Positions 1-64,000 of a stretch of 64,000 nt of DNA are shown piece after piece. The notes below the pieces were generated by a model. That model was not told the origin of the DNA, ran no database searches, and saw nothing but the letters and a program-made list of their open reading frames with translations. Source of the DNA: Pseudobdellovibrio exovorus JSS (GTDB lineage Bacteria > Bdellovibrionota > Bdellovibrionia > Bdellovibrionales > Bdellovibrionaceae); assembly GCF_000348725.1 (NCBI RefSeq), contig NC_020813.1, positions 1,240,001 through 1,304,000 of the forward strand. Reading direction: 5' to 3'. Both the position numbers and the translations under genes were made by a program. Numbering within the stretch: the first letter of the stretch is position 1; every line of letters starts with the position of its first letter.

Positions 1-887
1 TGCAACCGGTCTGTTTAGTGACAAACACAGATGGCATAGCGGTAAAAAGTACGGAAAAGTCGGCAGAGGATCCAAATAATGGTAATAGTTTCCGCGCGGG
101 AAGAAAGTTTCCCGCAATTGCGATGAAGCAAGTGGATGGAGAAAGATTTTTTCTTGTGGGAATGGACGGAGACTACTATTGGCTTAAGGGACAGTACGCG
201 GCCATGAACATCAATAAAACCTGTGAAGAAGTTGCCGGAGTGGATGCTGGAGCACAAACTTCTGGTAGAGGAAAGTATTCTTTTGGTTTTGAAGTGGGTA
301 TGGGAAGTGGTTACAAGTCTGATGCTTACGGAGGGTTTATAACCCCAGTTCCAGATCCTAATAATGTCGGGCCGTTATCAAATCCTGTGATCACAGAGGT
401 AAAAAAAGGAAAAGGTCTTATTATTGGGCCGTTGCTTGATGTGCACTTCAGTGAAGATTTTAAAATTAAATTCGGAGCTCAATATCAAGAAACTAAGTAT
501 GAATATGTGGGGAAGGAAAACCCGACAATTGCGGCGAACCCTCTTTCTTCATTGCCAGATATTAGTGGAACTATAAAAAACCAAGCTTTAGTTTTTTCAA
601 TAGCTCCAGCGTACGAGCTAGGTAATCGCAGTCATCGTTTGGGTTTAGGTATAAATGTAAAGACTCATTACTACATCAGTAAACCAGCTAGTATTGTTTA
701 TCGCGTGGGAACTGTCTTCAAAGGCACAGAAGTGACGACTGAAGCGGGTCCCAAGGGATTCGAGACACTTTTCTTGGGGCAACTTTACTATCAGTGGTAT
801 GCCTCAAGCGATTCACCATTCGCGCTGCGATTGACCGGAGAAACGGATGGTTCGGTGATGACTATCGGACTTTCTGCCTTTTATTAA
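1..887 (+). CDS. Outer-membrane beta-barrel protein, 5' end cut by window edge
   Basis: The reading frame is open to the left edge (codons run from base 3 without a stop), so the GTG at 18 is probably internal and the N-terminus lies outside the window. From about residue 80 the protein shows short alternating polar/hydrophobic strands separated by Gly/Asn/Pro-rich turns, and it ends in Ser-Ala-Phe-Tyr. A terminal aromatic residue on a last strand is typical of proteins inserted by the Bam machinery. No enzymatic motif is visible. It is probably an outer-membrane barrel of unknown function. No operon partner can be judged because the upstream side is missing. Confidence 0.6.
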   Translation, partial: QPVCLVTNTDGIAVKSTEKSAEDPNNGNSFRAGRKFPAIAMKQVDGERFFLVGMDGDYYWLKGQYAAMNINKTCEEVAGVDAGAQTSGRGKYSFGFEVGMGSGYKSDAYGGFITPVPDPNNVGPLSNPVITEVKKGKGLIIGPLLDVHFSEDFKIKFGAQYQETKYEYVGKENPTIAANPLSSLPDISGTIKNQALVFSIAPAYELGNRSHRLGLGINVKTHYYISKPASIVYRVGTVFKGTEVTTEAGPKGFETLFLGQLYYQWYASSDSPFALRLTGETDGSVMTIGLSAFY

Positions 888-999
888 TTATTTTTAATCA
901 TCAAGTGACATAAATTGTTTGTGACAGTGCTTATAATCTAGAGTGAAAAAATAAGACTTTTGTCTTCACATATCCGAAAAAATATTTTTATAATAGGTA

Positions 1000-2259
1000 A
1001 TGAAGTTAAATAAAATACACATGACGTCTATTTTGGCTGCGGCCGCTGTAATTGTTATCGCCGCGGTTTCGGTCTCTGGGAAAAAATTAGATAATTTAAA
1101 TTTGTTTAGAACTGCTGATGCTCAAGTTGAAGACATAAAAGAAGTTGAAGAGCCAGTGTTGACACTTGAACAGCGTTATCCTTATGAGTTTCCTCCGCGC
1201 TCAACATTTTATTCGCAGCTTTTAGAATTAGAAGTTCCGCGTGAGATTATTTTTCAGATGGTGCAAGTCATTCAGCCACATCAAGATTTAGGACGTTTAA
1301 AGCCAGGAACTCGTTTCCAGTTATTTTATTCTGAAGCGGAAGTTCCAGAAGTAACGGGAATTCAAATTCGCTTTACACCACAAGAAGCTCTCAAGGCGCA
1401 AAAAATTGATGGCATTTGGCAAGCGGAGCGTATTGTAAAACCAGTTGAAACAAAAGTGGTGACGTTCTCAGGAGATGTGAAGTCTTCTTTGTGGGAGTCT
1501 GCTGTTGAAGCGAAAATGGACCCTTACTTAATTGCTGAGCTAGCCGAAATTTTTGCATGGCAGATGGATTTTGCGCGCGAAGTCCGTGTAGGCGATCGAT
1601 GGAGACTTTCTGTCGAGCAAGAGTTTGTGCAAGGTGAAGCTGTGGGGTGGGGATCTATCTTAGCTGCGGAGTATGATAATGCGGGACGTATCTATGCGGC
1701 GATTTTGTTCCGTAATAATAATGAGAAGTTAGGATATTTTGCGCCGGATGGATCTAGTTTAAGACGTATGTTTTTGAAAACACCAATTCAATACGCCAGA
1801 ATTTCTTCGCGTTTTCAATCGAATCGTTTTCATCCTGTATTAAAAACAAACCGACCTCATTTGGGCGTAGATTATGCGGCTCCTACGGGAACGCCTATTC
1901 GTGCTATCGGTGATGGTGTTATCACTATGGCGGGATGGAATGGTGGCGGTGGCAATACTATTAAATTGCGCCACAATTCTATTTACGATAGTGCCTACAA
2001 GCATCTCAGTCGTTTTGCACAAGGGATCAAGAAAGGTTCGCGTGTGAAGCAAGGGCAGACTATCGGTTATGTTGGATCTACGGGGTTATCTACTGGCCCA
2101 CACTTGCATTTTGAGTTCTTTGTGCGTGGGAAATATGTTGATCCGTTGAAGCAGCAATTTCCATCGGCAGAACCAGTTCCGCCACGCTATTTAACCCAGT
2201 TTAATACAGACAAGGCCTCATTCTTAGAGACCTTGCCGCAATGGGAACAGGGAAATTAA
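1000..2259 (+). CDS. Secreted or membrane-anchored M23 peptidoglycan endopeptidase
   Basis: The 419-residue protein has an N-terminal hydrophobic segment (about residues 8-26), then a region resembling the Csd3/OapA-type N-terminal part of M23 proteins, then a C-terminal M23 (LytM) domain at about 275-385. The zinc/active-site set is visible: H287 and D291 (HLGVD), H335, and H368-L-H370. M23 enzymes cut peptide cross-bridges in peptidoglycan, so it should act in the periplasm on the cell's own wall or, in a predator, on prey wall. The start at 1000 has only a short AGG before it. Its stop overlaps by a few bases the stop of the convergent haem-c gene. Confidence 0.9.
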   Translation: MKLNKIHMTSILAAAAVIVIAAVSVSGKKLDNLNLFRTADAQVEDIKEVEEPVLTLEQRYPYEFPPRSTFYSQLLELEVPREIIFQMVQVIQPHQDLGRLKPGTRFQLFYSEAEVPEVTGIQIRFTPQEALKAQKIDGIWQAERIVKPVETKVVTFSGDVKSSLWESAVEAKMDPYLIAELAEIFAWQMDFAREVRVGDRWRLSVEQEFVQGEAVGWGSILAAEYDNAGRIYAAILFRNNNEKLGYFAPDGSSLRRMFLKTPIQYARISSRFQSNRFHPVLKTNRPHLGVDYAAPTGTPIRAIGDGVITMAGWNGGGGNTIKLRHNSIYDSAYKHLSRFAQGIKKGSRVKQGQTIGYVGSTGLSTGPHLHFEFFVRGKYVDPLKQQFPSAEPVPPRYLTQFNTDKASFLETLPQWEQGN

Positions 2260-3365
2260 TTAACTAATTTTTCGTAGCGTTCGAGTTGCTTTTGGACGGC
2301 TGGAGGGACTTCTGTTCCTCTAGAGCCGGTGAAAGAATCTAACTGAATTTGCTTATACAATTGAAAACATTTCTTAGCAGCAGGATGTTTGCTGTATCTT
2401 TCAATGCATTCTTTCAGATAGTTTTCAGATGTAAGATCAAACATAGTAAGACGGTAATCCTTTTCTTGGTCGGCTAACCAATAAAGAATCCAAGGTTTTA
2501 ATTGTGCGTTTTGAGTGGTTTCCAGTAATTGATACAGCCTTTGAGATGTTTCAAGATCAATTAAATAACTTTGATAAGATTGTTCGTAGTTAGAGGCAAT
2601 TTTTTCACGAGCCGCAATGAATTTTTCAAGTTGTTGCGCGTTTTTAAGTGGCATGCTCTCGGTAACTCTGAATTTACGATTTTTTAAATAACCTTTCCAT
2701 GCTTGAATATCTTGTTGCACGCTTTCTGGTAGATTTTTGTTTTTTAACAGACGATCAAATAGAGTCAGTGTTTTCACATCATCTTTTTCAACACGTACAG
2801 CATGCATCAAAAGTTTTCTTAGAGAGTTTTCGACGTTTTCAATAGAGACCTTGTTTTCAGGATAAGTGGTGATTACTTTTTCTAAAAGAGGGTTCGCGTC
2901 GTTATAATTTCGTACCATAAAAAGAAAGTCAGCCTGCGACAGTAAGTCGTCCTTTTGAGCTTGCGGTAATTGGTAACCTGTAGTGCCTAAACTTTTTTGC
3001 GTATGACATACATAACAGTTGTTGAGGGAAGATTTTAAAACCCAGTAACTGTAATCTTTCGAACCATCTTTAAACGAGAGTTCGGCATCTTCTAATCCTG
3101 CAGCCAGTTGTTGCATGCGAAACTTCATATCATCTTGTTTGGCAAACTTGTCTTTCTTTAGCTCTTGAACTTGTTGATTGAATTCTTTTAAGGTCGCAGC
3201 AATTTCCTTTTCATTATTTTTTTTCAAATAATCTGATTTATTGTGCGTATAATTCTGTAATTTTTCTGTTAAAAGATAAAAAGCCTGCATCTGAGGTCGT
3301 ATCTCAGCCATAACTGTGGCTGTTAATAGGATTAAAGATGGGGCGATCAGTCGACTGTATTTCAT
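2256..3365 (-). CDS. Periplasmic haem-c protein
   Basis: The 369-residue protein starts with a signal peptide (hydrophobic residues about 6-19, Ala-rich end) and carries a single haem-c site, C117-Y-V-C120-H121, in a charged, mainly helical sequence. The rest (about 150-369) is helical with no recognised motif and could be repeat-like. A GGAGG ribosome binding site precedes the ATG. The promoter region is shared with the divergent FNR-like regulator, and a 16-bp palindrome sits 49 bases upstream of this start, so the gene may be under that regulator. Role unknown; electron carrier or redox sensor are both possible. Confidence 0.7.
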   Translation of the reverse strand: MKYSRLIAPSLILLTATVMAEIRPQMQAFYLLTEKLQNYTHNKSDYLKKNNEKEIAATLKEFNQQVQELKKDKFAKQDDMKFRMQQLAAGLEDAELSFKDGSKDYSYWVLKSSLNNCYVCHTQKSLGTTGYQLPQAQKDDLLSQADFLFMVRNYNDANPLLEKVITTYPENKVSIENVENSLRKLLMHAVRVEKDDVKTLTLFDRLLKNKNLPESVQQDIQAWKGYLKNRKFRVTESMPLKNAQQLEKFIAAREKIASNYEQSYQSYLIDLETSQRLYQLLETTQNAQLKPWILYWLADQEKDYRLTMFDLTSENYLKECIERYSKHPAAKKCFQLYKQIQLDSFTGSRGTEVPPAVQKQLERYEKLVN

Positions 3366-3413
3366 AAGAACCTCCGAAACTTCCTTATTTTGAGTCTTTT
3401 TAGATCAAGAGGG

Positions 3414-3429
3414 TATGATTTCCGTCATA
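3414..3429. promoter_or_regulatory. Putative FNR-like operator, site 1
   Basis: A 16-bp inverted repeat, TATGATTTCCGTCATA, lies between the divergent haem-c gene and the FNR-like regulator gene. Its half-sites ATGAT/GTCAT resemble the FNR half-site TTGAT with four-base spacing. A second, perfect copy of the pattern occurs at 4214-4229. It could control either or both divergent genes, including autoregulation. Confidence 0.55.
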
Positions 3430-3502
3430 AACTAGCCCTGTGAAATTTTAGTCAAACAAGCTCGAGCTTGAAAAAAACACTGAAATTCAGTAAGCTACAG
3501 GC

Positions 3503-4201
3503 ATGAAACCTAAGCCCAACTCTGGACCTCAAATGCATGCCGATTGTACCGTTTGCGATACAAAATCTAAGGGTTTCATGTGTTCGACTTCTGATGCCGT
3601 TGCTAAAAAAGTAGCCGAGGTAAAAGCCGACTGTTCTTATCGTGCCGGAGAAGCTATTTTCCGTGCAGGTGAGCGCTCTTTAGGGCTATTCGCTGTTAGA
3701 AAAGGTGTGGTTAAACTTGAGTCCTTAAGTGCCGATGGACATTCGCACACAGTGGATTTGGTGGGACCGGGGGGACTATTAGGATACCGCGCTTTATTTG
3801 GTGAAGGTCTTTATAAGAAGTCCGCATGGGCTTTAGAAGATACCGAAGTCTGCTTTTTGCCTAAGCAAGAGATACTAGATTTATTTCGTTGCCACCCTGA
3901 ACTGGGGTTAAAAATGATCGGCCAATTAGGGGATGACCTCGATCGTGCTCAAGGGAAGTGGGTTAACCAAATCGACAAAGGGGCTCCGGCACGTGTTGCG
4001 GATGCTTTACTATTCCTTAACGAAAAATTCAGTGGAACTAGCTGGACACGAAAAGAGATTGCAGAGTGGGCCGGAACTACGACTGAAACGGTTATCAGAA
4101 CCCTAGCTCAGTTCGAAAAAGAGGGCATTATTTCCCAAAACTATAAGAATTTCACAATCTTATCCTTTCAACGTCTTTTGGAAAAATCGCAATCAGTCTA
4201 A
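3503..4201 (+). CDS. FNR-like Fe-S transcriptional regulator (Crp/Fnr family)
   Basis: The 232-residue protein has a cyclic-nucleotide-binding-type beta-roll (about 45-130), a dimer helix (about 135-160) and a C-terminal winged helix-turn-helix (about 180-215). Cysteines C15, C18 and C27 near the N-terminus, plus C117 in the position of FNR Cys122, match the four ligands of the FNR 4Fe-4S cluster, so oxygen sensing is likely. The recognition helix carries E195 and R199 as in FNR (E209, R213) but I198 where FNR has Ser212. It lies directly upstream of the cbb3 oxidase genes, between two similar palindromes. Family is certain; oxygen sensing is inferred from the cysteines. Confidence 0.85.
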   Translation: MKPKPNSGPQMHADCTVCDTKSKGFMCSTSDAVAKKVAEVKADCSYRAGEAIFRAGERSLGLFAVRKGVVKLESLSADGHSHTVDLVGPGGLLGYRALFGEGLYKKSAWALEDTEVCFLPKQEILDLFRCHPELGLKMIGQLGDDLDRAQGKWVNQIDKGAPARVADALLFLNEKFSGTSWTRKEIAEWAGTTTETVIRTLAQFEKEGIISQNYKNFTILSFQRLLEKSQSV

Positions 4202-4213
4202 TAATGATGGGTT

Positions 4214-4256
4214 TATGATGGCCATCATATTTTAAACCCAACAGCTATCCTATGAT
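4214..4256 (+). promoter_or_regulatory. Putative FNR-like operator and promoter of the cbb3 operon
   Basis: A perfect 16-bp palindrome, TATGATGGCCATCATA, lies at 4214-4229. A hexamer TATGAT that fits a -10 box lies at 4251-4256. A start of transcription six to seven bases after it (about 4263) puts the palindrome centre at -41.5, the classic class II activator position of FNR/CRP, and the -35 region is poor, as is usual for activated promoters. The transcript would then begin at or next to the ccoI start codon. Confidence 0.6.
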
Positions 4257-4262
4257 TGGGGC

Positions 4263-6485
4263 ATGCAACAGCCCCAAAAGGTACCTACAAATACAAATAT
4301 TCCATCTGATATGAAGTCAGAGGTGAAGTCGGACAAGACTTCAGAGGCGTGGGCTCGTTACAATCTTCATGAGGTCGAAGAGCAGTTTGATTTCGGTTCG
4401 CAAGCGGATACCAAAAAGTTTCGTTTTTATGTTGAAGGAATTCGCTGTGCCTCTTGCGTTCATCGCTTAGAAGAACTACCTCAAAAAAATAAAAGTATTC
4501 TATTATCTCAGGTAAATTTCGGTTTGAAGACGCTTGAGCTTCAAGTTGATAAGCAGTTGCATTTAGGCGATCTGGGGCAAGTTATTGAAAACATGGGATT
4601 TCATCCCACTCCGCTAAATAAAGATAACAGTATTTTAGATGCGCGAAAAAAAGAAAATAGAACTGATTTAAAAAGAATTGGTGTGGCGGCTGCAGTTGCA
4701 GGAAATCAAATGCTCTTTGCCGTGCCTTTGTATGCGGGATTGCAAGGGGATTTAGCCTCTATATTCAAATGGATATCTTTTACCCTTTTCTTGCCACTTT
4801 TATTTTATTCTGCCCGTGGATTTTATCATAAGGCATGGAGCAGTCTAAAAAGCCGTCAGCTCAATGTGGACATGATGATTGTTGTAGCTTTGTGGTCGGG
4901 GTTTATTTTTTCATCTTATAGTCTTCTGACGGGTGGTGAAGAACTCTATTTTGATTCTACAGCTAGTTTTATTTTTCTTATTTTAAGTGCGCGCTACTTC
5001 CTAAAAAAGTATCAAGAAAGATTTGCCGCCAAAGATATCATGTCCGAGATGTTTTTGCGCGAGATCTTCGATGTGGAAGAAGAAGGCATTCACCGCACAG
5101 TTACTTTTGATAAAATCAAAGTGGGTGCACATCTTTTTTTAAAACGAGGTCAGACACTTCCTTGTGATGCCGTTCTTGCTTGCGAAGACAGTGAGTTCGA
5201 TCTGTCGTTCTTGACAGGTGAGGCCTATCCGCAGAAGAAACAAAAAGGCGACTTGATTCGCGCTGGCAGTCGACTTTTAAGCCAAGAAGCGACTGTTGTC
5301 TGTGAAACTGAGAACGCGCAGACTCAATTGGCGAATCTTTTGAATTCATTAGCCCAGAAGCAAAAAAATAAAAGCACATATCAAAACTTAAGCGACATTA
5401 TAGCCCACAGACTGACATTCACTGTTTTTGCGATTGCAGGATTATTTTTTCTTTTCACTGTGCAGGAATCTGGAATTGAAGCTTTTAAAAGAAGTTTAGC
5501 CTTAATTACCATTGCTTGTCCGTGCGCGGTGGCCTTTGGAACTCCATTAGCACAAAGTATGGGGCTTCGTCGGGCCTTAGAAAAAGGCTATTTTATACGA
5601 TCTTCAGATGTTTTTGAAAAGTTAGACCAAGTTAAGAAGATTGTCTTTGATAAGACAGGAACTTTAACCTCAAGCCAGTTGAAGTTTATCAAAAGTTATC
5701 CCGAAAATATTTCAGATGAAGTAAAGGCTATTATTTTAGGCCTCGAAAAAAACTCAGTGCATCCAGTGGCGGTGAGTTTAAAGAACACGTGGGCATCCTT
5801 AAATCCTGCAGCGGTTGAAAACTTGCACGAAATCAGTGGTTTTGGCGTTGAGGGCACAGTCGATGGCAAGATCTATCGTTTAGGACGTTCGAGCACAACT
5901 GAAGATGAAAATCTACAAGTGGATCTGACTGTGGACGGACGGCGTGAAGCTTACTTGTTTTTCGAAGAAGAACTACGAACGGAAGCCAAAAGTTTGGTGC
6001 AAGAGCTCTATAAGCAAGATATGCAGGTGATGCTTCTTTCTGGAGACCGCCGTCAGCGCGCATTGGAAATAGCTCGCCAACTAGAGATTCGTCCCGCGGC
6101 TGTTCACAGTGATCAATCGGCAGAATCGAAACAAGCTGTTATCGAAAAAGAAAATCCATGTCTTTATGTTGGAGATGGGCTCAATGACTTGCAAGCGTTG
6201 AATGCGGCTTATGTGAGTTTCGCTGTGCGTGGTCCCTTCGAGGCCACTTATCAAGTCTGCGATGTTTTTGCTCCTCAAAAAGATCTTTCAGCCGTTGTTG
6301 AAATGTTAGAAATTTCAAGACAGGTCTATCGTGTTATTCGTGGGAATCTATTGTTTGCATTAGTCTATAACTCTATTGGTGGAGTTTTAGCTTTAAGTGG
6401 TTATATCAATCCACTGATGGCAGCCGTGTTGATGCCGATCAGCTCCGTTTTAATTATTTCGCACACAGTTTGGAGAATGAAATGA
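4263..6485 (+). CDS. ccoI: Copper-translocating P-type ATPase for cbb3 oxidase assembly (CcoI/FixI)
   Basis: The 740-residue P1B-type ATPase has a cytosolic heavy-metal-associated domain with C62-A-S-C65, several membrane helices, the membrane metal site C419-P-C421, the phosphorylated Asp D463 in DKTGT, and a GDGLND motif near residue 640. In this setting the family supplies copper to the binuclear centre of cbb3 oxidase. The stop overlaps the ccoS start as ATGA, which indicates translational coupling. The first ATG has no good ribosome binding site and may be used on a leaderless or near-leaderless message; an ATG at 4311 is an alternative start. Confidence 0.92.
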   Translation: MQQPQKVPTNTNIPSDMKSEVKSDKTSEAWARYNLHEVEEQFDFGSQADTKKFRFYVEGIRCASCVHRLEELPQKNKSILLSQVNFGLKTLELQVDKQLHLGDLGQVIENMGFHPTPLNKDNSILDARKKENRTDLKRIGVAAAVAGNQMLFAVPLYAGLQGDLASIFKWISFTLFLPLLFYSARGFYHKAWSSLKSRQLNVDMMIVVALWSGFIFSSYSLLTGGEELYFDSTASFIFLILSARYFLKKYQERFAAKDIMSEMFLREIFDVEEEGIHRTVTFDKIKVGAHLFLKRGQTLPCDAVLACEDSEFDLSFLTGEAYPQKKQKGDLIRAGSRLLSQEATVVCETENAQTQLANLLNSLAQKQKNKSTYQNLSDIIAHRLTFTVFAIAGLFFLFTVQESGIEAFKRSLALITIACPCAVAFGTPLAQSMGLRRALEKGYFIRSSDVFEKLDQVKKIVFDKTGTLTSSQLKFIKSYPENISDEVKAIILGLEKNSVHPVAVSLKNTWASLNPAAVENLHEISGFGVEGTVDGKIYRLGRSSTTEDENLQVDLTVDGRREAYLFFEEELRTEAKSLVQELYKQDMQVMLLSGDRRQRALEIARQLEIRPAAVHSDQSAESKQAVIEKENPCLYVGDGLNDLQALNAAYVSFAVRGPFEATYQVCDVFAPQKDLSAVVEMLEISRQVYRVIRGNLLFALVYNSIGGVLALSGYINPLMAAVLMPISSVLIISHTVWRMK

Positions 6486-6652
6486 ATGTCACCATTCTTT
6501 TTATGGTCGCCATAGCCTTGTATCTAGCTTTGGGCTTTGTCGTGGCTTGTCTGTGGGCTCTAGAAAAAGGTCAGTTTGATGATCTCGAAACACCAGCTTT
6601 AAGAATTTTAAAAAATGACGATTACAGTGATTTCAAAGAAAGGGATTCGTAA
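6482..6652 (+). CDS. ccoS: cbb3 oxidase assembly protein CcoS
   Basis: A 56-residue protein with one N-terminal membrane helix (about residues 3-27) followed by the CcoS signature GQFDDLE and a short acidic tail. The start at 6482 is chosen because its ATG overlaps the ccoI stop as ATGA; the longer frame would need a TTG. CcoS is required in other bacteria for putting haem b and copper cofactors into cbb3 oxidase. Its stop overlaps the ccoNO start by one base. Confidence 0.93.
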   Translation: MNVTILFMVAIALYLALGFVVACLWALEKGQFDDLETPALRILKNDDYSDFKERDS

Positions 6653-8754
6653 TGGATAAGCAACTTAAGATTAACTCGTATGATGACGCGATCGTCAGGC
6701 AATTTATATTAGCCACTCTAGCATGGGGTGGAATTGCATTTTTGGTCGGTCTATTCGCAGCACTCCAATTGGCTTATTGGCCATTTAACACATCGCTTGA
6801 ATGGCTAAGCTTTGGACGTATTCGTCCGCTTCATACCAATGCCGCGATCTTTGCGTTCGCTGGTAATGCGATTTTTGCGGGTATTTATCACTCTACGCAA
6901 AGGCTTTTGCGCACAAGAATGTTTTCTGATGTGTTAAGTCAGTTGCATTTTTGGGGTTGGCAATTGGTTATTGTTCTGGCCGCCATCACGTTACCTTTAG
7001 GATTAACACAAGGTAAAGAATATGCCGAGTTGGAATGGCCTATTGATCTTTTGATCACAACTGTTTGGGTTCTTTTTGCCATCAATGTTTTCGGTACGAT
7101 TTATCGACGACGCGAAAAACACATGTATGTGGCGATTTGGTTTTACATCGCCACAATCGTGACTGTAGCTGTTCTACATATTGTTAACTCGGCGGCGATT
7201 CCCTTTAGCTTTATGAAGAGTTACCCTGTATGGGCGGGGATGCAAGATGCTCTGATTCAATGGTGGTACGGTCATAATGCCGTAGCCTTCTTTTTGACGA
7301 CACCGTTTTTAGGTTTGATGTATTACTACATTCCTAAGGCTGTGAATGCGCCGATTTACTCTTATCGTCTATCGATCATTCACTTTTGGGCCTTGGTGTT
7401 TATCTACATTTGGGCTGGGCCGCATCACTTATTGTACACGGCTTTACCAGATTGGGCGCAGACACTAGGTGTTGTTTTCTCGGTTATGCTATGGGCACCG
7501 AGCTGGGGTGGAATGCTGAATGGTCTTTTAACATTTAAAGGCCGCTGGGGGCAGGCGCGTACAGAACCAGTTTGGAAGTTCTTTATTGCCGCTTTGACGT
7601 TCTATGGTATGGCGACATTCGAAGGTCCATTGTTGTCCATCAAATCTATTAGCTCTGTGGGACACTACACTGACTGGATTGTGGGACACGTTCACGGGGG
7701 AGCATTGGGGTGGAATGGATTCCTGACTTTCGGGATGATTTATTACCTTGTTCCAAAGCTTTGGAAGACGGAACTGTTTTCTAAAAAAATGGCCGAGCAA
7801 CATTTCTGGCTAGGTCTGACAGGTATTGTTCTTTACTACGTTTCCATGGTTGTTGCGGGTATTACACAGGGTCTTATGTGGAAAGCTGTTGATGGCAATG
7901 GGATGTTAGTTTACCCAGAGTTTGTTGAAACAGTGATGCGTATTGTGCCTTTATACTGGGTCAGAGCATTGGGTGGAGTTCTTTACATTACAGGTTTTGT
8001 GTTGATGTTGATTAATATCTACAAAACAGTTCGTAGCGGCAGTCGCCCTGTGGGAACACCGATTGGCAATCTACAAAATAACAATGTGAATGATGGGAAA
8101 CCAAGATTGTTAGAGGGATATGCAACTTACTTCACGGTGTTGTCGTTGGTGGCTATCCTTGTCGGAACTGTTATCGAGATCTATCCAACACTTAATGTAC
8201 ATAAATACGTGAACCCAGAAATCACGACGCATCCATTTTCAGCTCTAGAACAGGAAGGCCGTGATCTTTATGTACGTGAAGGCTGTTATGCATGTCACTC
8301 GCAGCAGATTCGTCCATTGGTAGATGAAAAATTACGCTATGGTGATCCGTCGACAATTGAAGAGTCTATCTATGATCGTCCATTCCAATGGGGATCGAAA
8401 CGTACAGGCCCTGATCTGGCGCGCGTTGGTAAGAAGTATCCGGATTACTGGCACTATCAACACATGATTGATCCGCGTCTGATGCAGCCGAAATCAATTA
8501 TGCCGTCGTATGAATGGCTAGTGAAAAAGAAAATTGATTACTCTCAGTTGAAAAAGAAACTGAATGTTCTGCAAAACTTAGGTGTGCCTTACACAGATGA
8601 TGAAGTGCGCTTTGCTGATCGTGATGCGCAAGAGCAAGCGCGTGTGATCGCTGAAGGATTAAAAGAACAAGGGGTACAAGAGAAAATCGAAGATCGCGAG
8701 ATCTTGGCGATTATTGCCTATCTTCAGGCTCTTGGACAAAAAGGAGGTCGCTAA
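6652..8754 (+). CDS. ccoNO: cbb3 cytochrome c oxidase, fused subunits I and II (CcoN-CcoO)
   Basis: This 700-residue protein fuses two subunits that are usually separate. Residues 1 to about 470 form the twelve-helix haem-copper CcoN core, including the HVHGGALGW segment near 345. After a short linker, a membrane anchor at about 485-505 leads into a CcoO domain with one haem-c site, C545-Y-A-C548-H549. The complex reduces oxygen at very low oxygen tension and pumps protons. Such fusions are known in Bacteroidetes and in Bdellovibrio relatives. Tight packing with ccoS and ccoQ, with one-base overlaps at both ends, shows a single operon. Confidence 0.95.
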   Translation: MDKQLKINSYDDAIVRQFILATLAWGGIAFLVGLFAALQLAYWPFNTSLEWLSFGRIRPLHTNAAIFAFAGNAIFAGIYHSTQRLLRTRMFSDVLSQLHFWGWQLVIVLAAITLPLGLTQGKEYAELEWPIDLLITTVWVLFAINVFGTIYRRREKHMYVAIWFYIATIVTVAVLHIVNSAAIPFSFMKSYPVWAGMQDALIQWWYGHNAVAFFLTTPFLGLMYYYIPKAVNAPIYSYRLSIIHFWALVFIYIWAGPHHLLYTALPDWAQTLGVVFSVMLWAPSWGGMLNGLLTFKGRWGQARTEPVWKFFIAALTFYGMATFEGPLLSIKSISSVGHYTDWIVGHVHGGALGWNGFLTFGMIYYLVPKLWKTELFSKKMAEQHFWLGLTGIVLYYVSMVVAGITQGLMWKAVDGNGMLVYPEFVETVMRIVPLYWVRALGGVLYITGFVLMLINIYKTVRSGSRPVGTPIGNLQNNNVNDGKPRLLEGYATYFTVLSLVAILVGTVIEIYPTLNVHKYVNPEITTHPFSALEQEGRDLYVREGCYACHSQQIRPLVDEKLRYGDPSTIEESIYDRPFQWGSKRTGPDLARVGKKYPDYWHYQHMIDPRLMQPKSIMPSYEWLVKKKIDYSQLKKKLNVLQNLGVPYTDDEVRFADRDAQEQARVIAEGLKEQGVQEKIEDREILAIIAYLQALGQKGGR

Positions 8755-8930
8755 TGTTACGACAAGCTTTTGCCTACTTTAGCGATGCCCATTTAACTGT
8801 TCTGGGATTCCTTTTGTTCTTCGGAACTTTCTTAGGAGTATTGATTTGGACATTTATGGTGCAAGAGACCTCTTTTTATCAACAACTGAGTATGCAGCCG
8901 CTAAAAGATGGAGGCGAAAATGAGCCATGA
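8754..8930 (+). CDS. ccoQ: cbb3 oxidase small subunit CcoQ
   Basis: This 58-residue reading frame is easily missed. Its ATG overlaps the ccoNO stop by one base, with AGGAGG a few bases before it. It encodes one membrane helix (about residues 14-36) with an amphipathic N-terminal segment and a short polar tail. Size, position between ccoNO and ccoP and the single helix fit CcoQ, which stabilises the binding of CcoP in other systems. Sequence similarity in this family is too low for certainty. Confidence 0.75.
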   Translation: MLRQAFAYFSDAHLTVLGFLLFFGTFLGVLIWTFMVQETSFYQQLSMQPLKDGGENEP

Positions 8931-9471
8931 AAAACATGTTTATGATGGTATCGAAGAGCACAATAATCCGATGCCGGATTGGTGGATATGGCTTTTCGTC
9001 GGCACAGTGATTTTCGGCGTTCTTTATTGGCTCCATTACGAAATCGGTGGCGGTGAGACCTCTAAGCAGCGCTATGAGCGCTTGTTAAAGGCGCACTATG
9101 AATCTAGTGAAAAGAATGCGCAATCCGCTATTGCCAGTGAAACAGAAGAAAGTCTGATGGAATACATGCAAGGGGAATCTGTCCTTGCAAATGGTGGACA
9201 AATTTATACTGAAAAGTGTGCCATGTGCCATGGACCACTTTTGGAAGGTCAGATTGGTCCGAATCTAACAGATAGTTTTTGGCTACATGGTCAGGGTACT
9301 CGATTGGATTTATTGCAAGTCATCCGCAAAGGAGTTCCTGAAAAAGGAATGCCGCCATGGGAAGGTTTGTTAAAGCCAGCTGAAATGAAAGACGTTGCAG
9401 CCTATGTGTATTCTAAAATCGGCAGTAACCCGCCAAATCCTAAAGTTCCAGAGGGGGCTGAGGTCAAATGA
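8920..9471 (+). CDS. ccoP: cbb3 oxidase mono-haem cytochrome c subunit CcoP
   Basis: The 183-residue protein begins with a soluble N-terminal segment containing the conserved EHNNPMPDWW pattern of CcoP and a single membrane helix (about 24-42). It continues into a periplasmic cytochrome c domain with C100-A-M-C103-H104 and a downstream GMPPW segment that offers the Met ligand. Classical CcoP is near 300 residues with two haems; this one has only one. The start at 8920 is preferred over 8908 because GGAGG sits five bases before it. It overlaps ccoQ by 11 bases and ccoG by ATGA. Confidence 0.92.
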   Translation: MSHEKHVYDGIEEHNNPMPDWWIWLFVGTVIFGVLYWLHYEIGGGETSKQRYERLLKAHYESSEKNAQSAIASETEESLMEYMQGESVLANGGQIYTEKCAMCHGPLLEGQIGPNLTDSFWLHGQGTRLDLLQVIRKGVPEKGMPPWEGLLKPAEMKDVAAYVYSKIGSNPPNPKVPEGAEVK

Positions 9472-10826
9472 GCCAAGTCACCAGCCCTTTTGCCGGACCA
9501 TCAGAGGTAAAAGGGCATTACGAAAGAATACGAAATATCCTTCAGCCAATACTGATTGTGGTATTTCTGTTTCTTCCGTGGGTCAGAGTGGCAGGTGAGC
9601 CGCTGCTGCTTTTGGACTTTGCGAATCGCCATTTCATTATTTTCGGGATTAACTTCTATTCACATGAAGCTCCGTTACTTTTCTATTTTCTTATTCTGAT
9701 TTTACTTTCCATTTTTATTGTGACAGCCGTTTTTGGACGTCTTTGGTGTGGGTGGACTTGTCCACAGACAGTTTTTCTTCACAGTGTATTTAATAAAATT
9801 GAAAAATGGGTTCTTGGACCTTTTTCTAAAAGAATGAGTTTTTATAATTCTGCAGAAAGCTGGAGCAAAAAAATAAAAGTTCTGTTCCTCTATATTGTCT
9901 TCTTATTGATCTGTTGGGTGCTATCGCACTCATTTGTTGCTTACTTTGTTGGGTCCGAAAGCCTTGTGCGCTTTATCGTCGAAGGACCATGGCAGCATCC
10001 TGTGGCCTTTTCTGTATTAGCTATCATGACAGGTGCTTTCTTTTTTAATTTCGTATTTTTCCGTGAAAGACTTTGTATCTATGTCTGTCCCTATGGACGA
10101 TTTCAAAATGCACTGATCGATAACAACTCTTTAGTGGTTTATTACGATCATGTTCGTGGCGAGCCCCGTGGCAAACGCCAGACTGCAGATAAAGGGGACT
10201 GCGTTGACTGCAAACGCTGTGTGACAGTTTGCCCTGTCAAGATCGACATCCGTCAAGGATTCCAATTGGACTGCATTGCCTGTGGAAAATGTATCGATGC
10301 CTGCAACGAAATTATGCCGAAGGTGCAAAGACCACAGCACTTAATTCGCTTTGAAACTGGAGATCAAAAAAAGATCAGTGTGAAGCGTTTCCGCTTGGTG
10401 CTGTATACACTTTTGTTTGTGGTTTTTTCTGGAGCTTTTGCGTGGTCACTTGGCAATCGAGCGGGTATTGATGTCGCCATTACGCGGTCCCATCAGAACT
10501 CTATTAGTAAAAGAGTGTCAGATATATCTAGTGGCGCAACGACGATCTGGCAAAATCAATTTCAGCTTCATATTAAAAATCAAATGCAGAAATCAGTCGA
10601 GATGACTTTAACCCTTTCAGAAAAAGACCTGAAACAAGGGTATCGTCTTCTGAGTCCAGCGGTACGTATGACTTTGGCTTCACAACAGGACAGCAAGCTT
10701 CCTGCCTTTATCGAAATCTCAGAAAGTGATTTAGAAAAAGCGCAGACCCATGAAGATTTAGAATTGATCATTCAGGTCGGTCCAGAAGTGCATGTTAAAA
10801 AAATCAGATTTATGCAACTTCGCTAG
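9468..10826 (+). CDS. ccoG: cbb3 oxidase assembly ferredoxin-like protein CcoG (RdxA/FixG)
   Basis: The 452-residue membrane protein has several helices in its first half and again near 310-330, and a GRLWCGWTCPQ segment near residue 88. Two 4Fe-4S cysteine clusters lie at about 245-285 (CVDCKRCVTVCP and CIACGKCIDAC), followed by a C-terminal Ig-like domain on the periplasmic side. In Rhodobacter the family reduces copper for cbb3 biogenesis. Its start overlaps ccoP. It closes the operon; no ccoH gene follows. Confidence 0.93.
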   Translation: MSQVTSPFAGPSEVKGHYERIRNILQPILIVVFLFLPWVRVAGEPLLLLDFANRHFIIFGINFYSHEAPLLFYFLILILLSIFIVTAVFGRLWCGWTCPQTVFLHSVFNKIEKWVLGPFSKRMSFYNSAESWSKKIKVLFLYIVFLLICWVLSHSFVAYFVGSESLVRFIVEGPWQHPVAFSVLAIMTGAFFFNFVFFRERLCIYVCPYGRFQNALIDNNSLVVYYDHVRGEPRGKRQTADKGDCVDCKRCVTVCPVKIDIRQGFQLDCIACGKCIDACNEIMPKVQRPQHLIRFETGDQKKISVKRFRLVLYTLLFVVFSGAFAWSLGNRAGIDVAITRSHQNSISKRVSDISSGATTIWQNQFQLHIKNQMQKSVEMTLTLSEKDLKQGYRLLSPAVRMTLASQQDSKLPAFIEISESDLEKAQTHEDLELIIQVGPEVHVKKIRFMQLR

Positions 10827-10828
10827 AT

Positions 10829-11686
10829 TTAATCAGGCTTCAGCATAATTTCTTCAGCTCGCATGATAGGTAAACTCAAGTGACCTTCTTGCGGCAAAAG
10901 AAATAATTTAGAATTCTTGATTCGTTTCGACATGAGTTGAGAGACCGCATCAGGTACAATCACATCTTCATCACCATGCCAGAAAGAGATCGGCATGGCG
11001 AAGTCTTGAAAATTCTGACTCCAATGAGACAGAAAAACACGGGCATCTTGTATCGGTCCCAGTCCTTTTTGCTCTAAAGCTTCTTTTAGATTGAGCTGTA
11101 AAGAGCCGATTGCATCGGTTTCTTTAAGGCATTTATCATCCGCAGCTGAGGTCGGAAAGAATAACTGCATGATAGGGGATCGCTTATTAGGATTCTGTAG
11201 AGCCAGCGTTAGCTGAAAGGCAGAGTTCAAAAGATCTTTTTGAATAAATGGCAAAAGCTTCAAGGCTGCATAAGAGCTTTTCGGAAATGCCTTTTGAACC
11301 TCTTTAATGGCGAGGTCTCCTAAACCACAGATCACGCGAACTGAGGTGATCTTTTGTGGTAGATGCTGCGCCAGACTCAAACCATAGGGGGTGCCGCCGC
11401 TGACCGTGACCACTTCAAACTGTTGCCAGTCGTACTGAGCAGTTAATTCTTTTGAGATCTCTAGGCACACATGAAGCATGTGATCTGTTTTAATCGTGGT
11501 TTTATGATAACCGGGGCGATCAAAACAGAGGGCATGGATTCCGCGTTGGTTTGCGAAATGTTCGAATATCTTGATTTGCGAGCTAGAGCCGGGGAATCCA
11601 TGAAAGAAAAGAACTTTGCGAGGACCTGAGCCCACGCTACGATAAGACACTGGGCCACATGAAGTTTGTGTGATTTGAACTTTCAT
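10829..11686 (-). CDS. Alpha/beta-hydrolase fold enzyme
   Basis: The 285-residue protein shows the fold's landmarks in order: an oxyanion HGFPGS motif (about 29-34), the nucleophile elbow V-S96-G-G, an acid D241 in HGDEDVIVP and the base H269 in QEGHLSLP. No signal peptide is visible, so it is probably cytoplasmic. The substrate cannot be read from the sequence; esterase, lipase or C-C hydrolase are all possible. It is convergent with ccoG with only two bases between stops and lies downstream of slyX. Confidence 0.82.
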   Translation of the reverse strand: MKVQITQTSCGPVSYRSVGSGPRKVLFFHGFPGSSSQIKIFEHFANQRGIHALCFDRPGYHKTTIKTDHMLHVCLEISKELTAQYDWQQFEVVTVSGGTPYGLSLAQHLPQKITSVRVICGLGDLAIKEVQKAFPKSSYAALKLLPFIQKDLLNSAFQLTLALQNPNKRSPIMQLFFPTSAADDKCLKETDAIGSLQLNLKEALEQKGLGPIQDARVFLSHWSQNFQDFAMPISFWHGDEDVIVPDAVSQLMSKRIKNSKLFLLPQEGHLSLPIMRAEEIMLKPD

Positions 11687-11722
11687 AAGAAATTTTCTGT
11701 TGGTGGTTTTATATCTGGTGCT

Positions 11723-11929
11723 TTAATAGTGTGGTGGTTTCTCATTTGCGGGCCCAATATCAGGACTGGGCGTGACATCTTGTAGCCTTTTGTGAATATG
11801 GCTTAACTGTTTTTGCAAAAGATCAATCTGTTGCTGCTGATTATAAAGGACCTGACTCAGTTCTTCCAACTGGAATTCCTGATGGGCGATTTTGCTTTCT
11901 AAGTTAATAAAACGTGAATCATCATTCAT
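11723..11929 (-). CDS. slyX: SlyX family protein
   Basis: The 68-residue protein is an N-terminal coiled coil (heptads through about residue 48) followed by a short tail ending in NEKPPHY. That tail, a Pro-Pro-His-Tyr terminus, is the family hallmark. The biochemical role of SlyX is unknown. The ATG at 11929 is chosen over an upstream TTG because family members begin just before the coiled coil and because the extension would run into the preceding gene. Confidence 0.85.
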   Translation of the reverse strand: MNDDSRFINLESKIAHQEFQLEELSQVLYNQQQQIDLLQKQLSHIHKRLQDVTPSPDIGPANEKPPHY

Positions 11930-11939
11930 GGATAACCAC

Positions 11940-12554
11940 TTACTCTGTCTTAGAAGACCCGTCAACTAAAGCTAACTCGATTGGTTTTTTCAGTTGTAAT
12001 GTGATGTCTTCAAAACCAGTTTCTGATTCCATCCATGCTGTCATACCGGGGATAACAATTTTATTTTTTAATTCGGCTGACATGCGACAATTCGTGGTGC
12101 TCAAGGGATTAAATTTCATCGTGAGTTTTATCAGTTCCTTACTAACTTGAATAATTTCTACCTTTTCCGAAACCACTTGGTTGTAGTTACTGCGTAAATC
12201 AGATTGAGGGTACATCTTAACAGAAGCTGTAATCGGCTGTGATTTTTGGCAGGCTTCATCTAAACTACTGAAGGCCTTATCGCCACTGGCAGAAGTTAAT
12301 ACTTTGTAATCACTATATAGACTTTCAATTTTGTCCTGAGCTAATCCTTTAACGGTGTATTCAACTTTGAATTCCTGATTGGCAGAGATTTGCTTTAAAG
12401 GCTTTCCCTGCATATCCATCACTTGGGCTGAAACTAAGCTGGGGTTGGCGGCATAACCAGTAAAAGGAATAGCCACAGCTATCGCTATTAAGCCAAGGGG
12501 GCGAAGAAGACTTCGGTGGATTTTGCAAGATAGGGTTGTTTTCTCTGCTTTCAT
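11940..12554 (-). CDS. Secreted protein of unknown function
   Basis: The 204-residue protein has a signal peptide (hydrophobic about 19-32, cleavage likely after Ala-Ala near 35-36) and a mature part rich in beta-strand-like segments, with two Cys that could pair in the periplasm. No family is recognised. It lies 10 bases upstream of slyX and the two are probably cotranscribed, but there is no evidence for a shared role. Confidence 0.6.
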   Translation of the reverse strand: MKAEKTTLSCKIHRSLLRPLGLIAIAVAIPFTGYAANPSLVSAQVMDMQGKPLKQISANQEFKVEYTVKGLAQDKIESLYSDYKVLTSASGDKAFSSLDEACQKSQPITASVKMYPQSDLRSNYNQVVSEKVEIIQVSKELIKLTMKFNPLSTTNCRMSAELKNKIVIPGMTAWMESETGFEDITLQLKKPIELALVDGSSKTE

Positions 12555-12568
12555 GTGAGCTCCAAACT

Positions 12569-12585
12569 CGGGCTTTTAGGGCCCG
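12569..12585 (-). terminator. Hairpin between ppc and the secreted-protein gene
   Basis: CGGGC and GCCCG pair around a seven-base loop on the minus-strand message downstream of ppc. A second, looser inverted repeat (GCCCTTG at 12602-12608 with CAAGGGC at 12638-12644) lies just before it. Neither is followed by a strong U-run, so partial termination or mRNA protection are both possible. Confidence 0.3.
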
Positions 12586-12651
12586 TGTGAGGTTTTGCAA
12601 AGCCCTTGCCAGCCAATCTCAAATAGAGACGTTTTGACAAGGGCGTGCTGT

Positions 12652-15024
12652 CTAGCCTGTGGTCAGCATGCCGCTGGAAATACCGGTCACAGTCACTCGT
12701 AGCAGGTCGGCCTCATTTTTCTTTTTGGCTGTAATCTGCAGTAGATTTAAAGGATGAATCATGGATGAGCGCAACTGGATGCTTTCTCCCAGCCATGGAC
12801 GGAACCATAGAAATTGTTTTTCGCCAGTAATCTCTTGATAGGCGCGTATTGTTCTTTGGTATTCCTTTTGGAAGCTGGCATAGACCATGTCCACTTCTGA
12901 TTGAGGTAGTCCGCATTGGCTTAAATACACTTTCCAGACGGGCATTTCAACTTTAGCTATGGTAAAGCCCAGTGCTTTTATGTAAGAGCGAAACACGGCT
13001 TCTTTTTTATAAGAAGCTTTTAAAGCTTTTTTCTGTGCGCTTGTTGACTCTTCCCATGCGCTACCAACGCCCCACCATGTTTGGAAAAGCACGCGAGTTT
13101 GTGTCCAACACAGAACCCAAGGAATAGCGCGAAGATTTTTAACTGTGAGTTCTCCAGAGCGCTTACTCGGGCGAGATCCAATTTTAAGTAGATTCAAATA
13201 GGAATAAGGGGTTGCTCTTTCTGAAATTTTTAAAAATTCAGATTCAGTGATGGTCTGGCGATAATAAGAAGCCACACGCCCAGAAAACTTTTTCAATTCA
13301 CTTGATGGTAATGGCTGGGACTTTTGAGTAAGTCCTTTGGCGGCATACTCAATAATTTTTTGAACTTGTCGTTGGGCAATGCTGGGTGTGGCTAAAGAGC
13401 GATCGATCATTTCCCCTTGAATGGTAACTTTATAGCGATCTAATGCTGTCTTTGGCCACCATGCAATTTGATCATCAATCGAGCCTCCGCCGCGATCTAC
13501 GCTGCCGCCAGAGCCGTGGAAAAAGACAGAGGTAAGACCTGCCTTTTTACAAACTCGCTCTAATTGAGGCAAAGCCGTGGCAATAGCTATGCGACTGTAA
13601 AGAGCTCCTGACTCTTTTGATGAATCGGAATAACCGACCATCATTTCAAATCGTGCACCCCAATCGTTTTTTGCAGCGGATTTAATCTGTGGCATTTTCA
13701 GCAGCACTTGCATAATCTGTTCAGCATCTCTTAACGATTCTGCATCTTCAAATAAAGGTATTACAGGAATAGAGCGTTTTTTTAAGAAAAGACGCTGACG
13801 TTTAAAGGCCATGATCACGTGTTCTGGCTTCTGTGTCATACTGATAATAAATCCACGCACGTACCAGCGAGGGTCTCCGCCGTCAGAGAGATCGGCAAGT
13901 AGGCGTAGCATACGATCAATGACTAAAGATGGTTGGCTGAGTGGTCGTGACATCAGCACATCAGAAGACTCACGTAGTTCCAATGGAATCACAAGCGCGG
14001 GAAAGATATGAAGGAGCTTCTTAAGTTGAAGCAGTGAAGGGTGTTCGACTCCAAAACTTCTGGTGTACAGACCTAAAAAACTGTGGACGAGCTTATGCAT
14101 TGAATCTATGCGTTTGGCATCAGACTTTTTTAGCACCTTGATTTGCGAAAGAGCTTTTTTAACTTTTTGCAAATCAGTTTGTAAGTCAGTCAGAAGTTTT
14201 GAAGACTGTGTGTAGTCCAAACTCTGTTGAACTTGTCGAAGTAAGTCAGTTGCAACTTCAACCAGTCTTTTGCGAGAAAGACTCAGGCTTTCGCGCATGA
14301 CTTTCTCGTTAACACCGGGATGTCCATCTTTGTCTCCACCGACCCATGTTCTGATGAAAAGTGGCACGTCATGGGATTCCATATCTAAAAGAGCTAGCAG
14401 CACATGATCGCGCAAAATTAACGAATAGATATGCTCAGCTTCATCTTTAACATGTGGTGAGCGTTTACGAGCGATAGGGGTATGCCATGCCAGTTCGAGT
14501 AGATGAAACAACTTCTCAGACTCGGAAGCTGTTAAAGAAAATTCCGCTTTGATATTGGTTGCGCGCACAAGTGATTGTTGTAAAAGATCCTGTATTAAAT
14601 GAAAAACTGCAATGTTCTGTGGAGAGCGGGCTTCCGTTGGATGGGCTGTCAAAACATAGATGACGGCCGATGGAAGTTTTGATTTAGGGGCTACTGAGGT
14701 ATGATCTTTTTGGTCAAGGCGATAGCTGCGGTAGGCATTTTCACAGGCATTCATCAGTTCCAGCATCAAGGTAAAGGCATGCGCAAGGTGGGTTCTATCT
14801 TCGGTCGACCATTTTTCAATTTGCCTATAAAGAGTGTTAAGCTGCTGAAAGGAGTTTTCATCGGAGGCTTTGCGCAATTCCACCATCTTTTTTCGAATAC
14901 TTTCAACCATATTATATTTTTTTTCACCTAGCTCGCGTTGAATAACTAGGCCAAATTGAAAGACAGATTGATAGACAAGGGTGCGTAATTCTGATGATAA
15001 ATGTGTCATATAATGATGTTTCAT
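12652..15024 (-). CDS. ppc: Phosphoenolpyruvate carboxylase
   Basis: The 790-residue enzyme makes oxaloacetate from PEP and bicarbonate. Visible landmarks are the catalytic H128 in the TAHPTEA motif, GGDKDGHPGV near 229-238, VGYSDSSKESG near 463-473, and the glycine loop at 502-514 with R511 (E. coli R587). The loop's first Arg (E. coli R581) is Ser505 here. The C-terminus ends LTTG instead of the usual RNTG, so the Asn that binds the inhibitor aspartate (E. coli N881) is Thr788. The length is about 90 residues below E. coli. Conserved motifs leave little doubt about the family. Confidence 0.93.
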   Translation of the reverse strand: MKHHYMTHLSSELRTLVYQSVFQFGLVIQRELGEKKYNMVESIRKKMVELRKASDENSFQQLNTLYRQIEKWSTEDRTHLAHAFTLMLELMNACENAYRSYRLDQKDHTSVAPKSKLPSAVIYVLTAHPTEARSPQNIAVFHLIQDLLQQSLVRATNIKAEFSLTASESEKLFHLLELAWHTPIARKRSPHVKDEAEHIYSLILRDHVLLALLDMESHDVPLFIRTWVGGDKDGHPGVNEKVMRESLSLSRKRLVEVATDLLRQVQQSLDYTQSSKLLTDLQTDLQKVKKALSQIKVLKKSDAKRIDSMHKLVHSFLGLYTRSFGVEHPSLLQLKKLLHIFPALVIPLELRESSDVLMSRPLSQPSLVIDRMLRLLADLSDGGDPRWYVRGFIISMTQKPEHVIMAFKRQRLFLKKRSIPVIPLFEDAESLRDAEQIMQVLLKMPQIKSAAKNDWGARFEMMVGYSDSSKESGALYSRIAIATALPQLERVCKKAGLTSVFFHGSGGSVDRGGGSIDDQIAWWPKTALDRYKVTIQGEMIDRSLATPSIAQRQVQKIIEYAAKGLTQKSQPLPSSELKKFSGRVASYYRQTITESEFLKISERATPYSYLNLLKIGSRPSKRSGELTVKNLRAIPWVLCWTQTRVLFQTWWGVGSAWEESTSAQKKALKASYKKEAVFRSYIKALGFTIAKVEMPVWKVYLSQCGLPQSEVDMVYASFQKEYQRTIRAYQEITGEKQFLWFRPWLGESIQLRSSMIHPLNLLQITAKKKNEADLLRVTVTGISSGMLTTG

Positions 15025-15090
15025 TATTAGAGTTGATTTGACAATAATTTAGTGTGCAAGAAAAGACATTCGGATTAGAATATCAAAGCC

Positions 15091-15828
15091 ATGCCCAGCA
15101 GAGAGTTAAAAGAGATTGTTAAATTTAATGAACATGATGTTGAAGTCGTCAGAGTTAAAGGACGACGAGGCATTGTTATTCGTCTTTTTCCCGATAGGCC
15201 AATTTCGGTACGCACCAATCAAAGCGTGAGCTTGAAACAGGTGACGGACTTCTTGCAGGCCAAAAGTAGTTGGATTGAAAAACACCAAAAAAGATTCGAT
15301 TTGTTGGCGCAAAGATTTCCCAAACCTCAGGTAAAACAGGGCGAGCGATTTCCATACCTAGGTGAGTTAAAGTATCTACAGTTTTATCCGGATAGAATTA
15401 AAAACTACAAATTTTCTATTGAGGATGGATTTTTGATCTGTCGCTGTCCGGCAGCGAGTCCTATAAATGATGAAGCTTTCTTTGCGGAATTAAAGAAATT
15501 CTATAAAAAACAGGCGATTACAGAGCTATCAGAGAGATTTTTAAAATGGCAGTCTGAAACAGGTTTGAAGGCTGTGCGATTAAATTTTAGATCTAACCGC
15601 AGTCGTTGGGGAAGTTGCTCCTCACAAAAACATATTTCCTTAAATTGGAAGTTGATCTGTCAGTCCCCAGCATTAATTGATTATGTTATTGTGCATGAAC
15701 TCTGTCATTTAAGGCATATGAATCATTCGGCAGATTTTTGGGGGCTGGTAGAAGCGTTTTTGCCTTCTTATCGCGAGGTAGAGCAGGTTTTACACGATCA
15801 AGAACAATTGGGGAACTTTTTATCATGA
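15091..15828 (+). CDS. DUF45/YgjP-type metallopeptidase
   Basis: The 245-residue protein has a C-terminal zinc-hydrolase motif H202-E-L-C-H206, with further His at 209 and 212 in the family pattern HxxHSxxFW. It is preceded by the RSRWGSCSS segment (about 171-178) that characterises the YgjP-like DUF45 family. No signal peptide is seen. Substrates are unknown; some relatives sit next to restriction or repair genes. Its stop overlaps the start of the glyoxalase II gene as ATGA. Confidence 0.85.
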   Translation: MPSRELKEIVKFNEHDVEVVRVKGRRGIVIRLFPDRPISVRTNQSVSLKQVTDFLQAKSSWIEKHQKRFDLLAQRFPKPQVKQGERFPYLGELKYLQFYPDRIKNYKFSIEDGFLICRCPAASPINDEAFFAELKKFYKKQAITELSERFLKWQSETGLKAVRLNFRSNRSRWGSCSSQKHISLNWKLICQSPALIDYVIVHELCHLRHMNHSADFWGLVEAFLPSYREVEQVLHDQEQLGNFLS

Positions 15829-16604
15829 GCCATAAAGAATTCTCCAAGCAGGAACTGAGTAAGGAATTAAATCAGAATTTTACAAATTCAGTTAAATTAT
15901 TACCCGCGTTTCAAGACAACTATATCTTTGTGGTGAGCAATAAAAATAAAGAGGCCTTAGTCATTGATCCGGGCGATGGAGATGTGGTGTTGGACTTTCT
16001 AAAAACCCACAACTTAAATTTGAAAATGATTCTGGTGACTCACCATCATCATGATCATATCGGTGGTTTAGGAAAGCTCGTAGCTCAGTTTCCACGCGTG
16101 GAAGTTTTTGGGCCTATTCGTCATGTCGGTGAAATACCGCACTTAACCCAAGCCGTTTCTGCAGGGGAGTCTCTAGTTTTCGGTGAGAATGAATTTGTTG
16201 TGTATGACTTGGCTGGGCACACCAAAGGCCATATTGCCTATTTTGAAACTCAAAGACACTGGCTCTTTTCTGGGGATGTTATATTTGGTTTGGGCTGTGG
16301 ACGTATTTTTGATGGCACCTTTGAACAGCAGTATCAATCCATGCAGGCGATCAAAGACCTGCCTTTGACCACCTTGATCTATTGCGCCCATGAATACACG
16401 GAAACGAACTTTCGATTTCTACAAAGTTTGGGCGAGTTAAGTCCTGAACAAAAACTCTATGGTGAGCACTTAAAAGAAATACGCCAAAAAGGCCAACCTT
16501 CAGTTCCTTTAGAATTGAAAAAAGAAATCGTAGCCAATCCTTTTTTACTGGCGAAGGATTTTACAGATTTTTCCAGAATCAGAAACTTAAGAAATCAGTT
16601 TTAG
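15825..16604 (+). CDS. gloB: Glyoxalase II-type metallo-beta-lactamase hydrolase
   Basis: The 259-residue protein carries the binuclear zinc motif T-H73-x-H75-x-D77-H78 followed by IGG, a GHT segment near 137 and FSGDVIFGLGCGR near 152-164, the set seen in hydroxyacylglutathione hydrolases. The C-terminal helical part fits the glyoxalase II substrate domain. It would hydrolyse S-lactoylglutathione or a similar thioester in methylglyoxal detoxification. The start at 15825 is chosen from the ATGA overlap with the upstream peptidase gene; a longer frame from 15738 is an overlap artefact. Confidence 0.88.
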   Translation: MSHKEFSKQELSKELNQNFTNSVKLLPAFQDNYIFVVSNKNKEALVIDPGDGDVVLDFLKTHNLNLKMILVTHHHHDHIGGLGKLVAQFPRVEVFGPIRHVGEIPHLTQAVSAGESLVFGENEFVVYDLAGHTKGHIAYFETQRHWLFSGDVIFGLGCGRIFDGTFEQQYQSMQAIKDLPLTTLIYCAHEYTETNFRFLQSLGELSPEQKLYGEHLKEIRQKGQPSVPLELKKEIVANPFLLAKDFTDFSRIRNLRNQF

Positions 16605-16608
16605 TATA

Positions 16609-17289
16609 TTACTGAGATTTTTTGGTAAGACAGTAAAGATCAGTCCCTCTTATGGGTTCTTGTCTTTCTAAACTCAAAGTGGACCCTAACTTAGAAAAAT
16701 CAGTTGCCAAATCTACAGCGTGATCTTTTTGAGATCGTATCAAAACATAGGCGACACCCTGAGGTTTTAAAGAGGATTCAATGCTTTGAATAAGATTTTG
16801 AAAATCGGAATCCAGAAAGAACCGGCATCTATTTTTGAACTCAGAAGAGGACAAAACTCCATTTTTAGGGTCAAAGTAAGGAGGGTTACAAAGGATCAGA
16901 TCGTACTTTTCTTTAAATGAATTTTGCGATTTGAGAGTGTTATAATTGGCTGTAATAAACTGTCCATCAGGAATCTGAACCTCGGCAGGAATCTGTGCCT
17001 TTAATGTGGCCATATTTTGTTCGAAATGAGGGCGATAGACTTCTTGGACATCAAGAAAATCCATGGTTAGGGGTAAGTCGAAGTTGTTTGAAGCTAAATG
17101 GAAAAGTAAGTCTAATCCAATAATGCCACAGCCAGAGCACAAATCGAGCGCATTCTGATAGGTTTTAACCTGCTGTCGTCTGATATCTTCAAATACACGT
17201 CGAGCCAGAAAGACGGAATCGTGGGAAAAACGATAGTCTTCTGGTTGGCTGTAATTCAAAGTGAAGTGAGGGTTGATAGACGACATCAT
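16609..17289 (-). CDS. TrmN6-like N6-adenine tRNA methyltransferase
   Basis: The 226-residue protein has the Rossmann methyltransferase motif I (LDLCSGCGIIGLDL, near 46-59) and the catalytic NPPY motif near 136-139 that marks amino-group methylation. The N-terminal QPEDYRFSHDSVFLA stretch resembles YfiC/TrmN6, which methylates A37 of tRNA-Val. Ribosomal RNA or protein glutamine as substrate cannot be excluded. It is convergent with gloB, with four bases between stops. Confidence 0.82.
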   Translation of the reverse strand: MMSSINPHFTLNYSQPEDYRFSHDSVFLARRVFEDIRRQQVKTYQNALDLCSGCGIIGLDLLFHLASNNFDLPLTMDFLDVQEVYRPHFEQNMATLKAQIPAEVQIPDGQFITANYNTLKSQNSFKEKYDLILCNPPYFDPKNGVLSSSEFKNRCRFFLDSDFQNLIQSIESSLKPQGVAYVLIRSQKDHAVDLATDFSKLGSTLSLERQEPIRGTDLYCLTKKSQ

Positions 17290-17414
17290 TTGAAGTTAAC
17301 CCAATTAAATCGACGTGTCGCGAAAATTTATTTGCGCCCAGTTTGGTTCTTGTCAGGGGTTAGGGCGTTTAGTTTAATGAGGGGGATTCGTAAACTTAAA
17401 TGAAAGAGGGAACA

Positions 17415-17726
17415 ATGAAATCAATCATTCTTTTTGCTTTATTGGCGTCACAAACGGCTTTAGCTGCTGAAACTTGCTTCAATTCAAGCTCGGCTCGCAG
17501 TTGGAAATACGATCATCACACGCGCACGTTGCAAGTCAGAGCTGCTGGTGGCAACTATGATATCCAAACTTTTATTTGCCCTGAGCTTCCTTGGGCTCGC
17601 AAAATTGCATTTAAATCCTTCTTTAGCTCACGTGTTTGTCGTGGTGACGAAGTCCTTGTTATCAACGCATGGGACGAAGTTGTAGATCGTTGCCGTATTG
17701 ACTCTGTTACACGATCTGTAAACTAA
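17415..17726 (+). CDS. Small secreted protein
   Basis: A 103-residue protein with a signal peptide (about 1-17, cleavage after Ala-Leu-Ala-Ala) and four Cys that could form two disulfides. The start at 17415 is chosen because GAGGG lies six bases before it; a start at 17400 has none. The mature part, beta-rich with many Arg and aromatic residues, has no recognised motif. It sits 35 bases before another secreted protein gene, probably one operon. Confidence 0.65.
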   Translation: MKSIILFALLASQTALAAETCFNSSSARSWKYDHHTRTLQVRAAGGNYDIQTFICPELPWARKIAFKSFFSSRVCRGDEVLVINAWDEVVDRCRIDSVTRSVN

Positions 17727-17761
17727 AACTAATAGCGTATTTGTAACCAAGAGGTATTGAA

Positions 17762-18406
17762 ATGAAAAAAGGACTTATTGCTATTGCTTTCTTAGTCACC
17801 ACAGTGGCGGCACAGTTAGCGCAGGCGTACTATGTTGAAGCTCGTTTAAATCAAAGAGTTCGTGGTAGTGCGAGCATTTCGTTGAATCGCGCTTTAGGCT
17901 TAGACCGCTATCAAGGATATGAAATTGACAGCATTCAAATTAGTGGACGTGCAGATGGTCGCTTTGTTGATTTGAATATCTTCTACGGACGTGAAGAACT
18001 AGGAAGGGCTTACCTCCAATCACCTCGTGGAGAAACGGTGAATGTGTACCCTCGTTATGGAACGATTATCCGTCGCGGTGTAGATCTGCGTTTGGATGCA
18101 CGCGGTGAAGGTATTATTGAAAGTGTCGTGGTGCGCTTCCGTCAGGGAAGTGGGCCTCAGCCTCCGTATCCTCCGCCGTACCCGCCGCCAAGTCACCCCG
18201 ATACATTTGTGCAAGTTGAGTGCTACAGCATTATCAAACCACTCATCACGGAATGTAAGTTAGATAATCCGATTTTAAGTGTGCGTTTAGTACGTCAGCA
18301 TTCAAGCGCTGCCTGTGTCTATGGATCGACATGGTTCTATGATTCACGGAAAATTTCAGTGACCAAAGGCTGTCGTGCGACTTTTGAAGCACGTGTCCGT
18401 CGCTAG
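17762..18406 (+). CDS. Secreted protein with C-terminal DUF3011-like domain
   Basis: The 214-residue protein has a signal peptide (1-22), a beta-rich Arg-rich domain (about 25-128), a Pro/Tyr linker (about 133-146) and a C-terminal domain (about 150-214) with four Cys. This last part follows the DUF3011 pattern: an initial VxC, LVRQxSxxxC in the middle, an SW/TW-type segment and a GCRATFE ending. DUF3011 proteins are secreted and of unknown function. The linker separates two independent folds. Confidence 0.72.
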   Translation: MKKGLIAIAFLVTTVAAQLAQAYYVEARLNQRVRGSASISLNRALGLDRYQGYEIDSIQISGRADGRFVDLNIFYGREELGRAYLQSPRGETVNVYPRYGTIIRRGVDLRLDARGEGIIESVVVRFRQGSGPQPPYPPPYPPPSHPDTFVQVECYSIIKPLITECKLDNPILSVRLVRQHSSAACVYGSTWFYDSRKISVTKGCRATFEARVRR

Positions 18407-18484
18407 TGAGTCACTGTTAGGCGTCCATACAAGCTTCAAATAGAATTAAGTTAAATAAAGTAGAGAAAGAACCAAATAGGATTT

Positions 18485-19480
18485 ATGAAAAAGACAATTT
18501 TGAGTGGTAGTACAGTTACAGGAGATCTGACCTTAGGAAACTATATTGGGGCGATCAATAACTGGAAAAAGATGCAATCGGAATATGATTGTCTGTACTT
18601 TTTAGCAAACTTGCACGCGTTAACTGTCTTTCAAGATCCTAAAATTCTAAAAGAAAGAACATATAGTTTTTTCGCTCAGTATCTGGCTTTGGGATTGGAC
18701 CCGCAAAAAAATATTATTTTTGCTCAATCCCACGTGCCAGAACACTCTGAACTTTCATGGGTTCTGACCTGTTTGACTCCCATGGGTAATTTGAACCGCA
18801 TGACTCAATTTAAGGAAAAGTCTGAAAAGCACGTGAAAAATATCAATGCAGGTCTTTTCACTTATCCTGTGTTGATGGCGGCGGATATTCTTTTATACCA
18901 AGCTGATATTATTCCTGTTGGCGAAGATCAAAAACAGCACATTGAGCTGTGCCGTGATCTGGTTGGCTACTTTGAAAACCGCTACGGAGCGGGAATTTTT
19001 AAAATGCCAGAACCACATATTCCTAAATCAGGCGCAAGAGTTATGTCGCTACAAGATCCCACTAAAAAAATGTCAAAATCTGACGAAAATGAAAAGAATT
19101 TCGTTTCGATAATCGACGACCCTAAAAAAATTGAAAAGAAAATCAAATCAGCTGCTACAGATTCTGGTTCTGAAATCAAATTTGATGTTGAAAATAAAGC
19201 AGGAATTTCTAATCTTCTGACAATCTACTCTGTGTTATCTGATAAGAGCATTGAGCAGCTTGAAAAAGATTACGAAGGAAAAATGTACGGACATCTAAAA
19301 GTTGATTTGGCTGAGTTAGTGGTGAGTACATTAAAGCCAGTGAAAGACGAGTATGATCGTCTTATGCAAGACCGCACACATTTAGACAAACTTATGTTGG
19401 ATGGAGCAGAAAGAGCGCGTGTTCGTGCAAAAACAACATTGGCGCGTGTTTATGAAGCTGTTGGTCTATTGCACCGCTAA
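18485..19480 (+). CDS. trpS: Tryptophanyl-tRNA synthetase
   Basis: The 331-residue class I synthetase shows the HIGH-type motif as TLGN near residues 16-19 and the KMSKS loop at about 198-202, inside a protein of the usual bacterial length. It charges tRNA-Trp in the cytoplasm. No T-box or leader peptide was seen in the 78-base upstream gap. Confidence 0.96.
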   Translation: MKKTILSGSTVTGDLTLGNYIGAINNWKKMQSEYDCLYFLANLHALTVFQDPKILKERTYSFFAQYLALGLDPQKNIIFAQSHVPEHSELSWVLTCLTPMGNLNRMTQFKEKSEKHVKNINAGLFTYPVLMAADILLYQADIIPVGEDQKQHIELCRDLVGYFENRYGAGIFKMPEPHIPKSGARVMSLQDPTKKMSKSDENEKNFVSIIDDPKKIEKKIKSAATDSGSEIKFDVENKAGISNLLTIYSVLSDKSIEQLEKDYEGKMYGHLKVDLAELVVSTLKPVKDEYDRLMQDRTHLDKLMLDGAERARVRAKTTLARVYEAVGLLHR

Positions 19481-19526
19481 TCATTTTAATACCAAGATAT
19501 ATTTACTCTAGTCTAGCACCAAAAAT

Positions 19527-19551
19527 CCCAAGGACTATTTCTTTGGGGTAT
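19527..19551 (+). terminator. Possible terminator of trpS
   Basis: CCCAA (19527-19531) pairs with TTGGG (19543-19547) around an 11-base loop, 47 bases after the trpS stop. Only a short run of T follows, so termination may be weak. The rest of the 233-base gap to the next gene holds nothing recognisable. Confidence 0.35.
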
Positions 19552-19713
19552 TTGCGAACGCATTCGCGCTCGTGGTGAATTTAATTACATTCTGAGTCAT
19601 GGTCTTATTTTTGCTGTTCTATATGAATGAGCTACACCCAAAGAATTGCGCAAAGGACTGTGCAGATGATGTGTGGCGGAGCCAGAAGTGAGGTGTGGGC
19701 GAGGAGTATTTGT

Positions 19714-20499
19714 ATGGGCAACCTAGACAATCACACAAGAAGGATCTTAGTGGTAGAGGATGACCCCAGTATGACGATCATGCTGAAGAGTTCGATTGCT
19801 GGAGCCGCGCCTGATGCGAAGGTCTGTTATGCCAGCAGCATAGAGCAAGCTCTGGCCAAAATTTTACAATCGGCAGATATTTCAAACGACAACCCTTATG
19901 ACTTAATTGTAGCGGATATCTTTTTAGAGGGGCACAGTACGGGGCTGGATCTTTGGAAAGTTATTTCCAGCACCTATCCGAATCTTCCATTCCTCGTGAT
20001 TTCTTCTGTCAGTGAGCAAGAGGTTAGAAAAGCGGTGGGCGAAGAAGATCAGTCTCAGTTGATTTATTTACAGAAACCATTTTCGGTAAAAGCTTTCAAG
20101 GACAAAGTCCAATCTATTTTCGAAAAAGCAGCTGTGAATACAATTTCTTTTAAAGGCAAGGTGGAAGGGGAGTCTCGTCCCGAACTCATCCACAATGATG
20201 AGCATGAACAGATGGCCCATTTGTTGATGTTAAAAATGTCTTCAGATTGGCTTTCAAAGCAAGAGTGGGTGAATGAACCTTATGGCGGACAGAATCCGGC
20301 TCAAGAGTTGCTGTTTCATGCGCGCATTTCAGCTCATAAATTGTGGGAGGATTTTTTTATCTCGGATGACAAGCAGATCACTTTAGATAAACAAAAAATT
20401 CGCGAACATTTGCTGAAGATGGGGGATCTGAATCCAGAGCTTAAAAAATTCTTAGAGGAAAAATTAGATAACATGGAAAGTGTTTTCCAAATTCACTAG
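19714..20499 (+). CDS. Response-regulator receiver protein with novel C-terminal domain
   Basis: The 261-residue protein has a receiver domain at about 9-130 with the acidic pair D16/D17, phosphoacceptor D68, S97 in the Thr/Ser switch place and K121. Residues 150-261 form a helical region with no known output motif: no DNA-binding helix, GGDEF or EAL. The start at 19714 follows GAGGAG and begins just before the domain; the 29-residue upstream extension is not typical. It probably acts through protein contact. Two small unknown genes follow with short gaps; no histidine kinase is nearby. Confidence 0.85.
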   Translation: MGNLDNHTRRILVVEDDPSMTIMLKSSIAGAAPDAKVCYASSIEQALAKILQSADISNDNPYDLIVADIFLEGHSTGLDLWKVISSTYPNLPFLVISSVSEQEVRKAVGEEDQSQLIYLQKPFSVKAFKDKVQSIFEKAAVNTISFKGKVEGESRPELIHNDEHEQMAHLLMLKMSSDWLSKQEWVNEPYGGQNPAQELLFHARISAHKLWEDFFISDDKQITLDKQKIREHLLKMGDLNPELKKFLEEKLDNMESVFQIH

Positions 20500-20510
20500 C
20501 AGGAGGTCTT

Positions 20511-20777
20511 ATGGGAAGTCCATATTTGAATTTCTTAAAAAAGGTAGAGTCTATTGAGGATTTGGACTACGGAGATTTTATGCGCAAGGCGAATCTCTAT
20601 TTAAATGAGTTGTTAGAGGATGAAACAGTCTCTAGTAATCCTGTGTTGATGGCGCGGGTTGAGGCTATGAAGAAATACATTCAATTTCAACCGAACTGGG
20701 ATGTGGAAACGACGAAGGATCAAATTCACGTAGATACAGAAAATCTTATGTTTTTAGATTCTATTTACGCTTCATAA
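20511..20777 (+). CDS. Small unknown protein
   Basis: An 88-residue acidic, mainly helical soluble protein with no recognised motif. A strong AGGAGG ribosome binding site precedes the ATG, and it follows the receiver-domain gene by 11 bases, so the two are very likely cotranscribed. A role as partner of the receiver protein is a guess from position only. Confidence 0.65.
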   Translation: MGSPYLNFLKKVESIEDLDYGDFMRKANLYLNELLEDETVSSNPVLMARVEAMKKYIQFQPNWDVETTKDQIHVDTENLMFLDSIYAS

Positions 20778-20810
20778 TTGTTCTTAGAGCCGAATACAGT
20801 ATAATATGGT

Positions 20811-21464
20811 ATGTCTTTCAAGAAAGCCGTAGAAAAAATTAATCAGCGTGGAGTTCTGCTTACATTTCCTGTAAACAATAAACCTGAGCCAAAATCTCTG
20901 TGGTCAGAGTTTTTCCCTAAATCGAAAATGGAATGGGATTGGAATGAGGATGCGGATTCACGTGTATCCACTATGTGGGTTTTGATGAAGAAGCTTTCGG
21001 ATAGTCGTGAGGTTGTCTACTCTAAGTGGTATCAAGGGCGTGCGACCTTTTTTTCACGATCATTATTTACAGCACTTTTAAGGCTGTCGAATATGGATTT
21101 AGAAAATCCTCAAGGACTTTCGCGGGAAGCGCGTCAACTTTTATCAGAACTTGAAAATGATTCCCCGCTTTCAACAAAGCAATTGAAGAAGTTGACCGAG
21201 CTTCAAGGTAAAGACAACGAGAGCTGCTATCAAAGGGCGATGAAAAGTCTGTTTTTAAACTTTTTGATTGTGGGTTTCGGGGAAGTGGATGATGGGGCCT
21301 TTCCCTCATTGGCTGTAGGAGCAACTCGGCATCTTTATGAAGATCTTTGTGCGGACGCTTTAAATCTCAGCAATCAAGAGGCTCAGGAGCGTCTTGATCA
21401 ATATATGCCAACTGGCAGTGTTTTTCGTAAATTCTATGACAAAAATATTCTAAAATCATGCTGA
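20811..21464 (+). CDS. Unknown cytoplasmic protein
   Basis: A 217-residue, charged and Trp-rich protein without a signal peptide or clear membrane segment. One mildly hydrophobic helix near residues 145-155 is probably in the core. No family is recognised. It follows the small unknown gene by 33 bases on the same strand. Confidence 0.6.
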   Translation: MSFKKAVEKINQRGVLLTFPVNNKPEPKSLWSEFFPKSKMEWDWNEDADSRVSTMWVLMKKLSDSREVVYSKWYQGRATFFSRSLFTALLRLSNMDLENPQGLSREARQLLSELENDSPLSTKQLKKLTELQGKDNESCYQRAMKSLFLNFLIVGFGEVDDGAFPSLAVGATRHLYEDLCADALNLSNQEAQERLDQYMPTGSVFRKFYDKNILKSC

Positions 21465-21498
21465 CTTCGATTTTATTGCTGGGCTAGCATAAAACCCT

Positions 21499-22869
21499 AT
21501 GAAGTTAGCTAGTTACGTTATTATTTTAACTTATTTTTTTAGCTTTTCTGCGCACTCACAAATGCGCTCGTCTTCGCATATTCAAACCGATGCTCAAATC
21601 GCACGGCATTTATTCTATCAGAGTTTAAAGTTTTACAATCAAGAGTTTCGCCATCCGGTATCAGGTCAGTATGTGGATGCGACATCTTTACTGGCTGGAT
21701 CTGTTCAGGAAAACAATTCTTCCGTGGCAGCGACCGGTATGGGTGTGGCGATGTTAGCCTTAGCCGATGCCGCTGGAAAATTTGACAATAATCGAAAAGG
21801 TCTGAGTTTAGATTTGCGATTGGATTTGCCATTAGATTTGCAAAATTATTTAAGTGAGGACTTTGAGGCGCAAGCTTACCATTCTTTGCGCACTGTTTTA
21901 GATCCGCAGTTTTCAAGGCGTCATCCTCAGTGGGGTTGGTTTCGTCATTGGTTCCGTGCCAGCGACGGGGCTGATAATAATGGCTCGCGTGGGGATGGTT
22001 ACTCGACTATTGATACGGCTATTTTAGCTGCTGGAGCTCTGCTTGCTGGTAATTACTTTGAAGCGCGCGAAGGTCATTCATCGGCGCGTGTAAAAGAACT
22101 GGCCGAAAGACTCTTGCAGACAGTTAATTGGGAATCGGCTATTGCAGATATTAATTTTGGCCGCCTGTATCTTAATTATAATTTAGAAAGTGGACGCGCT
22201 TTAGGAGCCACGTCTAAGTTTAATGAATATATTTTAGTGGCGTGTATGGGAAAAGTGGCCGAGCAAAAAGCGGGTCGCGTGGGAAGAATGACCCAGTTTT
22301 GGAATAGACACTTTGCGGACCTCAGTGGTTTGCCTAAAAGGTCTTTTATGACTTCTAATGGAAGACAGATCAGTTTGTTAACAGACAGTCCATTTCAATT
22401 TCTATCTAGCTTTACTATGCAATTTGCATATTACCTGTGTGGGTCGATAAATAATAATCCCTCCTATGTGCAATATTTTAAGAATGCGATGGAAGCAGAT
22501 CGTGCGTGGTTTGCACAGCAGCGTATAAGTAAGTCCTCATATTGGGGAGCCGGAGCCGGTGAAGCTTTAAATTTCAAATACGCAGCAAACGCAATCGGTA
22601 GAAATCCAGATCTCATTGTGTCTCCGCATATCATTGCGGGTTTTTTATCAGAGTCACCAGAGCTTGTACGTGATTTGGCGACGATCTATCGTGACAAGCA
22701 GTGTGTCTATCGTAAAAACGAGACTGAAGTCCTATGGCGCTGTAGTTTAACTCAGCCAGAGCAGCGTTTAAATCGACTTCAAGCTATTGATTTTTCAAGT
22801 ATGTTCTTAGGTTTGGCCACTGTTCATCCGAATATAGGAAGGGGATTCTTTAAGTCTTACGCCCCATAG
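21499..22869 (+). CDS. Secreted glucoamylase-like (PF10091/GH144-type) protein
   Basis: The 456-residue protein has a signal peptide (about 1-20). A segment near residues 132-195 runs GWFRHWF, then Asp/Asn-rich, then YSTIDTAILAAGALLAGNYF. That resembles the glycoamylase-like alpha/alpha-barrel family (PF10091, GH144), in which a GFFxHF segment precedes an STIDT segment. It would act on a glycan in the periplasm or outside the cell. The match rests on these motifs only, so substrate and even activity are open. Confidence 0.55.
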   Translation: MKLASYVIILTYFFSFSAHSQMRSSSHIQTDAQIARHLFYQSLKFYNQEFRHPVSGQYVDATSLLAGSVQENNSSVAATGMGVAMLALADAAGKFDNNRKGLSLDLRLDLPLDLQNYLSEDFEAQAYHSLRTVLDPQFSRRHPQWGWFRHWFRASDGADNNGSRGDGYSTIDTAILAAGALLAGNYFEAREGHSSARVKELAERLLQTVNWESAIADINFGRLYLNYNLESGRALGATSKFNEYILVACMGKVAEQKAGRVGRMTQFWNRHFADLSGLPKRSFMTSNGRQISLLTDSPFQFLSSFTMQFAYYLCGSINNNPSYVQYFKNAMEADRAWFAQQRISKSSYWGAGAGEALNFKYAANAIGRNPDLIVSPHIIAGFLSESPELVRDLATIYRDKQCVYRKNETEVLWRCSLTQPEQRLNRLQAIDFSSMFLGLATVHPNIGRGFFKSYAP

Positions 22870-22875
22870 AAAAAC

Positions 22876-22905
22876 CTATAGGATTAAAACTATAGCGAAC
22901 TATAG
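22876..22905. repeat. Three spaced CTATAG copies
   Basis: The palindromic hexamer CTATAG occurs at 22876, 22890 and 22900 in the short gap between the secreted glycosidase-like gene and the lipoprotein gene. It may be chance, a small operator, or the remains of promoter elements. Confidence 0.3.
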
Positions 22906-22917
22906 CAGCGAGGCTGA

Positions 22918-23394
22918 GTGGTGAAGTTAACAGCGTTTGTGATTGCAATTGGTATGATTCTGGCTGCCTGTGGAAAGCCTGTGACCTCAGAAGGTAACAA
23001 GCGTGATTATGCTTTCTACAATCAATTCATCAATGCGAATGATCAGTATCCAAATGCTTCACAAAATCTATCGAACCTTAAGCTTTTCACATCAGAAGAA
23101 AAGTACTCGATGCGATTAGCACTTTTTGAAAACGGATCTTTTTATTATCAAGTGAACAATTTAGGTGACGGCGAAGGACGATGGGAATTCCGCGATGGTA
23201 TCTTACGTCTAAAAGCAGTGCGCCCTATATTTGATATGGATTTAGATATTATGGCTGAACGGGAAGAAACAGATGATACGATTGTGCAGTTTGTCGATCG
23301 TTTCCGCTTTAACTCAGTGCCGATTCACTTTCGCCCGCCGTCATCTGACTCGAAACCACTACCTGCATTTAAGGTTTCAGGAAAAAACATATAA
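22918..23394 (+). CDS. Lipoprotein of unknown function
   Basis: A 158-residue protein with a lipoprotein signal ending in LAAC at Cys18. The mature part alternates beta segments with charged loops and has no recognised motif. Two consecutive GTG codons (22918 and 22921) are possible starts; AGCGAGG stands at 4 and 7 bases respectively, so the second may be the true one. Expected in the outer or inner membrane facing the periplasm. Confidence 0.7.
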   Translation: MVKLTAFVIAIGMILAACGKPVTSEGNKRDYAFYNQFINANDQYPNASQNLSNLKLFTSEEKYSMRLALFENGSFYYQVNNLGDGEGRWEFRDGILRLKAVRPIFDMDLDIMAEREETDDTIVQFVDRFRFNSVPIHFRPPSSDSKPLPAFKVSGKNI

Positions 23395-23397
23395 ATA

Positions 23398-23424
23398 GGC
23401 GTGAAAGCCCCAATCTTCCACGCC
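23398..23424 (-). terminator. Hairpin between convergent genes, possible terminator
   Basis: GGCGTGAAAG (23398-23407) pairs with CTTCCACGCC (23415-23424), ten pairs with one mismatch and a seven-base loop. On the minus strand it is followed by an AT-rich run with several T, which suits termination of the minus-strand secreted-protein gene. On the plus strand no T-run follows. Confidence 0.5.
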
Positions 23425-23469
23425 ACAGGTATTAAAAGGAATAAAATCCGAACTAACTAAGAACTCTGA

Positions 23470-23835
23470 TTATTTACAGTTGATCAATTGGTCTTGCGGA
23501 ACGCCAGTCGAGCCACCTTCTTCGCAAATGAAGTAAACCATGTAAGTCATGCCACCCTCTGGTCCTACTACGACATGCTTCACGCTGACTTCATTGTCAA
23601 AAGCAGTGATTTTTTGATCCGTATTTTTGATAGTGCAAGTTTTAGTTTCTTTTTTGATAACTTGCGATTTCTTTACTTTGAATGTCAGTAAAGGGGAAAC
23701 CATGCCGTCTTGTGACATAACGTCATTTTCAATTCTTAATGCCTGATCCGCAGAAGAGCAAAAACTCCATGAATCGCCAGCGTAACTTTGAGCGCTGATA
23801 ACAGTGGTAAGAAGTAAAAGAGCTAATTTATTCAT
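23470..23835 (-). CDS. Small secreted protein
   Basis: A 121-residue protein with a typical signal peptide (1-19, cleavage after Ser-Tyr-Ala) and four Cys in the mature part, which would allow two disulfides in the periplasm. The start has an AGGAGATACC-like ribosome binding site on the minus strand. No family recognised. Confidence 0.6.
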   Translation of the reverse strand: MNKLALLLLTTVISAQSYAGDSWSFCSSADQALRIENDVMSQDGMVSPLLTFKVKKSQVIKKETKTCTIKNTDQKITAFDNEVSVKHVVVGPEGGMTYMVYFICEEGGSTGVPQDQLINCK

Positions 23836-23926
23836 AAAGGTATCTCCTATTTATGCGGCAAAATAGTACTGATAGAGCTTCTGTTCAACTGTAATGATTC
23901 TGACACTCTTGTAAAATTTATCAGTC

Positions 23927-25894
23927 GTGCTATCGTTTTTTGAGCGAGGTTTTTATTTGGATATCTTAAGTTCATTATTAGCACAGAATTCGGCTAAACG
24001 AGGGGATTTGGACAAAGTCTTCTGGTTAGTCAGTGTCATGAAGTGGCTACAACGACCTCGCAGTGTTGATGAAAAGAATACGAAAAAAGAAAGTATTTAC
24101 ACGGTTCGGTTGAAATACCTGCTTTCCATGCTGAACAAGAATCCAGATTGGAAACAAAACTTTGTAAATACGATCTCGGCATTATTAGTCCGGATCTCTT
24201 CGGTATCTCAGTTTACGAACGCAGGAAATGTTTCAACAAGTTTCACACAGGAATTTATTAGTCGTATTCAAGAAAAATTCTTATTACCTAAAAGCCCTGT
24301 CACAGATGACTTGATGTCTTTATTGTACGAGATATTCCCTGACTCGGAAGAAAGTCAAATCATCGACTTTATTGATGAGTCGGTTTTGGCTGAATTGATT
24401 TCATTATTTGCGGAACAAAAAGAAGTTCATCAAAAACTACAGTCGGATTTATTAGCTGCCTCGTATGTTTTAAGTGTTCAGCTACTGAACGGAGTTTTTT
24501 CGTTACAGAAAGAGCTGGACTACTTTAATAAAAAAGCAGAAAAACTCAGCGAGTTCCACCTTGAGGGTATTTTACGTGAACACCAGATGCGTGGTGACTA
24601 TCAACTGACAGAAGATGTCTTTTCACTTTTGGCACAAATGGAAAAGTATGTAGATGAGCTGTACTCATCTATGCAGACACAAGGGGTGAAGGTAGAGCTC
24701 GTCTATTTATTCCAAACGCAAAAACGTAAGATGAGACGTTTAAAAGTCTTGTTATCGTTTTTGCATGAAGGCAGATCTCGAGCGGTTACATTGCGGGTCT
24801 TTCTTTCCCAATTGATTTTAGACTCACATCATCAGCGCAGTTTTTCATCGTTCCTATCTGAAAATATGGCATTGATTACAGAGCGTATCGTGCAAGCGAA
24901 CTCTCATATAGGTGAGCATTACGTTACCTTCAGTTGGAAAGAGTTCCGCAAAATGTTCCGTTCGGCTATGGGCGGTGGAGCCGTCACCGCACTTACTGTG
25001 TTTCTAAAAAACTTATTAGCAAAGCTCCACCTGCAGGGTTTTATTAAAGGATTTGCTGAGAGTTTAAATTACTCCGGAAGTTTCCTTTTGATTCAAGTGC
25101 TGGGAATGACTCTGGCGACGAAGCAGCCATCGGCTACAGCTCCTTATATTGCTGCCGCCTTAAAGAAATCAACAACAGAAGCTCGTCGTTCTATGGTGGC
25201 GCTACTACGCACGCAATTCATTGCTGTTCTAGGTAACTTGAGTATGGTGATACCGATCTGCTTTGTGGTTTCATGGCTCATGCTAAAATTAAATCATCCA
25301 CTGATGACTGTCGATGAGGCATTAAATACATTTAGTTCGACAGACATTCTGGGGTCAGCCCCTCTGTTTGCAACGTTCACAGGATGTCTTTTATTTATGG
25401 CCAGCTTGATTGCAGGATGGTTTGAAAATTGGGTGATCGTGAACCGCGTGGGTCAACGTCTTAAATTTAATGAGCGCCTGCGCAAAGTTTTTGGCGTAGT
25501 TCGTACTGAAAGAATCGCCAACTTTGTCGATGTGAATGCCAATGCTTTAGCTGCGAACATATCGTTAGGTTTTCTTTTGGGGATGACTCCTCAATTTTTA
25601 AAATTTTTAGGAATTCCACTAGATGTGAAGCACGTTACGCTCGCTACTGGGGGATTTGCGACATCCATTCCGATAGCTATTGGTGCGGGTGTAGATGCTT
25701 GGGATTTTGTAAATTCTATTTTGGGAATTATTTCTGTAGGGATATTAAATATCTCGGTCAGTTTCTTAATGGCATTTTTATTAGCTTCAATTTCTTCAAA
25801 AGTAAGATTCTCTTCATTTGTTAAACTATTTAAGTCGGGTGTTCGCATGATGCTGGTGAAACCATGGCTGCTTATTATTCCAGAAAAAGATTAG
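23927..25894 (+). CDS. PF10136-type membrane protein (Gcr family)
   Basis: The 655-residue protein has a long helical N-terminal half and four to six membrane helices in the C-terminal half (about 385-400, 430-450, 480-500, 540-560, 600-625). The segment near residues 386-414 (NYSGSFLLIQ, then TLATKQPSATAPYIAA) matches the signature of PF10136, labelled site-specific recombinase from an old Neisseria report. No recombinase catalytic motif is visible and the topology is that of an integral membrane protein, so the label is doubtful. The start is uncertain: GTG at 23927 or TTG at 23957, the latter behind GCGAGG. Confidence 0.7.
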   Translation: MLSFFERGFYLDILSSLLAQNSAKRGDLDKVFWLVSVMKWLQRPRSVDEKNTKKESIYTVRLKYLLSMLNKNPDWKQNFVNTISALLVRISSVSQFTNAGNVSTSFTQEFISRIQEKFLLPKSPVTDDLMSLLYEIFPDSEESQIIDFIDESVLAELISLFAEQKEVHQKLQSDLLAASYVLSVQLLNGVFSLQKELDYFNKKAEKLSEFHLEGILREHQMRGDYQLTEDVFSLLAQMEKYVDELYSSMQTQGVKVELVYLFQTQKRKMRRLKVLLSFLHEGRSRAVTLRVFLSQLILDSHHQRSFSSFLSENMALITERIVQANSHIGEHYVTFSWKEFRKMFRSAMGGGAVTALTVFLKNLLAKLHLQGFIKGFAESLNYSGSFLLIQVLGMTLATKQPSATAPYIAAALKKSTTEARRSMVALLRTQFIAVLGNLSMVIPICFVVSWLMLKLNHPLMTVDEALNTFSSTDILGSAPLFATFTGCLLFMASLIAGWFENWVIVNRVGQRLKFNERLRKVFGVVRTERIANFVDVNANALAANISLGFLLGMTPQFLKFLGIPLDVKHVTLATGGFATSIPIAIGAGVDAWDFVNSILGIISVGILNISVSFLMAFLLASISSKVRFSSFVKLFKSGVRMMLVKPWLLIIPEKD

Positions 25895-25993
25895 TTGTTG
25901 TTTTTCAAAACTGAAGGCTAGGTTTTTGAGTTCAGAGCCCGCCTGTGGCTTCTCAGAATTTTTAGCGACGCACGGGTTGACCGCCATACCTAT

Positions 25994-26011
25994 ATTTTCA
26001 ATATTGAAAAT
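25994..26011. promoter_or_regulatory. Perfect 18-bp palindrome upstream of dapB
   Basis: ATTTTCAATATTGAAAAT is a perfect palindrome centred 41 bases before the dapB start codon. A possible -10 box (TATAAA at 26017-26022) follows closely, so the palindrome would cover the -35 region, the place for a repressor or activator site. No second copy was noticed in the window. Confidence 0.5.
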
Positions 26012-26043
26012 GAGCATATAAAATCAAGAGGAGATCTTCTAGG

Positions 26044-26826
26044 ATGGCTATCAAAATAGGATTATTTGGATTTGGTCGCACTGGTTCAGCAGTTGCGAAG
26101 GAAATAGTATCAGATGAAAATTTCTCTTTAGAGTGGGTTTGTCGTAAAACTATTCAACCTAATTCGAATTATGCCAGCCACAGTTTAGGTTTTGATCAGA
26201 GCTTTGCTCCATTTGTTGCTTATGAAAATTTAACAGCTGATTTTCTTAAAAAGAATCCAGTGGATATTGTGATTGATTTTTCTTCAACTACAGCATGTCA
26301 GATATACGAGATGCTGGTTGAGCATGGGATTCGTGTTGTCACCGCAATATCTAAGTATTCACCTGAGGATTTAAAGCTGCTAGAGCGTGCCAGCTTAAAA
26401 GGGTCGATTCTATATTCTCCGAATATAACTTTAGGTATTAATTGGCTGATGATTGCTTCCAAGATTTTAAAAAAAATCGTGCCCCATGCAGATATAGAAA
26501 TCGTAGAAGAGCACTTCAGAAGTAAAAGTGAAGTTTCGGGAACAGCATTAAGACTGGCTGACCATTTAGAACTAGAACCACGTAAACACGTTAACTCTAT
26601 CCGTGTGGGTGGTATTGTGGGTCGCCACGAAGTGATCTTTGGTCTTCCGAATCAGACCATTCGTCTTTCACATGAAAGTATAAATCGTGCAGCTTTTGGT
26701 GCAGGAGCTATCTTTGCTAGCAAATGGCTTCATAATAAACCAGAGGGATTTTACACCATGGAACAAGCCATTCACGAAAAATTCATCACGCAATTAGGTG
26801 ATTTGAAATTTGAAGCAGGGGCCTAA
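26044..26826 (+). CDS. dapB: 4-hydroxy-tetrahydrodipicolinate reductase-like protein
   Basis: The 260-residue protein has an N-terminal nucleotide-binding fold (GLFGFGRTG, residues 5-13), a DFSS segment near 79, and a substrate segment EEHFRSKSEVSGTAL (about 158-172) equivalent to the DapB motif E-H-H-x-x-K-x-D-x-P-S-G-T. The catalytic His and Lys are kept, while the second His is Phe and Pro before SGT is Val. It would catalyse the reductase step towards lysine and meso-diaminopimelate. GAGGAG precedes the ATG at a long spacing of ten bases. The changed motif makes a variant of the reaction possible. Confidence 0.82.
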   Translation: MAIKIGLFGFGRTGSAVAKEIVSDENFSLEWVCRKTIQPNSNYASHSLGFDQSFAPFVAYENLTADFLKKNPVDIVIDFSSTTACQIYEMLVEHGIRVVTAISKYSPEDLKLLERASLKGSILYSPNITLGINWLMIASKILKKIVPHADIEIVEEHFRSKSEVSGTALRLADHLELEPRKHVNSIRVGGIVGRHEVIFGLPNQTIRLSHESINRAAFGAGAIFASKWLHNKPEGFYTMEQAIHEKFITQLGDLKFEAGA

Positions 26827-26859
26827 TATAACCCAATAGAAACTGGACCGATGTTTTTC

Positions 26860-27531
26860 TTAAGGCTTCTGAAGATCTTTCGGCGGCCAGATATGATAAA
26901 TCCACAGTGTTGTTAAATATCCAATAGCCGCTCCACCAACAGTGTCGCTGAAAAAATGCTGATGAATCGTCACACGTGTAAAAGCGAAAAAAGCCGCTAT
27001 CAATAAAAATACAAATCTATAACGAGGCCAAATCAATAATGCCGTTGTCGCTGCTGTAAAGAGCACCTGAGAGTGTCCTGAAGGGAATGACTGCCAATGG
27101 TGATGGAAGTTTAGTGGATCGAAACTCAGCGGGTTAAAGCTGTCTGAGGCGTGGGGGCGCAAGCGACCGAATCCAAATTTACCTAAGTGTAAAAAAAGTC
27201 CGCACAGCAGAAGAGCTTTTAGAAGAAAGAAGGACCAGTATTTGATAACTTCATTACGTGCAGCCGATAGTTTCTGACGTAAAAAAGAAATACGTGGGTA
27301 AAGTAAAGTCGTAAAGAGGATGCCGACAATTGAAATTACAAAATAATGGACGCTATTGCCAACTTCTGTGATCTCGCGACTATAATAGTAAACAGTTTGC
27401 ATGGACTCGCGCGAGAAAAACAGCGCTAAAAACTGATCTAGTTGGTAAGCTCCGATTGCAACTGTAACTATAGCTAACGCTAAAATAATAACAGTATGAA
27501 TAATCAGCTTTCGGCGGTCAGAAAAGTGCAT
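26860..27531 (-). CDS. PAP2-family membrane phosphatase
   Basis: The 223-residue protein has about five or six membrane helices and all three phosphatase motifs of the PAP2 superfamily: KFGFGRLRP, PSGH, and R-x5-H-x3-D (in TRVTIHQHFFSD). The active site faces the periplasm. Likely substrates are undecaprenyl pyrophosphate, phosphatidate or phosphatidylglycerophosphate, which cannot be told apart from the sequence. It is convergent with dapB. Confidence 0.87.
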   Translation of the reverse strand: MHFSDRRKLIIHTVIILALAIVTVAIGAYQLDQFLALFFSRESMQTVYYYSREITEVGNSVHYFVISIVGILFTTLLYPRISFLRQKLSAARNEVIKYWSFFLLKALLLCGLFLHLGKFGFGRLRPHASDSFNPLSFDPLNFHHHWQSFPSGHSQVLFTAATTALLIWPRYRFVFLLIAAFFAFTRVTIHQHFFSDTVGGAAIGYLTTLWIYHIWPPKDLQKP

Positions 27532-27608
27532 ACATTATTTATTCACTATTTTTCGCCGAAATGCAAAGATCAATCAAATAGAGCCAATCAAACAGAGCAA
27601 TTAACTGC

Positions 27609-27642
27609 GGGCTGTTATTCAATCGCAGAATGATAACAGCCC
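27609..27642 (-). terminator. Strong hairpin downstream of the minus-strand secreted-protein gene
   Basis: GGGCTGTTAT (27609-27618) and ATAACAGCCC (27633-27642) form a ten-base stem with a 14-base loop, starting seven bases past the stop of the minus-strand gene. No T-run follows on either strand, so it may protect mRNA ends or act as a Rho-aided stop. Confidence 0.4.
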
Positions 27643-27648
27643 ACGTTT

Positions 27649-28989
27649 CTAGCGAGTTGTTGAATTGTCTTCGTCACCATTGATGGCGAAGAAATACTTA
27701 GGGCTAGATCTGATGATTTCCTGATATGAAGTTTTGTATCCCTCACGTGCCCATCTCACGATAGCGCGAGTGAGGTAGTTGTCTTCTTCGCTGGCAAAAT
27801 AGGATTCTTTTGCATAGGAGAAGATATCTAGGTTTAAGGTTCCGTTAGGATCAGCTGCGGTTTTTTTGCGCGAAAACAACATATCTGTGTAGTAAGCGTA
27901 AGGAACGCAGCTACCTAGGAAAAGAATTTGGTAGTTAGGATTAAAGCGGAACTTGAATCCACGTAAGCGTTCGATAGCTTCAAGATCTAAATTTTTACCG
28001 ATACCAGAGTGGCCACTGTAAACCACAATTGATTCATTAGCTAAAGCTTCACGCAAGAAAATATGGAAAGCACGGCTGTTGTGGTAAAGACCAGTATCAG
28101 ACAATACTAGACGAATACGTACGTTTGCTTGCGCACCTGAAAGATTCATTTCAACGACATGCGGAACAAACTGATCACGAGCGGTGAAAATCGTTTTGAT
28201 TTGATCTTGTGTCCAAACAGTTTCTGTAAAACCTAAGCTTTTTAGGAAATTTCTTTGTTTGTTGTAAGAGATAATACCCCAGTCTTGATTTCCCTCTGGA
28301 GCCCAGCTTGCATTTCCGTAGTTGGCAAAACCGAATAGCATTGTCATTTTGATATTGCGATCACCATCCACTAGTTTTGCGTATTCAGGGAAAGTCATCG
28401 TGGTGTTCGGGATAATTTTTAAAGGTACTGTCAGTTTGAAATATTCTTGATCTTCTTTTAGTGGGCAGCCTGCTTTAGATGGATCCCAGTGATACCAAAA
28501 GTTCGAGTCAGCAACACCTTTTGAGTCGTGGCACAGGTTGCGTGCTTGTGTGAAAATCTTTTTGGGATTGTATGGTAATGTGAATGTGTACTGATGAGTG
28601 TTTAATGCAAAAACACCTTTTGTGTTGAGGCGATATTTAACAACCCATTTATTTGCGCCTTCTTTTTTTGTTTCTGTAATGTTGAAATCCCATTTTGGAT
28701 AAAGAGCTGCCGCTTGAGTTTCGCTAGAGCGCATAAGACCTAGCATGTAGCGCATTTGACTGCGAATTTGCGAATCGACCTGTGAGCGAGTAGGTGCTGA
28801 AGCTTGTTCTAGGATCACAGTCGAATCTAATGTGAATTCAGCTTCTGTATTGTCATATCCATAATGTTCATAAAGCTCCGGACTGCCAGCAGTTCTTGCG
28901 AAGATATCATCGACGTTTTGAGCTTCAGCGTATTTGAATGAAAATAAGAACAGAGCAAGTGACATTAAATAGATAGCAGCAGGTCTCAT
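27649..28989 (-). CDS. Secreted protein with a possible caspase-like His/Cys pair
   Basis: The 446-residue protein has a signal peptide (1-24, cleavage after Ala-Glu-Ala). A beta-rich N-terminal half is followed by a segment (about 308-365) in which a hydrophobic strand leads into Y-S-G-H327-S-G and, 34 residues on, another strand ends in L-G-S-C361. This order, strand-His-Gly then strand-small-Cys, is the arrangement of clan CD (caspase/gingipain) peptidases. No overall family is recognised, so the peptidase idea is only a hypothesis. The start at 28989 rather than 29058 is set by the signal peptide. Confidence 0.55.
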   Translation of the reverse strand: MRPAAIYLMSLALFLFSFKYAEAQNVDDIFARTAGSPELYEHYGYDNTEAEFTLDSTVILEQASAPTRSQVDSQIRSQMRYMLGLMRSSETQAAALYPKWDFNITETKKEGANKWVVKYRLNTKGVFALNTHQYTFTLPYNPKKIFTQARNLCHDSKGVADSNFWYHWDPSKAGCPLKEDQEYFKLTVPLKIIPNTTMTFPEYAKLVDGDRNIKMTMLFGFANYGNASWAPEGNQDWGIISYNKQRNFLKSLGFTETVWTQDQIKTIFTARDQFVPHVVEMNLSGAQANVRIRLVLSDTGLYHNSRAFHIFLREALANESIVVYSGHSGIGKNLDLEAIERLRGFKFRFNPNYQILFLGSCVPYAYYTDMLFSRKKTAADPNGTLNLDIFSYAKESYFASEEDNYLTRAIVRWAREGYKTSYQEIIRSSPKYFFAINGDEDNSTTR

Positions 28990-29032
28990 GGGTAGCCTTT
29001 CTGTTAATACGGATGAGGTATTTTTAAAGCAT

Positions 29033-29060
29033 CTGTGGCTTTTTTGCAAAAAAACCACAG
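29033..29060 (-). terminator. Long A/T-flanked hairpin downstream of lysC
   Basis: CTGTGG followed by a T-run pairs with an A-run followed by CCACAG: a stem of about 12 pairs with one mismatch and a two-base turn. It lies about 100 bases past the lysC stop on the minus strand and upstream of the secreted-protein gene. It could be a terminator between them, though its shape is atypical. Confidence 0.35.
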
Positions 29061-29157
29061 GCTGTCCGCACTTGCAGGAAGGGATTTGGCTGAAAAGCCA
29101 TTAGATAGATCTGAGTCTTTGAAGCCTATACTTTTTAGTGTACAGAGTTTAGTCAGT

Positions 29158-30516
29158 CTATGTGATGAACTGGCGATGAAGTTTCTGAATCACTTCTGCG
29201 CCTTTGGCCTCATCGACTAGAAAACAGAAGTTGTGGCGGCTGGCACCATAACAAATCATGCGCACGTTAACATCTGTGATCACTTCAAAAATCTTCATGG
29301 CTAGGCCAGGAGTGTGGTTGATATTGTTTCCAATCAAGGAAACTAAGGACAAGTTTTTTTCAACTTGAACATCAGCTACTTTCCCCAGCTCTTCTAAGAG
29401 TGATTTGTTTAGCGAGTCGGCATTATCCAAGGTGACGGAAACACTGATCTCGGACGTGGTGATCGCATCAATTGAAATTTTGTGATCATTGAAGATTTTA
29501 AAAATCTGGAAAAGAAAACCATGAGTGTGAAGCATTTCGGGAGTGCTTACTGTTACCAGTGTTTGGTTTTTTCTAAGAGCCATGGCGCGAATCAAAGGGG
29601 AATTTTTAACTTCCTTGCGTACCCAAGTGCCAGCTTTTTGTGGTTCAAAGCTCGAGGCAACTAAAACGGGAATGTGGCTGCGAATAGCCGGCAGCAAGGT
29701 AGCTGGATGAAGGACTTTCGCTCCAAAAGTTGCCAGCTCGGACATTTCTTTGAATGAAATTTCATCGATGACAACAGCGTCTGGGCAGATGCGAGGGTCC
29801 GTTGTGGCTACACCAGCAACATCCGTCCATATTTCAAGAGTATTGGCAGAAATACCTTCAGCGAATAAAGCTGCTGAGTAATCACTGCCTCCGCGACCCA
29901 AAGTGGTCGTTGATCCATTTAAAGTCTGTCCAATAAAACCTTGTGTGACGTAGACAGTTTCGCCTTTGATGCAATCTTGTAGGTTCTCTTTGCAAAGTTG
30001 GATGATCTTATCAAAAAGTGGTTTGGCTTTTCCAAATTGCTCATCTGTCTTAATAACAGTGCGTGCATCCAATAGGCCTACTTTGGTTTTGTGGTTTTGT
30101 TTTTTGAAAACTTGGCGAAGTGCCACGACAAATAAGGCTGATGACATGCGTTCGCCAAGACTCATCAGGACGTCTTTTGCTTTTGCCGAACAGTCTCTCA
30201 GTAAGAAAATACCACGGGCTATCGAATCTAATTCTGAAAAAAGCTCTTGCAGGTGAGTTGTTGTTTGCTCGTCGGCGGAAAGCTCTTTTGCGATTTGAGT
30301 GTGTCTTTCTGTGATCTTTTTCAGAAGAGCTTCAACTTCAGTGAGCTGACCTTTTTCGGCTAAGTCTCCTAGTAAAATCAGATCATTTGTTGTGCCGGAT
30401 GTGGCTGAAACGACAATGATATTACTTTTTCTTTGCAAAGAGACATCTGAGCTTCTTAACATACAGTTGGCATCGGCCATTGATGTTCCACCGAATTTAG
30501 ATACGACTAACGACAT
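29158..30516 (-). CDS. lysC: Aspartate kinase
   Basis: The 452-residue enzyme begins with the signature VSKFGGTSMADA and continues with the amino-acid kinase domain (TTLGRGGSDYSAAL near 205-218). Two C-terminal ACT-type regulatory regions follow at about 310-450. It phosphorylates aspartate in the first step to lysine, diaminopimelate, threonine and methionine. Its length and domain order fit the monofunctional class. It lies 19 bases downstream of the Y-family polymerase gene and is probably cotranscribed; no lysine riboswitch is seen. Confidence 0.94.
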   Translation of the reverse strand: MSLVVSKFGGTSMADANCMLRSSDVSLQRKSNIIVVSATSGTTNDLILLGDLAEKGQLTEVEALLKKITERHTQIAKELSADEQTTTHLQELFSELDSIARGIFLLRDCSAKAKDVLMSLGERMSSALFVVALRQVFKKQNHKTKVGLLDARTVIKTDEQFGKAKPLFDKIIQLCKENLQDCIKGETVYVTQGFIGQTLNGSTTTLGRGGSDYSAALFAEGISANTLEIWTDVAGVATTDPRICPDAVVIDEISFKEMSELATFGAKVLHPATLLPAIRSHIPVLVASSFEPQKAGTWVRKEVKNSPLIRAMALRKNQTLVTVSTPEMLHTHGFLFQIFKIFNDHKISIDAITTSEISVSVTLDNADSLNKSLLEELGKVADVQVEKNLSLVSLIGNNINHTPGLAMKIFEVITDVNVRMICYGASRHNFCFLVDEAKGAEVIQKLHRQFIT

Positions 30517-30535
30517 AGGTCACCTCGATAGAAAA

Positions 30536-31798
30536 TTATGTAATAAGCCTTTTTTGATGTCCAAGACTATTTTTATCTGAGTCAGAAGCTTCTTCTAGTT
30601 CGTCACTGAGTTTAGGGACGTGGTTAAATGAAATTCGAGTTTTTGCACTACCCAGTACAGATTTAGTGCTGGCCATAAAAAGGGTGTTAGGGCCAAATCG
30701 CGTGTTAATGCTGTCCAGAGCTTGATTCAGCACTTCTTTGCGTGGGTTATCGAATAGCGACATCTGTGCGGGGCCACTGGTGAGCGCGGAAAGAACAACG
30801 GCCACTTTCATCGGTTTGAAACGCGGAGGAAGATTCCAAAGCTTTTGTAACTGTTGTGTTAGAAAGTAGCTGTCGCTGCAACTTGAAAAATGCACCGTGT
30901 TTTCAAAGCGTTCGCCCTGCGTGGACTTCACATAAACGCTGAGGCGCTCGCATTGCATTTTATCGTCTCGCAGTCGTGTAGCTGCTTTCATTAAGAGCTT
31001 AAAGGCAATATCGTAGGCCTTAGAGCTGTCTCGTAGATTTGGTGGAAGTACATGTTGGTGACTCAGTGAAGCTTGCTCGGGATTTTTATTGTAGGGGATA
31101 TCTTCTCCGGAAAGTTCGCGGGCCACACGTAGACCCCAGATACTTCCCCAGTGCTTTCGTAGTTGTTGCTCGGGAGTATCTAAAAAATCAGATATTTTGA
31201 AATAGCCTTGAGCATTGAGCTTGGGTTTCATGCGGCGACCGACTCCAGGTAAGTCCTCTATGGGGAGGGGGCCGATTTTAGAGCGGATTTCGTGACTGTC
31301 CACAATGACCAGTCCGTCAGGTTTCATCATGTCAGAGGCCATCTTAGCGATTAAAATATTGGGACCAATCCCCACGGAGCTTTTGATCTGGCAGCCGACC
31401 TTATGGCGAACGTGGTCTTTCATTTGTTGTGCGATTTTTCGAGCGGTGACTGCGTCACGCTCTTTACCAATCAATTCGCAGGCGACTTCGTCTATGGACA
31501 AAACCTTTTTAATAGGAAGAACTTCTTCGATGGCGGCGAGTATGCGGTGGTGATACTCGGTGTAGAGGCGATGGTTGCCGACTTTCAAAACCAGATTGGG
31601 GCACATGCGTTTGGCATCACCAACGCGAGTATTGGTTTTTATACCGAACTTTTTGGCCTCATAGCTGGCGGCAATCACTGAGGTTGTATCGGTCATGCTG
31701 GGAATAACGGCTACGGGGCGACCTCGCAAAGAGGGATCTTCTTGTTGCTCGCAAGAAGCGAAGAAAGAATTAAGATCAAAAAGAAGCCATTTTAACAT
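30536..31798 (-). CDS. Y-family DNA polymerase (DinB/UmuC type)
   Basis: The 420-residue translesion polymerase carries the catalytic acids D8 in FDLNSFF and D103-E104 in SIDEV, a helix-hairpin-helix DNA-binding part (LPGVGRR, about 199-205), a little-finger domain, and a C-terminal beta-clamp-binding motif QMSLFDN. It should copy damaged templates with low fidelity in the SOS or stress response. No LexA box was recognised upstream. Similarity by eye does not decide between Pol IV and the UmuC subgroup. It is followed by lysC. Confidence 0.88.
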   Translation of the reverse strand: MLKWLLFDLNSFFASCEQQEDPSLRGRPVAVIPSMTDTTSVIAASYEAKKFGIKTNTRVGDAKRMCPNLVLKVGNHRLYTEYHHRILAAIEEVLPIKKVLSIDEVACELIGKERDAVTARKIAQQMKDHVRHKVGCQIKSSVGIGPNILIAKMASDMMKPDGLVIVDSHEIRSKIGPLPIEDLPGVGRRMKPKLNAQGYFKISDFLDTPEQQLRKHWGSIWGLRVARELSGEDIPYNKNPEQASLSHQHVLPPNLRDSSKAYDIAFKLLMKAATRLRDDKMQCERLSVYVKSTQGERFENTVHFSSCSDSYFLTQQLQKLWNLPPRFKPMKVAVVLSALTSGPAQMSLFDNPRKEVLNQALDSINTRFGPNTLFMASTKSVLGSAKTRISFNHVPKLSDELEEASDSDKNSLGHQKRLIT

Positions 31799-31832
31799 GG
31801 CTTATATTTACATATAATTTACACATTAACAA

Positions 31833-31870
31833 GAAAAGAAAAAGAGCCCGACCTCTGTGGTGTAAGGCTC
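31833..31870 (-). terminator. Intrinsic terminator of trhO
   Basis: GAGCC (31844-31848) and GGCTC (31866-31870) pair, with a further ACC/GGT stem inside the loop. On the minus strand a run CTTTTTCTTTTC follows. It lies a few bases past the trhO stop. The plus-strand side also has a T-rich run (31871 onward), but no plus-strand gene ends here. Confidence 0.7.
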
Positions 31871-31877
31871 GTTTTGT

Positions 31878-32849
31878 TTACCACTCTTCCGATTCGAAAG
31901 GCAGCTCTTGTCTTTCGGCTTTGCGCTCGGGATGTAGTTCGTAGTGATGGGCACAATTTTTCGAGCAGGTGTCTTGTTTGAAAGGAATTTCTGAGCAGTC
32001 TTCGCAAATCAAAGCGTGAGTGTCGCAGCGTTTACAATCAATTTCTGTTTTACCGGGTTGGCCGCAGTGAGGACACAGTTTGTATTGAGTCGAAGGTTGA
32101 AGCTCTTGGTCCACAGCGACGCGATGATCGAAGACAAAACATTCTCCCTCGAACTGATCGTTCGGATATTCCTTCAAGTAATTTAAAATCCCACCATAAA
32201 GCTGGTAGACGTTTTCATATCCTTGTTTTTGCACTTCCAAGATGCCTTTTTCGCAGCGAATACCGCCCGTACAAAAAATCAAAATCTTTTTGTCTTTTGG
32301 GATGTTTTTGCTTTCTAAATACTCTGGGAACTCTGTGAATTTATCGGTCATAGGGTTTAAAGAGCCCTTGAATGTTCCAATTTTAGTTTCATACCAGTTG
32401 CGCGTATCGATGATCACATGGTCTTCATTTTTCATCACTTGATTCCACTCGGTCGGCGAAAGGTGATGATTCTTGCCTTCCATATCGTAAGGAACTAAAG
32501 AGGTGTCGCCAAGAGTAACGATTTCCTTGCGAATTTTGACACGGAAACGTCTAAATGGACGTACATCAGATACAGAGTCTTTAAAGAAAAGATCGGGAAC
32601 CTTAAAGTAATCGCGAATGCCCTGTTTGTAATCTTCCATACTTTCAGGAGTTTTGGCACAAACTGTAGCGTTGAAGCCTTCGGTACCGATAATGATGAGT
32701 CCGCGAACATCAAGTTTTTGAGCTAACTCTTCCAGATAAGCTTTTGTTTTCTCGGGATCGGCGTCCTTCTGGAACTTATAAAATGTACTGATAAAATAGA
32801 CTGCTTTTTCAGCAGAATCAGACTGCGTATTGTCGTGATCACGTGACAT
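31878..32849 (-). CDS. trhO: tRNA uridine-34 hydroxylase TrhO (rhodanese family)
   Basis: The 323-residue protein has the N-terminal acylphosphatase-like part (IGTEGFNATVCA, near 54-65), a rhodanese domain with the active Cys C193 in CTGGIRC, and a C-terminal Cys-rich tail (several CxxC pairs, about 258-305) that may bind zinc. TrhO makes 5-hydroxyuridine at position 34 of some tRNAs using oxygen. All landmarks match the YceA/TrhO family. Own terminator; divergent from prfC. Confidence 0.92.
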   Translation of the reverse strand: MSRDHDNTQSDSAEKAVYFISTFYKFQKDADPEKTKAYLEELAQKLDVRGLIIIGTEGFNATVCAKTPESMEDYKQGIRDYFKVPDLFFKDSVSDVRPFRRFRVKIRKEIVTLGDTSLVPYDMEGKNHHLSPTEWNQVMKNEDHVIIDTRNWYETKIGTFKGSLNPMTDKFTEFPEYLESKNIPKDKKILIFCTGGIRCEKGILEVQKQGYENVYQLYGGILNYLKEYPNDQFEGECFVFDHRVAVDQELQPSTQYKLCPHCGQPGKTEIDCKRCDTHALICEDCSEIPFKQDTCSKNCAHHYELHPERKAERQELPFESEEW

Positions 32850-32981
32850 GGTAACCCCTTTCAGTTGTCAGCCGGTGGCTCCAAACCACCATGAGCTAAT
32901 TGAGATCGCGGGCAGATTAAGTAAAAAAAGAAGCGCGGTCAAGGCTTGTACTGACCCCTGAAAAAAGATACAAAAGAACCT

Positions 32982-34613
32982 ATGTCAAATTCAACCAATG
33001 CAACTGCCAATTTGGCTGTGCCAGCTGTGCAGAAAGAAATCGAACGTCGTCGTACGTTTGCTATTATCTCCCATCCGGATGCGGGAAAAACAACACTAAC
33101 AGAAAAGTTACTTTTTCATGGTGGTGTGATCCATGAAACGGGTGAAGTTAAAGGAAAATCAGGAACGAAAGCTGTGACCTCTGATTGGATGGAGCTTGAG
33201 CGCCAAAAGGGGATTTCGATCACTTCATCTGTGATGACTTTCGACTATAATGATCTCCGTATTAATTTGTTGGATACTCCGGGCCATAAAGACTTCTCGG
33301 AAGATACGTATCGTGTATTGATGGCGGTTGAAAGTGCCTGCATGTTGATTGACGTTGCCAAGGGTGTGGAAGATCGTACGAAAAAACTTTACGATGTCTG
33401 TCGCTACCGCAATATTCCGATTTTCACATTTGTGAATAAGCTCGATCGTGAAGGTAAAGACCCATTGACCTTAATTGATGAAATTGAAAAAACCTTGAAT
33501 ATGCAGTGTTATCCTGTGACATGGCCTCTGGGAATTGGTCAGCGCTTCAAAGGTATTTACAATCGCTTAAATAAGAAAGTCTATTTCTACGATCAAAGAC
33601 GTGAAGATGACTTAGCCGTAGAAGTTTATGACTTCTCGGGGCCTCAGGATCCGATTCTAGAAAAATACTTAGACCATGAAAGTTTGCAACAGGTTCGTGA
33701 CGAATTAGAACTGATTGAAAGCGCGTTGCCACCATTTGATGTGAATGACTTTTTAACGGGCAAGCTGTCTCCGGTGACATTTGGTTCTGCAAAACAAAAT
33801 TTTGGGGTCGACACATTCCTTCAGTTCTTTACGCAGTTTGCACCAGGGCCAAAAGCTCGTCCTACAAAAAAAGGAACGGAAGTGAATCCGCTTTCGGCAT
33901 TCTTTTCGGGATTTGTTTTTAAAATTCAGGCGAATATGGATAAGCGCCACCGCGATCGCATCGCCTTTGTGCGCATTTGTTCCGGAAAATTTGAACGTGG
34001 TATGAAAGTCAACCATGCACGGCTTGAGCGTGAATTCCGTTTGTCGTATTCAAGTCAGTTCGTCGCTGCCGATAAAGAGACTGTGGACGAGGCTTATGCC
34101 GGAGACATCGTCGGCGTAGCCGATACAGGCAATTTTGCAATTGGGGACTGCCTGTCAACCCAAGGCTATGTGACATTTGAGGATATTCCTAAATTTGCTC
34201 CAGAGTTATTTGCAAAGTTATCTGTCCGTGATGCTTTAAAAAGAACGAAATTAAATGAAGCTCTTATGCATCTTTCGGAAGAAGGAGCCATTCAGTTGTT
34301 CTTTGATCCTATTATTGGAAATCAAGAGACCATCATTGGTGCGGTAGGGGAACTGCAATTTGAAGTTTTAGTCCATCGTTTGCAAGATGAGTATAATCTG
34401 GAAGTGAAGCTGACCCGTTTGCCATTCAGTGTGGCCCGTTGGCCAAGAACGGAAGATGGTAAGCCTTTAAGTCAGCTAAAGGGCAACTTCCAAATGTTCC
34501 GTGATGTTATTGATCAACCTGTTCTGTTATTAAATCAAGAATGGGATTTGAATTGGGCGCAGAAAGAAAATCCGGACGTGGTTTTTGCTTCTAGTATTTC
34601 TCGGGCCCGTTAA
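32982..34613 (+). CDS. prfC: Peptide chain release factor 3
   Basis: The 543-residue translational GTPase has the P-loop SHPDAGKTT (near 30-38), the DTPGHKDF switch II and the NKLD specificity motif, followed by the RF3-specific C-terminal domains. RF3 recycles RF1/RF2 from the ribosome after termination. Length and motifs are those of classical RF3 rather than EF-G or LepA. The ABC transporter genes begin 16 bases after its stop and may be cotranscribed. Confidence 0.96.
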   Translation: MSNSTNATANLAVPAVQKEIERRRTFAIISHPDAGKTTLTEKLLFHGGVIHETGEVKGKSGTKAVTSDWMELERQKGISITSSVMTFDYNDLRINLLDTPGHKDFSEDTYRVLMAVESACMLIDVAKGVEDRTKKLYDVCRYRNIPIFTFVNKLDREGKDPLTLIDEIEKTLNMQCYPVTWPLGIGQRFKGIYNRLNKKVYFYDQRREDDLAVEVYDFSGPQDPILEKYLDHESLQQVRDELELIESALPPFDVNDFLTGKLSPVTFGSAKQNFGVDTFLQFFTQFAPGPKARPTKKGTEVNPLSAFFSGFVFKIQANMDKRHRDRIAFVRICSGKFERGMKVNHARLEREFRLSYSSQFVAADKETVDEAYAGDIVGVADTGNFAIGDCLSTQGYVTFEDIPKFAPELFAKLSVRDALKRTKLNEALMHLSEEGAIQLFFDPIIGNQETIIGAVGELQFEVLVHRLQDEYNLEVKLTRLPFSVARWPRTEDGKPLSQLKGNFQMFRDVIDQPVLLLNQEWDLNWAQKENPDVVFASSISRAR

Positions 34614-34629
34614 AGTTTAGGTGAGTGTA

Positions 34630-35496
34630 ATGAAAGCTCTTGAAGTTAGAGATCTTAAAAAAACCTATAAAGACAAAGTTGCTGGTAAAGCAGTTGAGGC
34701 ACTAAAAGGTGTTTCGTTTTCTATCGAGGCCGGCTCCATCTTTGGTCTTCTGGGTCCCAATGGGGCTGGTAAGACTACATTGATTTCGTCGATCATCACA
34801 CTCGAGAAGCCCACATCCGGAGAACTATTTGTCTTCGGAGACAGTGTTTTAAAACAGCCATTAAAAACCAAGATGAATGTGGGTGTGGTTCACCAAGAAG
34901 TGATCAACACGGGCTTTTTTACTATTGAGGAAATTTTAGGATTTCAATCCGGTTATTATGGAATCCTAAAAAACAAAGAGCGCTGTGATTATTTGATGCA
35001 GAAGCTATCTCTTTGGGAACATCGTCGTAAAAAGGTAAAACAATTATCTGGGGGCATGAAACGTCGCTTGATGATTGCGAAGGCGCTCGTACATTCGCCT
35101 AAGCTTTTGTTGTTAGATGAACCCACAGCAGGTGTGGATGTCAGTTTAAGAGAGTCTCTGTGGGATTTTGTGCATGAGCTTAAGGCTGAGGGTATTTCAA
35201 TTCTACTGACGACCCATTACCTTGAAGAAGCTGAAAGAATGTGTGATCGCGTGGCGATCATCAATAAAGGAACTGTACTTTTTAACGGGACTCCGCAGGA
35301 TATGATTGCTGAATACTCTAATAAAAAGATGGTTCTGATGATGAAAAATGGTGAAGTTCGTGAGTTTATTGAATCGAACCGCCTAGGCATATCTGAATTG
35401 TTGATGAAACATCAAATCAATCTTTCTGATATTCAAGATATTAAAATTGAAGAAGGTCGTTTAGAAAATGCCTTTTCTAAAATGGTGGCACAGTAA
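34630..35496 (+). CDS. ABC exporter ATP-binding protein
   Basis: The 288-residue ATPase shows Walker A (GPNGAGKTT), the ABC signature LSGGMKRR, Walker B (LLLLDEPTAGVD) and the H-loop TTHY, in the DrrA/CcmA-like subgroup with a short C-terminal extension. It pairs with the ABC-2-type permease whose start overlaps its stop. The start at 34630 (ATG) is chosen over GTG at 34621 because AGGTGAG lies five bases before it. The substrate is unknown. Confidence 0.9.
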   Translation: MKALEVRDLKKTYKDKVAGKAVEALKGVSFSIEAGSIFGLLGPNGAGKTTLISSIITLEKPTSGELFVFGDSVLKQPLKTKMNVGVVHQEVINTGFFTIEEILGFQSGYYGILKNKERCDYLMQKLSLWEHRRKKVKQLSGGMKRRLMIAKALVHSPKLLLLDEPTAGVDVSLRESLWDFVHELKAEGISILLTTHYLEEAERMCDRVAIINKGTVLFNGTPQDMIAEYSNKKMVLMMKNGEVREFIESNRLGISELLMKHQINLSDIQDIKIEEGRLENAFSKMVAQ

Positions 35497-36293
35497 TGGG
35501 CGGCACAATGAGTACTTCTATGATTATTTTTTACACCCTAGTTAGAAGAGAAGTAAAACGCTTCTTCAAAGTGGTGATTCAAACAGTTGTGAGTCCCATA
35601 GTGAGTTCTTTTCTTTACCTTTTGGTATTTGGTGTTTCACTTGGGTCTAATGTTCAATTGGCCAGTGGTATTGATTACCTCAGCTTTTTAATCCCCGGCC
35701 TTATGGTTATGGGACTAATTAATAATGCCTTTCAGAACTCATCATCATCGGTGGTGACATCTAAGTTTTCAGGTGACTTAGAGGATATTCGCGTCGCACC
35801 TATTCCGAACTCATATATTATTTGGGCTATGGGATTGGGAGGAGTCTTCCGTGGAACACTGGTGGCCCTGATTATTGGCGCCGTGGGTATTTTGTTTCAT
35901 TACATGCAGTTGCACACATGGCTTCATGTGGAGCATCCCTTCTGGTTGATCTACTTTTTTCTAGTAGGTGGTTTTATTTTTTCATTTATCGGAATTTTTA
36001 TTGCTGTATTGGCAAATTCTTTTGATCAGCTCAGTGCTTTCAGTACTTTTATTCTGCTGCCATTGACTTATTTGGGAGGAGTTTTTATCTCAATCCAAAC
36101 TCTGCACCCTATATGGCAAGCGGTTTCTAAGATGAATCCACTTTTCTATCTAATTAATGGGTTCCGTTATGCCATCATCGGACAGGCGGATGTGAGTCTA
36201 GAATCTGCCGTAGCCATTACGTTTGTGGGTGTATTGGTAACGTTTGTGATGGCGCAGTTTTCATTGCGTAGAGGTTCGTTTGCTCGTTGGTAA
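35496..36293 (+). CDS. ABC-2-type exporter permease
   Basis: The 265-residue protein has six membrane helices and the ABC-2 pattern, including LSAFSTFILLPLTYLGG near 180-200 and the closing NPLFYLINGFRYA segment. It forms the membrane half of an exporter with the preceding ATPase; relatives move drugs, lipids or polysaccharides. The start overlaps the ATPase stop by one base; an ATG at 35508 is also possible. Confidence 0.9.
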   Translation: MGGTMSTSMIIFYTLVRREVKRFFKVVIQTVVSPIVSSFLYLLVFGVSLGSNVQLASGIDYLSFLIPGLMVMGLINNAFQNSSSSVVTSKFSGDLEDIRVAPIPNSYIIWAMGLGGVFRGTLVALIIGAVGILFHYMQLHTWLHVEHPFWLIYFFLVGGFIFSFIGIFIAVLANSFDQLSAFSTFILLPLTYLGGVFISIQTLHPIWQAVSKMNPLFYLINGFRYAIIGQADVSLESAVAITFVGVLVTFVMAQFSLRRGSFARW

Positions 36294-36335
36294 GTTATTA
36301 TCAGATGTGTAAGCGGATGAGTTTAAGGAGATAAA

Positions 36336-37685
36336 ATGTTTGAGAGTTTATCGGATAAAATTTTAGGTTCTGTAAAAAAACTCAGAGGTCAGGCGACGAT
36401 ATCGGAATCGAATATCGAAGAGGCAATTAAAGAGATTCGCATGAGTCTTTTAGAGGCTGACGTAAACTTTAAAGTGGTTAAAAACTTCATTGATCGCGTG
36501 AAAGCTAAAGCCATTGGTGCTGAAGTCATTAAGAATGTTAACCCCGGTCAAATGTTCACTAAAATCGTACACGATGAATTAGTGCAGACATTGGGTGGTG
36601 ATAAAGTTGATGTGAATGTCCGTGAAAATCCATCGGTGATCATGATGGTGGGTTTGCAAGGTGCGGGTAAAACAACATCGACAGCGAAACTGGGATTGTA
36701 TCTACGTCAAAAGTTAGGAAAAAAAGTAGGATTTGTGCCAGCCGATATCTATCGTCCGGCAGCGATTGAGCAACTTCAAATTTTGGCCAAACAAAATGGA
36801 TTCAGTTGTTTTTCTTCTACTACAGAAATGAAGCCAGAAGATATTTTAACACAGGCGTTGGCTTGGGCTAAAAAAGAAATGATTGATGTTCTGTTGTTGG
36901 ATACTGCGGGTCGCTTGCAGATTGATGACGAGCTGATGAAAGAGTTGGAAGATCTAAAACAGGTGATCACTCCTACCGAAATTTTATTGGTTGCAGATGC
37001 GATGTTAGGTCAACAAGCCGTAAGCGTGGCTGAAACCTTCCATCAACGCCTTGGACTGACAGGGCTTGTGTTGACGAAGGTAGATGGTGATGCCCGCGGT
37101 GGAGCGGCTCTTTCGATTCGTGAAATGACGGGTATTCCTATTAAATTTATGGGGGTCGGAGAAAAAGTCTCTGCATTAGAGGTCTTCCATCCTGATCGCT
37201 TAGCTGGTCGTATCCTTGATATGGGTGATGTTCTTTCCTTGGTCGAGAAGGCTCAGGAAGTGATGGACCACCAAGAGGTCGAAAAATCAGCGAAAAGAAT
37301 GATGAACAATGAGTTCACATTAACGGATTTCTTATCCCAAATTCAGCAATTGAAAAAAATGGGCGGCCTCGAGAGCATGTTGAAGTTTCTTCCGGGGATG
37401 GGTGAGATTTCAAAACAGATGAAAAATATGACCCCTCCGGACAGCGAAATGAAAAAGATTGAGGCCATTATCAACTCGATGACGATTCAAGAGCGTGAAG
37501 ATCACAGGGTATTAAATGGCTCACGGCGTCAAAGAATTGCGGATGGAAGCGGAACTCGGGTTCAGGATGTGAACAAGCTCATCAAACAGTTCGAGGAAGC
37601 GAAAAAGATGATGTCTGGCATGATGAAGATGGGTTTGGGAAAAGCTATGAGGGGTGGAAAATCGCCTATGAAATTTCCTTTTTAA
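36336..37685 (+). CDS. ffh: Signal recognition particle protein Ffh
   Basis: The 449-residue GTPase has the N domain, the G domain with GLQGAGKTT, DTAGR and TKVDGDARGG, and a Met-rich M domain (about 300-440) that binds 4.5S RNA and signal sequences. It targets nascent membrane proteins to FtsY and SecYEG. The gene heads the ribosomal/RNA-modification block but is separated from rpsP by a promoter. A TAAGGAG-type ribosome binding site precedes the ATG. Confidence 0.97.
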   Translation: MFESLSDKILGSVKKLRGQATISESNIEEAIKEIRMSLLEADVNFKVVKNFIDRVKAKAIGAEVIKNVNPGQMFTKIVHDELVQTLGGDKVDVNVRENPSVIMMVGLQGAGKTTSTAKLGLYLRQKLGKKVGFVPADIYRPAAIEQLQILAKQNGFSCFSSTTEMKPEDILTQALAWAKKEMIDVLLLDTAGRLQIDDELMKELEDLKQVITPTEILLVADAMLGQQAVSVAETFHQRLGLTGLVLTKVDGDARGGAALSIREMTGIPIKFMGVGEKVSALEVFHPDRLAGRILDMGDVLSLVEKAQEVMDHQEVEKSAKRMMNNEFTLTDFLSQIQQLKKMGGLESMLKFLPGMGEISKQMKNMTPPDSEMKKIEAIINSMTIQEREDHRVLNGSRRQRIADGSGTRVQDVNKLIKQFEEAKKMMSGMMKMGLGKAMRGGKSPMKFPF

Positions 37686-37736
37686 GTGAGGAAAAGATCT
37701 TTTCTGGCTTTTCTAGGCCTTTTTAAAGAAAATTAT

Positions 37737-37764
37737 TTGAAATTAGAGCTAATTAGGTTATAAA
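37737..37764 (+). promoter_or_regulatory. Promoter of the rpsP operon
   Basis: TTGAAA (37737-37742) and TATAAA (37759-37764) are separated by 16 bases, a good housekeeping sigma-factor match, 66 bases before the rpsP start. A 14-base perfect palindrome (GAAAAGATCTTTTC, 37691-37704) lies just past the ffh stop and may help to end the ffh message. Confidence 0.6.
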
Positions 37765-37829
37765 TCTTGTCTTTGCATTTTGTTTAAGTGCGATTTACAG
37801 ATCGTTATAGTTATAAGGAAGGTATTCTC

Positions 37830-38123
37830 ATGGTCGTTATTCGTCTAGCACGCGTTGGTAAGAAACATGATCCTGCGTACAGAATCACTGTTGCAGACTC
37901 TCGCAAGTATGTTACTGGTCGCTTCATTGAAGTTTTAGGCACTTACATTCCATCTCCAATGGGTAAACAACAAAAAGTTACCTTGAATGTTGAAAAAGCT
38001 AAAGACTGGTTAACAAAAGGTGCTCAGCCTTCAGATACAGTACGTCACGTATTGAAATTGGCTGGAGTTGAGACAAAGCCGTCTAAAAAACAAGTAAAAG
38101 CAGCTAAAGCTAAAAAAGCTTAG
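37830..38123 (+). CDS. rpsP: 30S ribosomal protein S16
   Basis: The 97-residue protein begins MVVIRLARVG and follows the S16 pattern through the PAYRITVADSR segment, with a Lys/Ala-rich tail. The start at 37830 is set by the family alignment and by AAGGAAGG nine bases upstream; the longer frame from 37788 adds residues not found in S16. First gene of the rpsP-khpA-rimM-trmD-rplS block. Confidence 0.97.
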   Translation: MVVIRLARVGKKHDPAYRITVADSRKYVTGRFIEVLGTYIPSPMGKQQKVTLNVEKAKDWLTKGAQPSDTVRHVLKLAGVETKPSKKQVKAAKAKKA

Positions 38124-38243
38124 TTATCTGCTCATTACTGGCGATATTTGTTTTAAATAAATGAAATAAGATTTAAAATAATTGTTGTCAGTAATACCTG
38201 TTTTTTGCAAAAATACGCACAAGCAGATGCGGGAGTCGTATAA

Positions 38244-38483
38244 ATGGACAATTTAAAAGAACTTGTTGAACATATGGCTAAATCTCTGGTGGATAAACCA
38301 GAAAATGTAGTTGTGGATGAAATCCCAGGTCAACAAACCACGTTACTAGCTCTAAAAGTAGATAAAGAAGACCTTGGTAAAGTCATCGGGAAACAAGGAA
38401 AAACAGCAGCGGCAATGAGAACTATCATCCGCGCGGCAGGAACTAAGCTGAATAAGCGCTACCACTTAGATATCGTTGAGTAG
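38244..38483 (+). CDS. khpA: KH-domain RNA-binding protein KhpA
   Basis: A 79-residue protein consisting of one KH domain, with the GxxG loop as IGKQGKT at about 49-55. It fits the KhpA (YlqC) family, which forms an RNA-binding dimer, often with KhpB, and is commonly placed between rpsP and rimM. The 120-base gap before it contains an ATTACTG/CAGTAAT inverted repeat but no clear promoter. A strong terminator follows it directly. Confidence 0.93.
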   Translation: MDNLKELVEHMAKSLVDKPENVVVDEIPGQQTTLLALKVDKEDLGKVIGKQGKTAAAMRTIIRAAGTKLNKRYHLDIVE

Positions 38484-38511
38484 TTCCCTTTAAGATAAAT
38501 ACAAGATAAAT

Positions 38512-38544
38512 AAAAAAGGAGCTTTTAGGGCTCCTTTTTTATTT
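38512..38544 (+). terminator. Intrinsic terminator between khpA and rimM
   Basis: AAAAAAGGAGC (38512-38522) pairs with GCTCCTTTTTT (38530-38540) around a seven-base loop, followed by more T: a textbook Rho-independent terminator. It ends about 12 bases before the rimM start codon, inside what should be one operon, so it may set the ratio of rpsP-khpA to rimM-trmD-rplS message. Confidence 0.88.
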
Positions 38545-38555
38545 TGGATTAGGTC

Positions 38556-39092
38556 ATGGCAGAGTTGAATCAAAAAGAGTGTGTGCATGTTGGTAAAGTT
38601 ATGGATGCCCATGGTATCCGTGGCGATCTATATATTCTTATTTTTTCTGGCGATGTTTCTTGGGGTAGTAAGTTGAAGCAATTGGCTTTAAAGCGCTCTG
38701 ATGAACAGCAGTCTTTTGACATTCAAAAAGTTAAATCCTTCAAAAAAGGCTTTATTGTAAAACTAGCAGGCTTTGATGATCGCAATCGTGCCGAAGAGTT
38801 TAAAGGAGCCGAAGTGTGGGTTCCTGAGGACCTTTTCGTCGCTCAACAAGGCGAGTCTTTATATCTACGTGAAGTTTTGAATTTCACCGTCAAAGACGAG
38901 CATTTAGGGCCCATAGGACAAGTCGAATCCTTTTCATCAAACGGTATTCAGGATTTGTTAGTTGTGCAGGCGGCAGATAGCTCTGTCTACGAGATCCCAT
39001 TTGTTGAAGATTTTGTTGTCGCGATTGATTATGAACAGCAGACAATTTTGATGTCGTTACCGGAAGGGCTTCTGGAGATCAATCGTGACTGA
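38556..39092 (+). CDS. rimM: Ribosome maturation factor RimM
   Basis: The 178-residue protein has the RimM N-terminal beta-barrel (VGKVMDAHGIRGDL near 12-25) and a C-terminal PRC-barrel domain (about 100-170). It helps assemble the 30S head by binding S19. The gene overlaps trmD by eight bases, showing coupling. Only a weak AGG stands before its ATG because the terminator occupies the upstream space. Confidence 0.95.
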   Translation: MAELNQKECVHVGKVMDAHGIRGDLYILIFSGDVSWGSKLKQLALKRSDEQQSFDIQKVKSFKKGFIVKLAGFDDRNRAEEFKGAEVWVPEDLFVAQQGESLYLREVLNFTVKDEHLGPIGQVESFSSNGIQDLLVVQAADSSVYEIPFVEDFVVAIDYEQQTILMSLPEGLLEINRD

Positions 39093-39813
39093 GCTTGAAG
39101 ATCGCCGAGTTCAGCTCAAGATCATCACCCTGTTCCCAGAGCTCATTCGCAGCTATCTGGGCGATGCTCTTATTGCTAAGGCATTAAATAAAAACCTTCT
39201 TTCAATAGAGCTGATTCCTTTACGTGATTTTTCAGACAATAGTTACAAATCTGTGGACGAGGCACCATTCGGCGGTGGCGATGGGATGTTAATACGTGCC
39301 GATATTCTTGAAAAAGCTCTGCTGACTATTCTTGATAAGGCGAAAAATCAAAAGGTGATCTATTTTACGCCGCAAGGGAAGCTGTTCACTTCGGCTGAGG
39401 CACAGCAAATAGCGCAAGATCAGATGGGTGCCGACGAGATTATTTTGATCTGTGGTCGCTACGCAGGTGTGGATCAAAGATTTATTGATCAGTATGTGGA
39501 TGAAGAGTGGTCTATTGGGGACTATGTTCTGTCTGGCGGAGAAATCCCGGCCTTGGTGGTGATTGAGGCGGTTTCTCGCTTTGTCCCTGGTGTTCTGGGG
39601 CAGTTGCAGTCGGCAGAAGAGGATTCTTTGCAAAACCAACTTTTAGAAGCTCCTCAATACACTCGTCCTCAAGTTTGGAATGAACAGAAGGTTCCAGACG
39701 TGCTGTTGTCAGGTGATCATAAAAAAATTAAAGAGTGGAAGCAGAAGATGGCTTTAGAAGTGACTCAGAAAAAAAGACCGGACTTATTGAAAAAGAGGAA
39801 CAGTGAAACGTAA
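39085..39813 (+). CDS. trmD: tRNA (guanine-37-N1) methyltransferase
   Basis: The 242-residue SPOUT enzyme shows DEAPFGGGDGM near 52-62, the knot segment ICGRYAGVDQRF near 117-128 and SIGDYVLSGGE near 137-147. It methylates G37 of tRNAs to prevent frameshifting. It overlaps rimM upstream and the PF09936 methyltransferase downstream by 11 bases, so all three are translated from one message. Confidence 0.97.
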   Translation: MTELEDRRVQLKIITLFPELIRSYLGDALIAKALNKNLLSIELIPLRDFSDNSYKSVDEAPFGGGDGMLIRADILEKALLTILDKAKNQKVIYFTPQGKLFTSAEAQQIAQDQMGADEIILICGRYAGVDQRFIDQYVDEEWSIGDYVLSGGEIPALVVIEAVSRFVPGVLGQLQSAEEDSLQNQLLEAPQYTRPQVWNEQKVPDVLLSGDHKKIKEWKQKMALEVTQKKRPDLLKKRNSET

Positions 39814-40372
39814 AGCACCATTGGCTGTGGCCCTACTTCATTATCCGACTAAAGATCGTGCTGGCGATTTGGTTGCCACGAACATCACCAATTTTGATAT
39901 ACATGATATTGCGCGCGCATGTCGTGTTTATGGTATTGATCGCTATTACATTGTTCACCCCACAAAAGAACAACTGATGTTTGTTGAGAGGGTCTTAGAT
40001 CACTGGAATGTGGGCGAGGGGTCTAAGTTCAATCCTATGCGTAAAACGGCCTTAAGGGACGTCAGAACGGCTGAAAACCTACAAGCTGCTATGAAGGACT
40101 GGGGGCATGAAAATGCCCGTGTGGTGGTGACCAGCGCCCGTAGCCTTGAGGGACAAGAGCGTTTTAGCTTTCAGAGCTTCCGTGAAGTCCTAGAAACCGA
40201 AAATCAGCCCTATTTTCTTGTATTTGGGACAGGGTTTGGTTTGACGCAGGATTTCATGAAAACCTGCTATGGAGTTCTAGAACCGATCAAGGGAGCCTCG
40301 ACTGATGACTATAGGCATCTCAGTGTTCGTTCGGCAGTGAGTATCTGTCTTGACCGACTCCTCGGGTCATGA
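39803..40372 (+). CDS. PF09936-type SAM-dependent RNA methyltransferase
   Basis: The 189-residue protein begins with the conserved ALLHYPTKDRAG segment and ends with a SPOUT-like knot (VFGTGFGL near 145-152 and SVRSAVSICLDRL at the end). This matches the COG4752/PF09936 family found between trmD and rplS in several delta-like lineages. The target RNA is unknown; family context suggests tRNA or rRNA. It overlaps trmD by 11 bases. Confidence 0.85.
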   Translation: MKRKAPLAVALLHYPTKDRAGDLVATNITNFDIHDIARACRVYGIDRYYIVHPTKEQLMFVERVLDHWNVGEGSKFNPMRKTALRDVRTAENLQAAMKDWGHENARVVVTSARSLEGQERFSFQSFREVLETENQPYFLVFGTGFGLTQDFMKTCYGVLEPIKGASTDDYRHLSVRSAVSICLDRLLGS

Positions 40373-40433
40373 TAATTCATATTCTCTTTAAATAAGAAAG
40401 ATTAATTTATTTAGGTAAAGTTAGGGATTGAAC

Positions 40434-40871
40434 ATGGCAAAAGCAAAAGCAACTAAAACAACAAAGGCTAGAACTAAAAAGACAACAGCATCTAGCTTTA
40501 CAGGAAAAGAAACTAATCTTGTTAAACGTGTAACAACTAGAAAAGTAAGCCCTAAAATCGCGGCTTTCAGCCCTGGTGATACAGTAAATGTTTACGTTAA
40601 AGTTGTTGAAGGCGAAAAAGAGCGCGTTCAGTTGTACAAAGGCGTAGTAACTAAAATTCAAGGTCACGCACATAAAACTTTCACAGTTCGTAAGATCTCT
40701 GCAGGTGTTGGTGTTGAAAGAACTTTCCCATTCAGATCTCCAGCTATTGAATCAGTAGAATTAGTGAGTCACGGTAAAGTTCGTCGCGCTAAATTATACT
40801 ACTTACGTGATCTTGATGGTAAAGCAGCTCGTATCGAATCTGAGCTTGCGACTCCAGACTCTGCTGAGTAG
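40434..40871 (+). CDS. rplS: 50S ribosomal protein L19
   Basis: A 145-residue protein whose residues about 30-140 follow L19 ([13 protein letters not shown] and the [15 protein letters not shown] closing segment). It has an extra N-terminal Lys/Thr/Ala-rich arm of roughly 25-30 residues. The start at 40434 is set by AGGGA seven bases upstream; a TTG at 40428 would add two residues. L19 lies at the 30S-50S interface. Confidence 0.95.
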
Positions 40872-40882
40872 TTTCTTCAGAA

Positions 40883-41497
40883 GTGAACTTTTCGCTTCTT
40901 GATCCAAAAATAGACCTCAAGAATTTTCCGACTCCGTTTATCGGAGTCGATGAAGTGGGGCGCGGCTGTCTGGCCGGCCCTGTTGCAGCCGCCGCTGTTA
41001 TCTTTAAATCTGAAATCGACACGGAAAAATATAAAGACTCAAAACTTCTTAAAGAAGAAGAACGTGAAGAACTTGCGCTCAGTATCCAGCAACATCATCT
41101 GGTCTGTGTGGGCTGGGCGAGTGTGGAAGAAATTGATAAGATCAATATCTTGCAAGCCAGCTTCCTTGCGATGAGACGTGCAATAGCAGGTCTTCAAATC
41201 ACAGCAGGAAGTGTTCTCGTGGATGGACGGGACATCATTCCGAATTTGGAATCTTTTAAGCAACAGGCCATCATTCAAGGTGATAAAAAGGTAAGTCTAA
41301 TTTCTGCAGCATCAATTGCGGCCAAAGTGGCTCGAGATCATTTGATGAAAGAGATTGCGCAGGATTTTAATGCTTACGGATTTGAAAAACACAAAGGATA
41401 CGGAACTCCTTATCATCGTCAAAAAATTCAAGAGATGGGTCCGTGTAAGTGGCATCGTCAAAGCTTCGGCGGAGTCAAAGAATTCATCGTTAGATAA
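40883..41497 (+). CDS. rnhB: Ribonuclease HII
   Basis: The 204-residue enzyme carries the acidic catalytic set in GVDEVGRG (near 21-28), LVDGRD (near 112-117) and KVARD (near 149-153). It removes ribonucleotides and RNA-DNA hybrid RNA from DNA. It starts with GTG 11 bases after rplS, and its 3' part overlaps the yraN frame. Confidence 0.95.
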
Positions 41498-41831
41498 AAA
41501 TCATATTCGTGGACATCGTGCTGAAGAGGCCGTCGCCAAACTTCTGAAGCAAAAGGGTTATGTCGTCTTTCGTAATATTAAAACTCAGATTGCCGAAATA
41601 GACGTATTAGCCATAAGTTCAAAAAAAATTTCTTTGATCGAAGTGAAGTCTTTAGATGATGAATGGCGCGTCTTTGAAAGAATATCGCCTCAGCAGCTTG
41701 ATAAGTTACGTAGAAATTTAATGTTGTTTCAAGATTTTCAAAAAAGAAACCCCGAATTTGAGCTCGGGGTCTATATCGCGCTTGTGAATCAATTAAATCA
41801 AGTGCGGGTGATTGATGTCGCGATGGATTAG
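41370..41831 (+). CDS. YraN/UPF0102 family putative endonuclease-like protein
   Basis: The conserved part begins at about base 41502 with [19 protein letters not shown] and continues with the nuclease-like core [21 protein letters not shown], which has the acidic and Lys residues of the restriction-endonuclease-like fold. The family's role is uncertain. Between the domain and ATG 41370 no ATG, GTG or TTG is in frame except TTG 41382, so translation starts deep inside rnhB or at a non-standard codon near 41502. The 44 N-terminal residues given here may not exist in the real protein. Confidence 0.75.
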
Positions 41832-41843
41832 TATTACTTAGTT

Positions 41844-42686
41844 TTAGAATGCTACAGCCGCGCCGATACTTAAACGCAGTCCTGACATATCAACTTTCAC
41901 TGCGCTTCCATCTTGATTACGTAGTTTTTGTCCGTTGATGATGGCACCGCCATTAACTACGACTGTAGGGTGATTGCCATCAACCGTCATATCGCCTGAA
42001 GTGACATACTCATACTGTCCACCGGCACGGATAATGATGTTCGGAGTGAAGTGGTAGTTGTAAAAAGCTCTGACTTTAAAAGCCATAGGTTGATCTTGCC
42101 AGTAAACGTCTTCTTGAACGCCATTAGCTGTTAAAACATTGTGGTAACGATATTTTAATGCATACCCAATACCACCGCCGAGTTCGAAACTGTTTTGATC
42201 ATCAATTTCAAAAGCTAAATCGTAAAGAGCGAAAACCGATTCATACTCGAATGTATCTTGGATGAAAGTTGTTGTTGCAGTGACTTGAGTGTTATTAAGT
42301 TCTTGGAAAGAACGGGTGTATTCAAGGCCTAGGAAACCAGATCCTAGTCTCATGCCACCACCAACGGTGAAGCCATTCATTGACGAGAATGTTCCTTGAG
42401 ATGCCGTCGTATTATTCCATAGCTGACGTGAGCGATAGTCATTTAGATCAGATGGGGAAACTAGACTGTATTCATAGCCACCCAATACGCGGAATGTAGG
42501 CGGTGCTGGCTTTACTTTTTCGATGATCACCTGTTTTTGAGGCTGTGGGGGGCGATTGACCGGTTGCTGTTGTGGCTGAGGAGCTGGTTGAGTGTTAGGA
42601 GGTCTTTGGGCTTGAGCCTGTGCTACAGATGAAGCCAAAACTAGCGCACCAATAACCGAGTAAAAACTAAACAAATTAATCTTCAT
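41844..42686 (-). CDS. Outer-membrane beta-barrel with Pro/Gln-rich N-terminal arm
   Basis: The 280-residue protein has a signal peptide (1-24), then a Pro/Gln-rich segment (about 26-55), then a beta-barrel with repeated amphipathic strands (about 64-280) ending in a final strand and Phe. It fits small OmpA-like or OmpW-like outer-membrane barrels. The Pro/Gln arm would sit in the periplasm. A plain AT-rich leader with AGGATTATT precedes the start. No specific family recognised. Confidence 0.72.
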   Translation of the reverse strand: MKINLFSFYSVIGALVLASSVAQAQAQRPPNTQPAPQPQQQPVNRPPQPQKQVIIEKVKPAPPTFRVLGGYEYSLVSPSDLNDYRSRQLWNNTTASQGTFSSMNGFTVGGGMRLGSGFLGLEYTRSFQELNNTQVTATTTFIQDTFEYESVFALYDLAFEIDDQNSFELGGGIGYALKYRYHNVLTANGVQEDVYWQDQPMAFKVRAFYNYHFTPNIIIRAGGQYEYVTSGDMTVDGNHPTVVVNGGAIINGQKLRNQDGSAVKVDMSGLRLSIGAAVAF

Positions 42687-42763
42687 AATAATCCTCTTTA
42701 TAATCCTCGTTGGTTTGCCCCAGTATATAAATTGATCAAATAGAGCGTCAAGAAGGCTTTTCT

Positions 42764-45133
42764 TTAGTTAATGTTGAGCTCAGCCGGAGGGATGACTTTT
42801 GTTGGTTTTCCATCAAACGAGAAGTCGAAACTGATTTTCCATTCAGCCTCTAGACCGACTTTTTGTTCACGATAGAAGTTAACAGTCCAGCATTCCCCAG
42901 GTGGTTTAAGCTGAGTGATTAATGAGTATTTTTTCAATCTAGAAGTGCTACTTCTGTTCGGGCTCGCATCGAAAATAACTCCGGTCAGTAAATTGATATA
43001 ATTAGAAACGAAGCCAATGGCAAACGAGATATCATCCTGTTTTGGTTCTTCAGTGCGTTTACTGCTTAATCCAATTTTGAAGTACTGCTGATCTTCATTT
43101 AGATAGCTTAGGGTTGTAAGTGTATTGGTTGCGGAAAGATAAGGATAGTAATTGGCTTGAGTGTAACTTTGTACATGATCAAAGTCTAAAACCAATGTGG
43201 CGGCAAGATCCGAAAGAGGCTGTTTATTACCAGTGGCATGTTGCAGATGGTAGAGGTCATAAGATTGAGTCAGGCGAAAATTTACCAAAGTTCTATAGGT
43301 GTTGTCTTCACGTTTTTTACGAACCAATCGATTGAGCAAAGAAAAAGAAATAATATGAAGGTTGTCTATGCGATCGTCATGATCGAAAAGAATTCCTCCT
43401 TGGTTATTCACATCGTTGTCTGAAATAATACTGCGTGAAGAGTAAGGAGTCTCGACAGTGGTTCCGAAAAAAGGATGATCATCTTTGTTAATCCAAGGTG
43501 TGGAGGAGTAAGTGATTTCAGGAATAATTTCGTTTTTATACTTCACACCTGTCTTGTCGTAATCCGAATCATAAATTCTAAAGAACTTAGTACGCGTACT
43601 GACTTCGAATTGTAAGTAACGTTTACTCGCAGTCTTGCTATCGCCTACAGGTAGAAAATAATCAATCTCGTTATAGGAAAGCTTCGGCATGATGTTAATG
43701 AAGTTACCGATGTTATAAGTATCAGTATTCAGAGTCGCTTTCATGATGAGGCGATTTCCCGTTCGGATGATGTCGTTGTAAGGATCATAGGCGCCATCGT
43801 AGACGGGCTGGCAGCCAGCCATGGCTGCATTTTCGCAGCGTGGATCAGCGTAGTTGTTGGTCACATAGCGCTGACCATTTAAAGTGCTCATGTCATCGTA
43901 AGCTCTGTCGCGAGCAAAGCTTGTGAAGTTGGAGCTAAAAGTCCAATACAGAGGAAGATCTTGAATTTTTTTAGTTGTACTATCGATGTGTATTTCAGGC
44001 AAACGATGTACCGCGGCTGTGTTGGAAGCTAGTGGGTCCGCCTGTAGTAGATTTCTGTAGTAAGCTGCTTCCACAGAGAATAAAGAGTGATCCCATGTTT
44101 TGGTGTAGCTAAACTTATTTTCTAGAGCCGAGTCTGAATAGTTGGTGAACTCTTCATAGAAATCTTTTGGATATTGCAAGTCACTGACAAGCATTAACTG
44201 TGCTTGAAAACGATTCGATCTATTGGGGCTGTACTGATGATAAGAGTTAAGGGCCCAACGGCTATAGGAAGATTCTCTATCGTCGGGGCTTCGGTAATTG
44301 TTATAGCGGGATTCGGAAGCAAATACCTTATCATTCAAGTAAGCGAACTTGGTGATTCCGTTCGAATCATCATTTAAAGCGTAGCGGTGTTCTACCATTG
44401 GTTTTAAGCCGCCGAGTTCGTAATTTTTAAAAGTAAACGTAGCGTCTTGCGATCGTGAAACGGCCCAAAAAAAACTTTGAGTCAAAACCAGATGACGATT
44501 GCGGCTGTAACTGATTTCTGGCGTGAGCAGACCGGATTGGCGTTCGGATTTGAGTGGAACCACTAAATAAGGTAGCCAAAACGCAGGAAGCCCAGCGACT
44601 TTTAAAAGACTGTTCTTAATGTAAGCGTAACCGCCAAGCTCGGCCTTAATTTTGCTGCCTTTGAAACTCCAAGTAGGGGGACAGTTTGAGCAAGTGGTGT
44701 AGTCTGCATTTTCAACATAGAACTCGGTATCATTTTGCTTTTCGATAACATCGCCTTGAAAGCGAATATTATTTGATTGGACATAGCCATAGTAAATCAA
44801 GGCCTGATTGGCTTCGTAATCAAGGATAATTTCTTTTCCACCTATTTGATAACTTGTGGACTGAACAAGAACATTCCCTTTTAAAAAAGCTTGCTTCTTT
44901 TTGAAATGAATTTCTACATCATCGGCTTCAAAGAACTGCGTGCCGTAGATGACTTTTACTTTGCCTTTGAGGTAGAGGATCTGGCTTTCGTTGTCTCGTT
45001 CCAGTTCGTCTGCGCTGATGATAAAACCCTGAATTTTAGCACTGGTGGGCGTAGAGGAACTCACGGACTGAGCCAAACTAAGGTCGAGCCTCAAAAAGCA
45101 TAGGATAAAGAGCAGAAAAACAGAAATTTTCAT
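42764..45133 (-). CDS. lptD: LPS-assembly outer-membrane protein LptD
   Basis: The 789-residue protein has a signal peptide (1-22), an OstA/LptA-like beta-jellyroll region (about 35-150, YLKGKVKVIYG and FLKGNVLVQ repeats), and a large C-terminal barrel. The barrel follows the LptD pattern (LPYLVVPLKSERQSGLLTPEISYS near 188-211). It inserts lipopolysaccharide into the outer leaflet together with LptE. A Cys pair (about 148-151) and a Cys near the C-terminus (about 759) could form the inter-domain disulfide seen in E. coli, but with a different pattern. Confidence 0.93.
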   Translation of the reverse strand: MKISVFLLFILCFLRLDLSLAQSVSSSTPTSAKIQGFIISADELERDNESQILYLKGKVKVIYGTQFFEADDVEIHFKKKQAFLKGNVLVQSTSYQIGGKEIILDYEANQALIYYGYVQSNNIRFQGDVIEKQNDTEFYVENADYTTCSNCPPTWSFKGSKIKAELGGYAYIKNSLLKVAGLPAFWLPYLVVPLKSERQSGLLTPEISYSRNRHLVLTQSFFWAVSRSQDATFTFKNYELGGLKPMVEHRYALNDDSNGITKFAYLNDKVFASESRYNNYRSPDDRESSYSRWALNSYHQYSPNRSNRFQAQLMLVSDLQYPKDFYEEFTNYSDSALENKFSYTKTWDHSLFSVEAAYYRNLLQADPLASNTAAVHRLPEIHIDSTTKKIQDLPLYWTFSSNFTSFARDRAYDDMSTLNGQRYVTNNYADPRCENAAMAGCQPVYDGAYDPYNDIIRTGNRLIMKATLNTDTYNIGNFINIMPKLSYNEIDYFLPVGDSKTASKRYLQFEVSTRTKFFRIYDSDYDKTGVKYKNEIIPEITYSSTPWINKDDHPFFGTTVETPYSSRSIISDNDVNNQGGILFDHDDRIDNLHIISFSLLNRLVRKKREDNTYRTLVNFRLTQSYDLYHLQHATGNKQPLSDLAATLVLDFDHVQSYTQANYYPYLSATNTLTTLSYLNEDQQYFKIGLSSKRTEEPKQDDISFAIGFVSNYINLLTGVIFDASPNRSSTSRLKKYSLITQLKPPGECWTVNFYREQKVGLEAEWKISFDFSFDGKPTKVIPPAELNIN

Positions 45134-45243
45134 CAGCTTTCAAAGCTTAACACCTGATCTATAAAAGTCACCACTTAGACTAAGGTACATTGATTAATTT
45201 TTTGATCTGCCGATAACGAAGTATCACAGGAAAGAGGGTGCTT

Positions 45244-45555
45244 ATGCGCGCGCATTATTATGAAGTTGGTGATCTTATGGTTGTGGAAGTGAGTGGGCGT
45301 ATCGAGCCAGATCAGAATAAGCCTTTTCGTGATGTATGTGAAAGAAAACTAAAGAAACGCAAGGTTGTTTTCTGTGTGGATAAGCTGAATTTTACAGCAT
45401 CAGCTAATATTGCTACATTTTTTGAATCGATTCAGATGATAGAAGATGCACGTGTAGTAGGTCTTCAGTCAGATTTTCATAAGCTTTTAGACCTGAAGGG
45501 CATTACAGGTCTGAAAAAGTTTACTACACTTTCTGAAGCTCTTAACTTTGTTTAG
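45244..45555 (+). CDS. STAS-like single-domain protein
   Basis: A 103-residue protein made of one alpha/beta domain. A strand and VSGRIEPD segment near the start and a DKLNFTASANIATFF segment near 48-62 follow the STAS pattern, in which the Ser of the central loop is the phosphorylation site in anti-sigma-factor antagonists. The loop here is degenerate (Thr-Ala-Ser-Ala-Asn). AAGAGGG lies five bases before the ATG at 45244, so that start is preferred to GTG 45238. No anti-sigma kinase lies nearby. Confidence 0.6.
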   Translation: MRAHYYEVGDLMVVEVSGRIEPDQNKPFRDVCERKLKKRKVVFCVDKLNFTASANIATFFESIQMIEDARVVGLQSDFHKLLDLKGITGLKKFTTLSEALNFV

Positions 45556-46582
45556 TGCTGATTTCTTGGCTCAACTGAATGTTGAGTCTTTCTAGTCGTC
45601 CTAAGCGGTCAGTCGCTGTATTGAGCTCATCAATTTTTTTAGCGAACTGAGCCCGTGTTACTTCCAATTGATTTTCAGTATCTTTCAGGCGGCTTTGGCT
45701 AGTAACCAAAGCCTGTTTCATTTCACTTGTATTTTGCTCAAGGGAAATCAGACTAGCTTCTAAAGCTGCTTTTTTCTGTGTCATCTCGGCAATTGATTTT
45801 TGATCTTCTTCGTGAATGCGCTTGAAGCGGATCACTTCATTTTCAAAATAGTTTTTAAATTCAACGGCCTTCTTAAGGCGAGCGACTTCTTTGTGTGCGG
45901 AATCGTTCTGAGTTTGTAAATCTAAAATCTCTTTCGAGAACGAATGGATTTGTTCTTCATAAGTTTGAATCATGAGATTCTTTTCAACATTTAATGAATT
46001 GATTTCGTTTGTTTTTTGATGAAGTTGAAGATCTGTTTGGGCGCAATGTTCTTTGTATGTATTCATCAAGTTTTGGTGCGTAGCTTGAGTTTGTCCCAAT
46101 TCTGTTTTTAGCATCAAAATTTGTCTTTTTAGGTCAACGATGAATGGTTTGACGACTTGCTGGATTTTGTCGTGAAACTTTGTGAATCTTTTGATCTCAG
46201 ACAGTTGTGTTTTATTAATCTTTTCTAAAGATTCAATTTTGTCATTTAGTAGAGCTTGGCGAGTTTGAGCCGCAGCGCTTTCTTTTTCAAGAAGGTTGTT
46301 TTTCTCGGACAGAATGCGGTTTTGTTCGATATAGTTTTGTGTTTCAAAAAACAGTTTATTTTTCTCTTCGATGAGTTTTGTGTTTTCTGTTTCGAATAAA
46401 AGAAGTCGTCTGTAATTAAGTTTAAGCTTGTTTTGTAGCTCTTCGTTTTCTTTATGGAGCTCTTTCAAGATTAAAGAATTCGAGTTATGGAGGCTTGTTT
46501 CCGAAGCGATAACAGAATTGGCCATTTGGTGATGGTCGATAGGGGTGTCGATGATTTCCAAATCGTTGATTTCAAACTCCAT
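45542..46582 (-). CDS. Coiled-coil protein
   Basis: A 346-residue protein that is a continuous coiled coil from about residue 30 to the end, rich in Glu, Lys, Gln and Leu, with a short acidic N-terminus. No membrane segment or known domain is visible. It could be a cytoskeletal or scaffold protein. Its stop overlaps by 14 bases the end of the convergent STAS-like gene. A consensus-like AGGAGG precedes the ATG. Confidence 0.7.
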   Translation of the reverse strand: MEFEINDLEIIDTPIDHHQMANSVIASETSLHNSNSLILKELHKENEELQNKLKLNYRRLLLFETENTKLIEEKNKLFFETQNYIEQNRILSEKNNLLEKESAAAQTRQALLNDKIESLEKINKTQLSEIKRFTKFHDKIQQVVKPFIVDLKRQILMLKTELGQTQATHQNLMNTYKEHCAQTDLQLHQKTNEINSLNVEKNLMIQTYEEQIHSFSKEILDLQTQNDSAHKEVARLKKAVEFKNYFENEVIRFKRIHEEDQKSIAEMTQKKAALEASLISLEQNTSEMKQALVTSQSRLKDTENQLEVTRAQFAKKIDELNTATDRLGRLERLNIQLSQEISTKQS

Positions 46583-46646
46583 AACTTCCTCCTGAAGTTG
46601 CAGTGGGGCCTTAGCTGCCCCTCATAGGTCTAGTTTGCCATAAAAT

Positions 46647-46694
46647 AGTCTAGCTTGAATCATAATGGGATAAAACTGGACCTTTAGCTAGACT
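46647..46694. repeat. Nine-base inverted repeat in divergent promoter region
   Basis: AGTCTAGCT (46647-46655) is repeated in inverse as AGCTAGACT (46686-46694), 30 bases apart, in the gap between the divergent coiled-coil gene and the next gene. A GGGGC/GCCCC hairpin lies nearby at about 46606-46622. Possibly paired operator half-sites. Confidence 0.35.
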
Positions 46695-46727
46695 CATGTT
46701 CTGTGGGGTGTTGCCGATAAGTTAAGA

Positions 46728-47270
46728 ATGGGAGAACCGGTTCTTAGGTCAAAACGTACGGCGGATATTGATGCTTCAGATTTGGGGCGTCCGAATACTA
46801 TTCGCTATAATATTTTGACCTTAGTTATCAACGAGGACTATGAAAAAGCCATTCAAGGGCTGAAGCAGTTTTTAGATGATGGTTCTGAGTATCCCAATTT
46901 CCGCGCAAAAGTAGAGCGCTATGTTCTGCATGGGATTGATCTGATTTATGCCATTCGAACGAAACGGAACTTCCCCGGTTTGGCCTCTTTAACGCGAACA
47001 AAGCAACAAGAGCTAAAAGAGCGTTTTCGCGAGCACTTCAAAGAGTTAAAATTCGTTATGCGAAAAATTGAAGAGAGCATGGAAGAATTGCGATTAAAAG
47101 ACGCGCGCTCAACCATTATGGTAGTGAGATCCATAGCGTTGGCTCTAACAATTGTATTTGCAGCAGGGTTGGTTTTAGATCTTTTCTATGGTCTTGGATC
47201 GACGATTGAAATCGTGGCTAACGAGTATATAGATAAGTCATTCTCTTTTATCTTAGATAAGTTTTTTTAG
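46728..47270 (+). CDS. Unknown protein with C-terminal membrane helix
   Basis: A 180-residue basic, helical protein with one membrane helix (about 131-152) followed by a short amphipathic tail. Residues 30-125 are highly charged and probably cytoplasmic. No family is recognised. Its stop codon lies inside the stem of a strong terminator. Confidence 0.6.
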   Translation: MGEPVLRSKRTADIDASDLGRPNTIRYNILTLVINEDYEKAIQGLKQFLDDGSEYPNFRAKVERYVLHGIDLIYAIRTKRNFPGLASLTRTKQQELKERFREHFKELKFVMRKIEESMEELRLKDARSTIMVVRSIALALTIVFAAGLVLDLFYGLGSTIEIVANEYIDKSFSFILDKFF

Positions 47271-47308
47271 GCAAACTGATTTCTCAGCTTGCCTAAAACT
47301 CAATTTTT
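47265..47308 (+). terminator. Intrinsic terminator between convergent genes
   Basis: TTTAGGCAA (47266-47274) with CTGA pairs with TCAG and TTGCCTAAA (47289-47297), a stem of about 13 pairs with one mismatch and a four-base loop. A T-run follows on the plus strand a few bases on. The stop codon of the plus-strand gene is part of the stem, and the minus-strand VKOR-DsbA gene ends just beyond it. Confidence 0.8.
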
Positions 47309-47309
47309 T

Positions 47310-48473
47310 CTAGTAAGCGGCAGCCGCTTTTAGAATATCAAGGAATTGCCCCCAAGGAAGCTTTTTACCATTCATAAAAATAGTAGGAGTCCCTTCAACC
47401 TGAGCGGCAGCACCTTCTTGTGCACTCTTTCTGATCGCTTCGTAAATTTCTGTTGAATCAGCACAAGCAGTCATCTCATCAGGTACAAGCCCGTACTCTT
47501 TTTGGAAAGTCGGTAAAAGCTTTGTTGCGTCGGTCAGATCGATAATATCGCGTTGGTTTTCAAACAGCCAATGGTGAACATCCCAGCCTTTTTTTGCAAT
47601 TTTTTCTGCACATAAAGTGTAGGCGGCCATTAAGCAGCGCGAGCCATCACCCTTGAAGGAAACATTGTCGTTGCATGTGCCATCTAAAGGATAAGGTTTG
47701 TAAGTGAAATGGATATCGCTTTTTCCTTTTAGGAACACATCAATAGTTTGTGATGCCGTTTTACAGTGTGGACATTTGAAGTCTGCAAATTCTACCAATG
47801 TGATGCGTGGATTCTCTACTTGATTTGTTAGACCTACAGACGCATCAAATTTTTGCACAGGGCTAGCGTTCCATGCCGCTAATCTTTCAGGAATGCGTTT
47901 CTTGATTTCACTGATGCCATAATTATCTAAAATCATGCCATTTACTGCCCAAGTTAGCGCTGGGATGGCGGCTAGAGCAATCACATGAGCTTTGTATTCA
48001 CCAAAATAAGAGCCCCACGAGAAATCACTAGAATCGAAGTCCTTAATGATGTTCCATCCTAAAATCAGATTGATTACCGAAAATACATAAGTCCCTGCGC
48101 AGAACGGGCATAAAACTCTGATAAAGATGGCTGAAACGATGGCCATAACTACAGAGGTTACTGCTGACAGAATTAGCATTCCACGTACAGTTTTTTGTAA
48201 TTGAGCTGAACTGTCGATGAGGCCTACTCGATTCAAAAGTACGAATAGAAAAAGAATAACATGGAAAGCTGTTCCAAGAAGGGCGATAGGTAACCCTAGA
48301 ACTTCAGCGAAAGAGCTGGTTGCAGCAGCATCACAGTTAAGGGCGCTACTGATCGCGCAGAGGGAATTTCCACCTAGACCTATCTTAAGAGCATAGTGAT
48401 GAATCGTGAGGTAGATAAACAAGCCGATAGTTATAAGTAAGCTTACGAGTAGGAGGTTTGATTTTTTTGTCAT
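47310..48473 (-). CDS. VKOR-DsbA fusion, disulfide-forming protein
   Basis: The 387-residue protein joins an N-terminal membrane vitamin-K-epoxide-reductase (VKOR) domain to a C-terminal thioredoxin-fold DsbA domain. The VKOR part (about 1-145, four to five helices) has C39 and C47 as the loop pair and C122-P-F-C125 as the quinone-side pair. The DsbA domain (about 215-387) has C234-P-H-C237 and a cis-Pro segment GTPTIF. It would oxidise periplasmic proteins and pass the electrons to quinone, replacing a separate DsbA and DsbB. Confidence 0.92.
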   Translation of the reverse strand: MTKKSNLLLVSLLITIGLFIYLTIHHYALKIGLGGNSLCAISSALNCDAAATSSFAEVLGLPIALLGTAFHVILFLFVLLNRVGLIDSSAQLQKTVRGMLILSAVTSVVMAIVSAIFIRVLCPFCAGTYVFSVINLILGWNIIKDFDSSDFSWGSYFGEYKAHVIALAAIPALTWAVNGMILDNYGISEIKKRIPERLAAWNASPVQKFDASVGLTNQVENPRITLVEFADFKCPHCKTASQTIDVFLKGKSDIHFTYKPYPLDGTCNDNVSFKGDGSRCLMAAYTLCAEKIAKKGWDVHHWLFENQRDIIDLTDATKLLPTFQKEYGLVPDEMTACADSTEIYEAIRKSAQEGAAAQVEGTPTIFMNGKKLPWGQFLDILKAAAAY

Positions 48474-48504
48474 ACCTCAATGATTTTATTTTTTATAAAT
48501 GAAA

Positions 48505-48533
48505 TCAACAATTGTTTTAGCAAAACCTATAAT
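48505..48533 (+). promoter_or_regulatory. Possible promoter of the Tiki/ChaN-like gene
   Basis: TATAAT (48528-48533) is preceded, 17 bases upstream, by TCAACA (48505-48510), a four-of-six match to the -35 consensus. It lies 15 bases before the start codon in the divergent gap. Confidence 0.45.
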
Positions 48534-48548
48534 TAATAATGAATTGAT

Positions 48549-50144
48549 ATGGATTCGACGCAACTGGTTCAAATCAGAAAAGATTTTTATCTTAATATCA
48601 GAAAAAGGGTTCAATCCATTTTGGGCGCAGAAACGTCTGAGTTGAAAACATACAGAAATACCTATGACAAAGAACTTGCTAGAAGAAAATGGCAAGCGAT
48701 CGACAAACGCCATCTTTTTGCAAGACTTCGATCTGCTGATATTGTTTTGGTGGGGGATTTTCATGCGCATAAGCAATCGACTCGGGGATTCTTAAGAATT
48801 ATTCGCAAGGTTAAATCAGATTTTGTTATTGGGTTAGAGTGTTTGCGAGTCAAAGACCAACAGTCTGTAGAGCAGTTTTTAGAAGGAAAAATTTCTGAAA
48901 AAGACTTCCTGAGGCAAGTGGCATGGAAGAAACATTGGAGCTTTCCTTGGGAGAACTACAAACCTCTTTTTAAATGGGCGCAGCAGCACAAAGTGAAAAT
49001 ATATGCACTTAACTCTGATGATGTGAAAAAGGGGTTGCGTGAAAGGGATAAGTTTTCTGCGAAACGCCTAAAAGAAATTTCACAGAAAAATCCTAAGAAA
49101 AAAATATTTGTTCAGTATGGTGACCTGCACTTAGCCACAACACATTTACCGAAAGAAATATCAAAAGTTTTACCTAAGGCAGATAAATGCGTTATTTTTC
49201 AAAGTCCTGAAACTTTGTATTTCAAGATTATGGAAAAACAGAAAGAACTCACAACAGATGTGGTGAAACTCAGTCATGATCTTTGGGCCTTAAATGGGCT
49301 TCCACCTTGGGTGAAGTGGCAGGATTATCTGCTATACCTTGAAAGTGGGCATGATAAAAAAGTTCGGGTGCAAGATATTGATCCGACAGATACAGTCGCG
49401 AACTCTATTGAGTTTTTATCAAAGTCGTTCGGGATTTCGACGAGTTTAGGGGCTCTATCTGTCTACAGTGCAAACGATGACAGCTTTTTTGATTTGCTAG
49501 AAAAGGTGCCTAATAGGCCGTTGAAGAAGCGATTAATTGAAAATATCCAAGAGGGAGTTTCATTTTATTCTCCTGAAATGGAGTCAGGGTATTTGGCGCG
49601 CTATTCGATGAATCATGTTCTCAGGGTGGCTGCAGAGTATCTTTATTTTCAGTCGGGTGGCTTTACTAAGACGATTTTGGATTCTAAGAAAGATTTCTTA
49701 AAAATAATATGGCTCGAGGCTGTAGTTTACTTTTGCAGTAAAGTAAAAAATCCAAAAAGGAAAAGCGATACACTACAAGATGTTCGCATAGCTCTTCAGA
49801 AAGAGCAGTTTGATGATCGTGGTAAAGAAGCTTTGATGTTAGCTTTAAATCAAAAGCTGTCCGAGATGCAATTTCTGTCGACGGGTAAATACAAAGTGCT
49901 CAGTGAACAAGTGCTAAAAAAATACAGTCGTCGTAGTATTGAAACTGCGGCGCAGATTATTGGTGGCATCATGGGGGAAAAGATCTTTGCGGCTTTTCAT
50001 AAAAAGATGATTCGCCTTCCTGAAAATAAAGGTCTGATCTTTAGAAATTTGCAATTGGATGCATTTTCGCGGGTTTACTTTGAGTCGCTTGAGATGATTG
50101 AATCGTGGCCTGAAACATTTAAAAGTAAGTACGATAAGCTCTGA
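48549..50144 (+). CDS. ChaN/Tiki-like protein
   Basis: The 531-residue protein has an N-terminal domain (about 55-225) with the pattern IVLVGDFHAHKQS, then GLECLR, and later FVQYGDLHLA. This matches the ChaN/Tiki (PF04187) arrangement of two strands ending in Gly-Asp/Glu-His and Gly-Asp-x-His, associated with haem or metal binding and in eukaryotes with proteolysis. The C-terminal half is helical and unrecognised. No signal peptide is seen, so unlike ChaN it looks cytoplasmic. Function unknown. Confidence 0.65.
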   Translation: MDSTQLVQIRKDFYLNIRKRVQSILGAETSELKTYRNTYDKELARRKWQAIDKRHLFARLRSADIVLVGDFHAHKQSTRGFLRIIRKVKSDFVIGLECLRVKDQQSVEQFLEGKISEKDFLRQVAWKKHWSFPWENYKPLFKWAQQHKVKIYALNSDDVKKGLRERDKFSAKRLKEISQKNPKKKIFVQYGDLHLATTHLPKEISKVLPKADKCVIFQSPETLYFKIMEKQKELTTDVVKLSHDLWALNGLPPWVKWQDYLLYLESGHDKKVRVQDIDPTDTVANSIEFLSKSFGISTSLGALSVYSANDDSFFDLLEKVPNRPLKKRLIENIQEGVSFYSPEMESGYLARYSMNHVLRVAAEYLYFQSGGFTKTILDSKKDFLKIIWLEAVVYFCSKVKNPKRKSDTLQDVRIALQKEQFDDRGKEALMLALNQKLSEMQFLSTGKYKVLSEQVLKKYSRRSIETAAQIIGGIMGEKIFAAFHKKMIRLPENKGLIFRNLQLDAFSRVYFESLEMIESWPETFKSKYDKL

Positions 50145-50417
50145 TCACTTGACGATATCTTTGAACTCTTTCCCTGGTTTGAAGCGGGGAACATTGGTGC
50201 TGGGCAACTGAATGGCTTGGCCTGTCTTTGGATTACGCGCTGTTTTAGCTTTTCTTTCGGCTTTTGAAAATGAACCGAAGCCTACTAATTTAACTTCTTC
50301 GCCTTTAGAAACTGTTTTTTGAATGATAGAAAGAGTGACTTCAAGGTAGGCTTCAACTTGGGATCGACTGGTTTTGGTCTTACTGGCAATTGCAGCTACA
50401 AGTTCCGCTTTGTTCAT
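50145..50417 (-). CDS. HU-family nucleoid DNA-binding protein
   Basis: A 90-residue protein with the complete HU/IHF fold: an N-terminal helical pair (NKAELVAAIASKTKTS) and the DNA-binding arm FGSFSKAERKAKTARNPKTG, closing with VPRFKPGKEFKDIV. It binds and bends DNA in the nucleoid. GGAG precedes the ATG. A long imperfect inverted repeat lies upstream, and it is convergent with the ChaN-like gene with no gap. Confidence 0.95.
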   Translation of the reverse strand: MNKAELVAAIASKTKTSRSQVEAYLEVTLSIIQKTVSKGEEVKLVGFGSFSKAERKAKTARNPKTGQAIQLPSTNVPRFKPGKEFKDIVK

Positions 50418-50442
50418 CTTTGGTCTCCAAAAAAAGAATAAC

Positions 50443-50481
50443 CTAAGTTAATGAGAATTTGAGTTTTTGTCATTAACTCAG
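50443..50481. promoter_or_regulatory. Inverted repeat in the HU promoter region
   Basis: CTAAGTTAATGA (50443-50454) is repeated in inverse at 50470-50481 with one mismatch, 15 bases apart. It lies 26 bases upstream of the HU start and in the gap shared with the divergent membrane-anchored gene. It may be a paired operator, for HU autoregulation or for another factor. Confidence 0.45.
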
Positions 50482-50571
50482 ATTTTAAATGCTCTGTATT
50501 GGGTTCGGGGTCTTGCAGCGTCTTACTGTGAAACACTCAACTTTAGTCAGCATTTTGCCGAAAAGTCTCAT

Positions 50572-51117
50572 ATGAAGAAGCTAGATAGTTTTCTTATCGC
50601 TATTGCAGTTATTATGACGCTCTTGGGTGGTGTTTACTACTATGCTGCTAACTCTATGAGTTACTTCGATGATCCTGTTATTCAGTCGATGCTAGAAAGA
50701 CAAATACAGCTGCGTCAGTTAGAAAAAAAGTTGCATGTTATCGATGTGAAGACGGCCAAATCTAAAGCAGTCAGTCGTGCTATCGCCAGCATTCCTCAGA
50801 ATTCAGCTGTGGGGGATGTGGTATTAGACTCTTCAGCAACGCCAGAGAAAATGGCGAAGAAGTTTTACGAAGAAGCTAAAATGAAATGTTATCAAGAGGG
50901 GCAAGAAAAAGCTTGCATTCAAACCATCGATAAAGTGGTAAGCCACTTTCCAGAAAGTATCTGGGCTGGGGAATCGCTGGTACTTTTAACGGATTACTAT
51001 TATCGAACAGCTCGGCTTAAACAGGCCCGTGAAGTGGTGCAAATTCTTAAAGATGAGTTTAGTCACAGTACAGACATTCAATCAAAAGTAGCGATTATCG
51101 AAAGGGTTATTCGCTAA
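50572..51117 (+). CDS. Membrane-anchored periplasmic protein, unknown
   Basis: A 181-residue protein with an N-terminal membrane anchor (about 6-27) and a helical remainder whose last 60 residues (WAGESLVLLTDYYYRTARLKQA region) look like a tetratricopeptide-type helix pair. The start at 50572 is chosen because the anchor follows it directly; the longer frame begins with TTG and lacks a ribosome binding site. The next gene starts at its stop (one-base overlap), so they are coupled. Confidence 0.6.
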   Translation: MKKLDSFLIAIAVIMTLLGGVYYYAANSMSYFDDPVIQSMLERQIQLRQLEKKLHVIDVKTAKSKAVSRAIASIPQNSAVGDVVLDSSATPEKMAKKFYEEAKMKCYQEGQEKACIQTIDKVVSHFPESIWAGESLVLLTDYYYRTARLKQAREVVQILKDEFSHSTDIQSKVAIIERVIR

Positions 51118-51788
51118 TGCGAGCCGCAGCGCTCTTCCAATTGCTATTCCTATTTACTTTTTCAAAAATTTGGGCGCAGTCGACTATTCAGGTTCCTGAG
51201 GATTGTCTTGCTCGCGACGTGAGCCCCTGTCTTATAAGAACCTCTGATCAGGTATATCGTACTCATCATCGTGGAATTGCGATGAGCATTCCCTCTCAGA
51301 GTATTGTAAGGGTCTCATGGACTGAAAACTCGTATGATATCATAGTCTTGGATGGACGATTGCAAGTGGATATTCAACCTTCGCGTGCGACAGTGGTCAG
51401 GTTTAACGGATTGGAGTTGCCAGATCGTCGGTATATGTTGCGTCGCCATTATGATCAGCTTCTTGTGTTGTCTTTGCAAAAGTTTGTTTTAAATGTGCAC
51501 AAGGTAGCCGAAGGGGGACTTTCGGATTTCGTTTCTTTTAAAGGCGACTTTGTTAACAAAAAGGACTTCGTTGATTTTACTCGTCACTTTTTTGATGAAG
51601 GCCACGAGTATAGACGATTTTTAACGTCGTATTCGCCTAAGTGGAGGGCGGAGTTCAAAAGACAAAACAGCATTCAAACTAAGGTCCTGACAAGATCTAT
51701 AGCTTCTACTCCTGAAGATTTTGACCGCGAAAGTGAAGAGTCAAAAAAAGTCCGAGAACAGTTTTTTTACAGGACATTTCATCGTTAA
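51117..51788 (+). CDS. Secreted protein of unknown function
   Basis: A 223-residue protein with a signal peptide (1-20, cleavage after Ile-Trp-Ala) and a beta-rich mature region with a two-Cys loop (C29 and C37) near its start. Residues about 53-135 resemble a FecR-type or similar beta-helix layout, but no motif is decisive. It is translationally coupled with the preceding membrane-anchored protein, suggesting joint action in the envelope. Confidence 0.55.
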   Translation: MRAAALFQLLFLFTFSKIWAQSTIQVPEDCLARDVSPCLIRTSDQVYRTHHRGIAMSIPSQSIVRVSWTENSYDIIVLDGRLQVDIQPSRATVVRFNGLELPDRRYMLRRHYDQLLVLSLQKFVLNVHKVAEGGLSDFVSFKGDFVNKKDFVDFTRHFFDEGHEYRRFLTSYSPKWRAEFKRQNSIQTKVLTRSIASTPEDFDRESEESKKVREQFFYRTFHR

Positions 51789-51805
51789 AGACCTAAGCTA
51801 AATAA

Positions 51806-53299
51806 ATGTTAGCAACTAGAAGAGCCAAAATCGTGGCGACCATTGGCCCAGCCACTCGTGATCCAGATAACTTAAAAAAAGCAATTGAAGCCGGAATGAA
51901 TGTGGCTAGGTTGAATTTCAGTCATGGTCATCATGCTGAGCATTTGGATGTGATTCAGAACTTACGCCGAATTTCTAAAGAGCTTAAAGCCCCAGTGACG
52001 ATTTTGCAGGATCTACAAGGACCAAAAGTTCGTGTCGGCTTATTTGAAAAAGGCTCTATCGTTTTAAAACCCCGTGAAGTGGTCACAGTGACGATCGAAG
52101 ATGTTCTAGGTCGTGAAGGATTGATTCCCAGTGATTTCAAAGAGCTGTGCAAAGCTTGTAAAGAGGGAACGCAGATTCTTTTGGATGATGGTTTGATTGA
52201 GCTTAAAGTTCTAAGTGTGCAAGATACAGAACTTAAAGCCGAAGTCATTTATGGCGGAATTCTTAAAAATCGCAAGGGAATGAATTTGCCCGGAGTTCCA
52301 TTGCCAGTGGACGCGATGACAACTAAAGATAAAGAAGACTTAGAATTCGGTTTAAAGAATTCAGTGGATTATATTGCATTGAGTTTTGTGCGTTATGGGA
52401 AAGATATTCGTATATTACGTGAATTGATTGAAAAAGCAGGTTCTCAGGCCAAAATTGTCGCCAAGATCGAAATGTTGGAAGCTTTAGATAATCTGGAAGA
52501 GATTGTCAGACTCAGCGATGTGGTGATGGTGGCGCGCGGGGACTTAGCTGTAGAAATCGGACAAAGTCGTTTACCTAGTTCGCAAAAAAGAATTATTAAT
52601 TTGTGTAATCAATTAGGGAAACCTGTGATCACAGCGACTCAGATGCTGGATTCAATGGTTGAAAATCCGCGCCCGACGCGTGCCGAGATCACCGACGTGG
52701 CTAACGCAGTCCTAGATGGTACAGATGCCCTGATGCTGTCGGCAGAGTCTGCCAGTGGTAAACATCCTTTCCGTGCGATTCGTACTATGCACGAAATCAT
52801 TGTGGAAGTGGAAAAAAATGAAGACTCTTACTACAAAATTTCTTTGGACAATGAACTCTTAAGTACCCCTGGAGCTATTGCGGCCAGTTCGGCGCTGTCC
52901 GCTTTGAAATTGAATGCATCGGCCATTGTGTGCTTAACGACATCGGGAAGAACGGCTCAGATCATTGCGGGTTTCCGTCCCAAGGCACAAATCGTGGCCA
53001 TGACCACCGAGACAGATGTTTTAAATAGATTAGAGATCACATGGGGCTTGCAGACACTTCAAATCCGTCCCTATGAAACGCTTAAAGATGTTCTTAATCA
53101 GATGGAAAAACATTTAATTGAAAATGGCTTAGCAAAAACGGGTGATCGAATTATTTTAACTTTGGGTCAACCGATTGCAGATCATGGAAAGACAAATGCG
53201 CTCCATGTCCACGTATTGGGCGGGGAAGAATATAAAAAATCTTTGTCAGGTGATTTGCCGCTGAGATTTAAATCTCTCAGCGACATTGATGTTTCTTAA
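51806..53299 (+). CDS. pyk: Pyruvate kinase
   Basis: The 497-residue enzyme shows KIVATIGPATRD at 8-19, the metal/phosphoenolpyruvate motifs MVARGDLAVEIG near 245-256 and the signature ITATQMLDSMVENPRPTRAE, with a full C-terminal regulatory domain. It makes pyruvate and ATP from PEP. Its stop overlaps by four bases the convergent scoB stop. With ppc in the same window, PEP can go either to pyruvate or to oxaloacetate. Confidence 0.97.
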   Translation: MLATRRAKIVATIGPATRDPDNLKKAIEAGMNVARLNFSHGHHAEHLDVIQNLRRISKELKAPVTILQDLQGPKVRVGLFEKGSIVLKPREVVTVTIEDVLGREGLIPSDFKELCKACKEGTQILLDDGLIELKVLSVQDTELKAEVIYGGILKNRKGMNLPGVPLPVDAMTTKDKEDLEFGLKNSVDYIALSFVRYGKDIRILRELIEKAGSQAKIVAKIEMLEALDNLEEIVRLSDVVMVARGDLAVEIGQSRLPSSQKRIINLCNQLGKPVITATQMLDSMVENPRPTRAEITDVANAVLDGTDALMLSAESASGKHPFRAIRTMHEIIVEVEKNEDSYYKISLDNELLSTPGAIAASSALSALKLNASAIVCLTTSGRTAQIIAGFRPKAQIVAMTTETDVLNRLEITWGLQTLQIRPYETLKDVLNQMEKHLIENGLAKTGDRIILTLGQPIADHGKTNALHVHVLGGEEYKKSLSGDLPLRFKSLSDIDVS

Positions 53300-53952
53300 A
53301 CAGTCATAGCTTTGCACTCAGGGTGAAGAGTCATCTTCCCCTCAGTGGCTTTTAGAACCTGTTCGGCCGTCATATCAGGAGCGTACTCAAGTAAGACGAA
53401 GCCTTTATCTGTGACTTCAATGACTCCAAAGTCAGACACGATTTTGCGAATGCATTTAACTCCTGTTAAAGGAAGAGTGCATTTCGTTCTTAGCTTTGAA
53501 TTTCCATCTTTATCTGTGTGTTGCATAGCTACGATCACGTTACGCGCACCAGCTACGAGGTCCATCGCTCCGCCCATACCCTTGACCATTTTTCCTGGAA
53601 CCATCCAGTTGGCAATAGAGCCTTCTTCGTCGACTTCCATCGCTCCTAAAACAGTTAAATCAATATGACCACCGCGGATCATCGCAAAACTATCCGCAGA
53701 GCTAAAGAAGCTAGCTCCTTTGGCTGTGGTGATGGTCTGTTTTCCAGCATTGATTAAGTCCGCATCTTCAGAACCTTCAACTGGGAATGGTCCCATGCCT
53801 AAGAGGCCATTTTCACTTTGCAGCATGACGGTTTTGTCTGCAGGGATGTAATTCGCAACTAAAGTGGGAATTCCAATGCCTAGATTGACGGTGTAACCAT
53901 CTTGGACTTCTTGAGCAATTCTTTTTGCAATTTGTTCGCGTGTTAATGGCAT
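53296..53952 (-). CDS. scoB: 3-oxoacid CoA-transferase subunit B
   Basis: The 218-residue protein matches the beta subunit of CoA transferases, with the active-site Glu E47 in QSENGLLGMGP and the GGHIDLTVLGAMEVD segment near 115-129. It forms a heterodimer with the A subunit encoded just upstream and moves CoA between succinyl-CoA and acetoacetate. The start at 53952 is fixed by AGAAGAAGG eight bases before it and by the stop of scoA at 53954. Confidence 0.93.
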   Translation of the reverse strand: MPLTREQIAKRIAQEVQDGYTVNLGIGIPTLVANYIPADKTVMLQSENGLLGMGPFPVEGSEDADLINAGKQTITTAKGASFFSSADSFAMIRGGHIDLTVLGAMEVDEEGSIANWMVPGKMVKGMGGAMDLVAGARNVIVAMQHTDKDGNSKLRTKCTLPLTGVKCIRKIVSDFGVIEVTDKGFVLLEYAPDMTAEQVLKATEGKMTLHPECKAMTV

Positions 53953-53953
53953 T

Positions 53954-54655
53954 TTATACCTTCTTCTGAACAGTACGTTGTTCAATACGTTTTTCGTAGT
54001 CTTTCCCAACAAAAATTCTTTGAACAAAAACACCCGGAGTATGAATTTGGTCGGGATCAAGTTCTCCGACCTCAACCAATTCCTCTACTTCGGCCACTGT
54101 GATCTTTCCGGCTGTGGCAATCATGGGATTAAAATTACGTGCCGTTTTGCGATAAATTAAATTTCCAAATTTATCGCCTTTCCATGCCTTTACGAAAGCA
54201 AAGTCTCCGACAATTCCTTTTTCAAGAATGTAGTCACGTCCATCAAAGTTACGAACTTCTTTGCCTTCGGCGATTTTAGTGCCCACTCCAGTTGGTGTAT
54301 AAAATCCAGGAATACCAGCTCCGCCAGCGCGCAGTCTTTCGGCTAAAGTTCCCTGAGGGCAGAACTCTAGTTCTAATTCACCTGACATAAACTGTTTTTC
54401 AAAAGTGGCATTTTCGCCTACATAGCTGGAAAGCATTTTCTTAATTTGACGAGTTTGCAAAAGTAAACCTAAGCCGAAGTCGTCTACGCCTGCATTATTA
54501 GAAACGCAGGTCAGTCCTTTGACTCCAGAGTCTTTCAAAGCTGTAATACAATTTTCAGGAATTCCGCAAAGACCAAAACCACCTACAAGAAGTGTCATGT
54601 TGTCTTTGACGCCTGCAATAGCAGACTTGGCATCTTGATAAACTTTATTCGACAT
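53954..54655 (-). CDS. scoA: 3-oxoacid CoA-transferase subunit A
   Basis: The 233-residue alpha subunit shows [11 protein letters not shown] near 25-35, [13 protein letters not shown] near 51-63 and [13 protein letters not shown] near 111-123. The ATG at 54655 lies two bases past the thiolase stop and one base separates scoA from scoB, so thiolase, scoA and scoB are one operon. The longer frame from 54706 would overlap the thiolase gene and is rejected. Confidence 0.94.
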
Positions 54656-54657
54656 AT

Positions 54658-55833
54658 CTAGTTTCTTTCTACGATTAAAGAAACGGCCTCGCCGCCACCG
54701 ATACAAAGAGTAGCTAGACCGCGTTTTAAGTTATTTGTATGAAGTGAGTGAACCAGAGTTGTTAAAATACGCGCTCCTGATGCTCCGATAGGATGACCAA
54801 TCGCAATTGCTCCACCATGAATATTTGTTTTTTCAGCGGGAATTTCTAAGCTTTTTTGTGCGGCCATTGTGACATTGGCAAAAGCTTCATTGATTTCGAA
54901 ATGGTCAATATCCCCAACGCTTAAATTAGCTAGCTCTAAAGACTTTTTGATAGCACCAACAGGTGCTGTTGTGAAGTATTGAGGTTCCTGAGCAAATGTC
55001 GCATAAGAGACAATCGTCGCAAGAGGCTTTAAACCTCTTTTTTTAGCTTCTGTTTCGCTCATTAAAACTAAAGCGGCTGCGCCATCATTAAGTTTAGAGG
55101 CATTGGCTGCTGTGATCGTTCCTTCTTTTTCAAAAGCAGGGCGTAGCTGTGGCATTTTGTCGAACATAGCTTTTCCCGGTTCTTCATCAGTATCAACAGT
55201 GACAGTTCCTTTTTTTGTTTCAATGTTCACTGGACAGATTTCATTTTTAAAACGTCCTTCAGCAATAGCTTTCTGAGCTTTTTTATAAGAATCAATAGCA
55301 AAAGCATCTTGAGCTTCGCGAGTGAATTCAAAATCACGTGAGCACACTTCCGCGGCATTACCCATGTGGAAGTTGTTGTAAGGGTCCCAAAGACCATCTT
55401 TGATCATCGAATCTACAATAGATTGAGATCCCATGCGGTAACCTGTGCGTGAGTTTTCTAAAAGGTGAGGAGATAAAGTCATATTTTCTTGCCCACCAGC
55501 AACGACAACTTTTGAAGTGCCAAGACGAATGCTGTCTGCACCCAACATAACGGCTTTCAATCCTGAACCACAAACTTTGTTGATGGTTAAGCAAGGAGTA
55601 GAATTTGAAACACCTGCGTAGATAGCCGCTTGTCGAGCGGGAGCTTGTCCAACACCTGCGGTGAGAACTTCACCCATAATCACTTCGCTAACATCTGTGG
55701 TCGCGACATTTACTTTTTCTAATGCGGCTTTGATGGCAATGGCTCCTAAGCGAGGTGCTGCTAATCCAGCGAAAGCTCCTTGAAAGCTAGCGACCGGTGT
55801 ACGAACTGCTGAAACAATAACTACCTTTTCCAT
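54658..55833 (-). CDS. Acetyl-CoA acetyltransferase (thiolase)
   Basis: The 391-residue thiolase has the acyl-accepting Cys C88 in NKVCGSGLK, the catalytic His in [14 protein letters not shown] near 341-354, and the second catalytic Cys in LCIGGGEA near 376-383. It interconverts two acetyl-CoA with acetoacetyl-CoA. Operon with scoA-scoB shows the use of acetoacetate or ketogenic amino acids as carbon, or its reverse. GGAGACC precedes the ATG. Confidence 0.95.
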
Positions 55834-55931
55834 GGGGTCTCCTTATCAGTTGAATGTGAGGTTTAAGCCAAGGAACTTTAGCACTTATAAAAGCTGTTGA
55901 CTATTGTCTTGGAATCCCACAATGGTGATTT

Positions 55932-56780
55932 ATGGCAAAAACAAAATCATCAGCAAAAGCGTCTAAAAATAAAGCAAAACCGGCTAAGCCAGCAAAAACT
56001 GCTAAAAAAGCAGATAAAAAAGTGGCAAAAAAGCCTGTTGTTAAAGCAAAGCCTAAGGTAGAAAAAGCACCTCCTGCGGCAGCTGCTAAGAAAAAGGCTG
56101 CGGAAAAAGAAAAGGCTGTTGCTAAACCATCAAAGGTTGAAGTTAAAAATAACGCAAAAGCTAAATCTACTGTTGATGAGAAAGCCACACAAAAGCCGAC
56201 TAAGGCAGACGCCAAGCTTAAAACTAAGGCTAAAAAAACCGATAAAAAAAATGAAGATATTGATGATGATCTTATCGGTGAAGACTTTGGTGACAGCGAA
56301 ATTGCTGAATACGAAGAGGACTTAAGAGCAGTAGAAGACGATGAAGATGATGCCTCTTTAGAACTTTCTGACGAAGAGGAAGAAGACGATAAAAAAGATG
56401 AAGAAGTTTATTTAACTGATTCAGAAGGTCGTCGTCTTTGTAAAGTTCGTGACTGCGATCAAGTAGCCAACGTGGACACTTATTGCCGTTATCACTACTT
56501 ACTTCTTTGGAAGAAAATCCAAATTCGTAAAAATATTTTGAATGATGGTAAATTAGAAAAGTATTTGGAAGATTTAACATCTCGTTATCCAGATAAATTC
56601 TTAGAAGTGATCAAAAAAGATTTAAAAACAGAAAAAGATTTCTTGTCTGTTATCCAAGAGATGGAGTTAGACGAGAACGTTCTGAATGAAATCGAAAATG
56701 AAGAAGAAGTGCAATCATTCGCCGACGAGATCCGTGGAATCGGAGAAGCTCCGAGTCTAGACGACGACGGCGACTACTAG
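55932..56780 (+). CDS. Lys-rich/acidic protein with a zinc-knuckle-like C-terminal domain
   Basis: The 282-residue protein has three parts. Residues 1-112 are Lys/Ala-rich, with histone-H1-like or AlgP-like repeats (AKK, PAK). Residues about 113-155 are strongly acidic. Residues about 165-282 contain C-x4-C-x8-C-x3-H, the pattern of a small zinc knuckle, followed by a helical region and a further acidic tail. The basic arm suggests nucleic-acid binding, possibly masked by the acidic part. No known family is recognised. A TTGACT-like -35 lies upstream. Confidence 0.6.
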   Translation: MAKTKSSAKASKNKAKPAKPAKTAKKADKKVAKKPVVKAKPKVEKAPPAAAAKKKAAEKEKAVAKPSKVEVKNNAKAKSTVDEKATQKPTKADAKLKTKAKKTDKKNEDIDDDLIGEDFGDSEIAEYEEDLRAVEDDEDDASLELSDEEEEDDKKDEEVYLTDSEGRRLCKVRDCDQVANVDTYCRYHYLLLWKKIQIRKNILNDGKLEKYLEDLTSRYPDKFLEVIKKDLKTEKDFLSVIQEMELDENVLNEIENEEEVQSFADEIRGIGEAPSLDDDGDY

Positions 56781-56791
56781 AATTGTATTGG

Positions 56792-57325
56792 CTATTTGCC
56801 GGCAATAGGAACGGTCATTTTAACTTTGACCTCATCCTTGACGCCGGCCCCTTTGAAGCTGACATCTTTCACGTTAAATTCACTTAAGATAATTGAAAAG
56901 TTAGCAATTAAATTTGATCCCTGAATAGAGTAAGTACCTCGGACAACTTTTTCGATGCCATTGAACTTTATCTTGGCGATACCCTTTCCACCTTTACCTA
57001 AACTCTGGAGCACTTCGATATTTGGGTGTTGTTCGGCATTTACATATTTTAAAGCATGTTTGTCGCGTAAAGACATACCTGTTTTGAGTGAAGACCATGG
57101 AATGTTAAAACGATCAGCGGTGTATGAGTCTCCGTTGACTTTTGCCTGAGCTGAAAAATCTTTAATTTCGGCGACAAAGTCTCCAACGGGACTGACCGAG
57201 ACCGATGCTTCTAGCTCTGCAGCCTTTGCAGAAAACGACAGCAGTGTGAAAAGCAATAAAGAAGACACCCATTTAGTTGCAGTAATAGTTGTAGTATTAG
57301 TTTTGATAAGATTTTGTATAGACAT
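56792..57325 (-). CDS. YceI-family periplasmic protein
   Basis: The 177-residue protein has a signal peptide ending near residue 35 and a YceI-type lipocalin-like domain, including the GMSLRDKHALKYVNAEQHPNI-like segment near 82-102. YceI proteins bind isoprenoid-like lipids. The start at 57325 is chosen because GGGGGGAAC precedes it; it lies inside the upstream lipoprotein gene, overlapping by 29 bases. Last gene of the secreted haem/DUF1501 operon. Confidence 0.8.
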   Translation of the reverse strand: MSIQNLIKTNTTTITATKWVSSLLLFTLLSFSAKAAELEASVSVSPVGDFVAEIKDFSAQAKVNGDSYTADRFNIPWSSLKTGMSLRDKHALKYVNAEQHPNIEVLQSLGKGGKGIAKIKFNGIEKVVRGTYSIQGSNLIANFSIILSEFNVKDVSFKGAGVKDEVKVKMTVPIAGK

Positions 57326-57767
57326 GCCAGTTCCCCCCAGGTCGACGTACTTTGATGACCGCATCACCGATGACGGTTTGTTTTGAAAGTAAACACGTTT
57401 CTTGAAATAAGGTATCGCCAACAGCTAAAGTGCCGGCTTTAAGCGAGCAAATGGACTGTTTAGAAGTTCCGAAAACCTCCACTTCATATTCGATAATACC
57501 AGTGGAACCATCGGCGTAGGTAGCTAAGCCAAGCAAGTTGTACATACGATTTGGATCATTTGGGATATCTGCATCTGGTACAATCTGCAGTTCAAAATAA
57601 ATTTCAGCTGGCTCTGAATAGCGGTATTCGAAAAAATCCATGGTTTTTTGCACGACAGAGTCTTCAAAAACAGAAGGGTTTTTCGAACAGTTTTGGAAAG
57701 GTAAAAGCAGAGCTAGGGTGGCCAGTAAGAAGAAGGCGAGTTTTCTTTTTTTTATGAGTGTGAACAT
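57297..57767 (-). CDS. Lipoprotein with FQNC lipobox
   Basis: A 156-residue protein with a signal whose end is LLPFQN-C27, an unusual lipobox with Asn before the Cys. The mature part is beta-rich with two further Cys that may pair. No family is recognised. GGAGG lies six bases before the ATG. It sits between the small cytochrome gene and the YceI gene, with the latter's start inside its 3' end. Confidence 0.7.
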   Translation of the reverse strand: MFTLIKKRKLAFFLLATLALLLPFQNCSKNPSVFEDSVVQKTMDFFEYRYSEPAEIYFELQIVPDADIPNDPNRMYNLLGLATYADGSTGIIEYEVEVFGTSKQSICSLKAGTLAVGDTLFQETCLLSKQTVIGDAVIKVRRPGGNWHVYTKSYQN

Positions 57768-57782
57768 CCTCGACCTCCTTTC

Positions 57783-58340
57783 TTAATCCAAGTTATTTAA
57801 GTAGGCACTGATTTCACGAATTTCTTCGTCTGTTAGACGGATACTCTTCATTTGGCCTATGTTAGTTAGGGCTGATTTAAGCTGAGTAAAAGATCTATTG
57901 GGTTTTTCATGGGGATTCTGGTGGCAACTCATACAATGCACGTTGAAGAGGTTCTTTCCTACAGCATACTTGTTACTATTATCAGTTACTGGCTCAATGA
58001 CTCCTGTTGCAGAAAGAGCATTGATGGTGACAGGACCATAGTTAATCCGGTTCATTTGGTCGTTGGCTTTGAAATAGACACTGACTTGAATGTTTGCCGG
58101 TTCTTTACACTTTACAAGAAAGTTGTTTGAAATATGAGGATCGACCATGGCTTTGCAATTGTTTTGTCCCGCTGTTAGTTCAAGATTAAAGATGCTGATG
58201 GGATTTCCTGAGTTATCTTGTAAGCGAAAGGGCATCGTGACGTGGGTTCTTAAACTATTATCACGAAACAGGGGGATGATCTGCTGGGCAGATACCTGCA
58301 AGGATGATAATAGAATAAAAACAAGAACCCAATACTTCAT
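57783..58340 (-). CDS. Small secreted cytochrome c-like protein
   Basis: A 185-residue protein with a signal peptide (1-18) and, after a beta-rich domain (about 25-120), a haem-c motif C-M-S-C-H near 136-140 in a short cytochrome-like C-terminal part ending in IREISAYLNNLD. It should receive or pass electrons in the periplasm. It lies six bases downstream of the FQNC lipoprotein gene and has only a weak ribosome binding site, which suggests coupling. Confidence 0.75.
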   Translation of the reverse strand: MKYWVLVFILLSSLQVSAQQIIPLFRDNSLRTHVTMPFRLQDNSGNPISIFNLELTAGQNNCKAMVDPHISNNFLVKCKEPANIQVSVYFKANDQMNRINYGPVTINALSATGVIEPVTDNSNKYAVGKNLFNVHCMSCHQNPHEKPNRSFTQLKSALTNIGQMKSIRLTDEEIREISAYLNNLD

Positions 58341-58346
58341 AGAGAT

Positions 58347-59099
58347 CTACAAACTTTGCCAGTGATTAGAAACGCATGTGGTGAGTATAGCGGCCTTCCA
58401 GCCATTATCTGTTGCTGGGAATCCTACCAACATTTGTAAGCTTTCGATCAAACGTAATTCCGGTAAAGGTTTATTACGATAAAAAAGACTAAATAATTTA
58501 GCTACATTGTCTGGAGTATTAGCTGCAACAGCTACATTTTGATTCTCTTTTAACTGACTGGCTATGTATTTATATGTCGTCGCATTGGCGACAGATTCTG
58601 CACAGATATTATTTACAAGCGCTTGCTGTAGAACATTGGCAGAAGGCTGAATTGGGGCAGCCAGATTATTTGCTGTATCGCTATTCGCACAAGCAATGGC
58701 ATCCGCATCTACTTTGTTGCCTGCACGGGTCGATTTGAAATTATCGTAGATAGAGCAGGGACCTCCAAAAATGGCTTTCTCGTTTTTAATGCGTTTCATA
58801 GTTGTCAAATTAGCCGCATTCGGTCCAAAGATATCTACAAAAAAAGAATGCAGGGTTAAGCGGTCCATCAAAGATTTAGAAAGCTCAATGGCTTTTTCTT
58901 GTTCTCTTTCCACTTCGGTTCCGTGCATGTAGTCACTGTGAATTTGATCAATGGCTGAAGCTCCACTTAAAGATGAAAAGTTTTCTTCACCTTGAAAACT
59001 TTGACCACAGTTTTGAAATTGAAGAAGCAAAATAATTCCCATGGCTGTAATCGGAAGTGTTTTCGAATATTTTTTATTAATTAACTTATTAAGCAACAT
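58347..59099 (-). CDS. Lipoprotein with FQNC lipobox
   Basis: A 250-residue protein with a signal ending in LLLQFQN-C31-G, followed by a soluble helical domain with several Cys. No enzymatic motif is seen. Its ATG overlaps the 3' end of the upstream DUF1501-like gene by 11 bases, behind GGAGAGG. It is probably the membrane-tethered partner of the Tat-exported and haem proteins of the operon. Confidence 0.7.
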   Translation of the reverse strand: MLLNKLINKKYSKTLPITAMGIILLLQFQNCGQSFQGEENFSSLSGASAIDQIHSDYMHGTEVEREQEKAIELSKSLMDRLTLHSFFVDIFGPNAANLTTMKRIKNEKAIFGGPCSIYDNFKSTRAGNKVDADAIACANSDTANNLAAPIQPSANVLQQALVNNICAESVANATTYKYIASQLKENQNVAVAANTPDNVAKLFSLFYRNKPLPELRLIESLQMLVGFPATDNGWKAAILTTCVSNHWQSL

Positions 59100-60729
59100 T
59101 TTTAGCCTCTCCTAATGTAGGGCCATAGCTTTCCCATGTGCTGCCGTTAGTTTTAAGTACATAGACTCCGTTGTTGGCGACATTTCTGACATTTAGCATA
59201 CCGCAAACTGTTTTTGCGATATCATTGATACGCAATGGAAATTCTTTATTTGTTAATGGGTGAAGCTCAGCGAGTCCCCATGTTCCCGCATAAGCAGTTG
59301 CTGTATCGTGCTTGATATTTCCTACGACTGTCGTCTTTGGAATCATGCCCGAGATAAGTAGTGCAGATCCTCCTAAGAAACCATGATCTGATCCAGAGCC
59401 ATCGGCTTTTGCATTGCGATTGAACTCAGAACCGAATTGAATAACAGTGCGATTAAATAACCCATCTGCTTTCAGGGTTGCAATTAGCTCTTCCGTGCAG
59501 TTCAAAATAGCGCGGTAATAGTAAGTCGTTCCCAGAGTGGCCATCAGTGAACCAATAAAATGCTGATCATTTGTCAGGTTCATTTTATTGCCGTTAGCAT
59601 CGTAAACAAGACCTGTTAAAGCTCCGATATCGGCCGTTAGAACTTGAGTCAAACCTGTCGTTACTAAAATTTCAACTGTTGCGAAAGTGGTAGCCAGATT
59701 GGCTACAGATGTTCCGCTATTAACCATGGCGCGAATATCAGTCATATTGCCCATGAAAATTCCGTCTCCACGGCGAGTACGAGGGTCAGGATTGGATCCG
59801 CTGGCTACCGTTGGAGTTGGAATAGCTTTGTTATCTACGAAAAGAGATGTATTTGCATTTGTAAAAGCCTCTTGTACGAGGTTTAGATATTTGGAATAAG
59901 TGGCTCCCCAGCGATCGGTAAAGGTTTTCACTCCCAGTGTAACTAAGGCATCAGCGCGATCTTTCGCTTCTGCTAAGCCCCGCTGAATAAATTGATTTCG
60001 CTCTGCATAGCGATCGAATTCCGAAAAGGCTTGTTTTACGGCTAATGTATTAGAAGCCGGAGCTCCCGAGAAATAGCTCATGATATTGGCCACTGGATTG
60101 GTCGAGGTCGAGACAGAAAGATTCAGTTCGATAGGGGATAATGCCTTTTCAGCTTTGAAGGCATTAGAGATGCTTCCTGTGGAAACAGCCGGGAAAGGAT
60201 TCCCAGTTTTTTGTGCTAAGACGCCTGCTACAGAAAGTCCACCGATGATAGGGGATTGATTGCGATAGCGACCCAGAGTGTGATTGTTAATTTCAAGATC
60301 GACACCACGAATGAAAGCAGCATTGGATAATGTATGTGTGAATTTCCCACCAGAAGGCTTGCTGCCCCAAACTGGAGGCAACCAGTACTTACTCGTACTA
60401 TCGTACCAAGGTTTATAAGTAACCACCGGACTATTTCCAGAGGCACCAATAAAAGTTCCTAAACCATTATGCGAGAACGAATCAGTATATTTAGAAGCTG
60501 TACCATTCGGGGTTAATGGTAAATCAAATAACCAACGGGGAGGACCACCTGGTAATGAAAAATATAAATAAATACGATCAGAGCCGACGACGTTTGCCAT
60601 GCTGTTGGCATTGGCTTGAGAAGCGATACTTTGCACGACCATTTGAGCTAAAGCGGGAGACATCCCTAAAAGACCTAAGCCTTTAGTGGCATCAAGTAAA
60701 AACTTTCTTCGGCTATTATTACGTGACAT
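59089..60729 (-). CDS. Tat-exported DUF1501-like protein
   Basis: A 546-residue protein with a twin-arginine signal (SRRKFLL, residues 6-12, then a hydrophobic stretch and AlaLeuAla). Near residues 444-475 the pattern QFGSEFNRNAKADGSGSDHG is followed by LISGMI, the metal-site region of DUF1501 (alkaline-phosphatase-like fold). Export by Tat means it folds, possibly with a cofactor, before transport. DUF1501 proteins are often paired with cytochrome-containing secreted proteins, as here. A GGGGGGAACG ribosome binding site precedes the ATG. Substrate unknown. Confidence 0.75.
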   Translation of the reverse strand: MSRNNSRRKFLLDATKGLGLLGMSPALAQMVVQSIASQANANSMANVVGSDRIYLYFSLPGGPPRWLFDLPLTPNGTASKYTDSFSHNGLGTFIGASGNSPVVTYKPWYDSTSKYWLPPVWGSKPSGGKFTHTLSNAAFIRGVDLEINNHTLGRYRNQSPIIGGLSVAGVLAQKTGNPFPAVSTGSISNAFKAEKALSPIELNLSVSTSTNPVANIMSYFSGAPASNTLAVKQAFSEFDRYAERNQFIQRGLAEAKDRADALVTLGVKTFTDRWGATYSKYLNLVQEAFTNANTSLFVDNKAIPTPTVASGSNPDPRTRRGDGIFMGNMTDIRAMVNSGTSVANLATTFATVEILVTTGLTQVLTADIGALTGLVYDANGNKMNLTNDQHFIGSLMATLGTTYYYRAILNCTEELIATLKADGLFNRTVIQFGSEFNRNAKADGSGSDHGFLGGSALLISGMIPKTTVVGNIKHDTATAYAGTWGLAELHPLTNKEFPLRINDIAKTVCGMLNVRNVANNGVYVLKTNGSTWESYGPTLGEAKNVA

Positions 60730-60767
60730 ATACGTTCCCCCCGAAACTTATGTGCTCGTTCTACATC

Positions 60768-62366
60768 TTAAGGCGTCTGATATTGACGATAGATAAATCC
60801 TTCGCTGTTAAGAATGTCTTCAATCAGTTTAATCAGGCTCTGAGACTGCTTCAAGCTTGCTCCCAAAGCATGGACCTTTTTACGGTGAAATTTTGCTGTA
60901 TCTGTATTGCTGGCTTCAGCCACATTACGCTCGGCTAAGTTAACATTATAGCCAGTGAAAAATTCGTAGTAGCGTTTAGCTACACATCGGTAGAAGTCAT
61001 CGCTTTTAGCTAGCTCGGCGCCTAATTGAGTTGTGCCATTAACTGCAACTTTAATTAATCTATTATTGTGATCTCGATAGTTCAGTGATCCCATAGGTGC
61101 TTGTAGTGTGAATACAGCACTTCCAGATTTTTGGTCCAGCTTCGTCACTCCCAGAACTGGAGTCCCGCGTGCTAACAATTCAGGTCGATTAGGATCTGTA
61201 GCCGACACATTTTCATTTGGTGATGTACGATAAGAGGCGTAATTACGAAAGACAGTCGCCATGGGATCAAGAGACGTATGGCAGGCCATACAAGAGGCAT
61301 TTAAGCGAAATCCATGTGGAGAGTTGGCTCTGACATCATTAACGACGTCAGCTTCTGTCAAGGTGGGCATTTGATGGCAAAGTAAGTCTTCAAAAACACG
61401 ATTAGAAAGACGGCGCGCAATAAGTTGATCTGGATCATTGGCAGCACCCGGAGCAATTTGATTCAAAGTTAAGTTTGTGTTTTTTAGAATGTAAGTCTGT
61501 GATCCTAAAACGCCACCACCCAAGTGCTCAAAAAGATTAACTCCACCTGTTCTTTTAGCTACGATAGCAGCATTTAAATCAGCGCGCTGAGCCATATTGC
61601 TCATAGATGGTCCGCCGATAGTAATCTGAGGAATATTTAGATTAGGAGCATCTTCAACGCCGACTAATTTACCAAAGGGCACCAGATATTTATCATCTAA
61701 AGGCATTGAAAATAAGTTATTTAAATTATTGGCCGTACCATAAGAAAGTAAGAAACGGTTAGGATATGTTCCCGAGTAAGTCGTTTCATTAACTAAAGCC
61801 ATTGGTTTTGAAATCCAGCGACTTGTTTTTTCTTTGTCTGGTGCTACGCGTACGCCACGAATAGTTTTGCTTGCGGTGAAGAATGTGCTCAAGGGGATAT
61901 TGGTGCTAAAAAGTGAGCGCGTTAAATACAAAGAAGCTTCATCACTATCTTTTACAACAGAAGTTGAGTTGTTGAAGTTGGCATTTGAAAACTCAAGAGC
62001 TTTTTTTGAAAACCATGAGTTATGAAAGTTATGAAAAGTAGAAATTAAGGCCTGATTTTCTGCTTCCGAAAGTTTAGGGTAGCTAGGATAGCGTGCGGCT
62101 TTCAATTTATTATTATCTAAAAATTCAGATTGATGTATAAGCACAGCACAAGCTGCAGGGCCAGTGAGTCTTTTCGCAATAATATCGCTCATTAAGGTAT
62201 TGCCTAAACTCGCCGTGCGAGGAACGACAGTCTTAAACATCTTCATATAACAGCGATTGAAAATCTCGCCATCTGACAGTCGGATGTTTTGAGTTTGGGC
62301 CGTAGCAAAACTAGAAATTAATAATAATGCACCTAATGGCAAAAGATTTCCTTTTACGCGCAGCAT
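60768..62366 (-). CDS. Secreted haem-c protein of the DUF1588/DUF1585 type
   Basis: A 532-residue protein with a signal peptide (1-23). A haem-c motif near residues 365-369, in NASCMACHTSLDPMA, matches the closing part of DUF1588. A C-terminal segment (FYRCVAKRYYEFFTG near 460-475) is like DUF1585. Such proteins accompany DUF1501/DUF1552 partners in planctomycetes and related groups. It is the first gene of the operon. A GGGGGAAACGT ribosome binding site precedes the ATG. Confidence 0.75.
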   Translation of the reverse strand: MLRVKGNLLPLGALLLISSFATAQTQNIRLSDGEIFNRCYMKMFKTVVPRTASLGNTLMSDIIAKRLTGPAACAVLIHQSEFLDNNKLKAARYPSYPKLSEAENQALISTFHNFHNSWFSKKALEFSNANFNNSTSVVKDSDEASLYLTRSLFSTNIPLSTFFTASKTIRGVRVAPDKEKTSRWISKPMALVNETTYSGTYPNRFLLSYGTANNLNNLFSMPLDDKYLVPFGKLVGVEDAPNLNIPQITIGGPSMSNMAQRADLNAAIVAKRTGGVNLFEHLGGGVLGSQTYILKNTNLTLNQIAPGAANDPDQLIARRLSNRVFEDLLCHQMPTLTEADVVNDVRANSPHGFRLNASCMACHTSLDPMATVFRNYASYRTSPNENVSATDPNRPELLARGTPVLGVTKLDQKSGSAVFTLQAPMGSLNYRDHNNRLIKVAVNGTTQLGAELAKSDDFYRCVAKRYYEFFTGYNVNLAERNVAEASNTDTAKFHRKKVHALGASLKQSQSLIKLIEDILNSEGFIYRQYQTP

Positions 62367-62478
62367 ACGTTTCCCCCACCTTTACTTTACGGCTTTTTGA
62401 GCTTTTAAGTAAAACGAATCCATTTAGATTCTAAAGATGAGACTAAAAAAACTTAATTAATTTCTAGAAATGGAAAAA

Positions 62479-63240
62479 TTAAAATTGGTAATTCATAGAG
62501 GCATTCCATCCTGTATCAAGATGAGACTCTGTGAAGCTTGTGATTTTCTGCTCGAACGACCAATTGGATGAAATATGCCAGTTCAGTCGAAAAAGAGCGA
62601 AAAATTTCATGGGCTTTGAATATTTGAATTCGTAGGTCGTGACCACAGAGGTGGGTGGTTCCAGTGTTAAAGAGTGAAAAAGAAGACCGGCTCCAAGCCC
62701 CAAGGAAACATTGGTATGCGGGTAATAAGAAAAGCCTGCATCAAACAGAAAAGGAATATTTCCTTTAGCTTTGTCGCGGTATTGGATGCTGGTGTTAGTG
62801 CTGCTGGCTTGTCCACTAAGCAAAAGAGCTTGCGCCTCAGTCCAAATAGACCATGAGGTCCATTTTAAACCTAATTCATAGCCCAGAAGCGCACCGCTGT
62901 ATTTCATATCAATTTCTTCAGATCGCCCATCAGCAGCTAGAAGCTTTATGTTTTCACCCCAAAGTGCTAGACCAAATTTAAAAGCGTTCGTTGTATGGTA
63001 ATTGGGTTTAGGGGCCTGTTTGGGCGGAGCTCGTCTTGTTCTGACAGTACGTCTTGGCTGTTGCTGCTGTGGATTGGTTGTCCGGCGCATTTGAGGTTGT
63101 GAACCCGTGTTCTGCGAGCTTTGCGTCTGTGCGTAAGTATCATAGGCCAAGAATGAGCTTATTGCAAAAAAAGCAACAACACATAAAACAAATCGTGAAT
63201 ATCTTATAAAGATAGATGTATTTGTGATTGTATAATCCAT
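62479..63240 (-). CDS. Outer-membrane beta-barrel with Arg/Gln/Pro-rich N-terminal arm
   Basis: The 253-residue protein has a signal-like segment (about 12-37), an Arg/Gln/Pro-rich arm (about 40-82), and a beta-barrel (about 88-253) ending in a final aromatic Phe. It follows the same plan as the barrel at 41844-42686. Its first 37 bases overlap the end of the upstream gene. The signal peptide lacks a good start signal, and no nearer ATG exists. Confidence 0.65.
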   Translation of the reverse strand: MDYTITNTSIFIRYSRFVLCVVAFFAISSFLAYDTYAQTQSSQNTGSQPQMRRTTNPQQQQPRRTVRTRRAPPKQAPKPNYHTTNAFKFGLALWGENIKLLAADGRSEEIDMKYSGALLGYELGLKWTSWSIWTEAQALLLSGQASSTNTSIQYRDKAKGNIPFLFDAGFSYYPHTNVSLGLGAGLLFHSLTLEPPTSVVTTYEFKYSKPMKFFALFRLNWHISSNWSFEQKITSFTESHLDTGWNASMNYQF

Positions 63241-64000
63241 TGATCTTTTGCTGCCTCTGTTGCGTTATAAGTTTTCTGATTTACTCCCGAAAAACGAAGT
63301 TCAAGTCGTTGAATAGGAAAAGCTAAAAAGCCAAGATCCCATTTTAATAATTCTAAAGCACTGCCGCCGCTATCGTTTTTAGAAAACTCAAGCCCAGACA
63401 AGAAAAACAAACCACGAGTAAGATTCAAATTTCCTTGGGTAAAGACATAAGTTGTTTTGTTTTCAGCCGTCGAAGTTAAGAGTTTAATTTTTTCTTGTCG
63501 ATGACCTAGCTCCATCAACAGAGCATTACCATTTCCAAAACCCATCTTATTGTGAATTTCTAATAAGCTTTGATTGTAGTTTTCTTTTTGTTCATACAGG
63601 ACTGCGGCGCCGTAGGCGTTACTGTTTCCCCATTTTTGTTCAAAGAAGATGCTTCCACCTTTTAATTGATCTGGGCTGGGAAGATGCATATTTCCATTCC
63701 AAAACTGCAAGAAAAGATCTTCATTTGGACGGGCCCACTGAAATTGAAGAGCGTGAACTTGATCGTGTTGCCCAAGGCCCAGTTGTGCACGATTGACGGA
63801 GGTATGATTTGCTGTTTTTATGCCGAAGACTTTATCCATGAATCCAGCTTGTAGCCACCAATCCTTCGCGAACTGATACTTTAGAAAGTATTCTTTCATA
63901 AAGACACGCTCATTACCCGCAATAGCTTTGTTAGGGGCAATAGCAAGGGGGTTATCAAGATAACTGATGGTGTTGATCAATGCGAGAGTGCGTTTCTGGT
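63204..64000 (-). CDS. Outer-membrane beta-barrel protein, 5' end beyond window
   Basis: The reading frame remains open to the right edge, so the TTG at 63980 is probably not the true start. The visible 265 residues show alternating strands with aromatic pairs and polar turns (WWLQAGFMDKVFG, FLQFWNGNMHL), typical of a porin-like barrel. No family recognised. Its stop overlaps the beginning of the downstream barrel gene, which suggests coupled expression of two outer-membrane proteins. Confidence 0.6.
   Translation of the reverse strand, partial: QKRTLALINTISYLDNPLAIAPNKAIAGNERVFMKEYFLKYQFAKDWWLQAGFMDKVFGIKTANHTSVNRAQLGLGQHDQVHALQFQWARPNEDLFLQFWNGNMHLPSPDQLKGGSIFFEQKWGNSNAYGAAVLYEQKENYNQSLLEIHNKMGFGNGNALLMELGHRQEKIKLLTSTAENKTTYVFTQGNLNLTRGLFFLSGLEFSKNDSGGSALELLKWDLGFLAFPIQRLELRFSGVNQKTYNATEAAKDQWIIQSQIHLSL

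Follow-up and report, generated by a model that had tools for sequence, protein, structure and literature searches.

We consider it likely that Pseudobdellovibrio exovorus JSS carries an FNR-type low-oxygen activator that would act on the operator YATGAY-N4-RTCATR, centred at -41.5, and drive both the ccoI operon and a divergently transcribed haem-protein gene. According to this proposal, a dimer of the regulator would bind YATGAY-N4-RTCATR, which has the spacing of the FNR site and its TGAY/RTCA core, with A replacing FNR's outer T. From -41.5 it would recruit RNA polymerase and lead to transcription of ccoI-S-NO-P-G, and binding to a second palindrome would lead to transcription of the haem-protein gene. 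That the protein carries a cluster, senses oxygen and activates its targets we infer.

P. exovorus JSS is an epibiotic predator (PMC11656739). Its genome was searched as a single contig of 2,657,893 bp, and the window is the whole stretch of DNA analysed, 64,000 nucleotides at positions 1240001-1304000 of that contig. The comparison set consists of orthologous loci from relatives within the same order; these genomes are related, and counts among them are therefore not counts of independent events. The regulator and cco genes lie on the plus strand of the window. The regulator gene (3503-4201) is followed by ccoI (4263-6485), which encodes a copper P-type ATPase for cbb3 assembly, and by a small membrane ORF of 56 codons, read from the sequence (6482-6652), which overlaps both ccoI and ccoNO and which we call ccoS-like from its position. 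Next come ccoNO (6652-8754), encoding fused cbb3 oxidase subunits I and II, a gene for a ccoP-like subunit III that scores below the equivalog cut-off (8908-9471), and ccoG (9468-10826).

The ccoI operator and promoter

The sole palindromes in the window that match without a mismatch are TATGATTTCCGTCATA at 3414-3429 and the perfect TATGATGGCCATCATA at 4214-4229, both present as the sequence-only reading had described them. The latter is the putative ccoI operator, of the form YATGAY-N4-RTCATR, a designation based on its sequence and its conservation in relatives. The FNR site is TTGAT-N4-ATCAA. Judged by comparison of loci, the ccoI operator does not take that form but reads ATGAY-N4-RTCAT; the earlier description of an FNR-like site with ATGAT half-sites is upheld at ccoI, with ATGAY as the non-FNR half-site.

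We aligned 29 ccoI loci on their palindromes. Farther downstream of the operator, the strongest conserved columns are 39 (A at 26/29 loci) and 43 (T at 27/29), which fall on the second and sixth bases of a -10 hexamer in columns 38-43 and put +1 near column 50. In the window, the hexamer is TATGAT at 4251-4256 on the plus strand, 21 bp past the operator, and column 50 is base 4263. Geometry and conservation together predict that transcription starts at this base, which is the A of the ccoI ATG. The ccoI promoter has the layout of a class II promoter, with a -10 box and with the centre of its operator at -41.5 from the predicted start. The arithmetic behind the earlier placement at -41.5 was right, and it is now backed independently by the conserved columns of the 29 loci. 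Since the predicted +1 coincides with the A of the ATG, we predict that ccoI is transcribed as a leaderless mRNA in the window genome. Of the 28 loci examined, 8 have an in-frame ATG right at column 50 and several more have one no more than three columns away, without a Shine-Dalgarno sequence. In most members of the genus Bdellovibrio (group g4), the ccoI leader is about 12-18 nt long and has a Shine-Dalgarno sequence.

Palindromes can fold, and distance by itself does not prove activation, so the element could instead be a repressor site or a DNA or RNA hairpin. We regard this as highly improbable given the fixed -41.5 geometry and the conserved -10 box, -41.5 being the classical activating (class II) position. 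Moreover, the inner N4 varies among the aligned sites, whereas the half-sites are conserved, and at the N4 spacing only.

The palindrome at ccoI follows the regulator among these relatives. Counting strictly, as a perfect YATGAY-N4-RTCATR within 450 bp upstream of a ccoI match, we found the site in 31 of 34 genomes that encode a cysteine-bearing regulator versus 0 of 30 that have ccoI but no such regulator, so the expectation that relatives would keep the palindrome upstream of ccoI is borne out. It was likewise found in 0 of the 4 genomes whose regulator is without cysteines (G014, G017, G019 and G024). The same half-sites at spacings of 0-3 and 5-10 gave 0 or 1, and shuffled controls gave 0.015 per set. 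Fisher's test on the site-regulator contrast gives p ~7e-13, a value that ignores relatedness and is to be taken only as a strong contrast. Within one genus, G048, G051 and G054 have both site and regulator and G046 and G049 have neither, and this presence and absence inside a single genus indicates that the contrast is more than shared descent. (G045, a single contig of 3.3 Mb from the same genus, yielded neither the regulator nor ccoNO.) The site also remains upstream of ccoI at L064, L069 and L076, where another gene lies between the regulator gene and ccoI, and at L074, where the regulator gene is found some 9 kb off.

The regulator and its recognition helix

The 232-residue product of 3503-4201 is a member of the Crp/Fnr superfamily, with a cNMP-binding-like domain (PF00027, 71.7 bits against a cut-off of 27.5) and a Crp-type helix-turn-helix (PF13545, 51.9 bits against 27). 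Its AF2 model matches CRP and the holo-FNR of Aliivibrio fischeri; in the structural alignment, identity to FNR is only about 24%. The three N-terminal cysteines and one distal cysteine that mark an FNR-type sensor, C15, C18, C27 and C117, had been noticed earlier and prove to be invariant in 22/22 aligned orthologues; the regulator is of the FNR type and probably [4Fe-4S]-bearing. In G014, G017, G019 and G024, the regulator has lost the three N-terminal cysteines together with C117 and no longer adjoins cco. Such joint loss of all four cysteines is as expected if they hold one cofactor. The orthologues at L086, L088, L090 and L091 are without all four ligand-type cysteines and retain a PETVIR helix.

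The recognition helix reads T-T-E-T-V-I-R, with T194-E195-T-V-I198-R199. Here E195, T196, V197 and R199 are invariant in the 22 aligned orthologues, and every orthologue whose helix is readable has I or M at position 198. In the alignment with FNR's VETISR, Ile198 takes the place of Ser, so the helix does not have the E-x-x-S-R of FNR proper; as had been pointed out, Ile stands in place of FNR Ser212, and Glu and Arg (Glu195 and Arg199) are kept. The protein resembles FNR of E. coli and A. fischeri in its Crp fold, in its E..R helix and in having four ligand-type cysteines, of which C117 aligns with the distal cysteine of FNR, and also in N4 spacing, class II placement at -41.5 and targets of the cbb3/denitrification type. 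It differs from them in the half-site (ATGAY versus TTGAT), in having Ile/Met for Ser212 and Thr/Pro for Val, and in a cysteine spacing, CX2CX8C, unlike that of E. coli FNR. It scores below the cut-off of the FNR-subfamily model (NF008365, 56.8 bits versus 228). Thus, as judged from sequence, the regulator is FNR-like but departs from FNR proper in model score, helix and operator. FnrN, FixK and FnrL of Alphaproteobacteria control cbb3 operons, as the regulator is proposed to do here; it falls far below the cut-off of the FnrL model (54.4 bits versus 300). For FnrN, FixK and FnrL, the DNA-contacting residues are reported to be highly conserved, with no group-specific changes (PMC4999443).

Some other regulator might bind the palindromes, whether the second protein of the Crp kind or a factor unrelated to it, and the adjoining FNR-like protein would then be incidental. 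Two Crp-type helix-turn-helices, and only two, score above cut-off in the P. exovorus genome, the second at 261143-261331, and relatives have several paralogues, some with ETVIR-type helices. We nonetheless judge this very unlikely. The second protein has STVIK in place of the E..R arrangement, and hence no Glu/Arg pair, and is without the N-terminal cysteine motif; its homologues occur in genomes that have no ccoI site (G003, G026, G032 and G033, for example), whereas the ccoI site tracks the cysteine-bearing regulator in the strict count given above. In Flavobacteriaceae, furthermore, ccoI and the gene for the FNR homologue usually point away from each other, with the palindrome between them. 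The adjoining FNR-like protein is thus our preferred candidate.

The second palindrome and the regulon

The sequence-only reading had assigned the palindrome at 3414-3429 to the regulator gene as its own operator, and here the comparison points elsewhere, to the divergent gene at 2256-3365 on the minus strand. This gene encodes a 369-residue protein with a single haem motif, CYVCH, at residues 117-121, and is the predicted second target. On the minus strand the palindrome reads TATGACGGAAATCATA and lies 49 bp upstream of the start of the divergent gene (3365); the same strand shows CAAAAT (3387-3392), a -10-like box at the distance of class II promoters, with a predicted start near 3380, and a Shine-Dalgarno GGAGG (3371-3375). 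The relative G051 has such a palindrome 45 bp ahead of the haem-protein homologue, with the regulator gene some 2.5 kb downstream of it. An autoregulatory role, alone or shared with the divergent gene, would have in its favour that the site lies in the common intergenic region, 74 bp from the regulator ATG, where steric repression is possible. We think this unlikely, since on the plus strand, on the regulator side, there is no -10 box at class II distance, the class II -10-like box being on the opposite strand, and no comparable site lies upstream of the regulator gene in 30 relatives. The 3414-3429 palindrome is accordingly better read as a putative class II operator of the divergent gene than of the regulator.

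The haem protein has a signal-like N-terminus and is predicted to be all-helical, with the haem motif ending a predicted helix and helical repeats following it. It matches no known family, and a structure search with its model (pLDDT 62) returned no significant match. Homologues are present in G051 (50% identity) and G048 (28%).

In the P. exovorus genome, only the promoters with these two sites qualify as targets. TATGATN4ATCATA with at most one mismatch occurs at 13 places in the whole 2.66 Mb, of which 10 are inside ORFs, two are the intergenic sites at 3414-3429 and 4214-4229, and one (L007), which looked like a third intergenic site, was dropped because it overlaps an ORF at the start codon. 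The preferred control for enrichment is the same half-sites at other spacings; among the matches listed of 104, counted by eye, about 24 half-site pairs have the N4 spacing versus about 10-18 at other spacings. A reversed-pattern control (6 versus 0 in the window's genome) was set aside, as genomes without the regulator show a similar excess. The genome-wide enrichment anticipated earlier is therefore present only as a weak excess at N4, which we attribute to the fact that the P. exovorus regulon looks, from its sites, like two promoters. Across the order, site counts fail to track the presence of the regulator.

In relatives, class II-type sites precede genes for NirK-like, NorC-like, pseudoazurin-like and COX3-like proteins, and further sites of this type precede genes for cytochrome b561, hemerythrins, a CBS-domain protein and a small 4Fe-4S/radical-SAM protein. 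This target set is FNR/DNR-like, and paralogues may share sites in those genomes. A site at the fifth codon of a cytochrome-oxidase-subunit-IV-like gene (L098) looks like a coincidence in coding sequence. Several Bdellovibrio-genus genomes have a conserved YATGAY-type palindrome between divergent Sdh-cytochrome-b-like and ETF-beta-like genes (L155 3244-3259, L151 3428-3443 and L132 2054-2069), some about 20 kb from the record start. In G051, a palindrome at L136 5735-5750 separates TauE/SafE-like and small lipoprotein-like genes, with class II-type -10 boxes facing either way.

A second phylum and a possible recognition code

The same pairing of protein and site is seen in Flavobacteriaceae. 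Both ATGAY arms are present upstream of ccoI in 17/30 cases, at the N4 spacing only, and the core NTGAY-N4-RTCAN in 28/30. The FNR homologues of this family have a T-E-x-x-I-R helix in 30/30 and cysteines aligned to C15, C18 and C117; Cys27 is absent from its aligned position. In E. coli FNR, the main contacts are reported to be made by Glu209, Ser212 and Arg213 (PMC4505428). The sequence-only reading had suggested a coupled change in protein and site. What stands of this suggestion is that the E-x-x-[I/M]-R helix is associated with ATGAY in two phyla, a correlation only, which is consistent with Ile198, together with Thr/Pro194, setting the base preference; position 194 and its surroundings also differ from FNR, so Ile198 is not singled out.

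It could be argued that the regulator reads ordinary FNR sites and that the outer A/T difference is drift of no functional meaning. The contacts ascribed to the Glu and Arg of FNR and CRP fall within the common TGAY-N4-RTCA core, TTGAY sites lie near cco or denitrification genes in some relatives, and the A position varies in some Flavobacteriaceae arms. The aligned ccoI sites make drift a rather improbable explanation, however, with A in column 2 at 28/29 loci and T in column 15 at 29/29 (28 of these loci having been retrieved by an ATGAY..RTCAT search), and in most loci no TTGAT-type site was found in place of the ATGAY site. In addition, the TTGAY sites occur mostly where a paralogue with the helix RPETFSR is also present (G004, G005, G012, G021 and G025). 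This paralogue, presumably of the DNR/NnrR type as judged from its helix, belongs to the same superfamily and to the same Bdellovibrio genomes as the regulator but has an FNR-like F-S-R helix and TTGAY sites. In genomes with the RPETFSR regulator, TTGAY boxes also adjoin YATGAY sites at ccoI and nirK (L070 6291, L152 3250 and L166 3328).

We therefore favor a distinct preference over drift, and we lean toward the view that Bdellovibrionota and Bacteroidota share an FNR-type subclass in which [T/P/S]-E-x-x-[I/M]-R would read an outer A rather than T, whose regulon textbook matrices would miss, and for some members of which the main target, ccoI, would be leaderless. In the open-access papers searched, we found neither a published Bdellovibrio FNR motif nor an ATGAT half-site for Crp/Fnr proteins. 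Matrices built on E. coli and other Proteobacteria are the common basis of FNR regulon predictions. E. coli FNR sites and, for the Flavobacteriales homologues, a MalR matrix were used in one microbiome study (PMC8510549). If ATGAY is the actual site in Bacteroidota and Bdellovibrionota, such predictions would overlook the microaerobic regulon in two large phyla. The sign is one letter per half off the textbook FNR sign, recurs with the same kind of protein in a second phylum and has a high-affinity oxidase as its apparent target. The helix and operator may amount to a natural experiment on the joint change of a residue in the recognition helix and a base in the operator, set in predatory bacteria whose oxygen response has been little studied.

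Follow-up and report, generated by a model that had tools for sequence, protein, structure and literature searches.

We analysed a 64,000-nucleotide stretch of Pseudobdellovibrio exovorus JSS (referred to as the window), in which a string of plus-strand genes runs from ffh through the genes for ribosomal protein S16 and a KH-domain protein to three genes for RNA modification, ribosomal protein L19 and RNase HII (Table 1). The order ffh-rpsP-khpA-rimM is kept in those loci of the family that span it, and by homology search 62 of the 65 loci of the family contain all three of rpsP, khpA and rimM; in the other three, rpsP is unmatched and the locus is short upstream. Between khpA and rimM lies a hairpin followed by a T-tract. 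A hairpin placed in this way, within a conserved string and flanked by genes that run in the same direction, is the arrangement expected of a partial terminator.

Table 1. Genes and sequence elements at the khpA-rimM junction and in the surrounding gene string.
Feature	Position	Strand	Description
ffh (SRP54)	36336..37685	+	Pfam PF00448, PF02978, PF02881; upstream neighbour of the cluster
rpsP (ribosomal protein S16)	37830..38123	+	Pfam PF00886; upstream of the terminator
khpA (single KH-domain RNA-binding protein)	38244..38483	+	Pfam PF13083; last gene before the terminator
Terminator hairpin (predicted)	38508..38544	+	15-bp stem, 5-bp GC core 38518-38522 / 38530-38534, 7-nt loop
T-tract TTTTTTATTTT	38535..38545	+	11 nt, T-rich; partly base-paired to the A-rich 5' arm
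rimM	38556..39092	+	Pfam PF01782, PF24986; first gene after the terminator
trmD (tRNA m1G37 methyltransferase)	39085..39813	+	Pfam PF01746; overlaps rimM
PF09936 RNA methyltransferase	39803..40372	+	Pfam PF09936; overlaps trmD
Weak candidate rplS promoter	40350..40376	+	TTGACC-15 nt-GATAAT
rplS (ribosomal protein L19)	40434..40871	+	Pfam PF01245
rnhB (RNase HII)	40883..41497	+	Pfam PF01351

On the plus strand, positions 38508-38545 read AAATAAAAAAGGAGC-TTTTAGG-GCTCCTTTTTTATTTT. The GC core pairs GGAGC with GCTCC across the loop TTTTAGG (38523-38529) and is followed directly by TTTTTTATTTT; A/T pairs lengthen the core stem to its full 15 pairs, and the stem is identical on either strand. The whole structure fits into the gap between the khpA stop (38483) and the rimM ATG (38556), with 10 nt between the T-tract and the ATG. 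The segment 38500-38560 folds at -19.3 kcal/mol (z -4.59; 0/200 shuffles equally stable), and a longer segment, 38484-38575, gives a z of -2.31 with 6/200 equally stable shuffles. A GC-rich hairpin with a U-rich tract directly after it, on the transcribed strand, is the signature of an intrinsic (Rho-independent) terminator. The sequence-only reading of this DNA had placed such a terminator directly before rimM, and both hairpin and T-tract are confirmed here, at a distance of 10 nt from the ATG compared with its estimate of about 12. A search of the whole window against Rfam gave no family above the cut-off.

To describe the strength of the site we used the d'Aubenton Carafa formula, in which a score >0 denotes a terminator and which was tuned on E. 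coli terminators. The window site scores 13.6 and ranks tenth from the weakest among the 24 terminator-like sites in a sample of the genome. We rejected the idea that it is an unusually weak terminator for this genome, as 9/24 sites score lower overall and 15/24 have a lower T-score; the T-tract is strong and need not be leaky. In a related genome (G022), the T-score of the junction is 3.82, which falls in the lower fifth of the 43 terminator-like sites of that genome. A tuned, weak U-tract is unsupported for the window site because the site does not stand out among its genome's 24. In 464 kb of the window genome, a survey that rests on heuristic, rough gene calls considered gaps between same-direction genes that were no shorter than 20 nt. 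It found a terminator-like site in 6/143 of them (7/143 without a length cap), and the khpA-rimM site is the nearest of the six to a start codon, at 21 nt from the GC core, the next being at 32 nt. In 400 kb of G022 the same survey gave 17/109 gaps, with the nearest site 34 nt from the start codon.

We then turned to the relatives, scoring each locus from the stop codon of khpA to slightly beyond the start of rimM. Of 66 family genomes, 64 proved to contain RimM; they yield 65 loci because one genome bin (G004) contributes two; these are different khpA-rimM loci (L005 and L014), so that the bin may be mixed or may carry a duplication. A similar structure before rimM in relatives, which the sequence-only reading had suggested looking for, is present in most of the family: the junction scores above zero in 55/65 loci, compared with 8/1950 shuffled gaps, and 13 of 20 genera have the terminator in at least one genome. 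By the same score and in the same loci, only 2/61 rpsP-khpA gaps and 1/62 ffh-rpsP gaps pass, the rpsP-khpA set leaving out the three loci in which rpsP is unmatched and a single gap shorter than 20 nt.

The stem sequence differs among genera, while pairing and the plus-strand T-tail are retained. In the window's genus the core alternates between GGAGC/GCTCC and GGAGTC/GACTCC. In an alignment of 21 sequences from Bdellovibrio (genus g4; 24 sequences minus three near-duplicates), 93.5% of stem cells are paired and both sides have changed in 6/14 pairs, giving a covariation score that exceeds 500/500 shuffles; the outermost pair is broken in 11/21 sequences. In the window the tail scores are practically a tie (5.24 on the plus strand, 5.25 on the minus strand), and a minus-strand function was considered. 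We rejected it: the window site is symmetrical, yet the minus tail is not conserved in relatives, and the plus-strand T-tail beats the minus-strand tail in 52/55 terminator-bearing loci.

The position of the terminator is not universal. It is absent from 10/65 family loci (L009, L044, L046, L047, L052, L057, L059, L061, L064 and L065). In six of these (L009, L044, L046, L057, L061 and L065) khpA and rimM overlap or lie at most 3 nt apart, and for L057 no usual rimM start codon could be placed; L047 has a hairpin without a T-tail, L059 scores -30.8 and L064 contains a run of N. Beyond the family we used a phylum sample of 191 genomes; khpA is present in 184, and 40 loci were picked among these. 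Of the loci from the order's other families 13/22 pass, and of those from the rest of the phylum 4/18; for one passing locus in the former group and three in the latter, the RimM profile finds no rimM downstream, and the 200 nt after khpA were scored. Among named loci outside the phylum or the family group, 1/17 passes, the 32 close named relatives not being recounted. Start codons differ as well: rimM lacks an ATG in 5/9 terminator-less loci vs 4/47 terminator-bearing loci among those that could be classified, a post hoc comparison that ignores phylogeny (Fisher p 0.003) and leaves 9/65 loci unclassified. In L009, L046, L057, L061, L064 and L065, several of which have rimM overlapping or nearly touching khpA, no rimM ATG is in reach, and TTG or rarer codons are the only starts available.

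Two observations concern khpA and the gap before it. The rpsP-khpA gap (38124-38243) is unusually stable when folded (-32.8 kcal/mol, z -4.76, 0/200 shuffles) without a terminator-grade T-tail, and 26/61 of the corresponding family gaps have z below -2; the gap may hold a separate RNA structure, for instance one that serves in processing or regulation. KhpA itself has 3 to 10 matches per genome in Bdellovibrio (for example L206-L227), vs one in the other sampled family members. The extra matches show 22 to 40% identity in three genomes that were compared match by match, and it is likely that small KH-domain proteins have expanded in this genus of predators.

As a proxy for expression, and no more than that, we used codon bias. 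The reference was a set of 26 open frames on the minus strand at the main ribosomal cluster; most of them encode ribosomal proteins, and a few others were retained. Percentiles were taken against 310 background genes. Before the terminator, ffh, rpsP and khpA stand at the 71.3, 99.4 and 88.7 percentiles; after it, rimM, trmD and the PF09936 gene stand at 54.2, 62.6 and 2.9; further on, rplS lies above all 310 background genes and rnhB at 37.4. The fall thus coincides with the terminator and the rise with rplS. The earlier proposal that rpsP and khpA are kept above the modification enzymes is consistent with the codon usage of rimM, trmD and the PF09936 gene, which is that of a less expressed set; it overlooked that the strongly biased rplS lies within the block placed behind the terminator. 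No gene of the cluster exceeds rplS in codon bias, although the genes directly before it are weakly biased, and a dedicated promoter is therefore expected, like P3 of Bacillus subtilis (see below). Read-through by itself would hardly suffice for L19, and rplS is probably topped up by such a promoter. In the gap 40373-40433 no rplS promoter could be established. The candidate in Table 1 is weak: its first hexamer lies in the coding end of the PF09936 gene, its spacing is short and its second hexamer is absent in most relatives, the motif recurring in a few close ones (L157, L159 and L166, and L160 with GATATT).

Leaky terminators that adjust gene dosage are familiar from other systems. In E. 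coli, the rplL-rpoB attenuator and the rpsU-dnaG terminator are both leaky, lie after a ribosomal gene and lower expression of a non-ribosomal gene downstream, although they belong to other operons in another phylum. The E. coli operon for S16, RimM, TrmD and L19, which presumably lacks khpA, answers the same need, with RimM and TrmD kept far below S16 and L19, but it does so by a translational rather than a transcriptional step. The closest parallel comes from Bacillus subtilis, whose ylqC gene we take to be khpA. For the ylxM-ffh-rpsP-ylqC-ylqD-rimM-trmD-rplS cluster of that organism, one study describes transcripts that end at a terminator, T1, downstream of ylqC, others that pass T1 through ylqD-rimM-trmD(-rplS), and a separate promoter, P3, for rplS (PMC10100781). 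The likeness to the window lies in the junction, just after khpA in the same gene cluster, and the difference in ylqD, which separates T1 from rimM in B. subtilis whereas rimM directly follows khpA in the window. We claim no homology between T1 and the window terminator, and termination in the window is a prediction from sequence. The idea that the genes after the hairpin depend on read-through, put forward in the sequence-only reading, gains support from this counterpart, for which read-through is described (PMC10100781).

Partial terminators are also described between other genes. In B. subtilis one separates the co-transcribed secA and prfB, the genes not being the same as those considered here (PMC8073009). 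A study of an archaeon reports that partial terminators set ratios in ribosomal operons, and that when they were mutated or removed, expression of the genes behind them rose and growth became slower; the likeness is a partial terminator in a ribosomal operon, whereas polymerase and signals are archaeal and the genes are others (PMC10450193). Partial terminators of this sort are thus known already, and what this case contributes is the long-term conservation of position within the family and the placement right at the rimM start. A search of the open-access literature, to which few subscription journals belong, found no report of a khpA-rimM terminator in Bdellovibrio.

The strong T-tract of the window invites a reading in which a full terminator closes an rpsP-khpA unit and rimM is a separate unit, with a promoter overlapping the hairpin and a leaderless or nearly leaderless mRNA; TATTTT at 38540-38545 would put the start near the ATG. 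The 10 nt past the terminator offer no space for an ordinary promoter, as had been argued from the sequence, and the best sigma70-like match in the window for starts past the hairpin loop reaches 6/12 (AGGAGC, 17, TATTTT). Across the 40 loci whose core lies no more than 52 nt from the rimM start, the mean best promoter score is 5.4 vs 7.0 in shuffles. No promoter-like excess is therefore seen downstream of the hairpin in these short-spacer loci, with three exceptions (L024, L025 and L048) whose matches of 8.5 to 9 of 12 beat nearly all shuffles and fit a separate rimM unit. Spacers longer than 52 nt, found in 15/55 loci, would also leave room for a promoter, and there the mean is 7.5 vs 7.7 in shuffles. 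With read-through transcripts described at the same junction in B. subtilis (PMC10100781), a separate rimM unit appears unlikely. A second reading keeps rimM in the operon and makes the terminator conditional, tuned by KhpA, a ribosomal protein, NusA/NusG or another factor, in which case rimM-trmD would track growth state, as between attack and growth phase. The RNA-binding KhpA is encoded beside the hairpin, and a 2024 review calls the regulation of the trmD operon, that of S16 and L19, unknown (PMC10931766); both facts speak for such control. Its expected marks did not appear, however. In the 55 loci the longest upstream complement averages 3.8 vs 4.0 in shuffles for the 5' arm and 4.4 vs 4.5 for the 3' arm, so that no conserved antiterminator pairing was found upstream of the hairpin, and the window holds no Rfam match that would indicate a riboswitch. 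Loop and stem sequences vary among genera, which speaks against a site bound by a sequence-specific protein. The conditional terminator of the sequence-only reading thus finds no support here and seems improbable. With neither a promoter excess nor an upstream complement found, there is no support for ordinary initiation past the hairpin or for attenuation of the classical kind; an unusual promoter or control by a protein may yet be at work.

Strong stems can block exonucleases, which speaks for a hairpin that stabilises the 3' end, or that serves as a processing site splitting the mRNA into halves after transcription, without terminating. An RNase Y site elsewhere in the same B. subtilis operon, mentioned in PMC10100781, points in the same direction. 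A stabiliser would not require such a tail, and yet the plus-strand T-tail is kept alongside the stem in relatives and surpasses the minus-strand tail in all but three of the 55 loci; we hold this explanation to be very improbable. That the hairpin is a chance structure without function can be given almost no credence. A loose terminator pattern does turn up in AT-rich DNA of this kind (10 found vs 7.6 expected in 10 kb), but chance is at odds with 55/65 junctions against 8/1950 shuffles, with the near absence of terminators from the neighbouring gaps (2/61 and 1/62) and with the covariation.

The likely explanation, in our view, is that the ffh-rpsP-khpA-rimM-trmD-PF09936-rplS-rnhB string contains an intrinsic terminator that is constitutive and leaky. 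RNA polymerase arriving from promoters upstream of khpA would form the hairpin and U-tract just past khpA; a fraction of polymerases would halt at 38540-38545, leaving a stable rpsP-khpA mRNA, and the remainder would continue into rimM-trmD-PF09936. The efficiency of termination would thereby be incomplete, rimM would depend on read-through, and S16 and KhpA would be held at a constant surplus relative to the modification enzymes, with rplS probably boosted by a promoter of its own. Such a terminator is probably a leaky brake that yields less RNA-modifying enzyme than upstream ribosomal protein. It is a long shot that the dose of rimM-trmD in Bdellovibrionales is controlled by an attenuator, conserved in position, whose efficiency KhpA senses or sets, with terminator-less lineages compensating through the khpA-rimM overlap and a weak start codon; if it were true, such an attenuator would link the modification of tRNA and ribosomes to an RNA-binding protein in the course of the predatory cycle. 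For the leaky terminator that we favour, the significance lies in its persistence at one junction across most of the family despite turnover of the sequence. Because the junction is kept in this way and is matched in B. subtilis, our results suggest that a drop in transcription behind khpA is a solution that recurs.
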